Source of the DNA: Rhodobacteraceae bacterium DSL-40
Lineage (GTDB): Bacteria; Pseudomonadota; Alphaproteobacteria; Rhodobacterales; Rhodobacteraceae
Length of the DNA stretch: 64,000 nt
Assembly: GCA_003258405.1 (NCBI GenBank)
Contig: QKPN01000001.1
Span: forward strand, 248,001 to 312,000
Direction of reading: 5' to 3'
Shown: positions 1-64,000 of the stretch, one piece after another
Layout of the letters: every line of letters begins with the position of its first letter
Numbering within the stretch: the stretch's first letter is position 1
Notes under the pieces: model-generated
Seen by the model: the letters and a program-made list of their open reading frames with translations, nothing else
What the model was told of the DNA's origin: nothing
Database searches by the model: none
Made by a program: the position numbers and the translations under genes

Positions 1-662
1 CGGCGGTGAAGCATGACCTCCTCGACGGCGCGTTGCCCGAGATCGAGCGCCCCGAGCAGCCGGTCGCGCTCGGCCTTCTCCACCGTCCCCTCGGAATGAT
101 GGAGCGCGATCGCCTCGGCGATCTCCTCCTGGGCGGCGAGGAAGTTCACCTTCGGATCGGTCTCGACCCCGAAGATCCGCAGGATCAGCCGCACGAGGAT
201 CTGGACTGCGCTGACGATCGGCGCGAGCAGCACCACGACCGTCCGGATCAGCGGCGAGACCTTGCGGGCCATCGCCTCCGAATTGGTGATGGCATAGGTC
301 TTCGGCAGCACCTCGGAAAAGACGAGCACCAGCGCCGTCATCACCAGGGTCGCGATCGCCACCGCGCCCGAGCCGAGCAGCATGGTGAAGAGCGTCGTCG
401 CGAGCGAGGTCGCGAGGATGTTGACGAGGTTGTTGCCGAGCAGGATCGCCCCGATCAGCCGCTCCTTGTCATCGGTCAGCCGGAGCGCCGTGGAGGCCGC
501 CTGATCGCCCTTTTCGGCCATGCCGTGAAGCTTGCCGCGGCTGGCGGTGGTCAGCGCGGTTTCGGAGCCGGAAAAGATCGCCGAGAAGACCAGCAGCACG
601 ACGATCGCCACTCCGGTTCCGGCGATGGCCAGGAGGGAAGAGGCTTCACTTGCGGTGTCCAT
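1..662 (-). CDS. CNNM-domain (HlyC/CorC family) membrane protein, 3' end cut by window edge
   Basis: The minus-strand frame opens at the ATG at 662-660 and stays open to the window edge, giving about 220 residues. The protein starts with a hydrophobic helix (about residues 11-27). It continues with the SGSETALTTASRG motif typical of the CNNM/DUF21 transmembrane domain, a GNNLVNILATSLATT segment, and two further hydrophobic stretches. The family comprises transporters or regulators linked to magnesium/cobalt homeostasis; CBS and CorC_HlyC domains normally follow and would lie outside the window. It precedes nothing else here on its strand; xerD lies upstream with a 42-bp gap. The family call is firm, the transported ion is not. 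Confidence 0.85.
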   Translation of the reverse strand, partial: MDTASEASSLLAIAGTGVAIVVLLVFSAIFSGSETALTTASRGKLHGMAEKGDQAASTALRLTDDKERLIGAILLGNNLVNILATSLATTLFTMLLGSGAVAIATLVMTALVLVFSEVLPKTYAITNSEAMARKVSPLIRTVVVLLAPIVSAVQILVRLILRIFGVETDPKVNFLAAQEEIAEAIALHHSEGTVEKAERDRLLGALDLGQRAVEEVMLHR

Positions 663-704
663 CGCGGTCGGGTCCTTGGGTTGTGATTGCTGGCGGTTAT
701 GGGC

Positions 705-1682
705 TCAGCGCGTGCCGCCTTCAAGAGGCCTGACATCGCGCCCGGTCACGTCCGCGTCGTCGATGTCGGCCAGCGGATGCTTCTCGAAGACGAGTTCGCG
801 CAGCCGGGCATCGAGCACATGGGTATAGATCTCCGTCGTCGCAACGCTCGCATGCCCCAGGAGGGTCTGGATCACGCGGAGATCGGCGCCATGGGCAAGA
901 AGATGCGTCGCGAAGGCATGCCGCAGGGTGTGGGGCGAGATCTTTGCCGGATCGAGCCCGGCCCGCGCCGCGAGCTCCTTGACCAGCAGGAAGAATCGCT
1001 CGCGGGTCATGTGGCCCCGCTTGCCGCGCGCGGGAAAGAGAAAGGCCGAGGCCGGACCCTTGCCCGCGACGAGCCGGGCATCCTCCGCCGCGTCGCGCAG
1101 ATCGAGCCAGGCCTTGAGCGCGTCGCGCGCGGGTTCGGAAAGCGGCACCATCCGTTCCTTGCCCCCCTTGCCGCGCACGAGGATCATCCGCGGATCGCCC
1201 CGGACCGCCGAGACCGGCAGCGAGACGAGCTCGCTCACCCGGAGCCCGGTGGCATAGAGGATCTGCATGAGGCAGGTGTCGCGCACCCGGTCCATCTCCG
1301 CCGGGGCCGATCCCGCCGCATCGAGCAGCCGGTCGACCTCCGCCTCGCTCAGATGCCCGGGCAGGCTCCGGTGCCGCTTCGGCCCCTTGATGAGCGCGCC
1401 CGGATCGTCCTCGCGCCAGCCCTCGACGAAGGCGAAGCGGTAGAACTGCCGGATCGCCGAGAGCCTCCGCGCGCGCGTGGTCTGCGCCATGCCGCGATCG
1501 GCCTGATCGACGAGATAGGCCTCGATATCGGCACGGCCGGCGCTGGCGAATTCCTTGCCCTGGGCGGCAAGGAATTCCGAGAAGTCGCTGATGTCGCGGG
1601 CGTAGGACGCAATCGTGTTGGCCGCGGCATCCCGTTCGGCCTGGATTGCCTCGAGAAAGAGCGGAAGCCAGGACGCCGCCAT
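705..1682 (-). CDS. xerD: Tyrosine recombinase XerD-type
   Basis: This 325-residue protein has an N-terminal SAM-like core-binding domain (about 1-90) and a C-terminal catalytic domain. The catalytic set is visible: R148 in ATGLRVSELVSLP, a lysine in GKGGKER (about 172-175), H251 and R254 in SPHTLRHAF, H277 in LLGHAS and the nucleophile Y286 in TTEIYTH. Length and motifs match XerC/XerD recombinases, which resolve chromosome dimers at dif during division. The gene starts 3 bp after the stop of the exported protein upstream, so the two are probably co-transcribed. XerC versus XerD is decided by overall resemblance only. Confidence 0.92.
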   Translation of the reverse strand: MAASWLPLFLEAIQAERDAAANTIASYARDISDFSEFLAAQGKEFASAGRADIEAYLVDQADRGMAQTTRARRLSAIRQFYRFAFVEGWREDDPGALIKGPKRHRSLPGHLSEAEVDRLLDAAGSAPAEMDRVRDTCLMQILYATGLRVSELVSLPVSAVRGDPRMILVRGKGGKERMVPLSEPARDALKAWLDLRDAAEDARLVAGKGPASAFLFPARGKRGHMTRERFFLLVKELAARAGLDPAKISPHTLRHAFATHLLAHGADLRVIQTLLGHASVATTEIYTHVLDARLRELVFEKHPLADIDDADVTGRDVRPLEGGTR

Positions 1683-1685
1683 CGC

Positions 1686-3269
1686 TCAGCGGCCCGTTTC
1701 CGGCCCGGTCAGCAGCGTCTCGGCCGCGATCTGCCGTGCCGCCGTCTCGAGACCGGTGGCCGCAAGCGCCCGGAGCGCGGCGCGGAGCGAGGGCGGGGCG
1801 GTCTCGCTCCCGTCCGCCAGCAGGTCGAGGGCCTCCAGGATCACCTCGCCCTGCCGCCCCTCGGCACTCTTGTCGGCGAGGCTGCGTTCGAGATGATCGG
1901 GCGGCGGCTTGCTGGCAAACGCCTCCGCCGCGGCAAGCGCCAGCGGATCGGTGTCGGGTCCCGGCGCATCCTGGGGCAGGGCGATGTCATGAAGCCGCGC
2001 CACGACGGCCTCGCGCACATCTGGCGTCGCGGGCAGGAACCGGGCCGCGGCCTCGGTCTCGCCCCCCAGAAGCAGAAGCTCGAAGAGCGCTCCGCGCGCC
2101 GCGCCATGATAGGCTTCCGGATCAAGCCCGGCGAAAGCGGCGGCATATTCCTGCGCCAATGCCACCCGCAGCCCGGATGCACGCAGCGCCGCATCGGCCG
2201 CGGGAAGCGCCGTGGCGATCCGGCCGGGCTCGGCGGAGGCGAGTGCCTCGTCGAGCGCCTGCACCGCCGCGGCTCGGTCCCATACACCGCCCGACGCTGC
2301 GGGCTCGCCCGCGCGATAGGCCGCAAAGAGAGCGGCGGGCCCGATCGCCCCCGAGATCACCAGCCGCTCGGCTGCCGAGATCCGCGTCCGCATCGGGGTG
2401 TGCTCGCCGAGATCGGCGTAGAGGAAGGCGAGCGGCAGGTTCCCCGGCGGCCGCGGCAGCCCGACCGCCTCGCGCATCAGGAAATCGAGCGGCGTCAGCG
2501 GATCGGGCGCGGGCGGATCCGGCTCGCCCTCGAAAAGCTCGGGATCGAGGAAGCGGGCCAGCAGGTCGCGCTCCTCCGGCGGGATCGAGCCGACCTCGTC
2601 GCCCATGGTGAGCGTGATCTCCGCCGCATTCCAGTCGCCGCCGCGCGCGAGGCAGAAGACCCGTGCGGGCAGGGTGGGAGAAAGCGCGGGATTGCGCCGC
2701 AGCGCCTCACAGGGCGGCTCGGCATTGTCGCTCAGAAGGCCGATATCGAACCAGCGCAGGAAGAGCGCGGGATCGGAGGGATCGACATAGAGGATCAGTG
2801 CCTCGGCCTGCTCGAGCGCTCCCATCGCCAGCAGCCGGTCGATGCGCGCCACGAGAAGCCCGGAGCCCGGATCGGAGCCGTCCGGCGGATCGGCCTCGGC
2901 AAGAAGCAGCTGGAGGAAGAGGGCGCGCGCCGCCGGAACCCCGGTGCCGCGGGCCGAGAGCACCGCCTCGCGCGCCTCCGCCGCTGTGGTCGGCCCCCAG
3001 AGATCGCGCCGGAAGCCGCTCGTCTCGGGGGTGAGGATGCCGACGGCGTCGCGGCTCGGCGCGCCGAGAGGCGTCACGGTGATCGGCTCGGGCCCGAGCG
3101 GCAGCGCGTCGGGCAGGGTGCCGGTCGCGGAATCAAAGCCGCCCTCGATGCTCTGGGAAAGCCACGGAATGGCGCTCCGCGGCGTCTCGGCATGGGCTGC
3201 AAGGCCGGAAAGACCCGCGTGGGCCGCAATCGCGGCCGCCGCAAGGCGAAGGAAACGTGCCTGGCTCAC
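1686..3269 (-). CDS. Exported protein of unknown function, 527 aa
   Basis: The open frame extends further upstream, but the GTG at 3269-3267 is the likely start because it gives a signal peptide (VSQARFLRLA, a hydrophobic core, cleavage near AHA-ET at about residue 27). It also overlaps the stop of the small ORF before it. The mature part is Ala/Leu/Pro/Glu-rich and looks helical with irregular short repeats, as in periplasmic solenoid proteins, but I see no catalytic motif or known domain. It sits between the 42-aa membrane peptide and xerD, divergent from aroK-aroB. Function unknown; the coding call rests on frame bias, the signal peptide and tight packing with its neighbours. Confidence 0.75.
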   Translation of the reverse strand: MSQARFLRLAAAAIAAHAGLSGLAAHAETPRSAIPWLSQSIEGGFDSATGTLPDALPLGPEPITVTPLGAPSRDAVGILTPETSGFRRDLWGPTTAAEAREAVLSARGTGVPAARALFLQLLLAEADPPDGSDPGSGLLVARIDRLLAMGALEQAEALILYVDPSDPALFLRWFDIGLLSDNAEPPCEALRRNPALSPTLPARVFCLARGGDWNAAEITLTMGDEVGSIPPEERDLLARFLDPELFEGEPDPPAPDPLTPLDFLMREAVGLPRPPGNLPLAFLYADLGEHTPMRTRISAAERLVISGAIGPAALFAAYRAGEPAASGGVWDRAAAVQALDEALASAEPGRIATALPAADAALRASGLRVALAQEYAAAFAGLDPEAYHGAARGALFELLLLGGETEAAARFLPATPDVREAVVARLHDIALPQDAPGPDTDPLALAAAEAFASKPPPDHLERSLADKSAEGRQGEVILEALDLLADGSETAPPSLRAALRALAATGLETAARQIAAETLLTGPETGR

Positions 3270-3394
3270 ATCGCTTCGATGGGCACCGAGATCTCGGCGC
3301 GGGGCGCCGGGAGATCGGAGAACACCGCCATCCCCAGCAGGGCCGCTGCTCCGAGAATCACCAGGAAAAGTACCGCGCGAAAGAGGTGGCGCAT
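3266..3394 (-). CDS. Small single-pass membrane protein, 42 aa
   Basis: The ATG at 3394-3392 opens a 42-codon frame beginning MRHLFRAVLFLVILGAAALL. It has a basic N-terminus, one transmembrane helix (about residues 5-25) and a short tail ending PIEAM. Its stop TGA (3268-3266) overlaps the GTG start of the 527-aa exported protein, an arrangement typical of translational coupling. It matches no family I know. The helix, coupling and position make it a credible gene rather than a chance frame. Confidence 0.65.
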   Translation of the reverse strand: MRHLFRAVLFLVILGAAALLGMAVFSDLPAPRAEISVPIEAM

Positions 3395-3513
3395 ATCGAT
3401 CTGCTCTGCCCTTGCGGCTGCAATGCCGCTTTTTCAACTGTTCAATCACTGCTACTTGGCCGTAAACGCCTTAACGCAAAGTGTACCCGCCGAAAGCCCT
3501 GACAGCAATTGCC

Positions 3514-4125
3514 ATGATCGACTCTGCCGCACCCGAGCCCGCACCCGGCACCCCGAACTACCGGCTGGCGCGCACGATCGTGCTCGTCGGGCTGATGGGT
3601 GCGGGCAAGACCAGCGTCGGCAAGCGCGTGGCGGCGCGGCTCGCGGTGCCCTTCACCGATTCCGATTCGGAGATCGAGGCGGCGGCGGGCATGACGATCC
3701 CGGAGATCTTCGCGAATTTCGGCGAGCCCGACTTCCGCGACGGCGAACGCCGGGTGATCGCGCGCCTGCTGACCGAAGTGCCCCGCGTGCTCGCCACCGG
3801 CGGCGGCGCCTTCATCGAGCCGCGCACCCGCGAGGCCATCGCCGAGGGCGGCGTCTCGGTCTGGATCCGGGCGGAGGTCGAGGTGCTCTGGGCACGGGTT
3901 CGCGGCAAGCCCGGCCGACCGCTGCTCGAGGCGCCCGATCCGCGCGGCCGCCTCGAGGAACTCGACCGGCTGCGCTCGCCGGTCTATGCGCAGGCCGACA
4001 TCACCGTCGACAGCACCCGCGAGGCCAGCCACGAGGTGATGGCGCAGCGCATCATCGACGCGGTGCTCGAACATGACCGGCTGCATCCCGAGCGGCCGCC
4101 GACCCTGGAGATCGTGACCCCATGA
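3514..4125 (+). CDS. aroK: Shikimate kinase
   Basis: This is a P-loop kinase that phosphorylates shikimate to shikimate 3-phosphate in aromatic amino-acid synthesis. Walker A is GLMGAGKTSVGK at about residues 26-37. It is followed by the substrate-binding DSDSEIE segment, FRDGERR, the GGGAF loop and the lid-region arginines in GKPGRPLL. From the ATG at 3514 the product is 203 aa; an in-frame GTG at 3481 would add 11 residues, and neither start has a strong ribosome binding site. The stop overlaps the start of aroB (ATGA), so they form an operon. Confidence 0.95.
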   Translation: MIDSAAPEPAPGTPNYRLARTIVLVGLMGAGKTSVGKRVAARLAVPFTDSDSEIEAAAGMTIPEIFANFGEPDFRDGERRVIARLLTEVPRVLATGGGAFIEPRTREAIAEGGVSVWIRAEVEVLWARVRGKPGRPLLEAPDPRGRLEELDRLRSPVYAQADITVDSTREASHEVMAQRIIDAVLEHDRLHPERPPTLEIVTP

Positions 4126-5273
4126 CCCCTGACGTGACCGCAGCCCCGGCCGCCGCGCCCGAAACCCTAGACGTCGCGCTTGGCGAGCGGTCCTACGGCA
4201 TCCACATCGGACCGGGGCTTCTGGCGTCGGCGGGTCAAGCGATCGCGCCGCTCCTGCGCCGCCCGCGCGTTGCCGTCGTGACCGAGACCCGGGTCGCGGC
4301 GCTCCACCGCGCCGCGCTCGAGGCAGGGCTCGCCGCCGGGGGCATCGACTGCGACGTGCTCGAGCTGCCGCCGGGGGAGGCGACGAAGTGTTGGGCCCGG
4401 CTCGAGGAGACGGTGGAGTGGCTCATCGCCCGCAAGGTCGGCCGTGACGATGTGGTCGTGGCCTTCGGTGGCGGGGTGATCGGCGATCTCGCGGGGTTTG
4501 CCGCCGCCATCCTGCGCCGGGGTGTGCGCTTCGTGCAGATTCCCACGACGCTGCTTGCGCAGGTCGACAGCTCGGTCGGGGGCAAGACCGGCATCAACTC
4601 GCCCCAGGGCAAGAACCTCGTCGGCGCCTTCCACCAGCCGAGCCTCGTGCTCGCCGACATCGACCTCCTCGGAACGCTGGCGCCGCGCGACTATCTCGCG
4701 GGCTATGCCGAGGTGGCGAAATACGGTCTGCTGGGAGATGCTGCGTTCTTCCGCTGGCTGGAAGCAAACGGCGCCCGTGCCGCGCAGGGCGATCTCGCCG
4801 CCCGGATCCATGCCGTGCGGCGGTCCTGCGAGATGAAGGCCGAGATCGTCGCCCGCGACGAGACGGAGCAGGGCGACCGCGCGTTGCTCAATCTGGGCCA
4901 CACCTTCGGCCACGCGCTTGAGGCTGCGACCGGCTATTCCGACCGCCTGCTCCATGGCGAGGGTGTCTCGATCGGCTGCCTGCTGGCCTTCGAGGCCAGC
5001 GCGGCCCTGGGGCTCTGTTCGCAGGAGGCGCCGAGCCGGGTGGCGGCGCATTTCTCCGCCATGGGCATGCGCACGACGCTCGCCGACATTCCCGGCGATC
5101 TGCCCGATGCCGACGGGCTCATGGAGCTGATGACCCAGGACAAAAAGGTCAAGGACGGGCGCATCGTCTTTGTGCTGGCGCGCGACATCGGCGAGGCCTT
5201 CGTCTGCCGGGATGCGGAGCTTTCGGTGGTGCGCCGGGTGCTCGCGGACGGCCTGCGTCTGCGGCGGGACTGA
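4122..5273 (+). CDS. aroB: 3-dehydroquinate synthase
   Basis: The 383-aa enzyme converts DAHP to 3-dehydroquinate using NAD+ and a divalent metal. Hallmarks are FGGGVIGDLAGFAAA (nucleotide binding), PTTLLAQVDSSVGGKTGIN (active site), the KAEIVARDE segment, and HTFGHALEA with a metal-ligand histidine, plus a second His in LHGEGVSIG. Its start overlaps the aroK stop by 4 bp, an order common to many alphaproteobacteria. The frame is intact over the family's full length. Confidence 0.97.
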   Translation: MTPDVTAAPAAAPETLDVALGERSYGIHIGPGLLASAGQAIAPLLRRPRVAVVTETRVAALHRAALEAGLAAGGIDCDVLELPPGEATKCWARLEETVEWLIARKVGRDDVVVAFGGGVIGDLAGFAAAILRRGVRFVQIPTTLLAQVDSSVGGKTGINSPQGKNLVGAFHQPSLVLADIDLLGTLAPRDYLAGYAEVAKYGLLGDAAFFRWLEANGARAAQGDLAARIHAVRRSCEMKAEIVARDETEQGDRALLNLGHTFGHALEAATGYSDRLLHGEGVSIGCLLAFEASAALGLCSQEAPSRVAAHFSAMGMRTTLADIPGDLPDADGLMELMTQDKKVKDGRIVFVLARDIGEAFVCRDAELSVVRRVLADGLRLRRD

Positions 5274-5471
5274 CAATCGTTGCTGCGATGCAATGGCGGC
5301 CGGTAATTTCACGCACGATCGCAGGCCGGGGATGTATCTTTCTGCGAATCCGTTATATTTGAATCTTCGAGAGATGTTCCGACGCCCGCAGCAGAGAGAG
5401 GCTACCTGTTGTTAACCACGCCGACAGACAATCGCGACGATTCTCCGCGTAGCCTGAGACGGAGGTTTTCC

Positions 5472-6467
5472 ATGCGACATGACCTGACAGCCTCTCTTTC
5501 CGGGTGCCTCGCGCTTGCAGGCCTGCTGGCGTTTGCCGCAGTGCCAGTCGCGGCGGAAGAACCGACCGAGATGGAAATGGGCACCGCGCCCGCGCTCGAC
5601 ACCGCCACCACCGAGCCGGTCGATCTTTCCGGTGCGGGCACCGAGATGGCCATCGTGCCCGAAGTGCCGCCCGGATCGCCGCGCGATCCCGATGGGGCTT
5701 TCTTTCTCGATGGCGTCGCGCCGGGGCTCCTGGCGGCGAACGGCGTTTTCGACAGCAAGACGCCGGATCTCGTCGTCACCCTGCGCGGCGGCGTGCAGGT
5801 CAGTTCGGCCTATTTCGGATCGAGCGAATCCGAGACGAGCTTCAACGGCGCGGCGCGTATCGATTACCTGCGCTTCCCGAACGGCTTCGAATACGGATCG
5901 GGCGCTGCGGTCGGGTACCGCACCGGCCTGGGCCTGCGCGGCTCCGTGCGCTATATCGGCGGACGGAACTCGTCGCACTACGAGGAGCTCAACGGCCTCG
6001 ACAACGTCGACTGGTCGCTCGAGACCGGCCTCGGCATCGGATACGAGCAGCGCAACTATCGCGTCTTCGCCGACGCCCGCTACGGCGTCATCGGCCATAA
6101 TTCCTGGGTTGCCGACGTGGGTGCCGACGGCATCGCCTATCCGGTCGATGGCCTGACGCTGACTTTCGGCCCGCGCCTCAACTTCGGAAGCAACCGCTTT
6201 GCCGATACCTATTTCGGCATTTCCTCGACGGAGGCCGAGCGCTCTACCGCGGGTCTCAGCGAGTACAATCCCAGCGGCGGTCTGCTCGGCGTCGGTGCCG
6301 AGCTCGGCGCACGCTATCTCTGGAACGAGCGCTGGGGCGTGGAAGGGTACGCGAGCTACGCACGCTTGGTGAATGACGCCGCCGATTCGCCGATCACCGA
6401 GCAGGGCTCGGCTGACCAGTTCTCGGTTCGCGTCGGCATCACCCGCCGCATCAGCCTCGATTTCTGA
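5472..6467 (+). CDS. MipA/OmpV family outer membrane protein
   Basis: The start at 5472 is chosen because GGAGG lies just upstream (5461-5465) and the product then begins with a signal peptide (about residues 1-28, ending PVAAEE). The 331-aa protein has an acidic, low-complexity segment after cleavage. It then shows alternating beta strands with GLGIGYEQRNYRVFADARYG and GARYLWNERWGVEGYASYARL, ending in a terminal aromatic residue (ISLDF), as expected of a beta-barrel inserted by BAM. The strand pattern resembles MipA/OmpV scaffolding or porin-like proteins. It is convergent with terB across a shared hairpin. The precise role is unknown. Confidence 0.82.
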   Translation: MRHDLTASLSGCLALAGLLAFAAVPVAAEEPTEMEMGTAPALDTATTEPVDLSGAGTEMAIVPEVPPGSPRDPDGAFFLDGVAPGLLAANGVFDSKTPDLVVTLRGGVQVSSAYFGSSESETSFNGAARIDYLRFPNGFEYGSGAAVGYRTGLGLRGSVRYIGGRNSSHYEELNGLDNVDWSLETGLGIGYEQRNYRVFADARYGVIGHNSWVADVGADGIAYPVDGLTLTFGPRLNFGSNRFADTYFGISSTEAERSTAGLSEYNPSGGLLGVGAELGARYLWNERWGVEGYASYARLVNDAADSPITEQGSADQFSVRVGITRRISLDF

Positions 6468-6486
6468 TCCTGGATGATCCACGCGG

Positions 6487-6509
6487 CTCCCCGGTTTGGC
6501 GCCGGGGAG
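6487..6509. terminator. Bidirectional hairpin terminator between the OmpV-like gene and terB
   Basis: An 8-bp perfect stem CTCCCCGG/CCGGGGAG with a 7-nt loop sits in the 46-bp gap between two convergent genes. It has no clear T tract, so this is a structural prediction. Confidence 0.6.
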
Positions 6510-6513
6510 GGCT

Positions 6514-6963
6514 TCAGCTTTCGCCGAGGCTGCGCAGCGCCCGCTGGCGGGCCAGCCCGCTGTCCTGATCCGATACGCCGAGCAGATTGGCCACCAGCCG
6601 CATGAGCCCATGCTCGTCGGCATTGATGCCGTCTGCCGCCGCCACCCGCCAGAGCGCCTCGACAATCTCCGTGCGATGTTCGTAAGGCACGGCGTCCTTG
6701 ATGACGCGGGTGAAGCGCACGGTGTCGGGGGCGTCGGCCTCGGCCGTCTCGCCATCGCGCCGAAGCGCCGTCGCGGCCTCGGGCGAGAGACGGTATGTCT
6801 CCGCCAATACCCGGTCGATCCGGCTGCGCTCCGCGGCCGTGTAATCGCCATCGGTGCGTCCGATCCGCACCATCAGCGCAGCGAGCGCAAGCCGCGCCTG
6901 ATCGGCGGGCAGGGGCTCGGGGGTGTAATCGCCAGCAAGGCGTTTCAGAAGGTCACCGATCAT
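6514..6963 (-). CDS. TerB-family (tellurite-resistance-like) protein
   Basis: This 149-aa all-helical, soluble, acidic protein resembles the TerB/DjlA-N fold. It has ARLALAALMVRIGRTDGDYTAAERSRID near residues 22-50 and VAAADGINADEHGLMRLVANLLGVSD near 107-135, the two acidic helix pairs that bind metal in TerB proteins. Stand-alone TerB genes are common in Rhodobacteraceae, and a tellurite phenotype should not be assumed. It is convergent with the OmpV-like gene and divergent from the CAP-domain gene. Confidence 0.8.
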   Translation of the reverse strand: MIGDLLKRLAGDYTPEPLPADQARLALAALMVRIGRTDGDYTAAERSRIDRVLAETYRLSPEAATALRRDGETAEADAPDTVRFTRVIKDAVPYEHRTEIVEALWRVAAADGINADEHGLMRLVANLLGVSDQDSGLARQRALRSLGES

Positions 6964-7103
6964 GCGCTTGACTATAGCCAGAATTCCCTGTCAGGCCAGT
7001 TCCGATTGCGCGATCCCTTTCTTGCGCCGGCCACGAGACCCGGCAGGCGGGTGAGGGCCAAGAGGGAGACGCGCGGGGAGATCGGCCGGACGGAGGGGCG
7101 CCA

Positions 7104-7964
7104 GTGAGCATCGAAATCGGAACAGACCTCGAGGAGAGCGTCGTGGATGCGATCAACGCGGAGCGCAGCGCGGCGGGGCTCGACCCTGTCCGGATGGAGG
7201 TGCATCTCAACGCTTCGGCGCAGGACCATTCCGACTGGATGGCGGAGACCGGCGAGTTGTCCCATGACGGCGAGGATGATTCCACCGTGGCTGACCGGGT
7301 CGAGGAGACCGGATTTCCGCTCTCCGGCAGCTGGCGGACCACCGAGAACATCGCCTATGCCAGCCTCGAGGGTGACGTCGATGCGGGCGAGGTCGAGCGG
7401 CTGCATGACGGGCTGATGGGAAGCGAGGGGCACCGCGAGAACATCCTGGATCCGGATGTCTCCTATGTCGGGATCGGCCTCTCGGTCGGCACAATCTCGG
7501 TCGGAGGGGCGGACCGCGAGGTGGTCTTTCTCACCGAGAATTTCGCCGAGACCGATGGTGAGGTGCTGGTCCAGGAGGAGAACGACGCGGGGGAGACGGT
7601 GCTTCAGCCCTATCAGGGCGGCACGCCGGTGGGAGAGCCAGAGATCGTCGAGCCCTCGGACCCTGTCGAGGATGACGATGACGAGGACGAGACGGAAGAC
7701 AGCGCGGCCTCCGGCGGCGGCTGCTTCGTGGCGACCGCCGCCTATGGCGATGCGGCCCATCCGGAGGTCATGGTGCTCCGCCGGTTCCGGGACGAGCGAC
7801 TGCTCGGCCATGCATCGGGGCGGGCCTTCGTGCGCGCCTATTACGCCTTCGGCCCGGCGCTTGCCCGCGTCGTCGCCCATGACCGCCTCTCGGGCCGCGC
7901 CGCGCGCGCCCTGATCGGGCCGCTCGCGCGCCTCGCCGCCCACTGGAGCGACCGCCGCCGCTGA
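7104..7964 (+). CDS. CAP-domain protein with C-terminal CFI-box tail
   Basis: The 286-aa product starts at a GTG. Residues about 8-150 form a CAP/SCP domain: [10 protein letters not shown], an [15 protein letters not shown] segment, TENIAYAS and [20 protein letters not shown] strongly acidic linker (about 180-200, [10 protein letters not shown]) leads to [13 protein letters not shown] at about 204-216, the cysteine-centred motif of the CFI-box-CTERM domain, followed by a basic helical tail. No N-terminal signal peptide is visible, although most CAP proteins are secreted, so the export route is unclear. Domain calls rest on motif recognition; the role is unknown. Confidence 0.82.
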
Positions 7965-8189
7965 GGGGGCGGGCCCCGGCGACTCCGTACCGCTCAGGGG
8001 TTGCTCCCGCGGCCCGCGACGCCTAGATTGCCGGCAGGAGCGGCGGCACCGCGCGCCGCTCGTCCATGGAGACTGGATGTCCGAGATTGTGTGATCAGGC
8101 TCTCCGCCATGCGGAGGGCCTCGTGAAACCGGAACCGCCGGGTGCTGCGCGCCCGGAGTGATCTTTCACGTCCATCACACGAGACTTCC

Positions 8190-8453
8190 ATGAACATCTC
8201 ACGAAACGAACAGCGTGCGCTGCACGTCCTGGCCCTGGGCGGCCGTATCCTTCACGAACGGGACGACGGTCCGAAGATCACCTCCGTGACATGCGTCACG
8301 CGCGAGGGGATGATCCTCGCCGATTTCGACCTGAATGTCTTCAACCGGTTGCGGCGGAAACGCCTGATCGAATCCCGCGCGGGCAGCCCGTATCGCATCT
8401 CGCGGCGCGGCCGCGTCTCCGTGCGCGCGCAGCTCGACAACCAGGGAGGCTGA
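8190..8453 (+). CDS. yjhX: YjhX family (UPF0386) toxin-like protein
   Basis: From the ATG at 8190 the 87-aa product begins MNISRNEQRALHVLALGGRI and ends SVRAQLDNQGG. It closely follows the E. coli YjhX pattern (an MNLSRQEQ...LHVLAKG start, an REG..L.D....VF..L...LI core, YRI, and an RAQLDN end). YjhX is annotated as the putative toxin of the YjhX/YjhQ pair; it is small and winged-helix-like. The GNAT gene starts 2 bp after its stop, reproducing the pairing. A 6-bp inverted repeat CTCCGC-cat-GCGGAG at 8102-8116 lies upstream and could be an operator. Toxicity is not shown by the sequence. Confidence 0.85.
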   Translation: MNISRNEQRALHVLALGGRILHERDDGPKITSVTCVTREGMILADFDLNVFNRLRRKRLIESRAGSPYRISRRGRVSVRAQLDNQGG

Positions 8454-8454
8454 C

Positions 8455-8955
8455 ATGCTCATCCGCGATGAAGGTCCCGCCGACATCCCGGCGATCGGCC
8501 GGGTCGTCACCGAAGCCATGAAGATGCTGGCGCAGGCCACCGGAACCGAGGCGGCCATCGTCACGCGGCTCCGCGCCGATGATGCGCTAACCCTCTCGCT
8601 CGTGGCCGAGGAGGAGGGCGCGGTGATCGGCCATCTGGCGGCCTCCATGGCGCGGGTCGGCTCCCAGGACGGCTGGGGCCTGATCGGCCCGCTCGCAGTC
8701 CTGCCGTCGTGGCATGGCCAGGGGATCGGCTCGGCGCTGATGGCGGAAGCCCTGCGCCGGTTGCGGACGACCTGCCGCGGGGCAGCCCTGGTGGGAGATC
8801 CTGGCTACTACCACCGGTTCGGCTTCCGGGCCTTCCCCGGCCTGCACGTCCCGGGCTGTCCCCCCGAGGTGGTTCTGGCCTTGCCCTTCGACGGCACCGA
8901 ACCGCATGGCGAACTGATCCATCATCCGGCCTTCGGTCTCGACCAGCCGGAGTGA
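8455..8955 (+). CDS. yjhQ: GNAT N-acetyltransferase, YjhQ-like partner of YjhX
   Basis: This 166-aa GNAT-fold enzyme has an N-terminal ADIPAIGRVV segment, beta strands around VAEEEGAVIGHLA, and the acetyl-CoA loop region PLAVLPSWHGQGIGSALM (motif A, Q/R-x-x-G-x-G/A as HGQGIG). GDPGYYHRFGFRAF follows, as in YhbS/YjhQ-type acetyltransferases. It lies 1 bp after the yjhX stop in the order known from E. coli yjhX-yjhQ, where YjhQ is the predicted antitoxin. The acceptor substrate is unknown. A strong hairpin follows its stop. Confidence 0.85.
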   Translation: MLIRDEGPADIPAIGRVVTEAMKMLAQATGTEAAIVTRLRADDALTLSLVAEEEGAVIGHLAASMARVGSQDGWGLIGPLAVLPSWHGQGIGSALMAEALRRLRTTCRGAALVGDPGYYHRFGFRAFPGLHVPGCPPEVVLALPFDGTEPHGELIHHPAFGLDQPE

Positions 8956-8961
8956 GCAGGG

Positions 8962-8991
8962 TCGGGCCGCACCCGGATGGATGCGGCCCGA
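8962..8991. terminator. Bidirectional hairpin between yjhQ and pyrG
   Basis: A perfect 10-bp stem TCGGGCCGCA/TGCGGCCCGA with a 10-nt loop lies in the 51-bp gap of two convergent genes. It is well placed to terminate both. Confidence 0.7.
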
Positions 8992-9006
8992 TCGCCCGTC
9001 CTGCAG

Positions 9007-10653
9007 TCAGACCAGCCGCGACTGTTCGACCGCGGCGCGGACGAAATCCGCGAACAGCGGATGTGGCGCGAAGGGTTTCGACTTGAGCTCGGGATGGAAC
9101 TGCACGCCAATGTACCACGGATGTTCGGGGATCTCGACGATCTCCGGCAGGCGCCCGTCCGGCGATAGCCCCGAAAAGCGCAGCCCGCATTCCTCGAGCT
9201 TGTCGCGATACTTGATATCGACCTCGTAGCGGTGCCGGTGGCGCTCGGAAATGCTTGTGGAGCCGTAGATTTCCGCCGCCTGGCTACCCGGAAGCAGCAT
9301 TGCGTCATAGGCGCCAAGGCGCATCGTGCCGCCCTTGTCGTCGGAAACCTCACGCTTGATCGTGCGGTTGCCCTCGACCCATTCCTTGAGGTGGTAGATC
9401 ACGTGGACGAAGCGCTTGGCGCCCGCCTCGTGATCGAATTCCTCCGAACCGGCTTCCTCGAGACCCAGCAGGTTGCGCGAGGCTTCGACCACCGCCATCT
9501 GCATGCCGAGACAGATGCCAAGATAGGGCACGCGGCGCTCGCGGGCGAACTGTGCCGCGCGGATCTTGCCCTGGGTCCCGCGCTCGCCGAAGCCGCCGGG
9601 CACGAGGATCGCGTGATATCCCTCGAGGATCGGCGCGATGTCCTCATCCTTCTCGAAGAGCTCGGCGTCGATCCATTCGGCCTTCACCTTCACCCGGTTG
9701 GCGATGCCACCGTGGGTGAGCGCCTCGGCGATGGATTTGTAGGCATCCTCGAGCTGGGTGTATTTGCCGACGATCGCGACCTTCACCTCGCCCTCGGCAT
9801 GGTGAATCCGATCCACCACGTCATACCATTTCTCGAGCTTGGGCCGCGGCGCAGGCGAGATTCCGAAGGCATCGAGCACTGCCTGGTCGAGCCCCTCGGC
9901 GTGGTAGGCGAGCGGCGCCTCGTAGATCGACCTGAGGTCCTGCGCCGCGATCACGCTTTCGGGGCGGACGTTGCAGAACAGCGCGAGCTTGGCGCGTTCC
10001 TTTTCCGGGATCGGCATTTCCGAGCGGCAGACGAGCACGTCGGGCGCGATGCCGATCGAGCGCAGTTCCTTCACCGAATGCTGGGTAGGCTTGGTCTTCA
10101 GCTCGCCGCTCGCCGCGATGTAGGGGAGCAGCGTGAGATGCATGAAGATGCATTGGCCACGCGGTTTTTCCTGGCCGAACTGGCGGATCGCCTCGAAGAA
10201 CGGCAAGCCCTCGATATCGCCCACCGTGCCGCCGATCTCGCAGAGCATGAAATCGACCTCATCGGAGCCGATCTCGAGGAAGTCCTTGATTTCATTTGTG
10301 ACGTGCGGAATGACCTGGATGGTCTTGCCGAGGTAGTCACCGCGGCGTTCCTTGTCGAGCACATTGGAATAGATCCGGCCCGAGGAGACGGAATCCGTCG
10401 CGCGGGCGGCAACGCCCGTGAAGCGCTCGTAATGCCCGAGGTCGAGATCGGTCTCCGCCCCGTCATCGGTCACGAACACCTCGCCATGCTCAAAGGGCGA
10501 CATCGTGCCCGGATCGACATTGAGATAGGGGTCGAGCTTGCGGAGCCGCACCGAATAGCCGCGCGCCTGCAGGAGCGCACCGAGGGCTGCCGAGGCAAGC
10601 CCCTTTCCGAGGGAGGAAACGACGCCTCCCGTAATGAAAATATACCGTGCCAT
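9007..10653 (-). CDS. pyrG: CTP synthase
   Basis: The 548-aa enzyme aminates UTP to CTP. The frame extends upstream, but [20 protein letters not shown] at the ATG 10653-10651 is the invariant family start. The synthase domain (about 1-265) carries the P-loop and [11 protein letters not shown]. The C-terminal glutamine amidotransferase domain has the nucleophile in [10 protein letters not shown] and the histidine in [10 protein letters not shown]. It follows secG on the same strand, an order common in alphaproteobacteria, with a small hairpin between them. Confidence 0.97.
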
Positions 10654-10783
10654 CGGTGAGAATCCCGTGTCTGGGTCGCCTGAATTGGAACGAGGCTTCC
10701 GCCCCACGGGACTCAATCTATACGTGAGAACCGGAGCCCCGGCAAGTCAATTGGCCGCTAGATGATGTGTCTTTTCGGAGCGT

Positions 10784-10800
10784 GGCAACCACAGGTTGCC
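10784..10800 (-). terminator. Small hairpin between secG and pyrG
   Basis: A perfect 7-bp stem GGCAACC/GGTTGCC with a 3-nt loop lies just after the secG stop, followed on the minus strand by an A-rich stretch instead of T-rich. It may be a weak terminator or attenuator that uncouples secG from pyrG. Confidence 0.4.
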
Positions 10801-10819
10801 GAGCCCCGAGTGAGTGCGA

Positions 10820-11224
10820 TCATTCGGCCGCGGGGGGCGTCGCGGGACTGTCCGCGGCGGGCGGTGCAGCCGGTGCGTCGCTCGACGGAAGCGGCGGCAG
10901 CAGATCGCCACCGAGATCGGGGCTGGATGCCGGCGCAGGCACCACGTCACCCACCGCGTCGTCCGCCTCGATGCCATCAAGGACCGAACTGCCGCCCGAA
11001 TCGCGGGCAGCGATGACGGTCAGGCTCAGCGAGGTGACCACGAAGGCGATGCCGAGCAGCCAGGTGAGCTTTGCGAGCGCGGTCGCAGCGCCACGGCCGG
11101 TCATGATTCCCGCCCCGCCACCGCCACCGATGCCGAGCCCGCCACCTTCCGAACGCTGGAGAAGCACGACGATGATAAGCGCGAACGCGATCAGCAGGTG
11201 GATGGTCAGGACGACGGCAGCCAT
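10820..11224 (-). CDS. secG: Preprotein translocase subunit SecG
   Basis: The 134-aa membrane protein has two transmembrane helices (about residues 3-20 and 50-70) flanking LLQRSEGGGLGIGGGGGAG, the conserved SecG loop. SecG assists SecYE during protein export. The C-terminal ~55 residues are an Ala/Pro/Asp-rich low-complexity tail that makes the protein longer than enterobacterial SecG; such tails are usual in alphaproteobacteria. Upstream of pyrG on the same strand. Confidence 0.93.
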   Translation of the reverse strand: MAAVVLTIHLLIAFALIIVVLLQRSEGGGLGIGGGGGAGIMTGRGAATALAKLTWLLGIAFVVTSLSLTVIAARDSGGSSVLDGIEADDAVGDVVPAPASSPDLGGDLLPPLPSSDAPAAPPAADSPATPPAAE

Positions 11225-11453
11225 GGGTCTTCCGCATTTGGTCTTGGATCAGCGCGTCCTCTACCGGCTTCTCCGGGGGATGTCGATGGAAAAGCGGTTG
11301 TTTCGTGGCAACGATCTGGCACTCGGGCCGTAGAGGCTCCTGCCGCACGCCGGGAGCCGCCCTTCGGGCCGGCAATTCCGGGTTGCCCGCCGTGCGAGCG
11401 CGTCGCAGAGAAGTGGGGGGGCGAACCATGCTCGCGGGAGAGGTACTCTGCGT

Positions 11454-11654
11454 TCAATCGACGAGGAAAAAAGCACCGAGCATCGCGTAGAAGAGGACGA
11501 GAAAAAGGCCGATCTTCCGGATTTCCGGCAAAAGGTTCTTCCTGAAGTCCCTCAGGTTCCAGTCGCCGCGCGCTGCCGCCTTCAGCATATGACACAACAT
11601 ATAAGTATAAAGGAAGACGGCTATCGCCAAAAACGTTTGGTTCATGTGGAGCAT
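11454..11654 (-). CDS. Small two-helix membrane protein, unknown function
   Basis: The 66-aa frame starts at 11654, or at the third-position internal Met at 11645. It shows hydrophobic stretches at about residues 7-22 and 48-65, separated by a basic, polar loop (AARGDWNLRDFRKNLLPEIRK). An AT-rich promoter-like region lies directly upstream on its strand. I recognise no family. It is plausible as a gene because of its two clean helices, but there is no conservation evidence here. Confidence 0.45.
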   Translation of the reverse strand: MLHMNQTFLAIAVFLYTYMLCHMLKAAARGDWNLRDFRKNLLPEIRKIGLFLVLFYAMLGAFFLVD

Positions 11655-12559
11655 CGCGCAATCATTCCAAAGTAAATTCTAAATATATCGCATCAGGATT
11701 TTCTTTTAAAAAAACAGACAATAATGTTCGCAAAAGTTGCACAAATAACCTGATAAGCAACTGAAGTTTATAACATTTAATACTCTAAACAAACGGTTTT
11801 ATATACTTGAGGGCGGTCACATTCGAGTTCGCGGCCGGAAGAGCCAAAGGTCGACGCGGCGTTCACCCCGCAACAGAGGAACAAGCCTTGGACCCGGGAC
11901 GGTTCGCCGCATTCGTCAGGTGCAATTTGCGCCGCGCAGGGCGATCTGCAGTACCGGGAAAAAGTGATTTCGGAACGCTATCGGGCCGCCGCACCAAATC
12001 TGATGATTGTGGTTTTTTCACAATGGATTGCCAATTGACGTGAATGTTTTCGGCCGAGCCTTTTCGCGCCGGCCTCACGCCAACCGCCGGGGCTGCTACA
12101 CGCGCGTTTCACATTCGGGCGGTATCAGCCCTGCGCAGGTCTGGAACCCGCACCGGTGGCGCTGCCAGCACACGTAGCTTGTTAACCATTTGGTATTTTT
12201 CCGGCCGATTGCCGGCCCAGCAGGGTCCGACGCCGGCACGGCTTGTCCGCCGCCATCCAGAATGAGGCGCGTAACTTCCAACGATGTCGACAAGGACGGT
12301 CGTTCGCAGGGCTTCAAGCGGTCCCCTCAAGGCTGCCGGAAGAATATGGACAACGCTGCGTCAATATTCGACGGAGAGTCGATGAGGGCGATCCCGTCGA
12401 GTTCACCGAGGCAGAAATAAATCGCTTCGAGCTTGCCGCCCGCGGCCTCGGAGATCCTGGCAGGCGCGGTCATGCGGCTCGGCCATCATGCGTCACGGAC
12501 GCCCGAGTGCCAAGCGCCCTGGAACCGGCAAGCTTGACACGGAACGGCATGCACTTTGC
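11655..12559. other. Gene-poor gap of about 0.9 kb
   Basis: Base composition changes sharply: 11,680-11,805 is AT-rich with long A and T runs, while the rest is of ordinary GC. Short frames occur on both strands, but none shows a recognisable domain or a convincing ribosome binding site. A small hairpin ATTGTG/CACAAT lies at 12006-12024. I see no tRNA fold. It could hold decayed genes or an sRNA; nothing firmer can be said. Confidence 0.5.
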
Positions 12560-12580
12560 CAGACGGCTTCTGTCTGGCAG
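12560..12580 (-). terminator. Hairpin downstream of ilvC (distal)
   Basis: A perfect 7-bp stem GCCAGAC/GTCTGGC with a 7-nt loop lies about 80 bp past the ilvC stop. It may back up the proximal hairpin. Confidence 0.35.
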
Positions 12581-12630
12581 GGACCGTCGGGGGCTCGCAT
12601 GGATGTTGTATTTGATCCATGCAGAGGGTC

Positions 12631-12652
12631 GGGCGGGCCTGGGGGCCCGCCC
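12631..12652 (-). terminator. Hairpin terminator of ilvC (proximal)
   Basis: A perfect 9-bp stem GGGCGGGCC/GGCCCGCCC with a TGGG loop lies 8 bp past the ilvC stop on the minus strand. No strong T tract follows. Confidence 0.6.
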
Positions 12653-12660
12653 GGTCCGGA

Positions 12661-14274
<1,614 letters not shown>

Positions 14275-14275
<1 letters not shown>

Positions 14276-14736
14276 TGACCGATGGCATCGACGAGACGGA
14301 CCGCGCGATCCTGCGGGTGCTTATGGCCGACGGCGGGCTCAACGCCAAGGAGGTGGGCACACGCGTCGGCCTCTCGCAGCCCGCGGCCTGGCGCCGGATC
14401 CGGCGCCTCGAGGAGAGCGGCATCATCCGCGGCCGCCAGATCGTGCTCGACCGTGAGAAGCTCGGCTTCGGCGTGGTCGTCTTTCTCGGGTTGCGGCTTG
14501 CGGTCAAGGGGCGGCTCGATCTCGCGGCCTTCGAGCGGGCGGTGCAGGCCATTCCGGAGGTGCAGCTCGTCCAGCATGTGCTTGGTGTCTATGACTACCG
14601 CCTCAAGATCGTGGCCCGCGATCTGCCGGATTTCGAGCGTATCCTCAGGCGGCGGATCATGACGCTGCCGGGGATCGGCGCGGTCGAGTCGAACGTGATG
14701 CTGACGGAGGAGAAATCGGCAGCGCCCTTGATCTGA
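14275..14736 (+). CDS. Lrp/AsnC family transcriptional regulator (second of tandem pair)
   Basis: The ATG at 14275 shares its A with the TGA of the preceding gene, so translation is coupled. The 153-aa protein has the same architecture: DIDE-like GIDETDRAILRVLMADGGL, a helix-turn-helix (AKEVGTRVGLSQPAAWRRIRRLEESGII) and an AsnC effector domain containing VQHVLGVYDYRLKIVARD. It is a diverged paralogue of its neighbour. Lrp proteins oligomerise, so a heteromer is possible. Confidence 0.9.
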
Positions 14737-14738
14737 AC

Positions 14739-15950
14739 TCAGCTGCCGGCGCCAAGGCCCATCGACATCGCGAGCCGACGCGCCGGGCGGACCCCGTGAA
14801 GCGCCTTCAGTCCCGCGAGGCGCAGATCGCGCAGGCGCTGCGTGTCCTCCATCGCGGCGCGGTTCAGCGCATCCACTCCAGCGATGCGGGCCAGGATGTC
14901 CGGGTGGCGCTTCCAGTGATACCGGCGCAGCAGATCGTCATTGCCGATGTCGCCGCCCGCCTCCCGTGCCGCGACACAGAGATCGCGAAGGGTGGCAATA
15001 TCGCGCAAGCTCATGTTGAGGCCCTGCGCGCCGATGGGTGGGATGACATGCGCAGCCTCCGCCACGAGAGCTGTGCGTGGCCCGCAGAGACGTTCCGAGA
15101 CCTGCGAGATGATCGGCCAAACCCGGCGCGGGCTCGCAAGCTCCAGCGGCCCGAGGACGCCGCAGGCCCTTTCGTTGAGTTCGCGCTCGAACGCCTCCGG
15201 CGGCATGTTTCCAAGCTCGACGGCGCGCGGACCACGCTCCATCCAGACAACTGCCGAATGGGGGCGGCCATCGTGGTCGGGCAGCGGGACGAGCGTGAAG
15301 GGGCCGCCCGAGCGATGAATTTCGGTCGAGACATCATGATGGGGCAGGGAATGCGCCACGGTGAAGACGACAGCCTTCTGGCCGTAGCCCCAGCGCCGGG
15401 CGGAGATGCCGCACATCTCGCGCACTGCGCTGTCCCGGCCATCGGCTGCGATGACAAGTCGCGCGCGCAGACTCGTGCCATCGGCGAGGCGTACAACCGC
15501 CTCGCAAGTGCGCGGCGTGAGATGCTCGACACGCGTGCCCATGCGCAATGTCACGCGGGGCATGCCGCGCAGGCTTGCGACCATTTCGCGCCGCATGAGC
15601 CAGTTCGGCACGTTGTAGCCGAACGCGGGTTCGCCCGCCTCATCGGCGACGAAATCGGCCGTCTCGCGGACGACCGGCTCCGGCCCTCCGGCATCGGCGA
15701 GCCGCATGATCCGTAATGGGGCGGCATGAGGCACGAGCTTCGCCCAGAGCCCCGCTCGCTCGAGCAGGCGGACGGAGGGCATGAGGAAAGCGGTGCTACG
15801 CATGTCCGATCCCGGATCGTCGATACCGGCTGCGGGCGGCACCGGATCGACACAGGTGACGCGAAAGCCTTCGGTCGCGAAGGCTGCGGTGGCTGCGAGT
15901 CCGGCGGCGCCGCCGCCAGCCACGAGGATATCGGTATCGAAGCGTTCCAT
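14739..15950 (-). CDS. UbiH/UbiF/Coq6-family FAD-dependent hydroxylase
   Basis: The 403-aa flavoprotein monooxygenase has the ADP-binding motif VAGGGAAGLAATAAFA (about residues 10-25), the AADGRDSAVREM motif (about 168-179), and the second FAD motif AEAAHVIPPIGAQGLNMSLRDI (about 290-311). The usual GD before AAH is AE here. Members hydroxylate the ubiquinone ring; which carbon this one acts on cannot be read from sequence. Its stop lies 2 bp from that of the convergent Lrp gene. Confidence 0.88.
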   Translation of the reverse strand: MERFDTDILVAGGGAAGLAATAAFATEGFRVTCVDPVPPAAGIDDPGSDMRSTAFLMPSVRLLERAGLWAKLVPHAAPLRIMRLADAGGPEPVVRETADFVADEAGEPAFGYNVPNWLMRREMVASLRGMPRVTLRMGTRVEHLTPRTCEAVVRLADGTSLRARLVIAADGRDSAVREMCGISARRWGYGQKAVVFTVAHSLPHHDVSTEIHRSGGPFTLVPLPDHDGRPHSAVVWMERGPRAVELGNMPPEAFERELNERACGVLGPLELASPRRVWPIISQVSERLCGPRTALVAEAAHVIPPIGAQGLNMSLRDIATLRDLCVAAREAGGDIGNDDLLRRYHWKRHPDILARIAGVDALNRAAMEDTQRLRDLRLAGLKALHGVRPARRLAMSMGLGAGS

Positions 15951-15993
15951 GGCCGCGCACCCTAGTCCTGGCCGGGCACGGCGCCAAGGGCTC

Positions 15994-16635
15994 TCACTTC
16001 AGGCGTGCGAGAAAATCCGCGAGGTCGTCGGTGTGGTGTTGGATATGTGGAGCGGGCTCGCCCGGGCCGACGAGGACGGTGCGCATCCCGAGCGCATGTG
16101 GCACCGCAAGATTGCGTGGATCGTCCTCGAACATTGCGGCGCGCGAGGTGTCAAAACCGTCGCGTCCAAACACGCGGGCGAAGGCCGTCTCGTCAGGTTT
16201 TGGCAGGTAGTCCGCGTCTTCGATGCCGTAGACCGCGTCGAAGACTCCGTCGATGCCCAACGCTCGCGTCACGCGCCGCGCATGCTCCCGCGAGCCGTTG
16301 GTGTAGATCACCTTTCGTCCGGGCAACGCGACGATCGCGTCGCGCAGAGCGGGCGAAGCCATGATCACGGAGAGGTCGATGTCATGGACCTCGGCGAGGT
16401 AGGGGTCGGGCTCCAGGCCGTGGACAGTCATGAGGCCCGCGAGCGTCGTGCCGTGCTCGCGCCAGTAGCGGGCACGGAGAGAATTGGCATGCGCGAAATC
16501 GACACCGAGTTCGCGCATGACGTAATCGGTCATCCGCTGCTCGATCTGATCGAACAGGCGGGCCTCCGGTGGGTAGAGGGTGTTGTCGAGATCGAACACC
16601 CAGGTTTCGACATGGCTGAACTGCGCGCGGGGCAT
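15994..16635 (-). CDS. HAD-family pyrimidine 5'-nucleotidase
   Basis: The 213-aa haloacid dehalogenase-like hydrolase has motif I VFDLDNTLYPPEARLFDQ (nucleophile Asp at about residue 15), motif II VIYTNGSREHA, a conserved lysine in YLPKPDETAF, and motif III MFEDDPRNLAVPHALGM. DLDNTLYP and the spacing fit the SDT1-like pyrimidine 5'-nucleotidase subgroup that dephosphorylates UMP/CMP. It follows the divergent regulatory region shared with the GntR gene. Confidence 0.88.
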   Translation of the reverse strand: MPRAQFSHVETWVFDLDNTLYPPEARLFDQIEQRMTDYVMRELGVDFAHANSLRARYWREHGTTLAGLMTVHGLEPDPYLAEVHDIDLSVIMASPALRDAIVALPGRKVIYTNGSREHARRVTRALGIDGVFDAVYGIEDADYLPKPDETAFARVFGRDGFDTSRAAMFEDDPRNLAVPHALGMRTVLVGPGEPAPHIQHHTDDLADFLARLK

Positions 16636-16735
16636 GATGCGTTCCTAGCGTGAGCCGCGTGGGCGGATCAACGCTCCAGGCAAGGGTGATCGCAGGATTA
16701 TACGCCTCCCGGCGGCGGGCGGCACCAACTCGATC

Positions 16736-16755
16736 GGACACACCTTGATGTGTCC
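16736..16755. promoter_or_regulatory. 20-bp palindrome, likely operator
   Basis: GGACACA-ccttga-TGTGTCC is a perfect 7-bp inverted repeat with a 6-nt spacer in the 220-bp divergent region. It lies 100 bp before the GntR-family start and 100 bp before the nucleotidase start. Size and symmetry fit a dimeric winged-helix regulator. Binding is inferred. Confidence 0.5.
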
Positions 16756-16855
16756 TCAAGCCGATGCCGCTATCTTGCGACGCTGCGCGTGAGGCTGCAG
16801 ACGGTATGCTTTGGAATGCATTGACTCAGCTTGCGCTTGGGCACAGGGTCCGGCC

Positions 16856-17503
16856 ATGTCGCAGCCAACACAACATAATACCGACGCGTACAATCTCGTG
16901 CTCGAGGCGATCGACCGCGGCGAGTTTCGCCCCGGCGACCGGCTTGTCGAATCCGAGCTCGCAGAACGGTTCGGCGTTTCCCGTACGCCGATCCGCGAGG
17001 CGCTTCAGCGGCTCGAGACCCAGGCCATGCTCACCCGCGACGGGCGGAGCCTTGTGGTCTCGACGCTCGATACCGGCCAGCTCGGCGAGCTCTATGTGGT
17101 GCGCGCCGAACTGGAAGGGCTCGCAGCGCGGCTCGCGGCCCAGCATGCCGAGCCCGAGGAGATCCGTGTGCTCTGGGAAATGGTCCGTCAGGACCACGAT
17201 CTGGTGGATCGGCCAGAGGTGCTGGCACGGGCCAACAAGCGGTTCCATCGCCAGATCCATCTGGCAAGCCACAATCGCTACCTGATCCAGCAGCTTGAGA
17301 TGGTGCGCCGGTCACTTGCGCTCGTTGCAACGACTTCGCTTGCAGTGGAGGGCAGGAGCATTCAGGCGCTTTCCGAGCATGCCAAGATCGTCGCGGCAAT
17401 CGAGGCGCGCGATGGCGATGAGGCGGACAATGCCCTGCGGCATCACCTCAGCCAGGCCTTCGAGACCCGTCTTCTGACGGAGGCCATACCACAAGAGGTG
17501 TGA
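16856..17503 (+). CDS. GntR-family (FadR/FCD subfamily) transcriptional regulator
   Basis: The start at 16856 gives a 215-aa protein. The winged helix is YNLVLEAIDRGEFRPGDRLVESELAERFGVSRTPIREALQRLE (about residues 12-54). The C-terminal FCD domain (about 80-205) includes the metal-ligand pattern FHRQIHLASHN and LSEHAKIVAAIEARD. The subfamily senses organic acids. Its last 56 bp overlap the 3' end of the convergent glycosyltransferase gene. The ligand and targets are unknown. Confidence 0.9.
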   Translation: MSQPTQHNTDAYNLVLEAIDRGEFRPGDRLVESELAERFGVSRTPIREALQRLETQAMLTRDGRSLVVSTLDTGQLGELYVVRAELEGLAARLAAQHAEPEEIRVLWEMVRQDHDLVDRPEVLARANKRFHRQIHLASHNRYLIQQLEMVRRSLALVATTSLAVEGRSIQALSEHAKIVAAIEARDGDEADNALRHHLSQAFETRLLTEAIPQEV

Positions 17504-19409
17504 AGCCTTTTTCCGGCGCGGAGGGATCCACGCCGTGCTCGGTCTTGTGCCAGTAACTCGGCCGGGAAAAGATCTCTCCGACCGCCCGATAGGCCGCGAC
17601 AGCGCCGAGCGGCCAGTAGAGGAAGAGTGTCGGCACCCACGGGATCAGAAACGGCCGACCACTGTCGAGTGCTGCGACGATCGCCGAGACGAACATCACG
17701 ATCTGGCCCGCGATCATCGAGACGAAGAAGGCGGCGAGCATCCAGTGCGGATAGCTCTCCCAGAAGCGCAGACCGAAGAGCGCACTGATCCAGATCGCCC
17801 AGAAGAGCGGCAGCGAGAGGTAAGAGGTAATCCCGCCGAGAAAGAGGACCTGGAAGCCGAGAAAACCGCGCCAGCCGAGATCGCGGAGCAGAGCGCGCGG
17901 ATCACGCATGTGCGTGGCCCATGTGACGACATATCCCTTGAGCCAGCGGGAGCGCTGGCGGATCCAGGGCAGCGCACGGCAGTTCGCCTCCTCGAGCGTC
18001 GTCGACCGCACCATCTCGCAGCGGAGGCCGAAGCGGGCAAGGCGCATGCCAAGATCGGCATCCTCGGTGACGTTGTGAGCATCCCATGCGCCGATCTGCT
18101 CGAGCAGACCGCGCCGGAAGAATACCGTTGTGCCGCCAAGGGGAATCGGAATGCCGAGGCGCTGCACGCCAAGCAAAATCACCCGGAACCAGATCGCGTA
18201 TTCGAGCGTGAAGCACCGCGAGAGCCAGTTGGAGCGGGTGTTGTAGAAATCGAGGAAGCCCTGCACGCAGGCAACCTCCGGAGGCGCCTGCCTCAGGTGC
18301 TCGACGACTATGCGGATCTGGGAGGGATCGGGGCGATCCTCGGCGTCGTAGATGCCGACAATATCGCCCTGACAGAAGGGAAGCGCATAGTTCATTGCGC
18401 GCGGCTTCGTCTTCAGCCCGTCCGCTGGCACGACGAGAACCTCGATGGTCGGCGGCAGCTCTCGCGCGGCAATCGCGGCACGGGTGATGAGGTCGTCCTC
18501 CTCGAGCACGAGCTTTATGTCGAGAAGCGGTGCGGGATAGTCCATGGCCGCAAGGGCATCGAGCAGCTTTTGCGCCACCTTTTCCTCCCGCAGAAGCGGC
18601 ACGAGGAGCGAGACGCGGGGAAGCTTCTTGTAATCAGCCAGCCGCGGCGCAGCGGCAACCTCGTTGCTTGGACGCGAGCGGGTCGCGCGAGTGAAGAGCG
18701 CGACAAGGCGCAAGCCCATCGTCGCGGAATTCGCGAGCAATACCCATCCCATCAGGATCTGGAGCGCGAGCATCGGGGCAGCAACGATCGCCGCAGTCAG
18801 TGCGGCCACAACCAGACGCGGGCGCCAGCGATGCATTGAAGCCGTCCAGTCACGGCAGCTGAAGGCCGCAGGGCAACGGGTACGCGCATCAGCCCGGAGC
18901 CGGCCGAAGCAGGTTCGAGTGATGGCCCGGCGAATGTCTCCGGGTCTGGCGAGCGCAAGAGTGACCCGTGCGATTCCATCATCGAACGCCGCAACAACCT
19001 CGCGGCCGAGTTCCGGGTTGGCAATTGCCACCACCAGGGTGCCGCCCGAAATCCGCCAGGGAATAGCCTCAAGACGCAGGCATTCGTAGGGATCGATATT
19101 CCGAACAAGCTCGGGATCCAGCGGCTCTTCGTCGAGGTCGATCCGGTCAAGCCCGGATTGCCGGGAAAGCGCCTCGACAAGCTCGTCATCGGTGATTGCC
19201 TGGTTGGCAACGAGAATCCGGCCGATCTTCTGGTCCTGGAGCTTCTGCTGTTCTAGGGCTTCCGCAAGCGAAGCCTCATCCAGAAAGCCTTCACGCACGA
19301 GCGCATCGCCAAGCCGGAGTCGCCGCGGAGCCTCGGCTTGAAGCGTTGAAGACGCGTCGGAAGCCGAAGAAAAGGGCAGAACGCTCGCCATACCGAAAAT
19401 AACCTGCAT
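17448..19409 (-). CDS. Membrane glycosyltransferase family 2 with N-terminal GspE-N-like domain
   Basis: The 653-aa protein starts with an MshEN/GspE-N-type domain (about 28-165: LRLGDALVREGFLDEASLAEAL and GRILVANQAITDDELVEALS). It then has a transmembrane segment (about 195-225) and a processive GT2 domain (about 250-490) with VEEDD-like ELEEDD, DAEDRPDP, EDADLGMRLARFG and QRSRWLKGY, the Q-x-x-R-W motif of cellulose-synthase-like enzymes. Four or so C-terminal transmembrane helices follow. GspE-N domains often bind c-di-GMP, which suggests regulated polysaccharide synthesis; that is inference. MASV at 19391 is an alternative start. Confidence 0.87.
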   Translation of the reverse strand: MQVIFGMASVLPFSSASDASSTLQAEAPRRLRLGDALVREGFLDEASLAEALEQQKLQDQKIGRILVANQAITDDELVEALSRQSGLDRIDLDEEPLDPELVRNIDPYECLRLEAIPWRISGGTLVVAIANPELGREVVAAFDDGIARVTLALARPGDIRRAITRTCFGRLRADARTRCPAAFSCRDWTASMHRWRPRLVVAALTAAIVAAPMLALQILMGWVLLANSATMGLRLVALFTRATRSRPSNEVAAAPRLADYKKLPRVSLLVPLLREEKVAQKLLDALAAMDYPAPLLDIKLVLEEDDLITRAAIAARELPPTIEVLVVPADGLKTKPRAMNYALPFCQGDIVGIYDAEDRPDPSQIRIVVEHLRQAPPEVACVQGFLDFYNTRSNWLSRCFTLEYAIWFRVILLGVQRLGIPIPLGGTTVFFRRGLLEQIGAWDAHNVTEDADLGMRLARFGLRCEMVRSTTLEEANCRALPWIRQRSRWLKGYVVTWATHMRDPRALLRDLGWRGFLGFQVLFLGGITSYLSLPLFWAIWISALFGLRFWESYPHWMLAAFFVSMIAGQIVMFVSAIVAALDSGRPFLIPWVPTLFLYWPLGAVAAYRAVGEIFSRPSYWHKTEHGVDPSAPEKGFTPLVVWPPSEDGSRRPG

Positions 19410-19503
19410 ACCAAAGCGGCCCGAATGTCCGCCAAAGGGCTTAAATTCACGTTAATTCAATTTGTGCGGGAGCACGGCGACAGACCAGCGCGCCTGTGTT
19501 CTT

Positions 19504-19520
19504 GGGGTGTTCGGCACCCC
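19504..19520. terminator. Hairpin upstream of panC
   Basis: GGGGTG-ttcgg-CACCCC forms a 6-bp stem about 80 bp before panC. It may be a leader hairpin or the end of an upstream transcript. Weak evidence. Confidence 0.3.
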
Positions 19521-19602
19521 CACGCTTGCAGGATGAGGGCCGAGCGGATAGGAACCCGCTCGTGCCGGGGGGCGCGCGACGGGATCAGGCGGGAGAGCGC
19601 AC

Positions 19603-20484
19603 ATGCTTGTCTGCGAGACGAAGGCGGCCTTGCGCGCCGCGATCGGGGAGATGCGGCGACGGACCGGGGGCTCTGTTGCGTTCGTTCCGACCATGGGGGC
19701 ACTACACGACGGGCATCTCGAGCTCGTGCGGCGGGCAAAAGCGGAAAACGCGCATGTTGTTGCGTCGATCTTCGTCAATCCGACGCAGTTCGGGCCTAAC
19801 GAGGATTTCGCCACCTATCCGCGCGATCCGGAGGGAGACATGGCGCTGCTGCGCGAGGCCGGTGTCGAAGCCGTCTTCCTGCCCCAGGTTTCCGAGATCT
19901 ACCCCGAAGGCAGCGAGACCTTTGTCGATACCAGAGTTCTCTCGCGCATTCTGGTCGGGCGGCTGCGGCCAGGGCATTTCCGTGGTGTCGCAACGGTGGT
20001 GACGAAGCTCTTCAACATCGTCGGCCCTGACCGCGCCTATTTCGGTGAGAAGGACTATCAGCAGCTTCAGATGATCCGCCGCATGGTGGCCGACCTGGAT
20101 ATGCCGCTTGAAATCGTCGGGGTGCCGACCGTGCGTGAGAGCGACGGGCTCGCGATGTCGTCGCGCAATCTGCGGCTGACGCCGGAAGACCGGTCGGCGG
20201 CCGTTGTGCTCAGCCGCTCGCTCGACGAGGCGGCCAGGCGTGTCGCCGAGGGGCCGGTGACCGCCAGCGCCCTGCGGCGGCTTGTGCTTGGAGTTCTCGA
20301 GAGCGAGACGCGCGGCGAGGTGCAGTCGGTCGATGTGCGCGATGCCGCCGATCTGTCGGCGCTCCGCGGCGAGATCGCGCGTCCGGCGGTCATCCTGATC
20401 GCCGTGCGCTTCGGCAAGGTGCTGCTCATCGACCAACGTGTCGTCGGCGAGCGGGCGGTCGCATGGCAGGAGGCAGCGGAATGA
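19603..20484 (+). CDS. panC: Pantoate-beta-alanine ligase
   Basis: The 293-aa pantothenate synthetase condenses pantoate and beta-alanine with ATP. The nucleotidyltransferase signature [17 protein letters not shown] (HxGH class, about residues 28-44) is followed by [48 protein letters not shown] and the KMSKS-like [10 protein letters not shown]. It overlaps panB by 4 bp (ATGA), an operon for two steps of vitamin B5 synthesis. Confidence 0.97.
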
Positions 20485-21305
20485 GTACCCATAAACCTGT
20501 AAGGCGCGTGACCGTCACCGAGATCGGCGCGCGGAAGGGCGGCGAGAAGATCGTCACGCTCACCTCCTACGATGCGCGCATGGCGGCTATCGTCGAGCGC
20601 CATGCCGATATCGTGCTGGTGGGCGATTCCCTGAGCATGGTCTCGCACGGCATGGAAACGACGCTGCCGGTCACGCTCGATCAGATGATCCTGCATGGCG
20701 CGGCGGTGGTCCGTGGCACCTCGCGGGCCATGGTGGTCGTCGACATGCCTTTCGGCTCCTACGAGGAGGGGCCCGAGGCTGCCTTTCGCAGCGCGGCGCG
20801 CGTCATGAAAGAAACCGGCTGTGGCGCGGTGAAACTCGAGGGCGGGGTGCATATGGCGCCGATCATTGCCTTTCTCACCCGGCGCGGCATCCCCGTCATG
20901 GCTCATATCGGCCTCACGCCGCAATCCAGCCATGTGTTCGGCGGCTTCCGCACCCAGGGCCGCGACCGATCAACGTGGGACATGCACAGGGCGGATGCCG
21001 CCGCCGTGGCTGAGGCCGGCGCCTTTGCGGTCGTGCTCGAGGGTATGGTGGAGCCGCTTGCAGCGCAGATCTCGCGCGAACTCCCGATTCCGACCATCGG
21101 CATCGGGGCCTCGGCGGAATGCGACGGTCAGGTCCTCGTGCTCGAGGACATGCTCGGCCTCAGCCCGCGTGTACCGCGCTTCGTGAAGCGCTACGCTGAT
21201 CTCGGCGCGGTGGTCGAGGATGCGGTGCGGCGCTACGCCGAAGAGGTGAAGGACGGCAAATTTCCGACTACCGATCAGGTCTATCCGGTCGATCCGGCCG
21301 GATAG
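20481..21305 (+). CDS. panB: 3-methyl-2-oxobutanoate hydroxymethyltransferase
   Basis: The 274-aa enzyme makes ketopantoate from ketoisovalerate and methylene-THF. The start at 20481 ([12 protein letters not shown]) overlaps the panC stop. The TIM-barrel motifs are [33 protein letters not shown] (metal-binding Asp), [38 protein letters not shown] and [23 protein letters not shown]. Full family length. Confidence 0.97.
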
Positions 21306-21436
21306 GGGCCCGGCCGCAATCGGCGTTTCGTGCGAGTAAGTCGCCGCAGTGGAACGCTTTGGCGTTTTCGGCGTTCCTTCCCTGTCAAAGCCCGCCCGAT
21401 TTCAGGAGCGGGCTCTTCAACGGGAAGGATCTGGCC

Positions 21437-21934
21437 ATGAAACTTCAGCTGCTGTCCATCGGCGCCGCACTGGCGCTTGGCGCCTGTGCGTCCTCCAGCC
21501 CCGAACCTCTCACCATATCTTCCGTCAAGGTCGATACTGACCTGACATCGATCCAGAGCCGGCAGGCCGTGGACTACTGGAAATCGCTCAGCAGCGATCT
21601 CGAAACCGCAATCGCGGCAGAGTTCGCGGGCCATATCGATCCCTCCGGCCGGCCGGTTACAGTCGATATCGACGAGCTTTCGCTGAGTGAAAGCTACGCC
21701 GCAGGCGCCTCAATCGACAGTGCGCGACTTTCCGGTGTCGTTGCGCTCGGTGACATCGAGCCCGACGGCGTGCCCGATCCGACCTATACGGTCACCGCGA
21801 CGGCGCAGGATGCCGTCCCGTTCATGTCGGCCGACGGCGACCGGCAGGTCTCCGCGACGAGCGCGGCATATTATGATGCTATCGTAAAGGCTTTTGCCCG
21901 TGGCACGGCCGAGACGCTGCGCTCCGCACCTTGA
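21437..21934 (+). CDS. Putative lipoprotein, unknown function
   Basis: From ATG 21437, behind a GGGAAGGA ribosome site, the product is 165 aa. It starts with a lipoprotein signal peptide MKLQLLSIGAALALGACASS; LGAC is the lipobox and the lipidated Cys is residue 16. The rest is soluble and alternates strand-like segments (VDTDLTSIQSRQAVDYWKSLSSDLETAIAAEF, VTVDIDELSLSESYAAG), resembling periplasmic DUF-type lipoproteins of Rhodobacteraceae. No catalytic motif. It sits between panB and the M3 peptidase. Confidence 0.78.
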   Translation: MKLQLLSIGAALALGACASSSPEPLTISSVKVDTDLTSIQSRQAVDYWKSLSSDLETAIAAEFAGHIDPSGRPVTVDIDELSLSESYAAGASIDSARLSGVVALGDIEPDGVPDPTYTVTATAQDAVPFMSADGDRQVSATSAAYYDAIVKAFARGTAETLRSAP

Positions 21935-21986
21935 CCTCTGACCCGCTGCACGCCAAGGCTCGGGGTGTCATTATCTGGATCACGTC

Positions 21987-24014
21987 ATGAACCCGCTTCT
22001 CGAGCCTTGGAACACCCCTTTCGAACTGCCGCCCTTTGACCGCATCGAAGACACGGATTTTGCTCCGGCCTTCGATGCGGCGCTGGAGAAGGCGCGCGCC
22101 AATGTCGCGGAAATTGCGGGGAATCCCGAGGCGCCGAGCTTCGCCAATACGATCGAGGCAATGGAGCGGGCCGAGCACACGCTCGATCGTGTCGCGGCGG
22201 TCTTCTTCAACCTGGCTGGCGCGCACACCAACGAGAATCTTGAAGCCCTGCAGCGTGAACTCAGCCCGAGGCTCGCAGCCTATCACTCTGAAGTGATGAT
22301 GAATGACGCCCTGTTCGAGCGGGTGGCGCAGCTTCATGAAGCGCGCGAGACGCTTGGGCTCGATGCGGAGCAGAAACGCGTTCTCGAACTCTACCACCGG
22401 ATGTTCGTCCGGGCTGGTGCGCAGCTCGAAGGGGCGGAGCGGGAGCGGCTCGCCGGACTCATGCAGCGGCTGGCAAGTCTCGGCACCTCCTTCTCGCAGA
22501 ATGTCCTCGCGGATGAGCGCAGTTGGTATATGGCGCTTGATGAGGCTGATCTTGCCGGACTTCCGGCCTCGCTGAAGGCGGCTGCGGCTTCAGCGGCAGC
22601 CGAGCGCGGTATGGGGGGCCACGTGATCACGCTGTCTCGCAGCCTGATCGTGCCGTTCCTCCAGACCTGTCCGGACCGTGCCCTGCGTGAGAAAGCATTT
22701 GCGGCCTGGGTCGCGCGGGGGGCGAACGAGGGTGCGACCGACAATCGCGCCATCGTAGCCGAGACACTCGCACTGCGCGAGGAGCGTGCAAGACTGCTTG
22801 GTTATCCGAATTTCTCCGCCTTCAAGCTGGAGCCGGAGATGGCGAAGACCCCTGAAGCGGTCCGAGACTTGCTGATGGCGGTCTGGAGGCCCGCGCGTGC
22901 ACAAGCCGAAGCGGATGCGGCAGAGCTCGAGGCGAGGCTTCACGAGGATGGCGTGAACGGTGCGCTCGAGCCCTGGGACTGGCGCTACTATTCTGCCATC
23001 CGCCAGCGCGAGGAGCATGATCTCGACGAGTCCGAGGTGAATCCCTACATCCAGCTCGACGCGATGATCGCGGCCGTATTCGACGTGGCGGGCAGGCTCT
23101 TCGGGTTGAGCTTCACGCCGATCGAGGTTCCGCTCCACCATCCCGATGCCCGTGCCTGGGAAGTTCGCAAGGGCGCGCGGCACATGGGCGTCTTCATCGG
23201 CGACTATTTCGCGCGGAGCTCCAAACGCTCTGGCGCGTGGTGCTCGTCATTTCGCAGCCAGAGCAAGCTCGATGGCGAGGTGCGGCCGATCGTCATCAAT
23301 ATCTGCAATTTTGCCAAGGCCCCTGCAGGTCAGCCCTGCCTGCTGACCTTTGATGATGCGCGCACGCTCTTCCATGAATTCGGCCACGCGCTGCATGGAC
23401 TTCTGTCAGACGTGACCTACTCCTTTGTTTCGGGCACGAGCGTTGCGCGCGACTTCGTTGAACTGCCGAGCCAGCTTTACGAGCACTGGCTCGAAACGCC
23501 GGAGGTGCTCAAGGCGCATGCCCGGCATGCCGAGACCAGCACCCCGATGCCGCAGGGTCTGCTCGACCGGCTGATCTCGGCCCGCAATTACGATCAGGGC
23601 TTCGCGACAGTCGAGTATGTCGCCTCGGCGCTTGTCGACCTCGACTTCCATGCCGGCCCGGCGCCGAGCGATCCCATGGCGCGGCAGGATGAAATCCTGC
23701 ACCGGATCGGTATGCCCAAGGCGATCGTCATGCGCCATGCCACGCCACACTTCCAGCATGTCTTCTCGGGCGACGGCTATTCATCCGGGTACTATTCCTA
23801 CATGTGGTCCGAAGTGATGGATGCGGACGCATTTGCCGCATTCCGTGAGACCGGTGATGTCTTTGATCCCGACGTGGCAGCGCGCCTCGCCGCGAACATC
23901 TACAGCGCGGGAGGCTCCCGCGATGCCGGAGACCTCTATATCGCGTTCCGGGGGCGGCTTCCCGGGGTCGATGCACTTCTGGAACAACGTGGCTTTGCGG
24001 AAAGCGCCGCCTGA
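21987..24014 (+). CDS. M3-family metallopeptidase (oligopeptidase A/dipeptidyl carboxypeptidase type)
   Basis: The 675-aa zinc peptidase has the thimet-oligopeptidase architecture: a long helical N-terminal region starting MNPLLEPWNTPFELPPFDRI, and the catalytic HEFGHALHGLLSD motif near residue 463. Downstream are GTSVARDFVELPSQLYEHW, a third zinc ligand, and YSSGYYSYMWSEVMDADAFAAF. No signal peptide is visible, so it is probably cytoplasmic and clears short peptides, including signal-peptide fragments. PrlC (oligopeptidase A) and Dcp are hard to separate by eye. Confidence 0.92.
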   Translation: MNPLLEPWNTPFELPPFDRIEDTDFAPAFDAALEKARANVAEIAGNPEAPSFANTIEAMERAEHTLDRVAAVFFNLAGAHTNENLEALQRELSPRLAAYHSEVMMNDALFERVAQLHEARETLGLDAEQKRVLELYHRMFVRAGAQLEGAERERLAGLMQRLASLGTSFSQNVLADERSWYMALDEADLAGLPASLKAAAASAAAERGMGGHVITLSRSLIVPFLQTCPDRALREKAFAAWVARGANEGATDNRAIVAETLALREERARLLGYPNFSAFKLEPEMAKTPEAVRDLLMAVWRPARAQAEADAAELEARLHEDGVNGALEPWDWRYYSAIRQREEHDLDESEVNPYIQLDAMIAAVFDVAGRLFGLSFTPIEVPLHHPDARAWEVRKGARHMGVFIGDYFARSSKRSGAWCSSFRSQSKLDGEVRPIVINICNFAKAPAGQPCLLTFDDARTLFHEFGHALHGLLSDVTYSFVSGTSVARDFVELPSQLYEHWLETPEVLKAHARHAETSTPMPQGLLDRLISARNYDQGFATVEYVASALVDLDFHAGPAPSDPMARQDEILHRIGMPKAIVMRHATPHFQHVFSGDGYSSGYYSYMWSEVMDADAFAAFRETGDVFDPDVAARLAANIYSAGGSRDAGDLYIAFRGRLPGVDALLEQRGFAESAA

Positions 24015-24459
24015 TCCTGACTGATTTTCAGCGTGGGGTTCTGCGGGCGGGCGGCAGGCTGACATTCTGGCGTCTCGCCTCAGCCCCCTAGAAGCTGCAC
24101 GTTATACGAGCAGATTCCAGACGGCGATTTGGTAGGGCGACGCCAAGTAGAACGCTCGACACCAAAGCCGGTTCCAAAAGGATTTGAGTGTTCCACGTCG
24201 TTCAGATCCGGCAGAAATCTTGTTGGTGGATCTCGGCCGATCCCCAGCCCTGATCTGTCCCGCAACGATCCGGGAAAGAAAGGTATTTCAGCGGCAGCAG
24301 GGCTACGCCTTGTGGTTCCAGCATGCTGCGGCGGAAGAAATGGCAAAACGTCATGGTTGATTCAGAAACCCGATGATTCGCGTCGTGGCAGCGAATTTCC
24401 GCGCTGCACGCGGAGTTTTTCTGCCGGCGGATGCTGCGGGTGGCGGGTGATTGTGTCAG

Positions 24460-24483
24460 AAAACGGCGGAACGTTGCCGTTTT
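24460..24483. repeat. Inverted repeat upstream of mucR
   Basis: A perfect 8-bp inverted repeat AAAACGGC/GCCGTTTT with an 8-nt loop containing AACGTT. It may be a terminator or a regulator site; GCCG-containing repeats continue just downstream (GCCGAATGTTGCC). Confidence 0.4.
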
Positions 24484-24679
24484 CCGGCGAATAGCTGCCG
24501 AATGTTGCCTTCCGCGCGGATACGACTATTTCAAGGTTCCAAATGAGGAAATCCGTTAATACACTGGTCTGTAGCAATGGAGTGGATTTTTCCTGGAATG
24601 CTTTGCGCATGTGTTTTTTTCGCTTCTGACATTCTAGGCGCGTGTAGAAATTTGTTTCGAAATGTACTCTTGGAAACCC

Positions 24680-24708
24680 TTGTCAAAGTTTAACAGGAAA
24701 ATTAAATT
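24680..24708 (+). promoter_or_regulatory. mucR: Probable sigma70 promoter of mucR
   Basis: TTGTCA at 24680-24685, a 17-bp spacer and TAAATT at 24703-24708 lie in the AT-rich tract 100 bp before the mucR start. No experimental support; match by eye. Confidence 0.45.
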
Positions 24709-24808
24709 ATAAGTTGCAAACACGAGACTGGTGGAAGAGAAGCTGCCGATAGGACGCGGATCTATTCCGGATCTCAGTAAATCGGGCACAAGGTCAAGAA
24801 GAGGCACA

Positions 24809-25228
24809 ATGAACGAAGAGCATGGCATTAATCGTGGCGAGGTGCTGGCCCTGACGGCGGAGATCGTGTCCGCCCATGTCGCCAACAACTCGGTAGGGCA
24901 TCACGATGTCCCCGAATTGATCCAGTCGGTGTTTGGCAAGCTGACCGAGCTCGCTTCCGGCGAAGAGGTCGCAAGCGTGGAGCTCACGCCGGCCGTTCCG
25001 ATCCGCAAGTCGGTGACTGACGATCACATCGTCTGTCTCGAGGATGGCAAGAAGCTCAAGATGCTGAAGCGGCATCTGATGACGGCATATGGCATGACGC
25101 CTGAGGACTATCGCGCGAAGTGGGGCCTGAAGCCGGATTACCCCATGGTTGCGCCGAGCTATGCTGCCAAGCGGCAGGAGCTTGCGAAGAAGATCGGTCT
25201 CGGGCGCAAGCCGCGCGGAGGCGCGTGA
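24809..25228 (+). CDS. mucR: MucR/Ros-family zinc-finger transcriptional regulator
   Basis: From ATG 24809, after AAGAAGAGG, the product is 139 aa. The N-terminal helical region (LALTAEIVSAHVANNSVG) mediates oligomerisation in the family. The C-terminal prokaryotic zinc-finger region is DHIVCLEDGKKLKMLKRHLMTAYGMTPEDYRAKWGL, then DYPMVAPSYAAKRQELAKKIGLG, which is diagnostic. MucR proteins are H-NS-like silencers and global regulators in alphaproteobacteria, affecting exopolysaccharide and motility. The cysteine position normally followed by x-x-C has Asp, as in other MucR proteins. Confidence 0.93.
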   Translation: MNEEHGINRGEVLALTAEIVSAHVANNSVGHHDVPELIQSVFGKLTELASGEEVASVELTPAVPIRKSVTDDHIVCLEDGKKLKMLKRHLMTAYGMTPEDYRAKWGLKPDYPMVAPSYAAKRQELAKKIGLGRKPRGGA

Positions 25229-25317
25229 CCTTCGCGCTTGCGCGCGAATTCGTGCAGAGATAGGTGGGCGCGCGGCCAGTCGGCCTGCGTGCCCTTTTCT
25301 TGTTTCGGGGAATCGAG

Positions 25318-26634
25318 ATGTCGGAAGCCGGGAAAAAGCTGTTCATCAAGACCTACGGGTGCCAGATGAACACCTATGACAGCGAGCGCATGACATCGGT
25401 TCTCGCAGGGCAGGGCTATTCTCCCGCGGAGTCGGTGGAGGATGCCGATCTCGTGCTTCTCAACACTTGCCACATTCGGGAGAAGGCGGCGGAGAAGGTT
25501 TATTCCGAGCTCGGGCGCCTTCGGCATCTCAAGACCGGCAATCCGGATCTGCGCATCGGCGTGGCGGGCTGCGTCGCTCAGGCGGAGGGCCGCGAGATCC
25601 TTGCGCGTGCCGATCTCGTCGATCTGGTTGTCGGGCCCCAAGCCTACCACCGTCTTCCGCAGATGCTTGAGGCGGTGGCGGATGGCGGACGGCCGGTCGA
25701 GACTGATTTCCCGGCCGAGGACAAGTTCGACCACCTGCCCGAGACCACCGGACCGCGGCGCGCGCCTTCCGCGTTCCTGACAGTGCAGGAGGGGTGCGAC
25801 AAGTTCTGCGCCTTCTGCGTCGTGCCCTATACGCGCGGTGCCGAGGTTTCCCGCCCTGCTGCGCGCATCGAGGCGGAGGCAAGGCGGCTCGTGGCCTCCG
25901 GTGTTGTCGAGGTGACGCTGCTCGGCCAGAACGTGAATGCCTATCGCGATCAGGATGATGTCACGCTTGCCGCACTGGTATCGCGGCTGGCGAGGATCGA
26001 GGGGCTGGAGCGGATCCGCTACACGACGTCGCATCCGAACGACATGTGCGGGGATCTGATCGCCGCGCATGCGGCGGAGCCCAAGCTGATGCCCTATCTG
26101 CACCTGCCAGTGCAGGCGGGCAGCGACCGCATTCTTCGGGCAATGAACCGCAAGCACACGGCTGCCGAATATCTCAATCTCCTCGGCCGCATTCGCGCGG
26201 CCCGGCCCGATATCGCGCTTTCCGGCGATTTCATCGTCGGCTTCCCGGGTGAGACGGAAGAGGATTTCCAGGCGACGCTCGATCTCGTGCGCGCGGTCGA
26301 ATACGCCCATGCCTTCTCGTTTGCCTATTCGGCCCGTCCTGGTACTCCCGCCGCCGGCCGCGCGGAAGTCGATGCCGATGTGAAGGCCGAGCGTCTTTAC
26401 CGGCTTCAGGCGCTGCTCCAGGAGCAGCAGACCCGCTTCCTGCACAGCATGATCGGGCGCACACTGCCGGTTCTGCTTGAAAAGCCGGGCCGCAATCCCG
26501 GCCAGCTTGCCGGCAAGTCGCCTTACCTCAATGCAGTCCATCTCGCGGCAGGGCCGGAACATCTCGGCCGCATCGTTCCGGTCCGGATTGCCGGAGCCTC
26601 GACGAACTCGCTTTCCGGCGAACTTGCTGCGTGA
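25318..26634 (+). CDS. miaB: tRNA-2-methylthio-N6-dimethylallyladenosine synthase
   Basis: The 438-aa radical-SAM methylthiotransferase modifies A37 of tRNAs. It starts [20 protein letters not shown] at 25318; an upstream in-frame Met is rejected. The N-terminal UPF0004 domain has the three cluster cysteines (YGCQMN, NTCHIRE, GCVAQ). The radical-SAM domain has CxxxCxxC in [19 protein letters not shown] (about residue 150). A C-terminal TRAM domain ends the protein. It heads the run miaB-phoH-ybeY-corC-lnt. Its paralogue rimO is at 57.8 kb. Confidence 0.96.
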
Positions 26635-26715
26635 AGTTCAACCAAGGATCTTGCGCGAGGCGTGCGGCTGGGGCAGTGTGGAGAGAGCGTAGACTATCTG
26701 TCTGTCGGAGGACCA

Positions 26716-27744
26716 TTGGCGATCAACGCCCCGCAATCCGCGCCCGTTCCGGATAACCTGTCCGACAGCGTCATCGAATTTCCCGACAATCGGCTTCTGA
26801 TCGATCTCTGTGGCGAACTCGATCGCAACATCGTTCAGATCGAGGAGCGGCTGGGTGTCGCCGTGCACCGGCGCGGCAATCACCTTGCGCTCCATGGCGG
26901 GGCCGATGAGCGCTCGACCGCGGAGCGCGTGCTGCGCTCGCTCTATGCGCGTCTCGAGCAGGGACGGCCGGTCACGCCGGGTGACATCGATGCCGCGATC
27001 CGCATGGTGCCGGGTGAGACCGCCCCACCGCCGGGCCCGGCAATAGACGACGGCCAGCTCGAGATGTTCGAGGGCGGGCGGCTGGAGATCCGCACACGGC
27101 GCAAGCTGGTCGAACCGAGAACGTCCTCTCAGAAGTCCTATGTTCGCAACCTCTTCCAGAACGAACTTGTCTTCGGGCTGGGGCCTGCTGGCACAGGCAA
27201 GACCTACCTTGCGGTGGCTGCGGCGGTCGCCATGTTCATCGAGGGGCAGGTCGAGAAGATCATCCTTTCGCGCCCGGCGGTCGAGGCTGGCGAGCGCCTT
27301 GGCTTCCTGCCGGGAGACATGAAGGACAAGGTCGATCCCTACATGCAGCCGCTCTATGACGCGCTGAACGACTTCTTCCCGGCGAAGCAGGTCCAGAAAC
27401 TCATCGAGGAGCGCCAGATCGAGATCGCGCCGCTGGCCTTCATGCGCGGCCGCACCCTCGCGAATGCCTTCGTGGTGCTCGATGAGGCGCAGAATGCGAC
27501 GACCATGCAGATGAAGATGTTTCTCACCCGCCTGGGCGAGGGCAGCCGCATGGCGATCACCGGCGACGTGACCCAGATCGACCTGCCGCGCGGTGTGATG
27601 TCGGGCCTGATCGAGGCCGAGCGGGTGTTGCGGGACGTGAAGGGGATCGGGTTCACGCGCTTCACGGCCGAGGATGTGGTGCGCCACCCGCTGGTCGCCC
27701 GCATCATCCGCGCCTACGAGACGACACGCCCCTATGACAGCTGA
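26716..27744 (+). CDS. PhoH-like ATPase
   Basis: With the TTG at 26716, which follows CGGAGGACC, the product is 342 aa (MAINAPQSAP...); a GTG at 26662 would add 18 residues. The N-terminal segment resembles a KH/PhoH-N domain. The ATPase core has Walker A GPAGTGKTYLAVAAA (about residue 156), PLAFMRGRTL, Walker B FVVLDEAQNATTMQMKMFLTR and GEGSRMAITGDVTQIDLPRG. Paired with ybeY in many bacteria, it is thought to act in RNA metabolism. The two genes overlap by 11 bp. Confidence 0.92.
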   Translation: MAINAPQSAPVPDNLSDSVIEFPDNRLLIDLCGELDRNIVQIEERLGVAVHRRGNHLALHGGADERSTAERVLRSLYARLEQGRPVTPGDIDAAIRMVPGETAPPPGPAIDDGQLEMFEGGRLEIRTRRKLVEPRTSSQKSYVRNLFQNELVFGLGPAGTGKTYLAVAAAVAMFIEGQVEKIILSRPAVEAGERLGFLPGDMKDKVDPYMQPLYDALNDFFPAKQVQKLIEERQIEIAPLAFMRGRTLANAFVVLDEAQNATTMQMKMFLTRLGEGSRMAITGDVTQIDLPRGVMSGLIEAERVLRDVKGIGFTRFTAEDVVRHPLVARIIRAYETTRPYDS

Positions 27745-28228
27745 ACCTGACGCCACCGCATCCCCGGTCGAGGTGGTCATCGAGGACAGCCGATGGGAGG
27801 CCGACAATCTTGTTGGGCTTGCCGGGCGGGCAGGGTGGGCCGCACTCGATGGCGTCGGGCTCGAGCCCGAGTCCTTCGAGATAAGCCTGCTCGGTTGCGA
27901 TGATGTGCGGATTGCCGAACTCAATAGCATGTTCCGTGGCAATAGGAAGCCCACGAATGTGCTCTCCTGGCCGTCCGGCGAGGATATTCCCGAGGAGCCA
28001 GGCTCCGAGCCGGTCTTTCTCGGTGACATCGCGCTCGCCTGGGAGACCTGTGCCAGCGAGGCCGAGCAGGGCGGGACGCCCTTTGACGATCACATCACCC
28101 ATCTCATCGTTCATGGAGTGTTGCATCTTCTCGGCTACGACCATGAAACTGATGAAGAAGCCGAAGAGATGGAAGAAACCGAGGCGAAAATACTTGCAAG
28201 CCTGGGTATCCGGAACCCATATGAATGA
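27734..28228 (+). CDS. ybeY: Endoribonuclease YbeY
   Basis: This 164-aa, zinc-dependent RNase matures 16S rRNA 3' ends and takes part in ribosome quality control. The diagnostic HGVLHLLGYDHETDEE motif lies at about residues 124-139 (three His zinc ligands). It is preceded by NSMFRGNRKPTNVLSWPS, the family's conserved FRxKxxPTNVLSFP segment. The start at 27734 lies inside phoH, giving an 11-bp overlap. Confidence 0.96.
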   Translation: MTAEPDATASPVEVVIEDSRWEADNLVGLAGRAGWAALDGVGLEPESFEISLLGCDDVRIAELNSMFRGNRKPTNVLSWPSGEDIPEEPGSEPVFLGDIALAWETCASEAEQGGTPFDDHITHLIVHGVLHLLGYDHETDEEAEEMEETEAKILASLGIRNPYE

Positions 28229-28267
28229 GAACTGCGCCCAGAGAGGCGCGAATCGCGGATAGGAGAC

Positions 28268-29194
28268 ATGGGCGAGAAAGCCGACGGGAAGTCCGAACCG
28301 GATCATTCCCGTGACGAAAGCGAGGACTCGGAGAGTCCCGGACGATCACACTCTATTCTCGCACGCCTGTTCGGCCTGAACGGCGGCAGTGACGAGCCTG
28401 ACGAGACGGAACCAAGCTCAGTTGCCGCCGCAGAAACGCTGCGGGCGCGCAACATGCTCGTCAATCTTCGTAACATGCGCACCCTCAAGGTGAATGATGT
28501 GAGCGTGCCGCGCGCCGATATTGTCGCCGTGCCGGTGGATGCCGAGCGCGACGAGGTGCTTGGCGTGTTCATAGAGCACACATGGACGCGTTTGCCGGTC
28601 TACTCCGAGACGCTCGACCAGCCACTCGGCCTCGTGCATTTCAAGGATTTCGCACTGAAATACGGCTTTGGCCGCTCGGACGATGCCTTCGAGATGAAGG
28701 GCCTCATCCGCCCGCTTCTCTATGTGCCGCCCTCGATGCCCATTGGGGTCCTGCTGCACAAGATGCAGATCGCGCGTATCCACATGGCTCTCGTCATCGA
28801 CGAATACGGCGGGGTGGATGGTCTCGTGACGATCGAGGATCTGCTCGAGCAGATCGTCGGGGATATCGCCGACGAGCACGACGAGGACGAGAGCGGGATC
28901 TGGATCGTCGAGGGGCCGGACGTCTATGTCGCGGCCGCCCGGATGGATCTCGAGGATTTCGAAGCCGAGACCGGCGTGCAGATCTCTCTGCCCAACCGCG
29001 ACGAGGAGCCCGATACCCTGGGCGGGCTTGTCTTCCGCATTGCGGGACGGGTGCCCGAACGCGGTGAGATCGTCATTCATGAAGATGGCCATGAATTCGA
29101 GATTCTCGATGCGGATGCGCGACGGATCAAGCGCCTGCGCGTGCGTCTGAAGCGGCACCGGGATGACGACCCGCTGGCCGAGGCGGCCGAATAG
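28268..29194 (+). CDS. CBS-domain/CorC_HlyC protein (CorC type)
   Basis: The 308-aa cytosolic protein has an acidic low-complexity N-terminus. It then shows two CBS domains (about 65-185: VPRADIVAVPVDA, LPVYSETLDQPLGLVHFKD, ALVIDEYGGVDGLVTIEDLLEQIVGDI) and a C-terminal CorC_HlyC transporter-associated domain (about 210-295). It lacks the CNNM membrane domain present in the gene at 1-662. E. coli YbeX/CorC has the same position after ybeY and before lnt, linking it to Mg2+/Co2+ resistance or ribosome metabolism. Confidence 0.92.
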   Translation: MGEKADGKSEPDHSRDESEDSESPGRSHSILARLFGLNGGSDEPDETEPSSVAAAETLRARNMLVNLRNMRTLKVNDVSVPRADIVAVPVDAERDEVLGVFIEHTWTRLPVYSETLDQPLGLVHFKDFALKYGFGRSDDAFEMKGLIRPLLYVPPSMPIGVLLHKMQIARIHMALVIDEYGGVDGLVTIEDLLEQIVGDIADEHDEDESGIWIVEGPDVYVAAARMDLEDFEAETGVQISLPNRDEEPDTLGGLVFRIAGRVPERGEIVIHEDGHEFEILDADARRIKRLRVRLKRHRDDDPLAEAAE

Positions 29195-29201
29195 GCCAAT
29201 C

Positions 29202-30749
29202 GTGATCCTGACAAGGCTCCGACGGCGGCTGGCCGCAATGACGGGCTGGCGCCGGTTTGGCGCCGCCGCTTTTGCCGGGGTCTTGCTTGCCTTGGCCCAA
29301 GCGCCACTGTCTTGGGCCTTTACGCCCTTTCTCGCGCTCCCGCTGCTGCTCTGGCTGCTGGAAGGGGCGGGGCGCGCGCGGGTGGGGTTCCTCATCGGCT
29401 GGGCGGCGGGCGTCGGGTATTTCGCGGCCTCGATGTTCTGGATTGTCGAGCCGTTCTTCGTCGAGCCCGAGGTCTACGGCTGGATGGCGCCCTTTGCGCT
29501 CATCGGCATGGCAGGCGGGCTTTCGCTCTTCTGGGGCGCAGCCTTCGCCGCGAGTGCCCGGCCATGGGCCGGGCCGGGCGCGCGCCTGATCCTTCTCGCC
29601 GGCTGCTGGACGCTGGCCGAATACGCCCGCGCCCATGTGCTCACGGGCTTTCCCTGGGGGCTTGTGGCCTATGGCTGGAGCGCGACGCCGGTCTTCGAGG
29701 TGCTGTCGCTGCTCGGACCGCATGGCCTCGGCTTAGTGACGCTGCTTGCTGCCATGGCGCCCGCGCTGCTGCGCCCACGACTTGCACTTCTCGCGATCCT
29801 CGCGGTTGCTGCCGGTTGGGGCTACGGCCTCTGGCGGCTCTCGGATCCTGCCACGCCGCGCACCGATCACCTTGTCGTGCGGGTGGTGCAGCCCAATGCG
29901 AAGCAGGAGATGAAATGGGATCCGGTGCGGGAGCAGGTGTTCTTCGATCGCCTTCTCAGCGAAACCATGGCTCCGGCGACACCTCGGCCCGATATCGTCG
30001 TCTGGCCCGAAACCGCCGTGCCCTTCCTCCTTGGCGAGAATCCGGCCCTCCAGCGCGAGATCGCCGCGGCGGCCGGGCCTGACACCACGCTCATCCTCGG
30101 CATCCGCCGCCGTGCGCCCACCCCGGACGGCGATGCCTGGTTCAATTCCCTCGCCGTGCTCGATCCGGCCACGGGGGCGGCTGAGGCGGTCTACGACAAG
30201 CACCATCTCGTTCCCTTTGGCGAATACATCCCGCTTTCGCGCCAGATCGCGCGGCTCGGCATTCCGGCGCTCGCAGGGCTGACCGGCACCGGCTTCAGCG
30301 AAGGGCCGGGCCCGCGCCTCGTCCGTGCCGACGGATTGCCGCCGTTCCTGCCGCTCATCTGCTACGAGGCTATCTTTCCCTCCGCCCTCCAGCCGCCGAG
30401 CGGCCGACCGGACTGGCTCGTGCAGATCACGAACGATGCCTGGTTCGGCACGGTCTCCGGTCCCTATCAGCATTTCGTTCAGGCGCGTGCCCGAGCGATC
30501 GAACAGGGCCTGCCACTTGTCCGTGCTGCGAATACCGGCATTTCGGCAGTTGTGGATCCGATGGGGCGTGTTCTGGCCCGTATCGATCTCGGCCAACAGG
30601 GCCATGTCGATCATTGGTTACCGGCACCCCATTCGCCAACGGTTTATGCTATTCTGGGCGATGTGCCCTTAATGCTCGTAGTTGTCTTAATTTGTCTATT
30701 AACTGTCTTAAGAGTTTATGGTGGCATATCCGGCCGGGTCGGACAATAA
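29202..30749 (+). CDS. lnt: Apolipoprotein N-acyltransferase
   Basis: From a GTG at 29202 the product is about 515 aa; ATG 29238 is an alternative start. It has six or more N-terminal transmembrane helices and then a nitrilase-like periplasmic domain. The catalytic triad is visible: Glu in WPETAVPF (about residue 268), Lys in YDKHHLVPFGEYIP and Cys in LICYEAIFP. It transfers the third acyl chain onto lipoproteins. It ends the conserved miaB-phoH-ybeY-corC-lnt block. The C-terminal helix is followed by an AT-rich patch. Confidence 0.95.
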   Translation: MILTRLRRRLAAMTGWRRFGAAAFAGVLLALAQAPLSWAFTPFLALPLLLWLLEGAGRARVGFLIGWAAGVGYFAASMFWIVEPFFVEPEVYGWMAPFALIGMAGGLSLFWGAAFAASARPWAGPGARLILLAGCWTLAEYARAHVLTGFPWGLVAYGWSATPVFEVLSLLGPHGLGLVTLLAAMAPALLRPRLALLAILAVAAGWGYGLWRLSDPATPRTDHLVVRVVQPNAKQEMKWDPVREQVFFDRLLSETMAPATPRPDIVVWPETAVPFLLGENPALQREIAAAAGPDTTLILGIRRRAPTPDGDAWFNSLAVLDPATGAAEAVYDKHHLVPFGEYIPLSRQIARLGIPALAGLTGTGFSEGPGPRLVRADGLPPFLPLICYEAIFPSALQPPSGRPDWLVQITNDAWFGTVSGPYQHFVQARARAIEQGLPLVRAANTGISAVVDPMGRVLARIDLGQQGHVDHWLPAPHSPTVYAILGDVPLMLVVVLICLLTVLRVYGGISGRVGQ

Positions 30750-30826
30750 ATTCCAAGTGTGAGTGGGGGCACCTCTCGTCTGCGCGAAGTGCAGAGCGTC
30801 AGTGAACAACTGGCGACGAGGATGCC

Positions 30827-31267
30827 ATGGAATTTGACTGCTGGGTGGGATGTCTAGTGAATAGTTACTCGTTTGCGAATGAGGTCGACAAGCATGTCGG
30901 CCAGCGGATCCGCCAGCGTCGCGAGGCGCTGAAGATCAGCCAGGGGCGGCTTGGCCGGCATCTTGGCGTGACTTTCTCGCAGATCCAGAAATACGAAAAG
31001 GGCTCGAACCGGGTCGGTGCGGGTCGGCTCTATCAGATTTCAACATTTCTTGGCGTAACGCCGAATTTCTTTTTCGAAGGGCTTGGAAACAGCGAGATCG
31101 ATCTTGTCGATCCGGCATCGCGCCCGAGCGGTGTCGGGCCTGACGAGCTGAAGAATCTGACCGATGCCTTTGCTAGGGTCGGCGACAAGCACACGCGGGC
31201 CTCGATCGTCGCGCTGGTGAAATCGCTGATGACCGACCTCGACAATCAGGCGATGCGCCACAACTGA
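30827..31267 (+). CDS. XRE-family helix-turn-helix regulator
   Basis: The 146-aa protein has a Cro/CI-type HTH at about residues 24-80: GQRIRQRREALKISQGRLGRHLGVTFSQIQKYEKGSNRVGAGRLYQISTFLGV. A short C-terminal helix region ends LMTDLDNQAMRHN. This is the SinR-like, single-domain type found after lnt in several Rhodobacteraceae. The start could be internal (an in-frame GTG at about residue 11, VNSYSFANE). The target is unknown. Confidence 0.85.
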   Translation: MEFDCWVGCLVNSYSFANEVDKHVGQRIRQRREALKISQGRLGRHLGVTFSQIQKYEKGSNRVGAGRLYQISTFLGVTPNFFFEGLGNSEIDLVDPASRPSGVGPDELKNLTDAFARVGDKHTRASIVALVKSLMTDLDNQAMRHN

Positions 31268-31279
31268 GGCGCCTTCGGC

Positions 31280-31297
31280 CCCCTGCAGAGCCAGGGG
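31280..31297 (+). terminator. Hairpin after the XRE regulator gene
   Basis: A perfect 6-bp stem CCCCTG/CAGGGG with a 6-nt loop starts 13 bp after the stop. No T tract. Confidence 0.4.
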
Positions 31298-31608
31298 TCC
31301 GGAAACAGGCCGCACCCCCCGGAGCAGTATGCCCGGGCGGCCAATCCTCGGCGCAGGAGCTGGTCTCCCTGACCGGGCCATGATCTCCCCGCGTTCCGAT
31401 ACACCCAGACCTGCGGATGTTCGAGGTCCGCCCGAAAGAACCACGCACTCGCGTGGGAAGTGTCTTCACCGCCCTCACCGGTTCCGGTTTGCGGACCGAT
31501 TCTCCAGATTTTCCAGATGTTTTCCCTGGTGCGCGGCCGCCATTCGGCCCGTCATGGCAACGGCCTGCCGTCGCGGCGCCCTTTGGCGCGGGAAACGGCC
31601 TCGGCGCA
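31298..31608. other. Gene-free region between the XRE regulator gene and the rpsD promoter
   Basis: About 310 bp of ordinary GC with short frames on both strands but no recognisable product, tRNA or riboswitch fold visible by eye. I see nothing in it beyond the flanking terminator and promoter. Confidence 0.5.
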
Positions 31609-31636
31609 TTGACAGGGGGCTCAATCCCGCTATAAG
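31609..31636 (+). promoter_or_regulatory. rpsD: Strong sigma70-type promoter of rpsD
   Basis: A perfect -35 TTGACA (31609-31614), a 16-bp spacer and a near-perfect -10 TATAAG (31631-31636) lie 130 bp before the rpsD start. Transcription should begin near 31643, right at the leader's first hairpin. Confidence 0.75.
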
Positions 31637-31644
31637 CCCCCGAT

Positions 31645-31723
31645 CCGCCGCCCGATTGGGGCGGTGGCACATGGCACCCGTGAGCCCCGCAAGGGGATCT
31701 CTGTCGGCCGGGATACGCCCGGC
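31645..31723 (+). promoter_or_regulatory. Structured 5' leader of rpsD (three hairpins)
   Basis: Three hairpins follow the predicted start of transcription. They are 31645-31667 (9-bp stem with one G-U pair, GATTG loop), 31682-31701 (CCCC/GGGG capped by a GCAA tetraloop, with an outer GAG/CTC pairing across a 2-nt bulge) and 31707-31723 (GCCGGG/CCCGGC, ATACG loop). S4 represses its own mRNA in other bacteria; a similar role here is an inference. Confidence 0.5.
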
Positions 31724-31765
31724 AAAGGAAGGGGCCGTTGATATTGAGAAAGAAGGAAGACTGAC

Positions 31766-32386
31766 GTGACCAAGCGTACGTCCGCGAAGTACAAGATCGA
31801 CCGCCGTATGGGTGAGAACATCTGGGGCCGCCCGAAGAGCCCCGTGAACCGCCGCGAATACGGCCCCGGCCAGCACGGCCAGCGCCGCAAGTCCAAGCTC
31901 TCGGACTTCGGCACCCAGCTCCGCGCCAAGCAGAAGCTGAAGGGCTACTACGGCGATCTCACCGAGAAGCAGTTCCGCCGCATCTATGCCGACGCCGTCC
32001 GTCTGCGCGGTGACACCTCCGAGCAGCTCATCGGCCTGCTCGAGCGCCGCCTCGACGCCGTCGTCTACCGCGCGAAGTTCGTGCCGACCATCTTCGCTGC
32101 CCGCCAGTTCGTGAACCACGGCCACGTGACCGTGAACGGCCAGCGTGTGAACATCGCTTCCTACCGCGTGAAGGAAGGCGATGTGGTCCAGGTTCGCGAG
32201 AAGTCGCGCCAGCTCGCGATCGTTATCGAGGCCGCCGGCAGCGCCGAGCGCGATCTGCCCGAATACCTCAATGTCGATCACTCCAAGATGAGCGCCGAAT
32301 TCGTGCGCACGCCGGCTCTCTCGGACGTGCCCTATCCGGTGCTGATGGAACCGAACCTCGTCGTCGAGTTCTACGCGAAGAACTGA
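31766..32386 (+). CDS. rpsD: 30S ribosomal protein S4
   Basis: The 206-aa protein starts at GTG 31766 behind GAAGGAAG. It begins [20 protein letters not shown], as alphaproteobacterial S4 does. The S4 RNA-binding domain (about 95-155) carries [40 protein letters not shown]4 nucleates 16S rRNA 5'-domain assembly. It is monocistronic here, with its own strong promoter and a GC-rich hairpin after the stop. Confidence 0.98.
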
Positions 32387-32394
32387 TCGGCCTC

Positions 32395-32424
32395 GCGCCG
32401 CGTGCCTTCTTCGGGCCGCGGCGC
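32395..32424 (+). terminator. Hairpin terminator of rpsD
   Basis: A perfect 8-bp stem GCGCCGCG/CGCGGCGC with a 14-nt loop lies 9 bp after the stop. Confidence 0.5.
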
Positions 32425-32608
32425 ATGCCTGCTCCGCAGGTCTTCGCTGGCGGTGTTCCGCCGGCCGGAGTTGCGGGGCCAGGTCCTGCCCACGAGCCCT
32501 TGCGGTTGTGGGCCGGACGTTCCATACCGATCCGCGATCGGATTTCATCCGGTCGCGCTCCCGAATGCCGGGAAGGGTCAATTTCCTGATTTCTCAGTGA
32601 CATCATTC

Positions 32609-33859
32609 ATGGATTTCCGCTCCTCCCAGCCGACAGTGACGCTCGCCGAGACGCGGCGAATGCCGGTCTGGCGAAGCCCCATCGGGCTTCTCATGGTGAT
32701 GGCTGCGGCAATGCCGATCGCCTTCTCGGTCTGGAGCGCGCTTCTCAACAATTTCGTCGTCTCCGCCGCGGGGTTTACCGGCGTAGAGATCGGCTGGCTG
32801 CAATCCGTGCGGGAGATCCCCGGCTTTCTCGCGATCGGCGCCATCCTTGTCATCATGGTGATGCGGGAGCAGACGCTTGCGCTGGTGAGCCTTCTCATGC
32901 TTGGCCTCGCCGTCGCCGCGACAGCCTTCTTTCCAAGCTTCTCTGGGCTTCTCCTCACCACCCTGATCGGCTCGATCGGCTTTCACTACTACGAGACGAT
33001 GAACCAGTCGCTGCAGCTGCAGTGGCTCGACAAGCGCGAGGCACCGGAAGCGCTCGGCCGGCTCATTGCCATGGGCTCCGCCGCCTCCTTCGCGGCCTAC
33101 GGGCTCATCCTCGTGCTCTGGATCTGGCTCGATGTGGGCTACATGGCGATCTACCTGCTCGCCGGCCTCTCCACGGCGGCGCTTGCACTCTTCTGCTGGT
33201 TTGCCTATCCGCGCTTCGAAGCCCCGCACCCGCAGCGCAAGACGCTGGTTCTGCGCCGGCGTTACGGCCTCTACTACGCGCTTCAGTGCATGGCCGGCGC
33301 CCGGCGACAGATCTTCGTGGTCTTTGCCGCCTTCATGATGGTCGAGCGCTTCGGCTTCACCGTGCCGCAGGTGACCGGCCTGTTCATGGTGACCTTCGCC
33401 ACCAACATCTTCCTTGCCCCCGCCATCGGCCGCATGGTCAGCCGGCTCGGGGAGCGCACCGCGCTCGGGATCGAGTATCTCGGGCTCCTCGCCGTTTTCC
33501 TCTGCTACGGCGGTCTCTACGTGTTCGACTGGGGCCCGACAGTGGCGGCAGCGCTCTACGTGATCGACCACGTGCTCTTTGCGCTCGCCCTGAGCCTCAA
33601 GACCTATTTCCAGAAGATCGCTGATCCGGCGGACATCGCCCCGACCGCGGCGGTTGCCTTCACGATCAATCACATCGCGGCGGTCTTCCTGCCGGCCTCG
33701 CTCGGCTATCTCTGGATCGTGAGCCCCAGGGCGGTGTTTCTCCTCGCCGCAGCGATGGCGCTCACGTCGTTCTGTCTTGCCATGCTGATCCCGCGCCATC
33801 CCGTGCCGGGCCGCGAGACCATCCTCTCCCGGGGCATCCGCCCGGCCGCCGTGACCTGA
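32609..33859 (+). CDS. Major facilitator superfamily transporter
   Basis: From ATG 32609 the product is 416 aa, with about 12 hydrophobic segments and basic cytoplasmic loops. The GVEIGWLQSVREIPGF segment after TM1 and RMVSRLGERTALGIEYLGLL after TM8 are MFS-like. The substrate cannot be inferred. The stop lies 3 bp before the MATE gene, so the two may be co-transcribed. The frame extends upstream to 32402 but without membrane character. Confidence 0.85.
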   Translation: MDFRSSQPTVTLAETRRMPVWRSPIGLLMVMAAAMPIAFSVWSALLNNFVVSAAGFTGVEIGWLQSVREIPGFLAIGAILVIMVMREQTLALVSLLMLGLAVAATAFFPSFSGLLLTTLIGSIGFHYYETMNQSLQLQWLDKREAPEALGRLIAMGSAASFAAYGLILVLWIWLDVGYMAIYLLAGLSTAALALFCWFAYPRFEAPHPQRKTLVLRRRYGLYYALQCMAGARRQIFVVFAAFMMVERFGFTVPQVTGLFMVTFATNIFLAPAIGRMVSRLGERTALGIEYLGLLAVFLCYGGLYVFDWGPTVAAALYVIDHVLFALALSLKTYFQKIADPADIAPTAAVAFTINHIAAVFLPASLGYLWIVSPRAVFLLAAAMALTSFCLAMLIPRHPVPGRETILSRGIRPAAVT

Positions 33860-33862
33860 TCG

Positions 33863-35221
33863 ATGGCCGGTCCGAAGTTCACCACCGGCGCCACGATGCG
33901 CCATGTCGCGGTGATGACGCTCACCGGCGCCTTCGGCCTGACCTTTCTCTTCCTCATCGACATCGCGACGCTCTTCTGGATCTCGCGCCTCGGGGACGAG
34001 CACCTGGTTGCGGTGCTGGGCTTTTCCTGGACCATTATCTTCTTCGTGATCTCGGTGGGGATCGGTCTCGCCATTGCGGCGATGGCGCTGGTGAGCCGCG
34101 CGCTGGGGCAGGGGCGACGCGAGCAGGCGCGAAGCGTTGCCTCGGCCGCGATGCTCATCACGCTCGTGCTCCAGGTCGCGATGACGGCAGTGGTGCTGGT
34201 CTTCCGCCACCAGGTGCTGGGACTCGCCGGGGCGAGCGGCGAGACGGCCGAAATGGCGAGCCGCTTCCTCCTCATCAGCATGCCCGCGATCCCGCTCATG
34301 ACGCTCGGCATGGTCGGCGGCGCGATCCTGCGCGCGGTGGGCGATGCCTGGCACTCGATGTCGGTCTCGCTGGCTGCAGGCGTTGCCGCGCTCGTCTTCG
34401 ATCCGCTGCTCATCTTCGGGTTCAATCTCGGCATCGACGGAGCGGCCTGGGCGACCTTTCTCTCGCGCGCCCTCGTCGGCATTCTCGCCATCTTCTATCT
34501 CGGCCGGGTGCATGGCATGCTCGGGCGGGTGAGCCTCCGGACCGTGATCCGCACCGCCAGGCCGTTCTTTGCCATCGCGGGTCCGGCGATGATCTCGCAG
34601 CTCTCGACGCCCTTCGGCAATTACATCCTCACGACCCTGATCGCGCAGCACGGCGATGGCGCCGTGGCAGGCTGGGCCATTCTCAACCGGTTGTCCGCGC
34701 TTGCCTTCGGCGGCATCTACGCGCTCTCGGGCTCGATCGGCGGCATTCTCGGCCAGAACTATGGCGCCGGTCTGCTCGACCGTGTCCGTTCGACCTATCG
34801 CGACGCGCTGATCTTCGTGACGCTCTATACCGGCATCACCTGGTTTCTGCTCTACCAGTTTCGGGCACCGATCATCGCCTTCTTCCGGCTCGGCCCGGAG
34901 GGCGCGGTGGTCGTGTCGGCCTTCATCGGCCTTGCGGCGGGCGGCTTCGTCTTCACCGGCGCGCTCTTCTGCGCCAATGCGGCCTTCAACACCCTGGGGC
35001 GGCCACTCTGGTCGACGGTCTTCAACTGGGCGCGGGATGCCTTCGTGATGTTTCCCATCGCCTGGACACTCTCGGCGTGGGTCGGCGCACCCGGCGTGGT
35101 CTACGGTCAGGCACTGGCAGGCGTCGCCGTCGGTTGCGCCTCGGCCTGGATCGGCTGGCGCTTCGTCGTGACACTGAAGCCGCTGCGCGGACTTGGACAA
35201 CGCCCTTTCGGCGCTACATGA
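33863..35221 (+). CDS. MATE-family efflux transporter
   Basis: The 452-aa protein has about 12 membrane helices in two homologous halves, for example [23 protein letters not shown] and the second-half [19 protein letters not shown]. It also has the family's GQ-N motif [28 protein letters not shown] proteins expel cationic drugs and metabolites in exchange for H+ or Na+. It follows the MFS gene with a 3-bp gap and precedes msrA by about 37 bp. Confidence 0.92.
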
Positions 35222-35258
35222 AACAGGGTCCGAGCAATCAACGCCGGGGAGACCTGAC

Positions 35259-35909
35259 ATGTCCTCTTTCTTCCGCAAGACCGAACTGCCGACACAGGGC
35301 TCTGCCCTGCCAGGCCGACCCGATCCGATCCCGACCGCCTCAAGCCACTATGTGAATGGCCGTCCGCTCAAGGGCCGCGAGCTGGAGGGAGCGCAGCGCA
35401 TCGTCTTCGGCATGGGCTGTTTCTGGGGTGCCGAACGCAAGTTCTGGGAGCTGGAGGGTGTCTGGACGACGGCCGTGGGCTACGCTGGCGGCGAGACGCC
35501 CAATCCGATCTACGAGGAGGTCTGCTCCGGTCTCACCGGCCATACCGAGGTCGTCCTCGTCACCTGGGATCCCGCGATGCTCTCGCTTGATGCGCTGCTG
35601 CGCACGTTCTGGGAAAACCACGATCCGACCCAGGGCATGCGCCAGGGCAATGACATCGGCACCCAGTACCGTTCCTGCATCTATGTGAGTGATCCCGCGC
35701 AGAAGGCTGAAGCGGAAGCCTCACGCGACGCCTATCAGGCGCGGCTCGATGCCGCCGGCTATGGCAGGATCACCACCGAGATCCGCGAGGCACCGCCCTT
35801 CTACTATGCCGAGGCCTATCACCAGCAGTATCTGGCCAAGAACCCGCGCGGCTACTGCGGCCTGGGCGGCACGGGCGTCAGTTGCCCGATCGGCGCAGCG
35901 ATCGTCTGA
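35259..35909 (+). CDS. msrA: Peptide methionine sulfoxide reductase MsrA
   Basis: From ATG 35259 the product is 216 aa. The catalytic [14 protein letters not shown] has the nucleophile Cys at about residue 54. Next come [27 protein letters not shown] and [21 protein letters not shown]. Resolving cysteines lie in [14 protein letters not shown] at the C-terminus. It reduces methionine-S-sulfoxide in proteins with thioredoxin. The frame extends upstream to 35193. Confidence 0.97.
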
Positions 35910-36025
35910 AGCGCGGTTTGCTGCGACTTATGTCTAGGCCCATTAGACTAAGGATCAATTGCCCGATCCCGCGGCGCTCAGCATAATCGGCGCACTCAAA
36001 ACAAGCCAGCTCGGAGGAAACCATC

Positions 36026-36121
36026 ATGGCCTGGACGAAGCCCATCCTGCGCGAAGTCGCCTGCGGCATGGAAATCAACATGTACGGACCCGCGGAAGAC
36101 GATCAGGACGTCCTTTTCTGA
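36026..36121 (+). CDS. pqqA: PQQ precursor peptide PqqA
   Basis: The 31-codon frame encodes MAWTKPILREVACGMEINMY, then GPAEDDQDVLF. The conserved Glu and Tyr of the E-x-x-x-Y motif (E16, Y20) are the residues that PqqE cross-links to build pyrroloquinoline quinone. GGAGGAAAC precedes the start. It heads pqqABCDE, 22 bp before pqqB. The peptide is shorter than ordinary gene-finder cut-offs but is certain from its motif and context. Confidence 0.95.
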   Translation: MAWTKPILREVACGMEINMYGPAEDDQDVLF

Positions 36122-36143
36122 TCGCGGCGGCGCGGAGGGCGAC

Positions 36144-37040
36144 ATGGCGTTCCGCGCACGCGTGTTGGGCGCAGCCGCCGGGGGCGGCCTTCCCCAGTGG
36201 AACTGCGGCTGTGAGAACTGCCGCCTCGCCCGGGCGGGCGAGATACCGTCCCTGACGCAGTCTTCGCTTGCGGTGAGCGGCGACGGGCAGTCATGGGCGG
36301 TGCTGAACGCCTCGCCCGACATTCGCGCCCAGATCGCGGCATCCCCCTGTCTGCATCCGACGGATCTGCGAAAGACGCCGCTTGCATCGGTGTTGCTGAC
36401 CAATGGCGACATCGATCATGTGGCAGGGCTGCTGAGCCTGCGAGAGCAGCAGCCCTTCACCCTCTTTGCAACCGGCGAAATCCACGAGGTGATTGCGGCC
36501 AATCCGATCTTCAATGCGCTCGCCGCTGACAGGGTCGCGCGCGTCACCGTGGAGATCGGACATGAGTTCGAGATCGTAAGTGGGCTTCATGCAACGCTTT
36601 TCCCGGTGCCCGGCAAGGTGCCACTCTACATGGAGGGTGCCGAGGTCCAGACCGATCTGGAAGGCGAGCAGACCGTCGGCGTCGAGCTTCGCACAAACGG
36701 GCGGCGGATCTTCTACATTCCCGGCTGCGCGGCCGTGACCGATCGTCTCGCCGAACGCATCGGCGGCGCGGATCTCGTATTCTTCGACGGCACGCTCTGG
36801 CGTGACGACGAGATGCAGCGCACGGGCGTCGGCACCAAGACCGGCAAGCGAATGGGACACATCTCGATGAGCGGACCGGAAGGCTCGATCGCAGCGCTCG
36901 CGGCGCTCGGGATCGGCGAGAAGGTCTTCGTCCACATGAACAACACCAACCCCGTCCTGCGCCCGTCATCGCCCGAGCGCGCCGCGGCGGAAGAGGCCGG
37001 CTGGCGCGTGGCGCAGGACGGCATGGAGATAAGCCTATGA
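36144..37040 (+). CDS. pqqB: PQQ biosynthesis protein PqqB
   Basis: The 298-aa metallo-beta-lactamase-fold protein begins RARVLGAAAGGGLPQWNCGCENC, the family signature with conserved cysteines. TNGDIDHVAGLLSLREQQPF carries the metal-site DxxH. PqqB hydroxylates or oxidises the PqqE product. It overlaps pqqC by 4 bp (ATGA). Confidence 0.96.
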   Translation: MAFRARVLGAAAGGGLPQWNCGCENCRLARAGEIPSLTQSSLAVSGDGQSWAVLNASPDIRAQIAASPCLHPTDLRKTPLASVLLTNGDIDHVAGLLSLREQQPFTLFATGEIHEVIAANPIFNALAADRVARVTVEIGHEFEIVSGLHATLFPVPGKVPLYMEGAEVQTDLEGEQTVGVELRTNGRRIFYIPGCAAVTDRLAERIGGADLVFFDGTLWRDDEMQRTGVGTKTGKRMGHISMSGPEGSIAALAALGIGEKVFVHMNNTNPVLRPSSPERAAAEEAGWRVAQDGMEISL

Positions 37041-37789
37041 CGGCCACACGGGAAGAGTTCGAGGCGCGGCTGCGCAACATCGGCACCGAGCGCTATCACG
37101 ACAAGCATCCGTTCCATCAGCGGCTTCATTCGGGCCAGTGCACGCCCGAACAGGTCCGGGCCTGGGTAATTAACCGCTTCTATTACCAGTCTCGCATCCC
37201 GATGAAGGATGCGGCCTTCATGAGCCGGGTGGAGGATCCCGATCTGCGCCGGGCGTGGCGCTCCCGCATCGAGGACCATGATGGCAGCGACGGCAACGAG
37301 GGTGGCATCCGCCGCTGGCTGCGCCTGGCCGAGGCCGTGGGGCTCGACCCGGACTACGTGGCGAGCCTCGAAGGCGTCCTGCCCGCGACGCGCTTTGCGG
37401 TGGATGCCTATGTCCGCTTCGTGCGCGAGAAGACCCTGCTCGAGGCCGTCGCGGCCTCGCTGACCGAGCTCTTCGCCCCGGCAATTCATGCGGCCCGCAT
37501 CGAGGGTCTTCTCCAACATTATGAATTTGCAGACGACTCCAGCCTTTCCTATTTCCGCAAGCGCCTGACCGAAGCGCCGAAGGATGTGGCCTTCGGTTTG
37601 GCCTGGGTGCTCGATCATGCCGATACGGCCGAGAAGCAGGATGCGGCGGCGGCGGCTCTCACCTTCAAGACCGATGTGCTCTGGGCCCAGCTCGACGCGC
37701 TCGATGCGGCCTATGTGACGCCGGCGCGCATCCCGCCCGGCGCCTGGGTGCCGGGGCAGGGCATGGCGGCGCGGGTGGCGGCGGAATGA
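37037..37789 (+). CDS. pqqC: Pyrroloquinoline-quinone synthase PqqC
   Basis: The 250-aa, cofactorless oxidase has a TenA-like helical fold and catalyses the final eight-electron oxidation to PQQ. Family markers are ERYHDKHPFHQRLHSG near residue 17, QVRAWVINRFYYQSRIPMKDAAFMSR, ARIEGLLQHYEF and the WVLDHADTAEKQDAA end. It overlaps pqqB and pqqD by 4 bp each. Confidence 0.97.
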   Translation: MTATREEFEARLRNIGTERYHDKHPFHQRLHSGQCTPEQVRAWVINRFYYQSRIPMKDAAFMSRVEDPDLRRAWRSRIEDHDGSDGNEGGIRRWLRLAEAVGLDPDYVASLEGVLPATRFAVDAYVRFVREKTLLEAVAASLTELFAPAIHAARIEGLLQHYEFADDSSLSYFRKRLTEAPKDVAFGLAWVLDHADTAEKQDAAAAALTFKTDVLWAQLDALDAAYVTPARIPPGAWVPGQGMAARVAAE

Positions 37790-38067
37790 GCCTCGCGGCC
37801 GCCTCCGTGCCCCGGATGCCGCGCGGCGTGCGGCTTCAGGAAGATCGCGTGCGGGGCGGCTGGGTGCTTCTTGCGCCGGAGCGGGCCATTGCGCTCGATG
37901 CCGTGGGTCTCGCGATCATTTCGCGCATCGACGGCGCACGCGATTTCGGCGCGATTGTCGCTGATCTGTCAGAGACTTATGGTGCGCCGGAGGCCGAGAT
38001 CGCGCGGGACAGCGGCGAGTTCATCGCCGCGCTCGCGGAGCGGCGCATTCTGGAGATCATGGTATGA
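37786..38067 (+). CDS. pqqD: PQQ biosynthesis chaperone PqqD
   Basis: This 93-aa RiPP recognition element binds PqqA and presents it to PqqE. It carries the family's ALDAVGLAIISRIDGARDFGAIVADL core and a C-terminal DSGEFIAALAERRILE helix. Overlaps with both neighbours indicate coupled translation. Confidence 0.95.
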   Translation: MSLAAASVPRMPRGVRLQEDRVRGGWVLLAPERAIALDAVGLAIISRIDGARDFGAIVADLSETYGAPEAEIARDSGEFIAALAERRILEIMV

Positions 38068-39170
38068 CCGCCCGCCCGCCGATCGCGATGCTCGCCGAGC
38101 TCACCCATCGCTGCCCGCTGTCCTGCCCGTATTGCTCCAACCCGGTGGAGCTGGCGCGGAAGGAGAGCGAGCTTTCGACTGCGGAATGGGCCGGGGTGTT
38201 CCGGCAGGCCGCGGAGCTCGGCGTGCTGCAGCTGCATCTCTCCGGCGGGGAACCGGCCTCGCGGCGGGACCTCGTGGAGCTTGTCGAGGCCGCGCGGGAG
38301 GCGGGGCTCTACACCAATCTCATCACCTCCGGCATCGGGCTGACGGAGCGCCGGCTCATGGCGCTCGACGCCGCCGGGCTCGACCACATCCAGCTTTCGC
38401 TGCAGGGGACGGATGCGGAAACCGCCGACAGGATCGGCGGCTATCGCTCTGGTTTCGAAAGGAAAATGGCCGTCGCCGCCTGGATCGGCAAGATCGGCTT
38501 TCCGCTCACGCTCAACTTCGTCATGCACCGGCAGAACATGCACCAGCTGCCGCGCGCGCTCGAAATGGCGGAGGAAATGGGGGCGCGGCGGATCGAGGTG
38601 GCGACGGTGCAGTTTCATGGCTGGGCGATGCTCAACAGGGGGGCGCTGATGCCGAGCCTCGAGCAGGCGCGGGAGGCCGGGCGGATCGTGCGGGAGGCGC
38701 GGGAGCGGCTCAAGGGGCGGCTGGTGATCGACTATGTGCCCGCCGACTATCACGCCAAATATCCCAAGCCCTGCATGGGCGGCTGGGGCTCGACCGGGCT
38801 CAACGTCACGCCGGACGGCATCGTGCTGCCCTGCCATGCGGCGCAGACGATTCCGTCGCTCAGTTTCGAGACCGTGCGGGAGAAAACGCTCGGCGAGATC
38901 TGGGAAAACTCGAGCGCCTTCAATGCCTTCCGCGGCACGGACTGGATGGCGGAGCCCTGCCGGTCCTGCGACCGGAAGGAGGCGGATTTCGGCGGATGCC
39001 GGTGTCAGGCGATGGCGCTGGCGGGGGATGCGACGGCGACCGATCCGGTCTGCATCAAGTCGCCGCTGCATGGGAAAATCCATGCCATGGCGCAGGACTG
39101 GGCCGCGGAAGAGGGCGCCGAGCTGACCTGGCGAACGGGGCCGGAACGGGTGCTCGAAGGGCAGAGCTGA
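38064..39170 (+). CDS. pqqE: PQQ biosynthesis radical-SAM enzyme PqqE
   Basis: The 368-aa enzyme joins the Glu and Tyr of PqqA. Radical-SAM cluster: ELTHRCPLSCPYCSNP with C17, C21 and C24. A SPASM domain at the C-terminus holds the auxiliary-cluster cysteines (PCHAAQ, EPCRSCDRKEADFGGCRCQAM). It is the last gene of the operon. No PQQ-dependent dehydrogenase lies in the window. Confidence 0.97.
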   Translation: MTARPPIAMLAELTHRCPLSCPYCSNPVELARKESELSTAEWAGVFRQAAELGVLQLHLSGGEPASRRDLVELVEAAREAGLYTNLITSGIGLTERRLMALDAAGLDHIQLSLQGTDAETADRIGGYRSGFERKMAVAAWIGKIGFPLTLNFVMHRQNMHQLPRALEMAEEMGARRIEVATVQFHGWAMLNRGALMPSLEQAREAGRIVREARERLKGRLVIDYVPADYHAKYPKPCMGGWGSTGLNVTPDGIVLPCHAAQTIPSLSFETVREKTLGEIWENSSAFNAFRGTDWMAEPCRSCDRKEADFGGCRCQAMALAGDATATDPVCIKSPLHGKIHAMAQDWAAEEGAELTWRTGPERVLEGQS

Positions 39171-39197
39171 GGCGCAGATCCGCGTGTCTGGATTCGG

Positions 39198-39230
39198 TAT
39201 GGAATCGATATGGAATCCATATGGCAAGCA
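39198..39230. repeat. Three 11-bp direct repeats
   Basis: TATGGAATCGA, TATGGAATCCA and TATGGCAAGCA follow each other with an 11-bp period, about one helical turn. The middle one also makes an ATATGG-aat-CCATAT palindrome. The role is unknown. Confidence 0.5.
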
Positions 39231-39460
39231 AAGCACTCGGGTATATCCGCCCGGATCGGACGACATCGCCTCCGAGGGCCAGCAGGTTTAGCCTCCCGGA
39301 TCGCATCAGCGGGGTGCCGGGGGCACGCCGCGCGATCCGGTCGGCCGGAGGGCTATGCCCGGAGGTCGAGGGGTTTGGGGCTGGCCCATCGGGCCGGATC
39401 GAGGCGGGGCTGCCCTGGGAGGCGCGCACTGCGCGTCCGCCCCCGGGAGGGCAGCCGCGG

Positions 39461-39486
39461 CTCGATTTGCCGCGGGTCAAATCGAG
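39461..39486. repeat. Perfect 9-bp inverted repeat at the GC/AT boundary
   Basis: CTCGATTTG-8 nt-CAAATCGAG ends exactly where AT-rich DNA begins. It could end pqq transcription or mark an insertion junction. Confidence 0.55.
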
Positions 39487-39568
39487 TTGAATTCTCAACA
39501 CTTTTGTAGAATACTGCTGCATATCTAGTAAAATATGATACTTCATATTAATTATAGTTGGATAAAAA

Positions 39569-40528
39569 ATGTTTTTTTCAGATGAAGAGATTAATTTGCT
39601 GCGTTTGTTTGATCCATGGTATCTGTCGCAAGTTAAGCGCATGTACAATGAGAAAAAACGATTAGTTCACTACACGTCATCAAGTGTTGCATTTAGTATC
39701 TTAAAGAATTCAGAAATATGGATGCGAAATGCAGCATGCATGAATGATTATATGGAAATATATCACGGAATTCAATTTGTAGATAAATTTATAACCTCAG
39801 AATTATATATTAGCGTTATGAGGTTAATTGACGAATCGTTTCCTGATACATCTAAATATATTGAAGCTATATTTCACAATTACAAAAATCAATATCTGTA
39901 TGATACCTATATAACTTGCTTGTCAGAGCATGAGACCTCGGAAGATTTTCTCGGAAGACTATCAATGTGGAGAGCTTACGGGGGAAAGAGCGGCGTTGCC
40001 CTTGTAGTTAGAAATACTCCCTTTCTGACCTATAAAAATCAGAATATTGGTGCCTTTTCGGCTCCGGTACTATATGCTGGAGAAAAAAATTTTAAGTCTC
40101 ATTTAGAAGAAACGTTTGAAAACTTGCGCAATAGCATCGAAGAAATTTCAAAACTCGACAAAGAAGATGTTAAAAAAATGTTAGCTAATCTTTTGATAAG
40201 ACTAATTTTGTGCTCTAAGCATCCAGGTTTTAGTGAGGAGAAAGAGTGGCGAATTTATCATTTGCCGATATTTTTCCAGTCAAAACATCTTTCAAAGAGT
40301 ATTGAGATTTGCAGAGGTGATCCCCAAATTGTTTACAAGATGCCATTGAAAAATAGATCTGATCTTGAAATTAGAAATATAGATCCAAAAGAAATTCTTG
40401 ACTCTTTAGTGATTGGACCACACGAAAATCCACTTCCATTGAGTCGTGCGTTCAAATATATTTTGGAAGATCTTAAATTTAGCAACCCAGATAAAATAAT
40501 TAAAGTATCAGATATCCCGTTACGCTAA
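39569..40528 (+). CDS. DUF2971-domain protein on an AT-rich island
   Basis: The 319-aa product has RLVHYTSSSVAFSILKNSEIWMRNAACMNDYMEIYHG near residues 24-60, SEHETSEDFLGRLSMWRAYGGKSGVALVV near 117-145, and EEKEWRIYHLP near 223-234. This three-block pattern (H-Y-T-S, W..A...M-N-D..E, S.S...MW..Y....G..L, K..EWR) fits DUF2971, a family of unknown activity found in genomic islands. Codon use and base composition are far more AT-rich than any neighbour, indicating transfer. The start at 39569 has only a weak GGAT ribosome site. Confidence 0.82.
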   Translation: MFFSDEEINLLRLFDPWYLSQVKRMYNEKKRLVHYTSSSVAFSILKNSEIWMRNAACMNDYMEIYHGIQFVDKFITSELYISVMRLIDESFPDTSKYIEAIFHNYKNQYLYDTYITCLSEHETSEDFLGRLSMWRAYGGKSGVALVVRNTPFLTYKNQNIGAFSAPVLYAGEKNFKSHLEETFENLRNSIEEISKLDKEDVKKMLANLLIRLILCSKHPGFSEEKEWRIYHLPIFFQSKHLSKSIEICRGDPQIVYKMPLKNRSDLEIRNIDPKEILDSLVIGPHENPLPLSRAFKYILEDLKFSNPDKIIKVSDIPLR

Positions 40529-40661
40529 TTAATAGAATCACTATACCCAATATAGGACGATAAATGTAAGATTAAATTCCGCTCATTTTTCCGTCTATAT
40601 TTTCAATCATAGAAATTAATTTGCAGAAATATTCGAGGGTTGCCCATGGGTCTACCGCTCC

Positions 40662-42461
<1,800 letters not shown>

Positions 42462-42540
42462 TTCCGCCGTATATCGGGTTTCCGGGGGCGGTCAAGTGGC
42501 CGTCGCGGCCTCGGGGGCGAAGCCGCGACTTCGGCGGGTC

Positions 42541-44097
42541 TCAGCGGCCCTGGACGGTCTCGACGAGGCTGCGCAGGCGGCCGGCCGGGACGGCGGCGGG
42601 AAGGTCGCTGTCGTCGGGTGTGGAGGCTTGGGGTGCTGCCGTGGCGCTGGGAGCCGGGGCGGCGGGAACGGGTTCGGGCGCCCGCTGCGGCGCGCTGGCG
42701 GGCTGTTGCTGGCGTGTCGCGGCACCGGTCGATCGTGCCGCGCCGGAGCCGGAGCCCGACAGCCAGACCTCGAGCGTTCCAGGCCGCACCGGGGTCTGGA
42801 GGTAGGTGAAGTCGCGCACGGGCGGAACCTCGGGCAGGTTCGCGCCGAGGGCCGCGGCGAGCGCGCGGGCGTTCTCGAGGTCCGCCGCGTGGAAGTAGCG
42901 GACGTTGCTGGTGCTCACGTTGAGGTTCATGCGAATCGCCGGCTGGACGCCGAAGCCCGCGCCACTGAGGGTGGCGGCGATGGCATCGCTCTCGGCGACC
43001 GGGACGCCGCGGGGCACGTGGAGGAAGACGCGGGTCTCGCCGACGGGCACGGCCGCGGCGGTTTCCTCCTCCGGCGCGGGCTCGGCTGCGGCGGCGGTGT
43101 CTTCCGGGGCGGCGGGCTGCTCTTCCGTGATCGCAGCTTCTTCGGCTTGCGGCACGGTGGGCGGCTCGTCGGTGGCGGGCTCGGGCTCGACGGCGGCGGT
43201 TTCCGGCGCGGCGGGGGGCGCCGGCGGGCGGGCCGCGGGGAAATCGGCAAGGTCGGGGACGGTGGTCAGGCCCTGGCTGTCGGGGTCATGGATGGCGCCC
43301 GGATGCTCGGCGCGGCCCGAGGCGGAGGTGAAGCCGCGATCGGCGGGAGGCGTCGGGATCCGTGGCGGCGCGATATCGGCCGGGGAGGTGTTCACGGCAA
43401 GCTCCGGCGCCTCGGCGACGAAGGCATCCGGCGCGGCGGCAGGGGCCGCGGCGCTGTCGGCCGCCGAGATTTCCACGTCCGGCGTGGCCGTCTGCGGCGC
43501 GGGCTCGTGGTTGGCGCGGACAAGCCAGAAGGCGATGAGACCGCCCGCGAGCGCACCGGCGGCGAAGATCATCGCAAGCATCTGCGGCGACCGGCGCGGT
43601 GCCGCCGGCGCTGGAGCCGCGGCCATGGCCTCGGTGCGCTCGGCGCCCGGCAGGACGGGCGGGGCCGGCGGCGCGGCGGCCGGAAGCGCGGGCTCGGGCG
43701 GAACGCTGGCGACGGGGCGCTGCGGCACGGCCGGTTTCGCCTGGCGGCGCGAGACGCCATCGAGGGCCTGGATGAGACGGGCCGTGCCGTCGCGGCCGGG
43801 CGGCGGGGCCGTCACGGCAGCCGGGGCGGGCGCAGGCGCGGGGGCGGGTGGCGCCGCGGGCTCGGGCGCACCGAGGCGCTCTTCGCGGATGTTGGCCTCC
43901 GGCGCGTCTTCGGCCAGATCGACCATGCGGATGCGGGCGCCGCGCGGGGTTTCGGCCGCCTCGTCGGTGCCCTTGCGTTCGGAGAGGGCCCGCTCACGGC
44001 GTTCCCGCGCCTCGGCCACACGGCGCTCCCAGGCAATCGGGTCGAACAGTTCCGCAAGGGATTTCTCTTCCGGTTCGATTCCCGGCCGCCGTGTCAT
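42541..44097 (-). CDS. Proline/alanine-rich single-pass membrane protein, unknown function
   Basis: The 518-aa protein has a basic/acidic N-terminus (about 1-70) and long Pro/Ala-rich stretches. One transmembrane helix lies near 174-196 (MLAMIFAAGALAGGLIAFWL). A low-complexity periplasmic linker leads to a compact domain at about 355-455: VFLHVPRGVPVAESDAIAATLSGAGF and VRYFHAADLENARALAAALG, where the beta-alpha-beta pattern resembles a LytR_C or SPOR-like domain. Cell-envelope attachment is plausible but unproven. Confidence 0.6.
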   Translation of the reverse strand: MTRRPGIEPEEKSLAELFDPIAWERRVAEARERRERALSERKGTDEAAETPRGARIRMVDLAEDAPEANIREERLGAPEPAAPPAPAPAPAPAAVTAPPPGRDGTARLIQALDGVSRRQAKPAVPQRPVASVPPEPALPAAAPPAPPVLPGAERTEAMAAAPAPAAPRRSPQMLAMIFAAGALAGGLIAFWLVRANHEPAPQTATPDVEISAADSAAAPAAAPDAFVAEAPELAVNTSPADIAPPRIPTPPADRGFTSASGRAEHPGAIHDPDSQGLTTVPDLADFPAARPPAPPAAPETAAVEPEPATDEPPTVPQAEEAAITEEQPAAPEDTAAAAEPAPEEETAAAVPVGETRVFLHVPRGVPVAESDAIAATLSGAGFGVQPAIRMNLNVSTSNVRYFHAADLENARALAAALGANLPEVPPVRDFTYLQTPVRPGTLEVWLSGSGSGAARSTGAATRQQQPASAPQRAPEPVPAAPAPSATAAPQASTPDDSDLPAAVPAGRLRSLVETVQGR

Positions 44098-44278
44098 CTT
44101 GTCCCGCCTCCGAAGGGCGCAGATGCGCCATCCCCGATTTTCCGCACCGGGTTAACAATACGATACCACTTCGGCATGTGCAAAAGCACAGTCGAGTGAC
44201 TCTGGGCGAAATCCCGCCGGTCTGTGCGGGACGGACACGGCCGCGCAAGCGCGGGCCGCGTCAGCCCCGGGAGCAAAG

Positions 44279-44297
44279 GATCCGCGGCTGGCGGATC
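44279..44297 (-). terminator. Hairpin terminator overlapping the scoB stop
   Basis: GATCCGC/GCGGATC, a perfect 7-bp stem with a 5-nt loop, sits at the end of the CoA-transferase subunit B gene. On the minus strand it is followed by CTTTGCT. Confidence 0.5.
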
Positions 44298-44922
44298 AGT
44301 TCACCACGGTCGCGTCCGTGAGCGAAAGCACTTCCTCGCGGCTCACGCCGTCGGCCAGCTCGACGATCGCAAGGCCGCCCTCGACGACATCGAAGACGCC
44401 GAGATTGGTGATGATGCGGTCGACGACGCCCTTGCCGGTGAGCGGCAGGGTGCATTCCTTCAGGACCTTCGACTCGCCCTTCTTGTTGGCGTGGTCCATC
44501 ACCACGATCACCCGGCCGACGCCGGCGACGAGATCCATCGCGCCGCCCATGCCCTTCACGAGCTTGCCCGGGATCATCCAGTTGGCAAGATCGCCGTTCT
44601 CGGCGACCTCCATCGCGCCCAGGATCGCCGCGGCGATCTTGCCGCCGCGGATCATCGCGAAGCTCTGGGCGCTGTCGAAATAGGCGGTGCGGGAAAGCTC
44701 GGTGATCGTCTGCTTGCCGGCGTTGATGAGGTCGGGGTCTTCCTCGCCTTCGAAGGGGAAGGGCCCCATGCCCAGCATGCCGTTCTCCGACTGCAGCGTG
44801 ATGTCCTTGTCGCCGACATAGTTGGCGACAAGCGTCGGGATGCCGATCCCGAGGTTCACGTACATGCCGTCTTCAAGTTCTTCCGCGGCGCGCGCGGCCA
44901 TCTGATTGCGGTCCCAGGGCAT
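44296..44922 (-). CDS. scoB: 3-oxoacid CoA-transferase subunit B
   Basis: The 208-aa beta subunit has the SENGMLGMGPFP motif (about residues 45-56), where Glu forms the CoA thioester in the reaction, and the family's NLGIGIPTLVANYV start. It needs an alpha subunit; scoA is 2.1 kb away on the same strand, separated by the SGNH and GSCFA genes. The enzyme moves CoA between succinyl-CoA and acetoacetate or a related acid. AtoA is an alternative name. Confidence 0.93.
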   Translation of the reverse strand: MPWDRNQMAARAAEELEDGMYVNLGIGIPTLVANYVGDKDITLQSENGMLGMGPFPFEGEEDPDLINAGKQTITELSRTAYFDSAQSFAMIRGGKIAAAILGAMEVAENGDLANWMIPGKLVKGMGGAMDLVAGVGRVIVVMDHANKKGESKVLKECTLPLTGKGVVDRIITNLGVFDVVEGGLAIVELADGVSREEVLSLTDATVVN

Positions 44923-44952
44923 GGGTGGCGTTCTCCCGTGTCGTTCAGGTCT

Positions 44953-45765
44953 TCATGAGCAGAGTGCGACCGGCTCCGGCCGGGACAGGCTGCGGCGGGT
45001 CGCGAAGTAATGTTCGAACCACAGGGTGCCGTACTGGCTGTTCATGTGGGTCGAGTCGGTGTCGGGGTGGGGCTCGTCGTGCCGGAGCCTGCGGGAATCG
45101 CGCGAAAACTCCGCGCGCGTGAGACAGGATGGCAGCAGGGCGGCCTGCGGCGGGGTGATGAGCTCGATTCCCATTTCGCCCAGCATTGCCGCAAGGCGCG
45201 CGAAGAAGATCGCGAAGGCTTCGGGCGTGCCCTCCGGCTGCTTGGCAAGCGTGGCCCAGGGGCTTTTCGGCCGGTTGCGGGTGATCAGGGCCGAGGGAAG
45301 CGGCTTGAGCGCAATGGCGAGCGGCGGGGCGGGCCAGCCGCGCCATTCCGGACCGGGCAGGATATCGGCGGCGAGCTCGTCGATGAGCGCATCGAACGCC
45401 GGACGCGAGAGCCTGCGCGCGGCGCCGACCTCGCGCAGGCCGTCGATGTCGAACCCGGCGAGGAGCTTGGCGATGGTGTGCTGCGGCCACTGGTAGCCGG
45501 CCCAGACCACGGCGTCGCCGGACGTGAGGTCGATGTTCATCCGTCCGTTGATCCGCTCGACCGTTTCGCGCGAGGCGGCATCCGCCGCCGCCGCTTCGCG
45601 GCTGAGGCCGAAGACGCGATCGCCGCTCAGCCGAAGCAGGCGGAAGGTGAGGCCCGGTGCGGCGAAGAAGATCACTTCCTCGCCGGGAAACTTCCCTGCG
45701 CCATCGTCCCAGGCTGCCTTGAGCGCAGCGGTGTGCGAATTGCCAATCAGGATCGTCCGGCTCAT
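44953..45765 (-). CDS. SGNH-hydrolase-like protein
   Basis: The 270-aa protein begins MSRTILIGNSHTAALKAAW, with a GNSH nucleophile motif (S10). It ends with HPDTDSTHMNSQYGTLWFEHY, where D237 and H240 form the SGNH DxxH. A WAGYQW segment (about 88-93) may supply an oxyanion residue. No signal peptide. The start overlaps the stop of the GSCFA gene (ATGA), so they are translated together. Esterase/acetylhydrolase-like activity, perhaps on a polysaccharide, is inferred; the substrate is unknown. Confidence 0.75.
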   Translation of the reverse strand: MSRTILIGNSHTAALKAAWDDGAGKFPGEEVIFFAAPGLTFRLLRLSGDRVFGLSREAAAADAASRETVERINGRMNIDLTSGDAVVWAGYQWPQHTIAKLLAGFDIDGLREVGAARRLSRPAFDALIDELAADILPGPEWRGWPAPPLAIALKPLPSALITRNRPKSPWATLAKQPEGTPEAFAIFFARLAAMLGEMGIELITPPQAALLPSCLTRAEFSRDSRRLRHDEPHPDTDSTHMNSQYGTLWFEHYFATRRSLSRPEPVALCS

Positions 45766-46883
45766 TTCGCGAATGCCTCCAGCAGTGCTTCCTCGCAGAC
45801 GACGTCATCGGGTTCGGCGGCGGCGGCGCCGCCGCGTCGCCGGCCCTTTGCCTTGCCTCCGGCCTTCGCCTTGCCGCCTTCCGCGTCGGCCTTCGGGGGT
45901 TTGACCTTCGCGGCAGGGGTTGCTGCGGTTCCGGTGATGCCGTGGGCGGACTTGAAGAGGCCCATGGCCGTGCCGACGCCCTGGTGCGAGACGCTGCGCA
46001 TGTTGGGCAGGTAATAGGCGCCACGGGCGTTCTGCGAGGTGATGATCTCGAAGGAGGGGAAGTAGTCGATATCGTCGAAGCGCTCGACCAGCATGCCGCA
46101 GACCGCGCGCAGCACCGCTTTCGAGTAGCAGGTCGCGACCTCGACATGGTTGCCCGAGGCGGTGGCGGTGAGCGGCACCGGCGAGACGGTGACGAGGAAC
46201 TTCACGCCCGGATTGGTGCGCTTGAGCTGCTTGCGGAACTGGGTGAAGTCCTTCAGCACCTCCATCGCGTCATAGTTGCGGAACTCGAACACCTCGGGGT
46301 CGAACTCGCCGCCGATGGTGCCCGGTGCGGTCGGGTAGACGGTGCCGGTCTCGCGATGCACCCAGGCCTCGGTGAGGCCGAAGGTGAAGACGAAGAGGTC
46401 GGCCTGACGGAAGGCGCGGCGCACGCAGGCGAGGTGGTGCTTGCGGTGCTCGAGGACGAGCTCTTCGGTCTCGAGCCCCTCGGGCTCGACGCCGGGACGC
46501 TGCGCATCGACGAAGCGGTCCCCCTTGCGCCAGACGGGCAGGGCCGGGGTGAACTTGCCGTTGGCCTCGTCCTGGAGCTGGGCGAGCTGCCGGGCGGTGT
46601 AGATGTTGGCATAGCGCGCGGAATAGAGGCGGTAGCCGTAGCGCTGCGCGGTGGCGTCGGAGATCTCGACGGGCAGGCTCTCGGTATCGACGACGTCGAG
46701 CCCGGCCTCGCGCAGGGTCCGCCCGACATGCTGGGCGAAGCAGCTGCCGGCGGTGGTGATCTTCATGTCGCGGGTGACGGGAAAGCGGGGGGTATAGAGG
46801 TCGCCCGGATCGAGCGGCGCGCGCTCGCCGACGCCGCTGCGCCAGTAGGCACGGGCAGGAAGGTCGGAATAGGGTGACTTCAT
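45762..46883 (-). CDS. GSCFA-domain protein
   Basis: The 373-aa product holds the eponymous TAGSCFAQHVGRTLREAG (GSCFA at 46-50), FVFTFGLTEAWV (about 165), FLVTVSPVPLTATA and YFPSFEIITS, all diagnostic for this SGNH-related domain. The C-terminal ~60 residues are Lys/Ala/Gly-rich and low-complexity (KAKAGGKAKGRRRGG). Activity is unknown in the family. It overlaps the SGNH-like gene, and both interrupt the CoA-transferase operon. Confidence 0.9.
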   Translation of the reverse strand: MKSPYSDLPARAYWRSGVGERAPLDPGDLYTPRFPVTRDMKITTAGSCFAQHVGRTLREAGLDVVDTESLPVEISDATAQRYGYRLYSARYANIYTARQLAQLQDEANGKFTPALPVWRKGDRFVDAQRPGVEPEGLETEELVLEHRKHHLACVRRAFRQADLFVFTFGLTEAWVHRETGTVYPTAPGTIGGEFDPEVFEFRNYDAMEVLKDFTQFRKQLKRTNPGVKFLVTVSPVPLTATASGNHVEVATCYSKAVLRAVCGMLVERFDDIDYFPSFEIITSQNARGAYYLPNMRSVSHQGVGTAMGLFKSAHGITGTAATPAAKVKPPKADAEGGKAKAGGKAKGRRRGGAAAAEPDDVVCEEALLEAFAK

Positions 46884-46992
46884 GGGCGGGGTCCTTCGCG
46901 TCTGGGCGTCCGCATCGGGCGCAATGGGGGCGAAAATGCTCGTGAACCGCCAGAAAACTCCGTGGGCGATGCACGCAGGCGAAGAGCACTAT

Positions 46993-47014
46993 GGCAGCCC
47001 CCGGAGGGGCTGTC
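46993..47014 (-). terminator. Hairpin between scoA and the GSCFA gene
   Basis: A 9-bp stem GGCAGCCCC/GGGGCTGTC (one G-T) with a CGGA loop lies 49 bp after scoA on the minus strand. It may end scoA transcripts before the GSCFA gene. Confidence 0.5.
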
Positions 47015-47062
47015 ACCCTGCCTGCGCCGCGCCGTTCCGCGCCCCGTCATGGCCGGGCGAGA

Positions 47063-47767
47063 TCAGGCCGTTTCCCGCTTGCGGGTGGTCCGCTGCTCGA
47101 TGCGCTTCTCGTGCTCGCCCTGGATCAGGCGGTGGACGTAGATGCCGGGCAGGTGGATCGTGTCGGGGTCGAGCGAGCCGCGCGGGACGATTTCCTCGAC
47201 CTCGGCGACGCAGAACTTGCCGCAGGTGGCTGCGGGCGGGTTGAAGTTGCGGGCGGTCTTGCGGAAGACGAGGTTGCCGGTGTCGTCGGCCTTCCACGCC
47301 TTCACGATCGAGAGATCGGCGACAATGCCGCGCTCGAGGATGTAGGTCTCGCCGTCGAACTCCTTGTGCTCCTTGCCCTCGGCGATCACCGTGCCGACGC
47401 CCGTCCGGGTGTAGAAGCCGGGGATGCCGGCGCCGCCGGCGCGCATGCGCTCGGCGAGCGTGCCCTGCGGGTTGAATTCGAGCTCGAGCTCGCCGGAGAG
47501 ATACTGGCGCATGAACTCGGCGTTCTCGCCGACGTAGGACGAGATCATCTTCTTGATCTGGCGGGTCTGCAGCAGCTTGCCGAGGCCGAAATCATCGACG
47601 CCGCAATTGTTGGACGCGATGGTGATGTCCTTGGTGCCCGCCGCAACGATGGCGTCGATCAGCAGTTCGGGAATGCCGCAGAGGCCGAAGCCGCCCGCCG
47701 CGATGAACATGCCGTCGAAAAGCAGGCCGTCAAGGGCGGCCTCGGCGGACTCGTAGACTTTCTGCAT
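47063..47767 (-). CDS. scoA: 3-oxoacid CoA-transferase subunit A
   Basis: The 234-aa alpha subunit carries [21 protein letters not shown] (G-G-F-G-x-x-G-x-P, about residues 20-40) and [15 protein letters not shown]. Start [12 protein letters not shown] at 47767. Its partner scoB is downstream but not adjacent. Frame intact; the upstream extension to 48001 is rejected. Confidence 0.93.
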
Positions 47768-47952
47768 TCGGATTTCCCCCGGCTGGTTTCTGGTCTTGGG
47801 GCTTCTCTCGAAGCGCGCTCTCATCCCCCTGTGCATCCGGGATGGCCGGGGGCAAGTCAAGGGGCGCGCGGCATATCGTGGCATACCGCAAGGGTATCGG
47901 GCCGGGCGGACGGGGGAATCGGACAGAAAACGGACAGTCGCGGCCCGCCCGT

Positions 47953-48294
47953 TCAGGCGGCAGGCCGCTGCGCCTTCGCCTCCTGCATGGCCGGGAGGCA
48001 CTCTTCCTCAAGATCGCGCACCACGGCGACGCCACGGATGATGCCGGGCAATCTCGAGCTGAAAGCGGAAGGGAGGAAACAGGCTGGGCCTGCCTCAGCC
48101 GCAAAAGCGATGACCACATGGTCCCATTCGATGCGCGATTGCACAGACCAGACCAGCGCGGCTCCGGCCACCACGGCGATCAGAGAGGGATAATTCGTCT
48201 GCGTTCTGCCGAAGAACGGAACATGTAATTCGGAAACGACCCCATCCCCATCAGGATTTTCCTGTTGTCGCGCATTCACCCAAGCGGCCGTCAA
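47953..48294 (-). pseudogene. Decayed paralogue of the small gene at 48521-48826
   Basis: This 113-codon frame ends [23 protein letters not shown]. The intact neighbour reads RIIRGGAVVRTLDEERHPVMQEA at the corresponding place. At DNA level 47973-48043 resembles 48591-48653, with long matches such as CGCCTCCTGCATG. The N-terminal half has diverged and lost the sibling's alignment, so a decaying duplicate is the simplest reading. It could also be a diverged functional copy. Confidence 0.5.
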
Positions 48295-48520
48295 TAGTAA
48301 AATAGATTTCGAAAAAAGGGGGCGCGAATGTTCAAATTCAGATTTTCAATTTTCTCCTGTCCACCTCATGCCCTTACGGAGCGACGGACGAGGTGCACGG
48401 AACTCTGTTTGCAAGCGCCCTGACACTGCCGGTGTTGCCTGACCCTCAAGAACAGTCGCAGTGACGGCAATACCCGGAAACCCCTTCGACACAGCCATGC
48501 GCAAGGGGACGCCGAGCGGC

Positions 48521-48826
48521 TCATGCGTCGTGCCGGATCTCCTCGGTGTAGACGACCATCGCCGCGCCGGTGCGCCGCGCGCCTTCCATCGCCTCCTGCA
48601 TGACCGGGTGGCGCTCCTCGTCGAGGGTGCGCACGACGGCGCCGCCCCGGATTATGCGTGCATGCTGCCAGCCGGCCCGCGTCGTCTCGTCCACCGCTTT
48701 CTCATGGGCCGTCTCCGTTGAAGCGGCCGTGACGTAGAGGATCAGCGCATGGCGTGCCCCCGGCCGGTAGCTGCCCGACGATCCAGCCACCGCTTCGGCC
48801 AGAAAGATATAGATGTCATCTGTCAT
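48521..48826 (-). CDS. Small conserved-looking protein, unknown function
   Basis: From ATG 48826 the product is 101 aa (MTDDIYIFLAEAVAGSSGSY). No signal peptide, no membrane helix. It alternates beta and alpha segments: HALILYVTAASTETAHEKAVDETTRAGW and GAVVRTLDEERHPVMQEAMEGARRTGAAMVVY. The regular pattern of about 100 residues suggests a ferredoxin-like alpha/beta fold. A decayed copy lies 230 bp away. I recognise no family. Confidence 0.55.
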   Translation of the reverse strand: MTDDIYIFLAEAVAGSSGSYRPGARHALILYVTAASTETAHEKAVDETTRAGWQHARIIRGGAVVRTLDEERHPVMQEAMEGARRTGAAMVVYTEEIRHDA

Positions 48827-48961
48827 GCTGCCCGCCCCCCGCACAGCGCCGACGCGATCTGAACAAATCGCCACTAATTGTCAGTTTTGTCGGGAGGCCG
48901 CCCGATGTCCATGCAAGGGTTGACACTTCCTTAATGGCGGGCGGAGCGCGAAGGTGGCTTC

Positions 48962-50140
48962 TCAGAGCTCGTCGTCGATGAAGGTGACCTGGCGGAAATA
49001 GCCGTAGGGCTCGAAGGACGCGCCGAGCGCGCCGATCCCCAGCGAGAGGGCGGCGCAGAAGCCGGCCATGCGGACCCGGGCGAAGTTTTCCGTGAAATCG
49101 CCGCTCACCCAGGACCCGAGCAGGGCATCGCCGAAGAAGACCAGCGCCATGAGCAGGCTCGCGCCGAAGACGGCGAGATAGGTCACGGCCATGCCGATGC
49201 CGACGGCGGCCGCTGCGCTCGTGTTGCTGACCACGCGCTGTTCCATCAGGCCGCGCTCGCCGGGGCGGGCGAGCAGCCGCTGGGATTTCAGGACCCAGCC
49301 GCTGGTGGCGATGAGGGCCGCGAGCGAGGTTGCGACGACCGTGCCGACCGGAAGCCGCAACGCCACGTCCCAGGATTCGGCCGTCATCATCAGCACCGCG
49401 AGGGCCGAGGCCGCCGCGGTGGTCAGACGGTTGAACCGCAGGGGAAATTCCCAGGGCCGCATCCGCAGGATGCCGCGCGGCAACGCCCGGCGGTTGACCC
49501 ACAGGGCACGGGCGTAGAAGGCGAGCGCACCCGAGTGGCCCGCCTCCGTCTCCTCGACGCGGAGATCGGCCACATCCGCAAGCACCTCCGAGAGGTGTTC
49601 GGTATCCTCGCGGGAATAGTCCTCGGCCGAGAGGGTATCGAGATCGCGCGGGCGGTCGAAGGGACCCATGGCGCCGCCGGTATCGGGCGCGAGCCCGTTG
49701 AGCCGCCCGAAGAGGTTCATGGCAAGCGCCACGATCCGCGCAGACATCCGCTCCGCATCGAAATTGCCGTCGACAAGGCGCGCGGTGGAGATGATCGCGG
49801 CGCCGAAGGCGTGGGAGAGCACGGCATGGGTTGCCGGGCGGGTGTAGGCCACGAGATCCTGGGTGGTGAGCACGAAGACGTAATCGAGCCGGCGGCGGGT
49901 CCGCACGATTTCGGCCTCGTCGAGCAGCATGACCGGCTCGATCGCGCGTTCCTTGTGCATCTCCCCGCGCTCGACGATCTCGTGGCGCCAGTCGAAGCCG
50001 GGAAAGAGGCGGGAGAGCCGCGTCATCACCTCCTCCGCGGCGGCGATCATCGGCTGCCGCGCGGTTCCGAGGCCGGGGCCGAGAAGAAGCCAGCCGATCT
50101 CGACCCGCGGCCGGCCGGCAGGGCGCGCCTCGCCGGTCAT
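48962..50140 (-). CDS. Multi-pass membrane protein of unknown function next to parA
   Basis: From ATG 50140 the product is 392 aa. The soluble N-terminal half (about 1-215) has RVEIGWLLLGPGLGTARQPM, then RRRLDYVFVLTTQDLVAYTRPATHAVLSHAFGAAIISTARL. The C-terminal half has four or five hydrophobic helices (about 240-370). No known motif. It starts 28 bp after the parA stop on the same strand, so the two look like an operon. The frame upstream of 50140 belongs to parA in another phase. Confidence 0.65.
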   Translation of the reverse strand: MTGEARPAGRPRVEIGWLLLGPGLGTARQPMIAAAEEVMTRLSRLFPGFDWRHEIVERGEMHKERAIEPVMLLDEAEIVRTRRRLDYVFVLTTQDLVAYTRPATHAVLSHAFGAAIISTARLVDGNFDAERMSARIVALAMNLFGRLNGLAPDTGGAMGPFDRPRDLDTLSAEDYSREDTEHLSEVLADVADLRVEETEAGHSGALAFYARALWVNRRALPRGILRMRPWEFPLRFNRLTTAAASALAVLMMTAESWDVALRLPVGTVVATSLAALIATSGWVLKSQRLLARPGERGLMEQRVVSNTSAAAAVGIGMAVTYLAVFGASLLMALVFFGDALLGSWVSGDFTENFARVRMAGFCAALSLGIGALGASFEPYGYFRQVTFIDDEL

Positions 50141-50168
50141 TGCCGGCACCTGTTGGGGAAGTCGGGTC

Positions 50169-50789
50169 TCACGCGGCGAGAAGGCCCTCGATTTCGGCCT
50201 GGAGCGCGCGGGTCTCGCGCGCCGCCGCCGACCGGCCGGAGAGCTCGCCCGCGGTGCGGCCGTCGAGGAAGGCCTGGGCGAAGGCGACGCGGTTGCCGAG
50301 ACGGCTTTCAAGCAGCAGCGTGCGGGCCTCGCCAAGGGTCGCGAGCACATCCTCGAGCGAGCTCGAGCGCGGCGGCACGCGGTTGAGCAGGATCCGGCAG
50401 GGGGTGCGGAAGCGGGCCGCGCTGTCGATCACCGTCTGGCTGGCCCAGACATCGACCGGCGAGGGCTGGCAGGGGGTGATGACGATGTCGGTTTCGCGGA
50501 GCACGTTGTCGAGGAGGCTTGTGTCGGCGCCGGGGCAGTCGACCAGCACGAGATCGTGGTTCTTGCGCGCCTGCTTCATGTCGGAGGACGCGCGGTAGCT
50601 CTTGCTCTCGATGCGGGTGAGGCTGGAATCGCCGCGCAGGGCGACCCAGCGGGAGAGCGACTGCTGCGCGTCGAGATCGATCAGCGCGACGGACTTGCCC
50701 GCGCGGATCCATTCGACGGCAAGATGCGCCAGAACCGTGGTCTTGCCTGCGCCGCCCTTCTGTTGGGCAAAGGTAATGATGTGCCCCAT
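50169..50789 (-). CDS. ParA/MinD-family ATPase
   Basis: The 206-aa protein begins MGHIITFAQQKGGAGKTTVL, a deviant Walker A (KGGxGKTT). SVALIDLDAQQSLSRW (Walker A') and HDLVLVDCPGADTSL (Walker B) follow. There is no N-terminal HTH, so it is the short ParA type that positions cargo or regulates partners, and no parB lies next to it. The start codon sits inside an 11-bp inverted repeat. Co-directional with the membrane protein downstream. The cargo is unknown. Confidence 0.9.
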   Translation of the reverse strand: MGHIITFAQQKGGAGKTTVLAHLAVEWIRAGKSVALIDLDAQQSLSRWVALRGDSSLTRIESKSYRASSDMKQARKNHDLVLVDCPGADTSLLDNVLRETDIVITPCQPSPVDVWASQTVIDSAARFRTPCRILLNRVPPRSSSLEDVLATLGEARTLLLESRLGNRVAFAQAFLDGRTAGELSGRSAAARETRALQAEIEGLLAA

Positions 50790-50828
50790 ATACTGTGTCT
50801 CCTGCCCCCGCTTTCCGCAGTATATGGG
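50785..50828. promoter_or_regulatory. 11-bp inverted repeat spanning the parA start codon
   Basis: CCCATATACTG (50785-50795) and CAGTATATGGG (50818-50828) are exact reverse complements with a 22-nt spacer. On the minus strand the right copy of the dyad holds parA's ATG, and the GGAGAC ribosome site falls in the loop. This is either an autoregulatory DNA operator or an mRNA hairpin that controls initiation. Confidence 0.6.
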
Positions 50829-51092
50829 AAAGATCTGCGTTGAAAAGAGGCAATCGCGGGAGGCATGCACACCAAGGCGACAGCGCCGGAGGGCCGCCGG
50901 GGCGACCGGAAAACCGCTTCAATTACAATTTGATGCAAAGTCTATCTCATGCGCCTCGGGAAGTGCTGCGGCCTTCACGGCTCCGCGCGCGGCTGCGAAG
51001 GCCGCTTTCGCTCGCTTTGCGCATTGTCTAGGAAGGCCGGACGTCATCGGGGGCGCCGGCCCCCGCCAGCAGACCAACCGGAGGATCTCCTC

Positions 51093-52733
51093 ATGAGCGA
51101 ATGGTGGCGCGGCTGCGTGATCTATCAGATCTATCCCCGCTCGTTTCAGGACAGCACCGGCGACGGGGTGGGCGATCTGCCCGGCATCACCAGCCGGCTC
51201 GGGCATGTCGCGAAGCTCGGGGCCGATGCGATCTGGCTCTCGCCGATCTTTCCCTCGCCCATGGCCGACATGGGCTACGACGTGTCGAACTACACCGATA
51301 TCGAGCCGCTCTTCGGCTCGCTCAGGGATTTCGACGCGCTGGTGGCAGAGGCACACCGGCAGGGGCTCAAGGTCATCATCGACCAGGTGCTGAGCCACAC
51401 CTCGGAGAAGCATCCGTGGTTCATCGAGAGCCGCTCGAGCCGGAGCAATCCGCGGGCGGACTGGTATGTCTGGGCCGATCCCAACCCGGACGGCACGCCG
51501 CCCAACAACTGGCCCTCGGTCTTCGGCGGCCCGGCGTGGGAATGGGACGGGGTGCGGCGGCAGTATTACCTGCACAACTTCCTGATCGAGCAGCCCGATC
51601 TCAACTTCCACAATCCGGCGGTGCAGGACGCGCTGCTCGAGACCATGCGCTTCTGGCTCGAGCGCGGGGTGGACGGCTTCCGGCTCGATACGGTGAACTA
51701 CTATTTCCACGACCCGAAGCTGCGGTCGAACCCGCCGGAGAAGCGCGACGATCCTCGCCCAACGGTGAACCCCTACGACATGCAGGATCACCGCTTCTCG
51801 AAGAACCGGCCCGAGAACATCGCCTTTCTCAACCGGATGCGGGCGCTGCTTGACGAATACGACGACCGCATGCTGGTGGGCGAGGTCGGCGAGCAGGGGC
51901 ACCGCGCCGTGGAGATCATGGCGGAGTACACCAAGGGCCGCGACCGGCTGCACATGGCCTATTCCTTCGACATGCTGAAGGACTTCTTCTCGGCGGAGTA
52001 TTTCGCCACGAAGATCAAGGCCTTCTTCAAGCATGCGCCCGACGGCTGGCCCTGCTGGAGCTTCTCGAACCACGATGTGATCCGCCATCTCAGCCGCTGG
52101 GAGGGGCACGGGGCCAACCGCGATGCGCTGGCCAAGCTCACGGCGGCGATGCTGCTGAGCTTCCGCGGCTCGGTCTGCGTCTATCAGGGCGAGGAGCTGG
52201 GGCTCACCGAATCCGATCTGGCCTTCGAGGAGCTGACCGATCCGCCGGGCATCCGCTTCTGGCCGGAATACAAGGGCCGCGATGGCTGCCGGACACCGAT
52301 TCCCTGGGATGCGAGCAACCCCTGCAACGGCTTTTCGACCGTCGTGCCCTGGCTGCCGGTGAAGCCCGCGCAGGCGGCGCGCAACGTGGCCGAGCAGGAG
52401 ATGGAGCCGGGCTCGACGCTCGCCTTCTATCGCGCGTTCCTCGCCTGGCGGCGGCAATGCCCGGAGCTGCACGACGGGGACCTCCGGTTCGTCGAGACCA
52501 CGGAGCCGGTGCTGGCCTTCGAGCGCAGCGGCTCCGGCGGCGGCCGGATCGCCTGCGTCTTCAACCTCTCCGCCCATCAGACCGAGCGGGTGACGGCGAA
52601 GGGCGCGGTGCTGGCGGCCGGCGCCCCGACGGAAGGGGCGACGCTCGCGGAGGGCCGGCTCACGCTCGCCCCCAACGGCTTTGCCTTCCTCGTGCCGGAG
52701 GCCGAGGGCGCCGAGATGGGGATCCGGAGCTGA
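51093..52733 (+). CDS. Alpha-glucosidase, glycoside hydrolase family 13
   Basis: The 546-aa enzyme starts MSEWWRGCVIYQIYPRSFQD at 51093, behind GGAGGA; an upstream Met at 50949 is rejected. The GH13 barrel shows DQVLSHTSEKHPWF (region I), GFRLDTVNYY (nucleophile Asp, about residue 196), MLVGEVGE (acid/base Glu, about 262) and FSNHDVIRH (about 326). The YQGEELGL loop and RTPIPWD match oligo-1,6-/alpha-1,4-glucosidases of the AglA type. No signal peptide. It hydrolyses short malto- or isomalto-oligosaccharides. Confidence 0.93.
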   Translation: MSEWWRGCVIYQIYPRSFQDSTGDGVGDLPGITSRLGHVAKLGADAIWLSPIFPSPMADMGYDVSNYTDIEPLFGSLRDFDALVAEAHRQGLKVIIDQVLSHTSEKHPWFIESRSSRSNPRADWYVWADPNPDGTPPNNWPSVFGGPAWEWDGVRRQYYLHNFLIEQPDLNFHNPAVQDALLETMRFWLERGVDGFRLDTVNYYFHDPKLRSNPPEKRDDPRPTVNPYDMQDHRFSKNRPENIAFLNRMRALLDEYDDRMLVGEVGEQGHRAVEIMAEYTKGRDRLHMAYSFDMLKDFFSAEYFATKIKAFFKHAPDGWPCWSFSNHDVIRHLSRWEGHGANRDALAKLTAAMLLSFRGSVCVYQGEELGLTESDLAFEELTDPPGIRFWPEYKGRDGCRTPIPWDASNPCNGFSTVVPWLPVKPAQAARNVAEQEMEPGSTLAFYRAFLAWRRQCPELHDGDLRFVETTEPVLAFERSGSGGGRIACVFNLSAHQTERVTAKGAVLAAGAPTEGATLAEGRLTLAPNGFAFLVPEAEGAEMGIRS

Positions 52734-52754
52734 ATGGAGGGAACCGGAACGGCC

Positions 52755-54248
52755 ATGACCGACACCGCAGCCTATGACGACCTCACCGACCATCTGGCGC
52801 GCATGGGCGCGCTCGAGCAGGTCGCGGGCCTCCTGAACTGGGATCAGGAGACGCAGATGCCGCCGAAAGGCGCGGCGCAGCGGGCGGCGCAGGCCGGGGC
52901 GGTGGCCTCGGCGCTGCATGCGCTCGCGATCGATCCGCGCATCGAGGGCTGGATCGCGGCGATCGAGGCCGATGGCCCGCCTTCCGGCGCGATCGCGGTC
53001 AATGTGGCGGAGGCCCGCAGGCTGCATGGCCGGGCGGTGCGCATCCCCTCGAAGCTCGCGGGCGAGCTCGCACGGGTCTCGGCGGAGGTGCAGATGGTCT
53101 GGGAGGCGGCCCGGCCCGGATCCGATCTCGCGGCCTTCCTGCCGGCGCTCGAGCGGCTGGTCGCGCTCAAGCGCAGCGAGGCGGACTGTCTCGCCGAACC
53201 GGGCGAGGCGCCCTATGACGCGCTGCTCGCGGAATACGAGTCCGGCATCACCGCGGCCGAGATCGAGGTGGTCTTCGGACGCCTGCGCGCCGGTCTCGTC
53301 GATCTCCGGGCGCGGATTGCGGCGAAGGGCGCGCCGCCCGCGCGGCTGTCCGGCAGCTTTCCCGGTGCAGGCCAGATGGCGCTCGCCCGGCGGCTCGGCT
53401 GTGTCTTCGGCTATGACTGGGCGGCGGGGCGGCTCGACCTCGCGGCGCATCCCTCGAGCTCGGGCTCGGGCGGCGATGTGCGGATCACCACGCGGATCGA
53501 TACCGAGGATCCGCGCGAATGTCTCTACTCGACGGTCCATGAGGTCGGGCACGCGGTCTACGAGCAGAATCTCGATCCGGATCAGGTCTTTCTGCCCGCC
53601 GGCTCACATGCCTCGATGGGAATTCACGAGAGCCAGTCGCGGCTTTTCGAGAATCAGCTGGGCCGGAGCCGGGCGTTCTGCACCTGGTTGCATCCGGCGA
53701 TGGCGGAGGCTTTCGGTGATCCCGGCGCCGCCGACCCGGAGGCGCTCTACCGGGCGGTCAATGCGGTGGAGACCGGGCTCATCCGCACCGAGGCCGACGA
53801 GGTGCATTACAACCTCCACATCATGATGCGCTTCGATCTCGAGCGGGCGCTGATCTCGGGCGCGCTGGCGGTACGGGATCTGCCGGAGGCGTGGAACGCG
53901 CGGTTTCGCGCCGATTTCGGGATCGAGGTGCCGGATGCGGCGCGGGGCTGCATGCAGGACGTGCACTGGGCGGCGGGGCTCTTCGGCTATTTCCCGACCT
54001 ACACGCTCGGCAACATCTATGCCGGCGAGCTTCATGCTGCGCTTCGCCGTGATCTGCCCGATCTCGACGCGAGCCTCGCGGCCGGAGATCTCGCGCCGGT
54101 GCTCGGCTGGCTGCGCGAGAAGATCCACCGGCGCGGGCGGCTGCTCGGCCCGGTGGAGCTCGTCACCTCGGCGGTGGGCCATGCCCCGACGGAGGCGCCG
54201 CTGCTGGCCTATCTCGAGGAGAAGTACGGCGCGCTCCACGGGGTGTGA
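52755..54248 (+). CDS. M32-family metallocarboxypeptidase
   Basis: The product from ATG 52755 is 497 aa (an ATG at 52734 would add 7). The catalytic zinc motif is HEVGHAVYEQ (about residue 262), then GIHESQSRLFENQLGRS with the third ligand Glu, RTEADEVHYNLHIMMRFD and DVHWAAGLFGYFPTYTLGNIYA, all diagnostic of thermostable carboxypeptidase 1. Start 21 bp after the glucosidase stop. It releases C-terminal residues from peptides. Confidence 0.95.
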   Translation: MTDTAAYDDLTDHLARMGALEQVAGLLNWDQETQMPPKGAAQRAAQAGAVASALHALAIDPRIEGWIAAIEADGPPSGAIAVNVAEARRLHGRAVRIPSKLAGELARVSAEVQMVWEAARPGSDLAAFLPALERLVALKRSEADCLAEPGEAPYDALLAEYESGITAAEIEVVFGRLRAGLVDLRARIAAKGAPPARLSGSFPGAGQMALARRLGCVFGYDWAAGRLDLAAHPSSSGSGGDVRITTRIDTEDPRECLYSTVHEVGHAVYEQNLDPDQVFLPAGSHASMGIHESQSRLFENQLGRSRAFCTWLHPAMAEAFGDPGAADPEALYRAVNAVETGLIRTEADEVHYNLHIMMRFDLERALISGALAVRDLPEAWNARFRADFGIEVPDAARGCMQDVHWAAGLFGYFPTYTLGNIYAGELHAALRRDLPDLDASLAAGDLAPVLGWLREKIHRRGRLLGPVELVTSAVGHAPTEAPLLAYLEEKYGALHGV

Positions 54249-54385
54249 GCGCGCTGCAACGCCAGACGTTAACAGGCTATTTATACACAGTATTTTTCAG
54301 ATTCAGGCTGGGTGGACACCATTTGTTCACCCTGTTCGCGCATAGTCCGTCCGTTCGACAGGAGATGGTTGGAAAGGGCGGAAAA

Positions 54386-54940
54386 ATGGCGAAGCACTTT
54401 TGCACCCATGTCGAGCGGGATTTCGCGTTCGACTTCGTGCCCGTGTTTCCGGAGGACCTTTTCGAGGACCCGGAAATCTGCGTGGTGCTGGCCGAGGCCG
54501 GGATCACGCCGGATGCGCGGGGGAACCGTCTGGCGGTTCTGCGCACGCCGCAGGCCCGGATAGCGTTTCTGGAGGCGGAGGACAGGGTCAAGGAGGCGAT
54601 GTGGAACGCCGGCTGGGCCGTGTCGGCTGGAGCCGGGGAGGCGGCGGAGAGCGAGGCCGCCCGCAGTTCCCGGCTTCGCGACCGCATCGTCGAGAAGGCC
54701 GCCTCGATGCGGGAGGGGCGGATCTCGCCGCAGGTGATGCGGCTCTGCGTGCTCCAGCTTCACCGGTTCGAGGCCGAGCGGCTGCAGGGGCGGCGGCTCG
54801 ATCCGGGCGCGCTGCGCGAGGCGCTGCCCGGTGGGGGAGATGAGGTGCACCTGCCGGAGTTCGGCATGTGGGAGGCACAGGCGCTGATCCAGGCAGCCGA
54901 CCGGCTGCGCGCGAACGGCGCTACGACGCGAGGGGTGTGA
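54386..54940 (+). CDS. Hypothetical soluble protein, 184 aa
   Basis: ATG 54386, behind GGAAAGGGCGG, is preferred over ATG 54365. The product begins MAKHFCTHVERDFAFDFVPV, is acidic and helical and has no signal peptide. ILVLAEAGITPDARGNRLAVLRTP and LREALPGGGDEVHLPEFGMWEAQALIQAADRLR are recognisable segments but match no family I know. It is isolated between the M32 gene and the CTERM protein. Confidence 0.65.
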   Translation: MAKHFCTHVERDFAFDFVPVFPEDLFEDPEICVVLAEAGITPDARGNRLAVLRTPQARIAFLEAEDRVKEAMWNAGWAVSAGAGEAAESEAARSSRLRDRIVEKAASMREGRISPQVMRLCVLQLHRFEAERLQGRRLDPGALREALPGGGDEVHLPEFGMWEAQALIQAADRLRANGATTRGV

Positions 54941-55274
54941 CGAGGCCGGAGTGTGGAGCCCGCAGGGAGCAGGCTCCACACTCCGGCAGGCGATGGCGCG
55001 TGCCGCGCAGGCCGCAATCCTTTGACCTGACCCATCACATGACACCGCACCAGCCCGGATCGGGGCCGGGGCGGTTTCAGGCTTTTCCGGAAAAGGCCCG
55101 AGCGGCTTTTCCCCGCAGCAACACCGCAAACATAGCCGTGACACGGCCGAAAGGGGCCTGGCCGGGCCGCTTCACGTCGGCACGCCACTGCCGTTGCCAC
55201 ACGTGTTGCGATCAACCCGTCTCCGGGCTAGGCTTTCCTTCAAGCAATTCGAAAGAAGAATTTTGGAGGAAGAA

Positions 55275-56117
55275 ATGATTTATGGCGCACGTCCGCTGCT
55301 TGCGGGATTGCTTCTGACCGGCGGTACGAGCTTGGCCAGCGCGGTCACGGTCGATTACTATTATGTCGGTGGGCCCGCCTTCCTCTCCAACGCCCCGGAC
55401 CAGCCGCTCTTCAACACCGGACATCTCAGGATCGACACCGACCGGCTGGCGCCGGGCACCGCGCTCGAAAACCTCGAGGTCCGCTTCCAGGCCGGCCCCG
55501 ATGCCGGACCGGACAGCACGCTCAATGCCGAGGCAGTGGTCGAGTATGATTTCGCGCTCGGGACGGGGGAGACGGATCTGCCGGCGCGCTACAGCCTCAG
55601 TTTCGATGCCGACGGTGCGCTGACAGCGTGGAACTTTCAGGCGGATTACGCCATTTCCACGAGCGTTTCCGAGCTCTTCGAGGTCGGCGGCGGGCGGGAT
55701 CTCTATTATTTCGAGGATGCCAACGGCTTCCGCGACGACGCGATCCGGGAGGCGGTGCTCGCGGCCTCGGGCTATGCGCCCGGAAGCGACGCCTATGAGG
55801 GGCTGGCCTGCGGTTCCTGGGCAAGCGGGGACGGCACCTGCTACCGCGAAGGCAGCTCCGGCTCGCCCGGGATCTGGCAGACGATCCTGCGGAGCGAGGG
55901 CGGCGGCACCTGGATCCGGGACGATGCCGGCCGCTATGCCGCCCTGGTGGCGGAGCGGACGGCGGCGGGCCTCGCGCAGCCGCCGGGCAGTTTCCGGACC
56001 TACGATCCCGCGGACTACGTGGCGGCCATCCCGCTGCCCGCACCGCTCGCGCTGCTTGCAGGCGGCATCGGAGCGCTCGCGCTCGTCGGGGCCGGCCGCA
56101 AGCGCCGCGCCGCCTGA
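55275..56117 (+). CDS. VPLPA-CTERM-type secreted protein
   Basis: From ATG 55275, behind GGAGGA, the product is 280 aa. It has a signal peptide (about residues 1-22, ending ASA) and a strand-rich middle with VEYDFALGTGETDLPARYSLSFDADG. The C-terminal tripartite tail IPLPAPLALLAGGIGALALV then GAGRKRRAA has the I/VPLPA motif, a transmembrane helix and a basic end. This is the PEP-CTERM-like sorting signal of Rhodobacterales, cut by an exosortase. No exosortase gene is in the window. The protein's role is unknown. Confidence 0.85.
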   Translation: MIYGARPLLAGLLLTGGTSLASAVTVDYYYVGGPAFLSNAPDQPLFNTGHLRIDTDRLAPGTALENLEVRFQAGPDAGPDSTLNAEAVVEYDFALGTGETDLPARYSLSFDADGALTAWNFQADYAISTSVSELFEVGGGRDLYYFEDANGFRDDAIREAVLAASGYAPGSDAYEGLACGSWASGDGTCYREGSSGSPGIWQTILRSEGGGTWIRDDAGRYAALVAERTAAGLAQPPGSFRTYDPADYVAAIPLPAPLALLAGGIGALALVGAGRKRRAA

Positions 56118-56226
56118 CGGAGGGCCTTGCCCGTCGCCTTCTGGCTGGTCGCGCGAGGGCGGGCGGGACGATGGGGACTTGCAGACGCCGCCGGCGGAAG
56201 GGGTACAGCCCCCCGCGCCGCGGGGC

Positions 56227-57591
56227 TCAACGCACCGGATATTCGATCGGACCCAGCACGCTCTCCTCTTCCACGGTCCAGCCGCGGCGTTCGAGCGCCG
56301 CGCGCGCCTGATCCGAGACCCGGCCCGCCAGAACGAGGTTGTGGGACGTGGCGGCATCCCCGTCGAAGCGGGACAGGAAGGCGTCGAGCCGCTCAGTCCA
56401 GCTGAGATAATCCACCGGCGCCAGGATGACGACCGCGCCGCTGCCTGTCCTGCCGAAGGCAATCCCGTCGACGACGATCTCGACGAGCACCTCCCGCTCG
56501 AGATGATAGCGCTTCAGCATTTCCAGCGACTGGACCACGAAGCGGGCCTGGCCTTCGGAGCCGGCGCTGAGCGCCAGCGGGAGCACGCCCGCCCGCCCCG
56601 CGACGCCGTCAAGCGCCCGCAAGCTCGAGGCCAGCACCGCCTGCGCGCTGAGCGGGTAGAGGGCACTGCGCAGCAGCCGGTCGGTCTCCTCGCGGCTGGC
56701 GCCCGCGGCAAGCAGGGCCTTTTCGATCTCGACGCGCAGATCGCCCGGCGGCGTGTCCCAGACCCAGTCCGTCATGGTCGAGGTGGCCGAAATGAGCGCG
56801 CCGCCGGGGATCATGCTGGTGACGATGTTGAACCCGAGCCCGCCGGCGAAGGCGGCCCAGCTGACGTCGTCGAGCGCCGCCGCCAGCACGGGATTGGTGG
56901 TGTAGGGATCGACCGCCAGCTCCTTGGCAAGACGGCGGCGCTGATCGTCATAGCCGAGAATGTTCGCCGCAACGCCGCCTCCGGCGCGGGCGATCGCTCC
57001 GGGCAGGGAGCCCGAAGGCGCGGCCGCGGCAGGCGCATCCGATCCGCCAGGCAGCTGGGAGGCGGGTGCGCCCGCGGCACCCGGAGCGTTCCCGTGGCGG
57101 ACATCGTCGAGTTTCTGGAGGCCGGTCCTGACCGAGCGGCTGGTCCGGTTGAAGAACCGCCCCACACCCTCCGGCACGCCTTCGAGCGTCTCCTTGGGAT
57201 GGGTCGCGAGGGTGCGCAGCCCCCCGGCAGTGCTCCTCGCGGTTTCCGCAGCCGCCGTCTGGAACTGCTCGTCGTTCCGCACCTCTTCGAGGGCTGCGAG
57301 CGCGCGGATGTCATCGACGCGCACCGCAAGCATGCCCGGGCCCGACGCGGTGAAGGTGCCGAAGGGTGAGGATATGGTGAAGGTTGCCATGAACCCGTCC
57401 GTGGGGACGGCCCCGGCGATGGTGTAGTTCTCGCCGACGAGGGGGATGCCGCCCGCGAGGTCCAGGGCGTCAAGGACCGGCGGCGTCTCGAACTCCGCGG
57501 CGGCGCAGATGACGGGCAGGGCGCTCAGCAGGGCGCCCAGGGCGGCGGGGAGGCGACCCCGGAGACGTCTCTCGTGCAGGGATATGCGCAT
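56227..57591 (-). CDS. Exported protein of unknown function, 454 aa
   Basis: From ATG 57591 it carries a signal peptide (MRISLHERRLRGRLPAALGA, hydrophobic, cleavage near AAA-EF). The middle has low-complexity Ala/Gly/Pro stretches and a paired helical region, FNRTSRSVRTGLQKLDDVRHG. The second half is alpha-helical with VVEIVVDGIAFGRTGSGAVVIL and a C-terminal WTERLDAFLSRFDGDA segment. No catalytic motif seen. The frame upstream of 57591 to 57723 lacks a signal and is rejected as the start. Confidence 0.65.
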   Translation of the reverse strand: MRISLHERRLRGRLPAALGALLSALPVICAAAEFETPPVLDALDLAGGIPLVGENYTIAGAVPTDGFMATFTISSPFGTFTASGPGMLAVRVDDIRALAALEEVRNDEQFQTAAAETARSTAGGLRTLATHPKETLEGVPEGVGRFFNRTSRSVRTGLQKLDDVRHGNAPGAAGAPASQLPGGSDAPAAAAPSGSLPGAIARAGGGVAANILGYDDQRRRLAKELAVDPYTTNPVLAAALDDVSWAAFAGGLGFNIVTSMIPGGALISATSTMTDWVWDTPPGDLRVEIEKALLAAGASREETDRLLRSALYPLSAQAVLASSLRALDGVAGRAGVLPLALSAGSEGQARFVVQSLEMLKRYHLEREVLVEIVVDGIAFGRTGSGAVVILAPVDYLSWTERLDAFLSRFDGDAATSHNLVLAGRVSDQARAALERRGWTVEEESVLGPIEYPVR

Positions 57592-57775
57592 TCGCTCAAC
57601 GCCAGGATCGGGCATGCGGCGCTCCGGAACGACAGGCCTCATGCGGATTGCGATTTGGACCGGTATCCCGGGATCTATAGCGCGGCGATCGGGGCTTCTG
57701 AAGCGTGAACTGGCCCCCCGCACGTGGGGGCGCTCGGAGGGGGGCCGCCCGCCCGGTCGGCAGTCCCTCCCGGCG

Positions 57776-59161
57776 TCAGGCCGGGATGCGCCCCCAGAGG
57801 TCGTATTCGGAGGCTTCCTCGACCTCGACGGTGAGGATGTCGCCGGGGCTCAGGCCCTCGAAATCCTCGTCGATGAAGAGGTTGCCGTCGATCTCGGGCG
57901 CATCCGCCTTGGTGCGGCAGGTTGCGGCCTCGTCATCGACCTCGTCGACGATCACCTCGAGGGTGCGGCCTACCTTGGCGGCGAGCTTCGCCGCGCTGAT
58001 CGCCTGGGCCTTCTCCATGAACCGCTCCCAGCGCTCCTGCTTGACCTCCGGGGCCACGTGATCGGGCAGGGCGTTGGCGCGGGCTCCGGCGACGTTCTCG
58101 TACTGGAAGCAGCCGACGCGGTCGAGCTGGGCCTCGTCGAGCCAGTCGAGCAGGTGCTGGAACTCGGCCTCCGTCTCGCCGGGGAAGCCCACGATAAAGG
58201 TGGAGCGCAGCGTGATCTCGGGGCAGTCGGCGCGCCAGCGGGCGATCTCGTCGAGGGTCTTCGCGGATGCCGCCGGGCGGGCCATGCGCCGGAGCACGTC
58301 CGGATGGCTGTGCTGGAAGGGGATGTCGAGATAGGGCAGGATGCCGCCCCCGGCCATGAGCGGGATCAGGTCGCGCACATGGGGGTAGGGGTAGACATAG
58401 TGGAGCCGGACCCAGGCGCCGAGCTGACCAAGCTCGCGGGCCAGCTCGGTGAGGTGGGTGCGGACCTCCCGGCCCTTCCACGGGTGGGTGTCATGGCGGC
58501 GGTCGAGCCCGTAGGCGGAGGTGTCCTGGCTGATGACGAGGAGCTCGCGGACGCCGGCCTCCACCAGCTTCTCGGCCTCGCGCAGCACGGCATGAACCGG
58601 GCGCGAGACCAGCTTTCCGCGCATGTCCGGAATGATGCAGAACTTGCACTTGTGGTTACAGCCCTCGGAGATCTTGAGATAGCTGTAGTGGCGCGGGGTG
58701 AGGCGAACGCCGGTGGCGGGCAGGAGGTCCACGAAGGGATCGGGCGCGGGGGGCACGGCGGTGTGCACCGCGTCGAGCACGGCCTCGTACTGGTGCGGGC
58801 CGGTGACGGCGAGCACGGAGGGATGCGTGCCGCGGATGTATTCCTCCTCGGCGCCGAGACAGCCGGTGACGAGCACGCGGCCGTTCTCCTTCAGCGCCTC
58901 GCCGATCGCCTCGAGGCTCTCGGCCTTGGCGCTGTCGAGAAAGCCGCAGGTGTTGACGATGACCGCATCCGCCCCGGCATAGTCGGGCGAGATGGCGTAG
59001 CCCTCGGCGCGCAGGCGGGTGAGGATGCGTTCGCTGTCGACCAGCGCCTTGGGGCAGCCGAGCGAGACCATGCCGATCCGGGGCTGTCCGGGACGGGCTT
59101 CATCGGGCAGGCGCGCCGCGGGCGCGAGGTCCGGGCGGAGATCGGGAGGGTTCTGGGCCAT
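57776..59161 (-). CDS. rimO: Ribosomal protein S12 methylthiotransferase
   Basis: The 461-aa radical-SAM enzyme modifies Asp88 of ribosomal protein S12. Start ATG 59161; a TTG at 59173 is less likely. Features: [27 protein letters not shown] and [10 protein letters not shown] of the UPF0004 domain, then CxxxCxxC in [32 protein letters not shown] and a C-terminal TRAM domain. It is a paralogue of miaB; GCPKALVD and SGHPHV-like spacing favour rimO. Confidence 0.96.
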
Positions 59162-59303
59162 GGGCCGGGCCAATAGCCCAAAACCGCCCCAAGCGGAACG
59201 GGAAAGTGCGGGCGCACCCGGGGCGGGATCGCCTTGAGCTGGTGGCCGGTATGACGCAGAGTGGCCGCGCCGATTTCAGGAAAACAAAGAGTTCGCTGCT
59301 GCA

Positions 59304-60320
59304 ATGACTGAACCCGCCACCGCCTGGACCCGCGCTCGCGCGCAGGAGATCCACGACAAGCCCTTCATGGATCTGCTTTTCGAGGCACAGACCGTCCATC
59401 GCGCGCATTTCGATCCGAATCGCGTGCAGATGTCGAAGCTGCTCTCGATCAAGACCGGGGGCTGCGCCGAGGATTGCGCCTATTGCGCGCAGTCGGCGCG
59501 GAATGGCGCGCAGATGCCCGCCTCGAAGCTCATCGAGGTCGAGCGGGTGATCGCGGAGGCGCGGAAGGCGCGGGACGAGGGCGCGACGCGCTACTGCATG
59601 GGTGCTGCCTGGCGGGAGCCGAAGGACCGTGACATGGAGGCGATCGTTGCCATGGTCGAAGGGGTGCGCGCGCTCGGGCTCGAGACCTGCATGACGCTGG
59701 GCATGCTGAGCGACGGGCAGGTGACGCAGCTCCGCAGCGCGGGCCTCGACTATTACAACCACAACATCGACACCTCGGAGCGCTTCTATCCCGAGGTGGT
59801 GACGACGCGGAGCTTTGCCGAGCGGATCGACACGCTGGAGCGGGTGCGCGCGGCGGGGATCAAGGTCTGTTCGGGGGGCATCCTCGGCATGGGCGAGGAG
59901 GCCGATGACCGCATCGACATGCTGGTGACGCTCGCCAATCTTGTCGAGCCGCCCGACAGCGTGCCGGTCAACATGCTGATGCCGCAGGCCGACACGCCGC
60001 TGGCGGATGCCGAGCCGATCGACCCGATCGCCTTTGTCCGGGTGATCGCGCTGGCCCGCATCATGATGCCGCGCGCCCATGTCCGCCTTTCGGCGGGCCG
60101 GAGCGCGATGTCCGACGAGATGCAGGCGCTCTGCTTCCTTGCCGGTGCCAATTCGATCTTTGTCGGCGACCGGCTGCTGACGGCCGGCAACCCGGACACC
60201 GACCGCGATGCGCAGCTCTTTGCGCGGCTGGGGATCCGGGCCGAGGGGCGGGCCGATCCGGCGGACGCGGCCGGCGCCCCGCCTTGCCCGGGCGACGCCC
60301 TGCAGGCGGCAGGGCGGTGA
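59304..60320 (+). CDS. bioB: Biotin synthase
   Basis: The 338-aa radical-SAM enzyme inserts sulfur into dethiobiotin. Cluster motif: [19 protein letters not shown] (C53, C57 and C60 region). Conserved [30 protein letters not shown] and [11 protein letters not shown] follow. It is 143 bp from rimO, divergent. Other bio genes are not in the window. Its last codon overlaps the amidotransferase start. Confidence 0.97.
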
Positions 60321-61072
60321 GACGGTTCCTCGTTCTCCAGCTCCGGCCCGAGGCGGAGGTCTCCGACAACGAGTTCGACGCCTTTCTCGCCAAGGGCGGG
60401 CTCGCGCCCGACGAGGTGCAGCGGGTGCGGCTCGAACAGGAGGAGCTGCCCGAGGGGCTCGATCTCGCCGAGTTCGCCGGGGTGATCGTCGGCGGGGGGC
60501 CGGGCTGCATCAGCGATGCGCCGGAGGCGAAACCGCCGGCGGAGGCGCGGATCGAGGCCGCGATTCTCGGGCTCATGCCGAAGATCACGCAGGCCGACAT
60601 CCCGTTTCTCGGCTGCTGCTACGGGATCGGCATCCTCGCCCATCATCTGGGCGGGGAGGTGAGCAAGGCCCGCTTTGGCGAGGGGGCCGGGCCGGTGACC
60701 TGCCGGATGACGGAGGCGGGGCGCGCCGACCCGCTGCTGGCCGGGATGCCGGCGCGTTTCGATGCGCTCGTCGGGCACAAGGAGGCGGTGCAGGCACTGC
60801 CGGAGGGATGCGTGCATCTGCTGGCCTCCGATCCGTGCCCGTTCCAGATGATCCGCTACCGGCGGAATGTCTATGCAACCCAGTTTCACCCCGAGGCCGA
60901 CGGCGATGTCTTCGCGCTGCGCATCCGGGTCTATCGCGACAAGGGGTATTTCCCACCCGAAGATGCCGCGCGCCTCACCGGGATATGCCGTGCGGCCTCG
61001 GTCGCGGCTCCGGCGAAGATCCTGGCGAATTTCGTCGCGCGCTACAGGCCCGCCGCGGGCGGGGTGGGCTGA
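60317..61072 (+). CDS. Class I glutamine amidotransferase (GMP-synthase-like)
   Basis: The GTG at 60317 overlaps the bioB stop (GTGA), giving 251 aa. It has [16 protein letters not shown] near residues 55-70 and the nucleophile C101 in [13 protein letters not shown]. The catalytic His-Glu pair is in [12 protein letters not shown] (about 190-200). It resembles stand-alone GuaA-N-like amidotransferases (YP_ type) with no synthetase domain. The acceptor is unknown. Its 3' end overlaps the NsrR-like gene, which runs the other way, by 31 bp. Confidence 0.88.
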
Positions 61073-61557
61073 GCCCGATGGTCGGGAGAGGCGTTGGGCG
61101 TGCGGCAGGTCGCGGTGAAGGCCTCGGGCATCGAGAGCACCGCCTCGAGCTGGCAGTTGTCGGTGACGAGATCGGCCAGCGTAAGCACATCGAGCGAGTC
61201 GTAGAAGGCGTTGAGCGCATTGGCGAGCGCCATCTTCAGCCGGCAGCAACCGGCGATCGGGCAGGCATTGCGCTCGGCATCGAAGCACTCGATGAACGGT
61301 ACCGACTGCTCGAGGGTGCGGAAGACCTCACCGACATTGATCTCCTCCGCCGGCCGGCCCAAGGTGACGCCGCCGTTGCGACCGCGCAGCGTCTTGAGAA
61401 ATCCGGCGTTGCCCAGCAGACTGATGACCTGCGCGAGGTGGTTTTCGGAGGCGTTGCAGGTCGCCGCGATATCCGCCTTGCGCAGGGCCGCACCGGGGTT
61501 TACTGCGCAGCACATGAGTGTCCGCATGGCAATGTTGGTCTTGATTGTCAGACGCAT
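61042..61557 (-). CDS. nsrR: Rrf2-family regulator, NsrR-like
   Basis: From ATG 61557 the product is 171 aa (MRLTIKTNIAMRTLMCCAVN). The winged helix carries the recognition segment LRKADIAATCNASENHLAQVISLLGNAGFLKTLRGRNGGVTLG. The iron-sulfur ligand cluster IECFDAERNACPIAGCCRLKMALANAL has C91, C99 and C104/C105, in the NsrR order. NsrR senses nitric oxide. It is divergent from cydDC across a 130-bp region. The Pro-rich C-terminal tail is longer than in E. coli NsrR. Confidence 0.88.
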   Translation of the reverse strand: MRLTIKTNIAMRTLMCCAVNPGAALRKADIAATCNASENHLAQVISLLGNAGFLKTLRGRNGGVTLGRPAEEINVGEVFRTLEQSVPFIECFDAERNACPIAGCCRLKMALANALNAFYDSLDVLTLADLVTDNCQLEAVLSMPEAFTATCRTPNASPDHRAQPTPPAAGL

Positions 61558-61621
61558 TGCGTGTTCCGCCTTCTGATGCCTGTGTCGAGGGACTGCATAA
61601 GCCCGGCCTTTCGCGCCCTCG

Positions 61622-61635
61622 TTGATCCGCATCAA
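61622..61635. promoter_or_regulatory. Perfect FNR/FnrL binding site
   Basis: TTGATccgcATCAA is an exact match to the FNR consensus, 53 bp before the cydD start and 65 bp upstream of nsrR. It predicts control by oxygen through FnrL for one or both genes. An A-rich stretch follows it. Confidence 0.75.
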
Positions 61636-61687
61636 CCGGATCGGAAAAAAACACGCATTTTCGATATCGCGATTCCCGGGGGCCAGA

Positions 61688-63379
61688 ATGGCTGACGCAC
61701 CCGATGCCGCGAAGCGCCGCCTGAAGGCGCTTGTCTCCCCTGTGAAGGCACGGCTCTCGCGCGCGGGCGGGCTTGCGGTGACGGCCGAGCTGCTCTGGAT
61801 CCCGCAGGCCGGCGTGATCGCGCTGGGGCTCGGGGGGCTCCTGGGCGCGGGCGCGACGGCGCTCGATCCCTTCCTTGCCGCCGGGCTCTTTGCGCTCCTC
61901 GGGCTCCTGCGGCACGGGCTCGACGCCTGGGCGGCGCGGTTCACCTTCGAGGCCGCCGATGCGGTGGTGGCAGGCGCGCGCGCCGAGCTGGTGGCGGCCG
62001 AGAGCCTGCGCTCGCCGCAGGACGGCGCCCGGCCTGCCTCGGCGGAGATCGCGGCCCTCGCGGGCGAGAAGCTCGCCGCGCTCCGGCCCTATCTGCTGCG
62101 GTACCGCCCCGCCCAGCTCCGGGTGATGACGGTGCCCTTCGTGATCGCGGTGGCGGCGGTGCTACCGGTTTCCTGGGCGGTGTTCCTGATCCTGATGGTG
62201 GCGGGGCCCCTCATTCCGGTCTTCATGGCGCTGGTGGGCTTTGCCGCACGGGAAGCGAGCGAGAAGCAGATGGTCGAGGTGGGCCAGCTCAATGCGCTCC
62301 TGCTCGAGCGGCTGGCGGCGCTCGTCGACATCCGGCTTCTCGATGCGCGGGCGCGCGCGGTTTCGGGGTTCGCGGCGGCGGCGGACGGGCTCCGGGCGCG
62401 GACGATGGCGGTGCTGCGCATCGCCTTTCTGTCCTCGACGGTGCTCGAGCTCTTCTCGGCGCTCGGCGTCGCGATGGTTGCGGTCTATGTCGGGTTTGCC
62501 CTTCTCGGCGAGATCGGCTTCGGCGCCTGGGCAACGCCGCTCGATCTGCGCGAGGGGATCTTCGTGCTGATGCTGGCGCCCGCCTTCTTCCAGCCGCTGC
62601 GCGATCTGGCGGCAGCCTGGCACGACCGGGCGGCCGCGGTGGCGGTGGCGGGCGAGCTGGCGGCGCGGGACGAGAGCCGGGCGCGGCGGATCCTCGGGCA
62701 GGGCAGCGCGGCCGAACCGCTGCCCGGACCCGCCGCGATCGCGATCCGGGGCCTCTCCTACATCACGCCCGCAGGGCGGCGGATCGCCTGGCCGGACTTC
62801 GAGGTCGCGCCGGGAGAGAGCCTCGCGATCCTCGGGCCGAGCGGGATCGGCAAATCGGCGCTGCTGGCGCTGCTCGGCGGGCTTGCCGCGGCGGAGGCCG
62901 GCGAGGTCCGGGTGGCGGACGTGCCCCTCGCGGACGGCACTGCCGATGCCTGGCGGGCGCGGCTCGGCTGGGTGGGTCAGGCGCCGCATTTCCTCGAGGC
63001 AAGCCTCCGGGTCAATCTCACGCTCGGTGCGGGCAAGGTGGCGGAGGCGCGGCTCGCGGAGGCGCTGGCGCTGGCGGAGGCGGGCGAAATCGTCGCACGT
63101 TTGCCGCACGGGCTCGGGGCGCGGCTCGGCGAGGCCGGGGCCGGGGTCTCGGGCGGCGAGGCGCGGCGGCTGATGGTGGCGCGCGCCGCCCTCCGGGCGC
63201 CCGACGTGATCCTCGCCGACGAGCCCACTGCCGATCTCGACGCCCGGACCGCGGCCAGCGTGACCGAGGGGCTTCTGCGGCTGAATGCCGGCGGGGCGAC
63301 CCTCATCGTCGCGACCCACGATCCGGCGCTCGCCGCCCGAATGGGGCGGCAGATCCGGCTTGCGGAGGCGGAGGCATGA
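61688..63379 (+). CDS. cydD: Thiol-reductant ABC exporter subunit CydD
   Basis: The 563-aa half-transporter starts at ATG 61688. Six membrane helices (about 40-330) precede an ATPase with Walker A LGPSGIGKSALLALLGG (about residue 388), ABC signature GVSGGEARRLMVARA (about 487) and Walker B VILADEPTADLDARTAA. CydDC exports glutathione/cysteine to the periplasm for cytochrome bd assembly. It overlaps cydC by 4 bp (ATGA). Confidence 0.95.
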   Translation: MADAPDAAKRRLKALVSPVKARLSRAGGLAVTAELLWIPQAGVIALGLGGLLGAGATALDPFLAAGLFALLGLLRHGLDAWAARFTFEAADAVVAGARAELVAAESLRSPQDGARPASAEIAALAGEKLAALRPYLLRYRPAQLRVMTVPFVIAVAAVLPVSWAVFLILMVAGPLIPVFMALVGFAAREASEKQMVEVGQLNALLLERLAALVDIRLLDARARAVSGFAAAADGLRARTMAVLRIAFLSSTVLELFSALGVAMVAVYVGFALLGEIGFGAWATPLDLREGIFVLMLAPAFFQPLRDLAAAWHDRAAAVAVAGELAARDESRARRILGQGSAAEPLPGPAAIAIRGLSYITPAGRRIAWPDFEVAPGESLAILGPSGIGKSALLALLGGLAAAEAGEVRVADVPLADGTADAWRARLGWVGQAPHFLEASLRVNLTLGAGKVAEARLAEALALAEAGEIVARLPHGLGARLGEAGAGVSGGEARRLMVARAALRAPDVILADEPTADLDARTAASVTEGLLRLNAGGATLIVATHDPALAARMGRQIRLAEAEA

Positions 63380-64000
63380 GCGCGCTTCGCTTCATTGCCC
63401 GGCACATCTGGGCCGAGCAGCGGCGGACCTGGCTCACCGGGCTCCTGCTCGCGACGCTGGTGCTGGCGGCCGGCATCGGGCTGCTCGGCCTCTCGGGCTG
63501 GTTCGTGACGGCGTCGGGTGCGGCGGGGCTGGCCGGGATCGGCATCGCCTTTGATTTCTTCCGGCCCTCGGCGGGGGTGCGGCTGCTGGCGATGGGGCGG
63601 ACGGCAGCGCGCTATGGCGAGCGGCTCGTCACCCATGACGCGACGCTCCGGAGCCTCGCGGCGCTGCGCGCGGCCCTGCTCGGAGCGCTTGCAGGGTTGC
63701 CCTACCGGGAGATGGTGCGGGTCCGGGGCGCGCGCGCGCTCAACCGGATCACCGCGGATGTCGATGCGCTCGACGGCCTGCCGCTCCGGTTGGTGATCCC
63801 GCTCGTGGCAGGGCTCACGGCCCTTCTGGGCACGCTCGCGCTCCTTGCCTGGCTCACGGCGCCGGTGCTGGCGCTCTGGTCGGTGCTCTCCTACGCCGCC
63901 GGGCTGGCGGCGGCGCTCGCCTTCGTCGCGCTCAGGAGCCGGGCGGAGGCGCGGCGGGCCGAAACCGGGTTTCAGGCGCTCCGGACGCGGGTCGTCGACA
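63376..64000 (+). CDS. cydC: Thiol-reductant ABC exporter subunit CydC, 5' part only
   Basis: The ATG at 63376 overlaps the cydD stop. 208 residues are visible, mostly the membrane domain: ARHIWAEQRRTWLTGLLLATLVLAAGIGLLGLSGWFVTASG, FFRPSAGVRLLAMGRTAARYGERLVTHDATLRSLAALR, then VRGARALNRITADVDALDGLPLRLV. The ATPase half is beyond the window. With cydD it forms the heterodimer. Confidence 0.95.
   Translation, partial: MSALRFIARHIWAEQRRTWLTGLLLATLVLAAGIGLLGLSGWFVTASGAAGLAGIGIAFDFFRPSAGVRLLAMGRTAARYGERLVTHDATLRSLAALRAALLGALAGLPYREMVRVRGARALNRITADVDALDGLPLRLVIPLVAGLTALLGTLALLAWLTAPVLALWSVLSYAAGLAAALAFVALRSRAEARRAETGFQALRTRVVD

Follow-up and report, generated by a model that had tools for sequence, protein, structure and literature searches.

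In the genome of Rhodobacteraceae bacterium DSL-40 a single gene is located between pqqE and lepA within a block of AT-rich DNA, which raises the question of where this gene originates from, why it resides at this very position and what its product does. The window, i.e. the whole stretch of 64,000 nucleotides that was analysed, shows a mean GC content of 0.666 (standard deviation 0.039). The maximum-scoring AT segment and the GC profile delimit a 1.15-kb island at positions 39479 to 40633 whose GC content amounts to 0.327, while the next-lowest stretch of this length in the 64 kb still reaches 0.545. A previous sequence-only reading had placed this shift in composition at 39487 to 40640, next to the 3' end of lepA, in close agreement with the segment scan, and had suggested GC content and codon use as a check. 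The latter points in the same direction, the GC3 of the island gene being 0.31 compared to 0.94 for lepA and 0.88 for pqqE. As claimed in that reading, the island harbours one open reading frame only (39569 to 40528, plus strand), which encodes a protein of 319 amino acids matching PF11185 (DUF2971) with an E value of 6.6e-12. It is oriented convergently with lepA (40662 to 42461, minus strand; elongation factor 4, assigned by Pfam and by the lepA matches of relatives), whose stop codon is about 29 nucleotides away from the AT-rich block. The other flank in this genome is formed by pqqE (38064 to 39170, plus strand; Radical_SAM and SPASM domains, matching annotated pqqE), 0.3 kb upstream of the block. 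Neither the island nor its flanks contain an integrase, and the island ends show no long direct repeat or attachment-site pair, in line with the earlier observation that target duplication and integrase are lacking; the 64-kb window also has no tRNA gene. The explanation we favour, with a probability of roughly 0.6, is that of a horizontally gained gene encoding a protein of ADP-ribosyltransferase (ART) fold, probably directed against phages, which occupies an integrase-free one-gene slot at a hotspot behind lepA.

The foreign origin of the gene is supported by its composition, its codon use and its absence from relatives. Among 101 relatives searched, including 10 congeners, a strong protein match is found in the own genome only, where DUF2971 occurs once; three other matches, at the level of the class, are weak (E 1.3e-8 to 3.1e-4). 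None of the other 100 relatives thus encodes a comparable protein, as expected for the foreign orphan cargo which had been proposed, and the gene, rather than being present at the same locus with matching codon use throughout the relatives, has no good protein match in the 10 congeners. Relatives of the protein are encoded in 5 of 36 candidate stretches of GTDB contigs, namely in Albimonas, Shewanella, Sulfuricurvum and Syntrophaceae (32 to 39% identity) as well as in Lacrimispora (26%). In several hosts the gene coincides with an AT dip (GC content 0.47 compared with about 0.70 in Albimonas and 0.48 compared with roughly 0.72 in L296), which is hardly visible in L040, L078 and L305. Matches to 21 plasmid records all remain below 60% identity. 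On plasmid At of A. fabrum a DUF2971 gene, whose product is 23% identical to the window protein, is positioned next to qatD. There (L076, 6238 to 7858) it directly follows qatD downstream and is possibly an accessory of the Qat region. The phage genome collection contains no match to the window protein, and 44 loci with relatives are present on viral contigs (A3 does not include the partial viral sequence L304).

PF11185 is the only Pfam family matched by the window protein, over residues 133 to 229 and with 47.1 bits at a cut-off of 22. The residues invariant in 24 aligned sequences include Y35, W51, N59, D60, E63, L131, S132, W134, R135, G138, Y169, K217, F221, E223, E224, E226, W227 and R228. 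Y35 and H34, the latter conserved in at least 90% of the sequences, belong to an HYTS motif within the first strand of the predicted ART fold (codons 34 and 35 at 39668 to 39673, plus strand), while codons 223 to 228 (40235 to 40252, plus strand) specify an E-E-x-E-W-R stretch. It is this HYTS...NDxxE...EExEWR pattern which led us to suspect an ADP-ribosyltransferase. For a first structure model, built with 6 sequences (pLDDT 80.8), the top row was yeast Tpt1 (Z 6.8), followed by two DarT rows (Z 6.0 and 5.6) and then, at 3.5, by the next row. For the second model, built with 24 sequences (pLDDT 93.1, pTM 0.89), rows 1 to 14 of the VIA-align comparison are all occupied by ART-fold proteins, identified as such partly by title, at Z scores of 6.6 to 3.0 which, being below 8, are middling and result from a re-ranking of Foldseek candidates that covers only the structural families in the Foldseek list. 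The Tpt1 row (Z 6.6) comprises 115 residues at 3.3 Å and the DarT1 row (Z 6.5) 152 residues at 4.3 Å. Six further DarT or DarTG rows (Z 6.3 to 5.8) are followed by an NAD-bound Salmonella effector (5.6), CteC (4.3 to 3.3) and OspC3 (3.0), and the first unrelated row appears at rank 15 with a Z score of 2.6. Tpt1, OspC3 and the Salmonella effector we take to share the ART fold. Foldseek alone gave no significant match for either model (no E value below 0.9 for the second), and a sequence search for a solved relative of the window protein returned nothing significant. From the models it appears likely that the DUF2971 protein adopts a DarT/Tpt1-like ART fold, a prediction at which the sequence-only reading had not arrived. 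ADP-ribosyltransferase catalysis is less sure than the fold; E226, which opens the strand 226 to 231 of the structure model, would be the candidate for the catalytic glutamate.

The strongest alternative accepts foreign cargo at a variable locus while assuming it to be neither an ADP-ribosyltransferase nor a defence gene, but a moron or prophage remnant with some unrelated function. It draws on the middling Z scores, on the fact that the window protein matches none of the families of PADLOC 2.0.0 up to an E value of 10, and on the viral relatives: among the best 19 of the 44 loci, 16 viral contigs are at least 15 kb long, and 12 of these have the gene within 5 kb of an end, where 4.9 would be expected, a distribution which fits either prophage-edge cargo or host flank. 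However, ART-fold proteins fill all of the 14 leading structural rows, and the conserved core suits an enzyme. In addition, two other DUF2971-type proteins, one of them encoded 3' of lepA, match the PADLOC candidate PDC-S31 at an E value of 1e-6 or better, and the plasmid At gene adjoins qatD. We therefore consider an unrelated function rather improbable. The earlier suggestion that the gene might be defence-related is rendered plausible by PDC-S31, by the qatD neighbourhood and by the positions on viral contigs, whereas the window protein itself contributes no PADLOC match to it.

As to the manner in which the favoured ART-fold cargo reached its position, the left edge of the island deserves attention. 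The AT-rich block begins where a GC-rich dispersed repeat of about 190 nucleotides (39294 to 39490) ends. By a DNA search, this repeat is found as one full copy in the own genome and recurs in congeners, with 17 matches in G003 and 4 in G005. A further short and palindrome-rich dispersed repeat (39173 to 39230) has many additional matches in the own genome. The perfect 9-bp inverted repeat (39461 to 39469 and 39478 to 39486) which the sequence-only reading had described is present. It constitutes, however, the terminal hairpin of the 190-nucleotide repeat and recurs, with compensating letters, in other copies including those of congeners, so that the evidence does not bear out its interpretation as a border signal. 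To the right of the other copies examined (19 fetched regions besides our own, some with partial copies) ordinary, non-AT-rich DNA follows. We also considered the repeat as carrier of the island and rejected this, since none of the 19 other regions exhibits a comparable AT-rich block after the copy. A GTTRRRY-like string which occurs by chance at the left edge had prompted an integron or att-site reading; this reading was abandoned, since the hairpin is part of a dispersed repeat and an integrase is seen neither in the island nor in its flanks. More generally, the island might have been inserted by a site-specific element (an integron cassette, a transposon or an ICE) whose recombinase was subsequently lost and whose end is marked by the repeat hairpin. 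That the AT-rich block starts abruptly where a hairpin-terminated repeat ends would agree with this. Yet the other repeat copies examined border on ordinary DNA, no direct repeat is present at both island ends, and the 25 listed of the 36 Pfam families matched by 63 cargo reading frames from behind lepA include no integrase or transposase family, which makes such an insertion highly improbable.

In the family to which the window's genome belongs, the 3' side of lepA is a hotspot, a circumstance that had been missed by the sequence-only reading. DNA matches of lepA and pqq to Paracoccus, Cereibacter and Salipiger place this family in Rhodobacterales. We compared the DNA 3' of lepA from 100 genomes (the own genome, 8 congeners and 91 other family members; 19 of 112 lepA matches were not fetched), scoring a GC drop of at least 0.08 within the first 600 nucleotides 3' of the gene. 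With G160 left out for its flank shorter than 600 nucleotides, 47 of 99 flanks show such a drop, and 31 of 99 a drop of at least 0.12. Control loci from the same family, taken from 30 genomes each out of 41, 41 and 40 with matches, display it in 3 of 28 cases for gyrB (two loci with short flanks left out), in 1 of 30 for uvrA and in 1 of 30 for aspS, i.e. in 5 of 88 altogether (Fisher p 3e-11 versus lepA). Likewise, outside the family but within the class only 2 of 29 lepA flanks display it (p 5e-5 versus lepA within the family); 3 of 32 out-of-family loci were omitted because of short flanks, and L346 (same family) as well as L063 to L065 (non-lepA or partial loci) are outside this set. Across 66 long flanks, the counts of GC drops per successive 600 nucleotides are 30, 25, 5, 2, 1, 1, 1 and 1, with hardly any drop beyond about 1.8 kb 3' of lepA. 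Measured in 37 long-flanked genomes, the length of the AT-rich block has a median of 1.2 kb and a maximum of 2.0 kb.

Different cargo is found at one and the same site beside a core gene. In 55 genomes with flanks of this kind we called 66 cargo reading frames of at least 90 amino acids, which form six small similarity clusters with all others being singletons; the calls are automatic, some surely spurious and, since ATG starts were preferred, some truncated. From our own reading of the sequence, the DUF2971 frame of G139, for instance, extends upstream to a GTG 14 nucleotides after the lepA stop codon. Twenty-eight genomes share one and the same next conserved gene, presumably alpha/beta-hydrolase-like judging from its sequence, and the interval between lepA and this gene ranges from 16 nucleotides (G071, empty) to 4,555 nucleotides. 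The six genomes with an interval of at most 540 nucleotides contain no called cargo, and some longer intervals are also free of AT-rich cargo. P. denitrificans has 3.4 kb in common, at 92 to 94%, with P. ferrooxidans, P. pantotrophus and two strains of P. versutus, yet it does not contain the lower-GC block of about 1.1 kb which adjoins lepA in those four Paracoccus records. The two strains of P. versutus resemble each other, so that this comparison does not extend to polymorphism between strains. Since the far flank in the window's genome is pqqE instead, lepA is the sole constant anchor. That the flank is just an ordinary AT-rich intergenic region with weakly selected reading frames, as the small size of some called frames without homologue in the set and the palindromic, terminator-like sequence at the beginning of several flanks might indicate, is very improbable and already disfavoured by the rarity of the GC drop at the three control genes, by long matches of cargo to known families and by same-flank intervals which are filled in some genomes and empty in others.

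We considered whether inverted copies of the 3' end of lepA might serve as a general means of entry; since no more than 8 of 100 genomes have such a copy of at least 8 nucleotides, they are not proposed as a mechanism. A perfect inverted copy of 16 to 18 nucleotides follows the stop codon in G057, G058, G151 and G167 (L141, L140, L194 and L144), an arrangement which resembles a hairpin whose loop contains the stop codon. After these copies a palindromic element of the GTGGGCG... type is present which looks shared with other genera.

The hotspot stretches consist mostly of unrelated short genes. Certain cargo proteins strongly match defence models, among them a reverse transcriptase in G050 (PADLOC UG13a, E 2e-130) and, in G016 (L151, 608 to 2387), a GmrSD_N protein (NsnA, E 8e-46) with a MAE_28990-like HEPN protein behind it. 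Cargo scanned singly further comprises FRG/PDC-S15 in G171, PDC-M32A in G069, DUF2971/PDC-S31 in G139, TIR-STAND/PDC-S59 in G012 and, in G010, a NACHT-like NTPase which stays below the Pfam cut-off; G005 carries PycTM in a flank which fails the GC-drop test. SocA_Panacea, DUF3800, HARE-HTH and DUF2971 occur twice each among the Pfam families of the cargo. A reading frame of 266 amino acids in the congener G009 has a K-x-P...E-x-E-x-R stretch in common at a low probability of 20.7%. Homologous membrane-like proteins of 233 amino acids are encoded behind lepA in two genera (L107, 11157 to 11858; L109, 10804 to 11505) and have no confident Pfam or PADLOC match. In spite of the strong single matches the overall rate is not higher than in the neighbourhood: at an E value of 1e-6 PADLOC matches 8 of 29 cargo proteins, a non-random sample chosen by hand with the longer ones first, versus 3 of 16 neighbouring proteins taken from 21 candidates (p 0.72), the latter matches looking, in our reading, like common ATPase or nuclease paralogues. 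The rate thus does not show an enrichment of defence genes in the cargo, and we rejected the match rate as proof of a defence hotspot.

Taken together, the site 3' of lepA would in this Rhodobacterales family be filled by ever-changing AT-rich and often defence-like genes which, devoid of an integrase of their own, most likely enter by recombination in the flanks. As no antitoxin adjoins, the DUF2971 enzyme is presumably silent in growing cells. Upon phage infection it would most likely use NAD+ to modify nucleic acid (DNA or RNA) or another target such as a protein, and this modification would block the growth of phage or host. Gene transfer agents are known in the order Rhodobacterales. The fragments of a few kb which they contain are possible carriers of the cargo, and packaging of short homologous fragments would explain both the cargo size of 1 to 2 kb and the lack of integrases. 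A bolder proposal, namely that throughout a whole Rhodobacterales family the lepA 3' end is an exchange slot for single anti-phage genes, served by short homologous fragments such as those packaged by gene transfer agents, and that DUF2971 represents an unrecognised single-gene ADP-ribosyltransferase defence family, we put forward as tentative and somewhat doubtful. If it is true, defence islands can be as short as one gene and integrase-free, and an address behind lepA that is fixed, readily recognised and occupied by a single foreign gene at any time would make it simple to search an abundant order of bacteria for new single-gene defence systems. The prediction of a DarT-like ADP-ribosyltransferase provides the unnamed DUF2971 family with a testable chemistry.

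Hotspots beside core genes are already known; what appears to be new, as the literature searched (few subscription papers being covered) contained no report of either, is the site behind lepA and the ART prediction for DUF2971. The predicted structure of the window protein resembles DarT of DarTG in its fold and in the succession of an N-terminal H-x-T-like motif, as in DarT, and, late in the sequence, a strand-borne glutamate. Unlike DarT, it has no PF14487 match, reaches a probability of 1.1% in an hhalign profile comparison with 4 DarT sequences, and features extra helices at a length of 319 amino acids. Nor does a DarG-like antitoxin adjoin the gene, the one-gene island being flanked by pqqE and lepA. 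DarT-like ARTs in viruses are discussed in PMC9503650, the passages on them making no mention of DUF2971. PDC-S31 is matched by other DUF2971-type proteins and not by the window protein, and the Qat region of plasmid At, where DUF2971 is placed beside qatD, is a multi-gene region with an integrase nearby. For the core defence hotspots cDHS1 and cDHS2 of Pseudomonas aeruginosa, the abstract of PMC10250203 gives medians of 26 kb and 6 kb, and as there, variable cargo that includes defence systems but consists largely of genes without a known function is found behind lepA at a fixed site beside core genes. In contrast to cDHS1/2, the cargo behind lepA amounts to about one gene, and the site is seen across the genera of a family with lepA as its one constant anchor.
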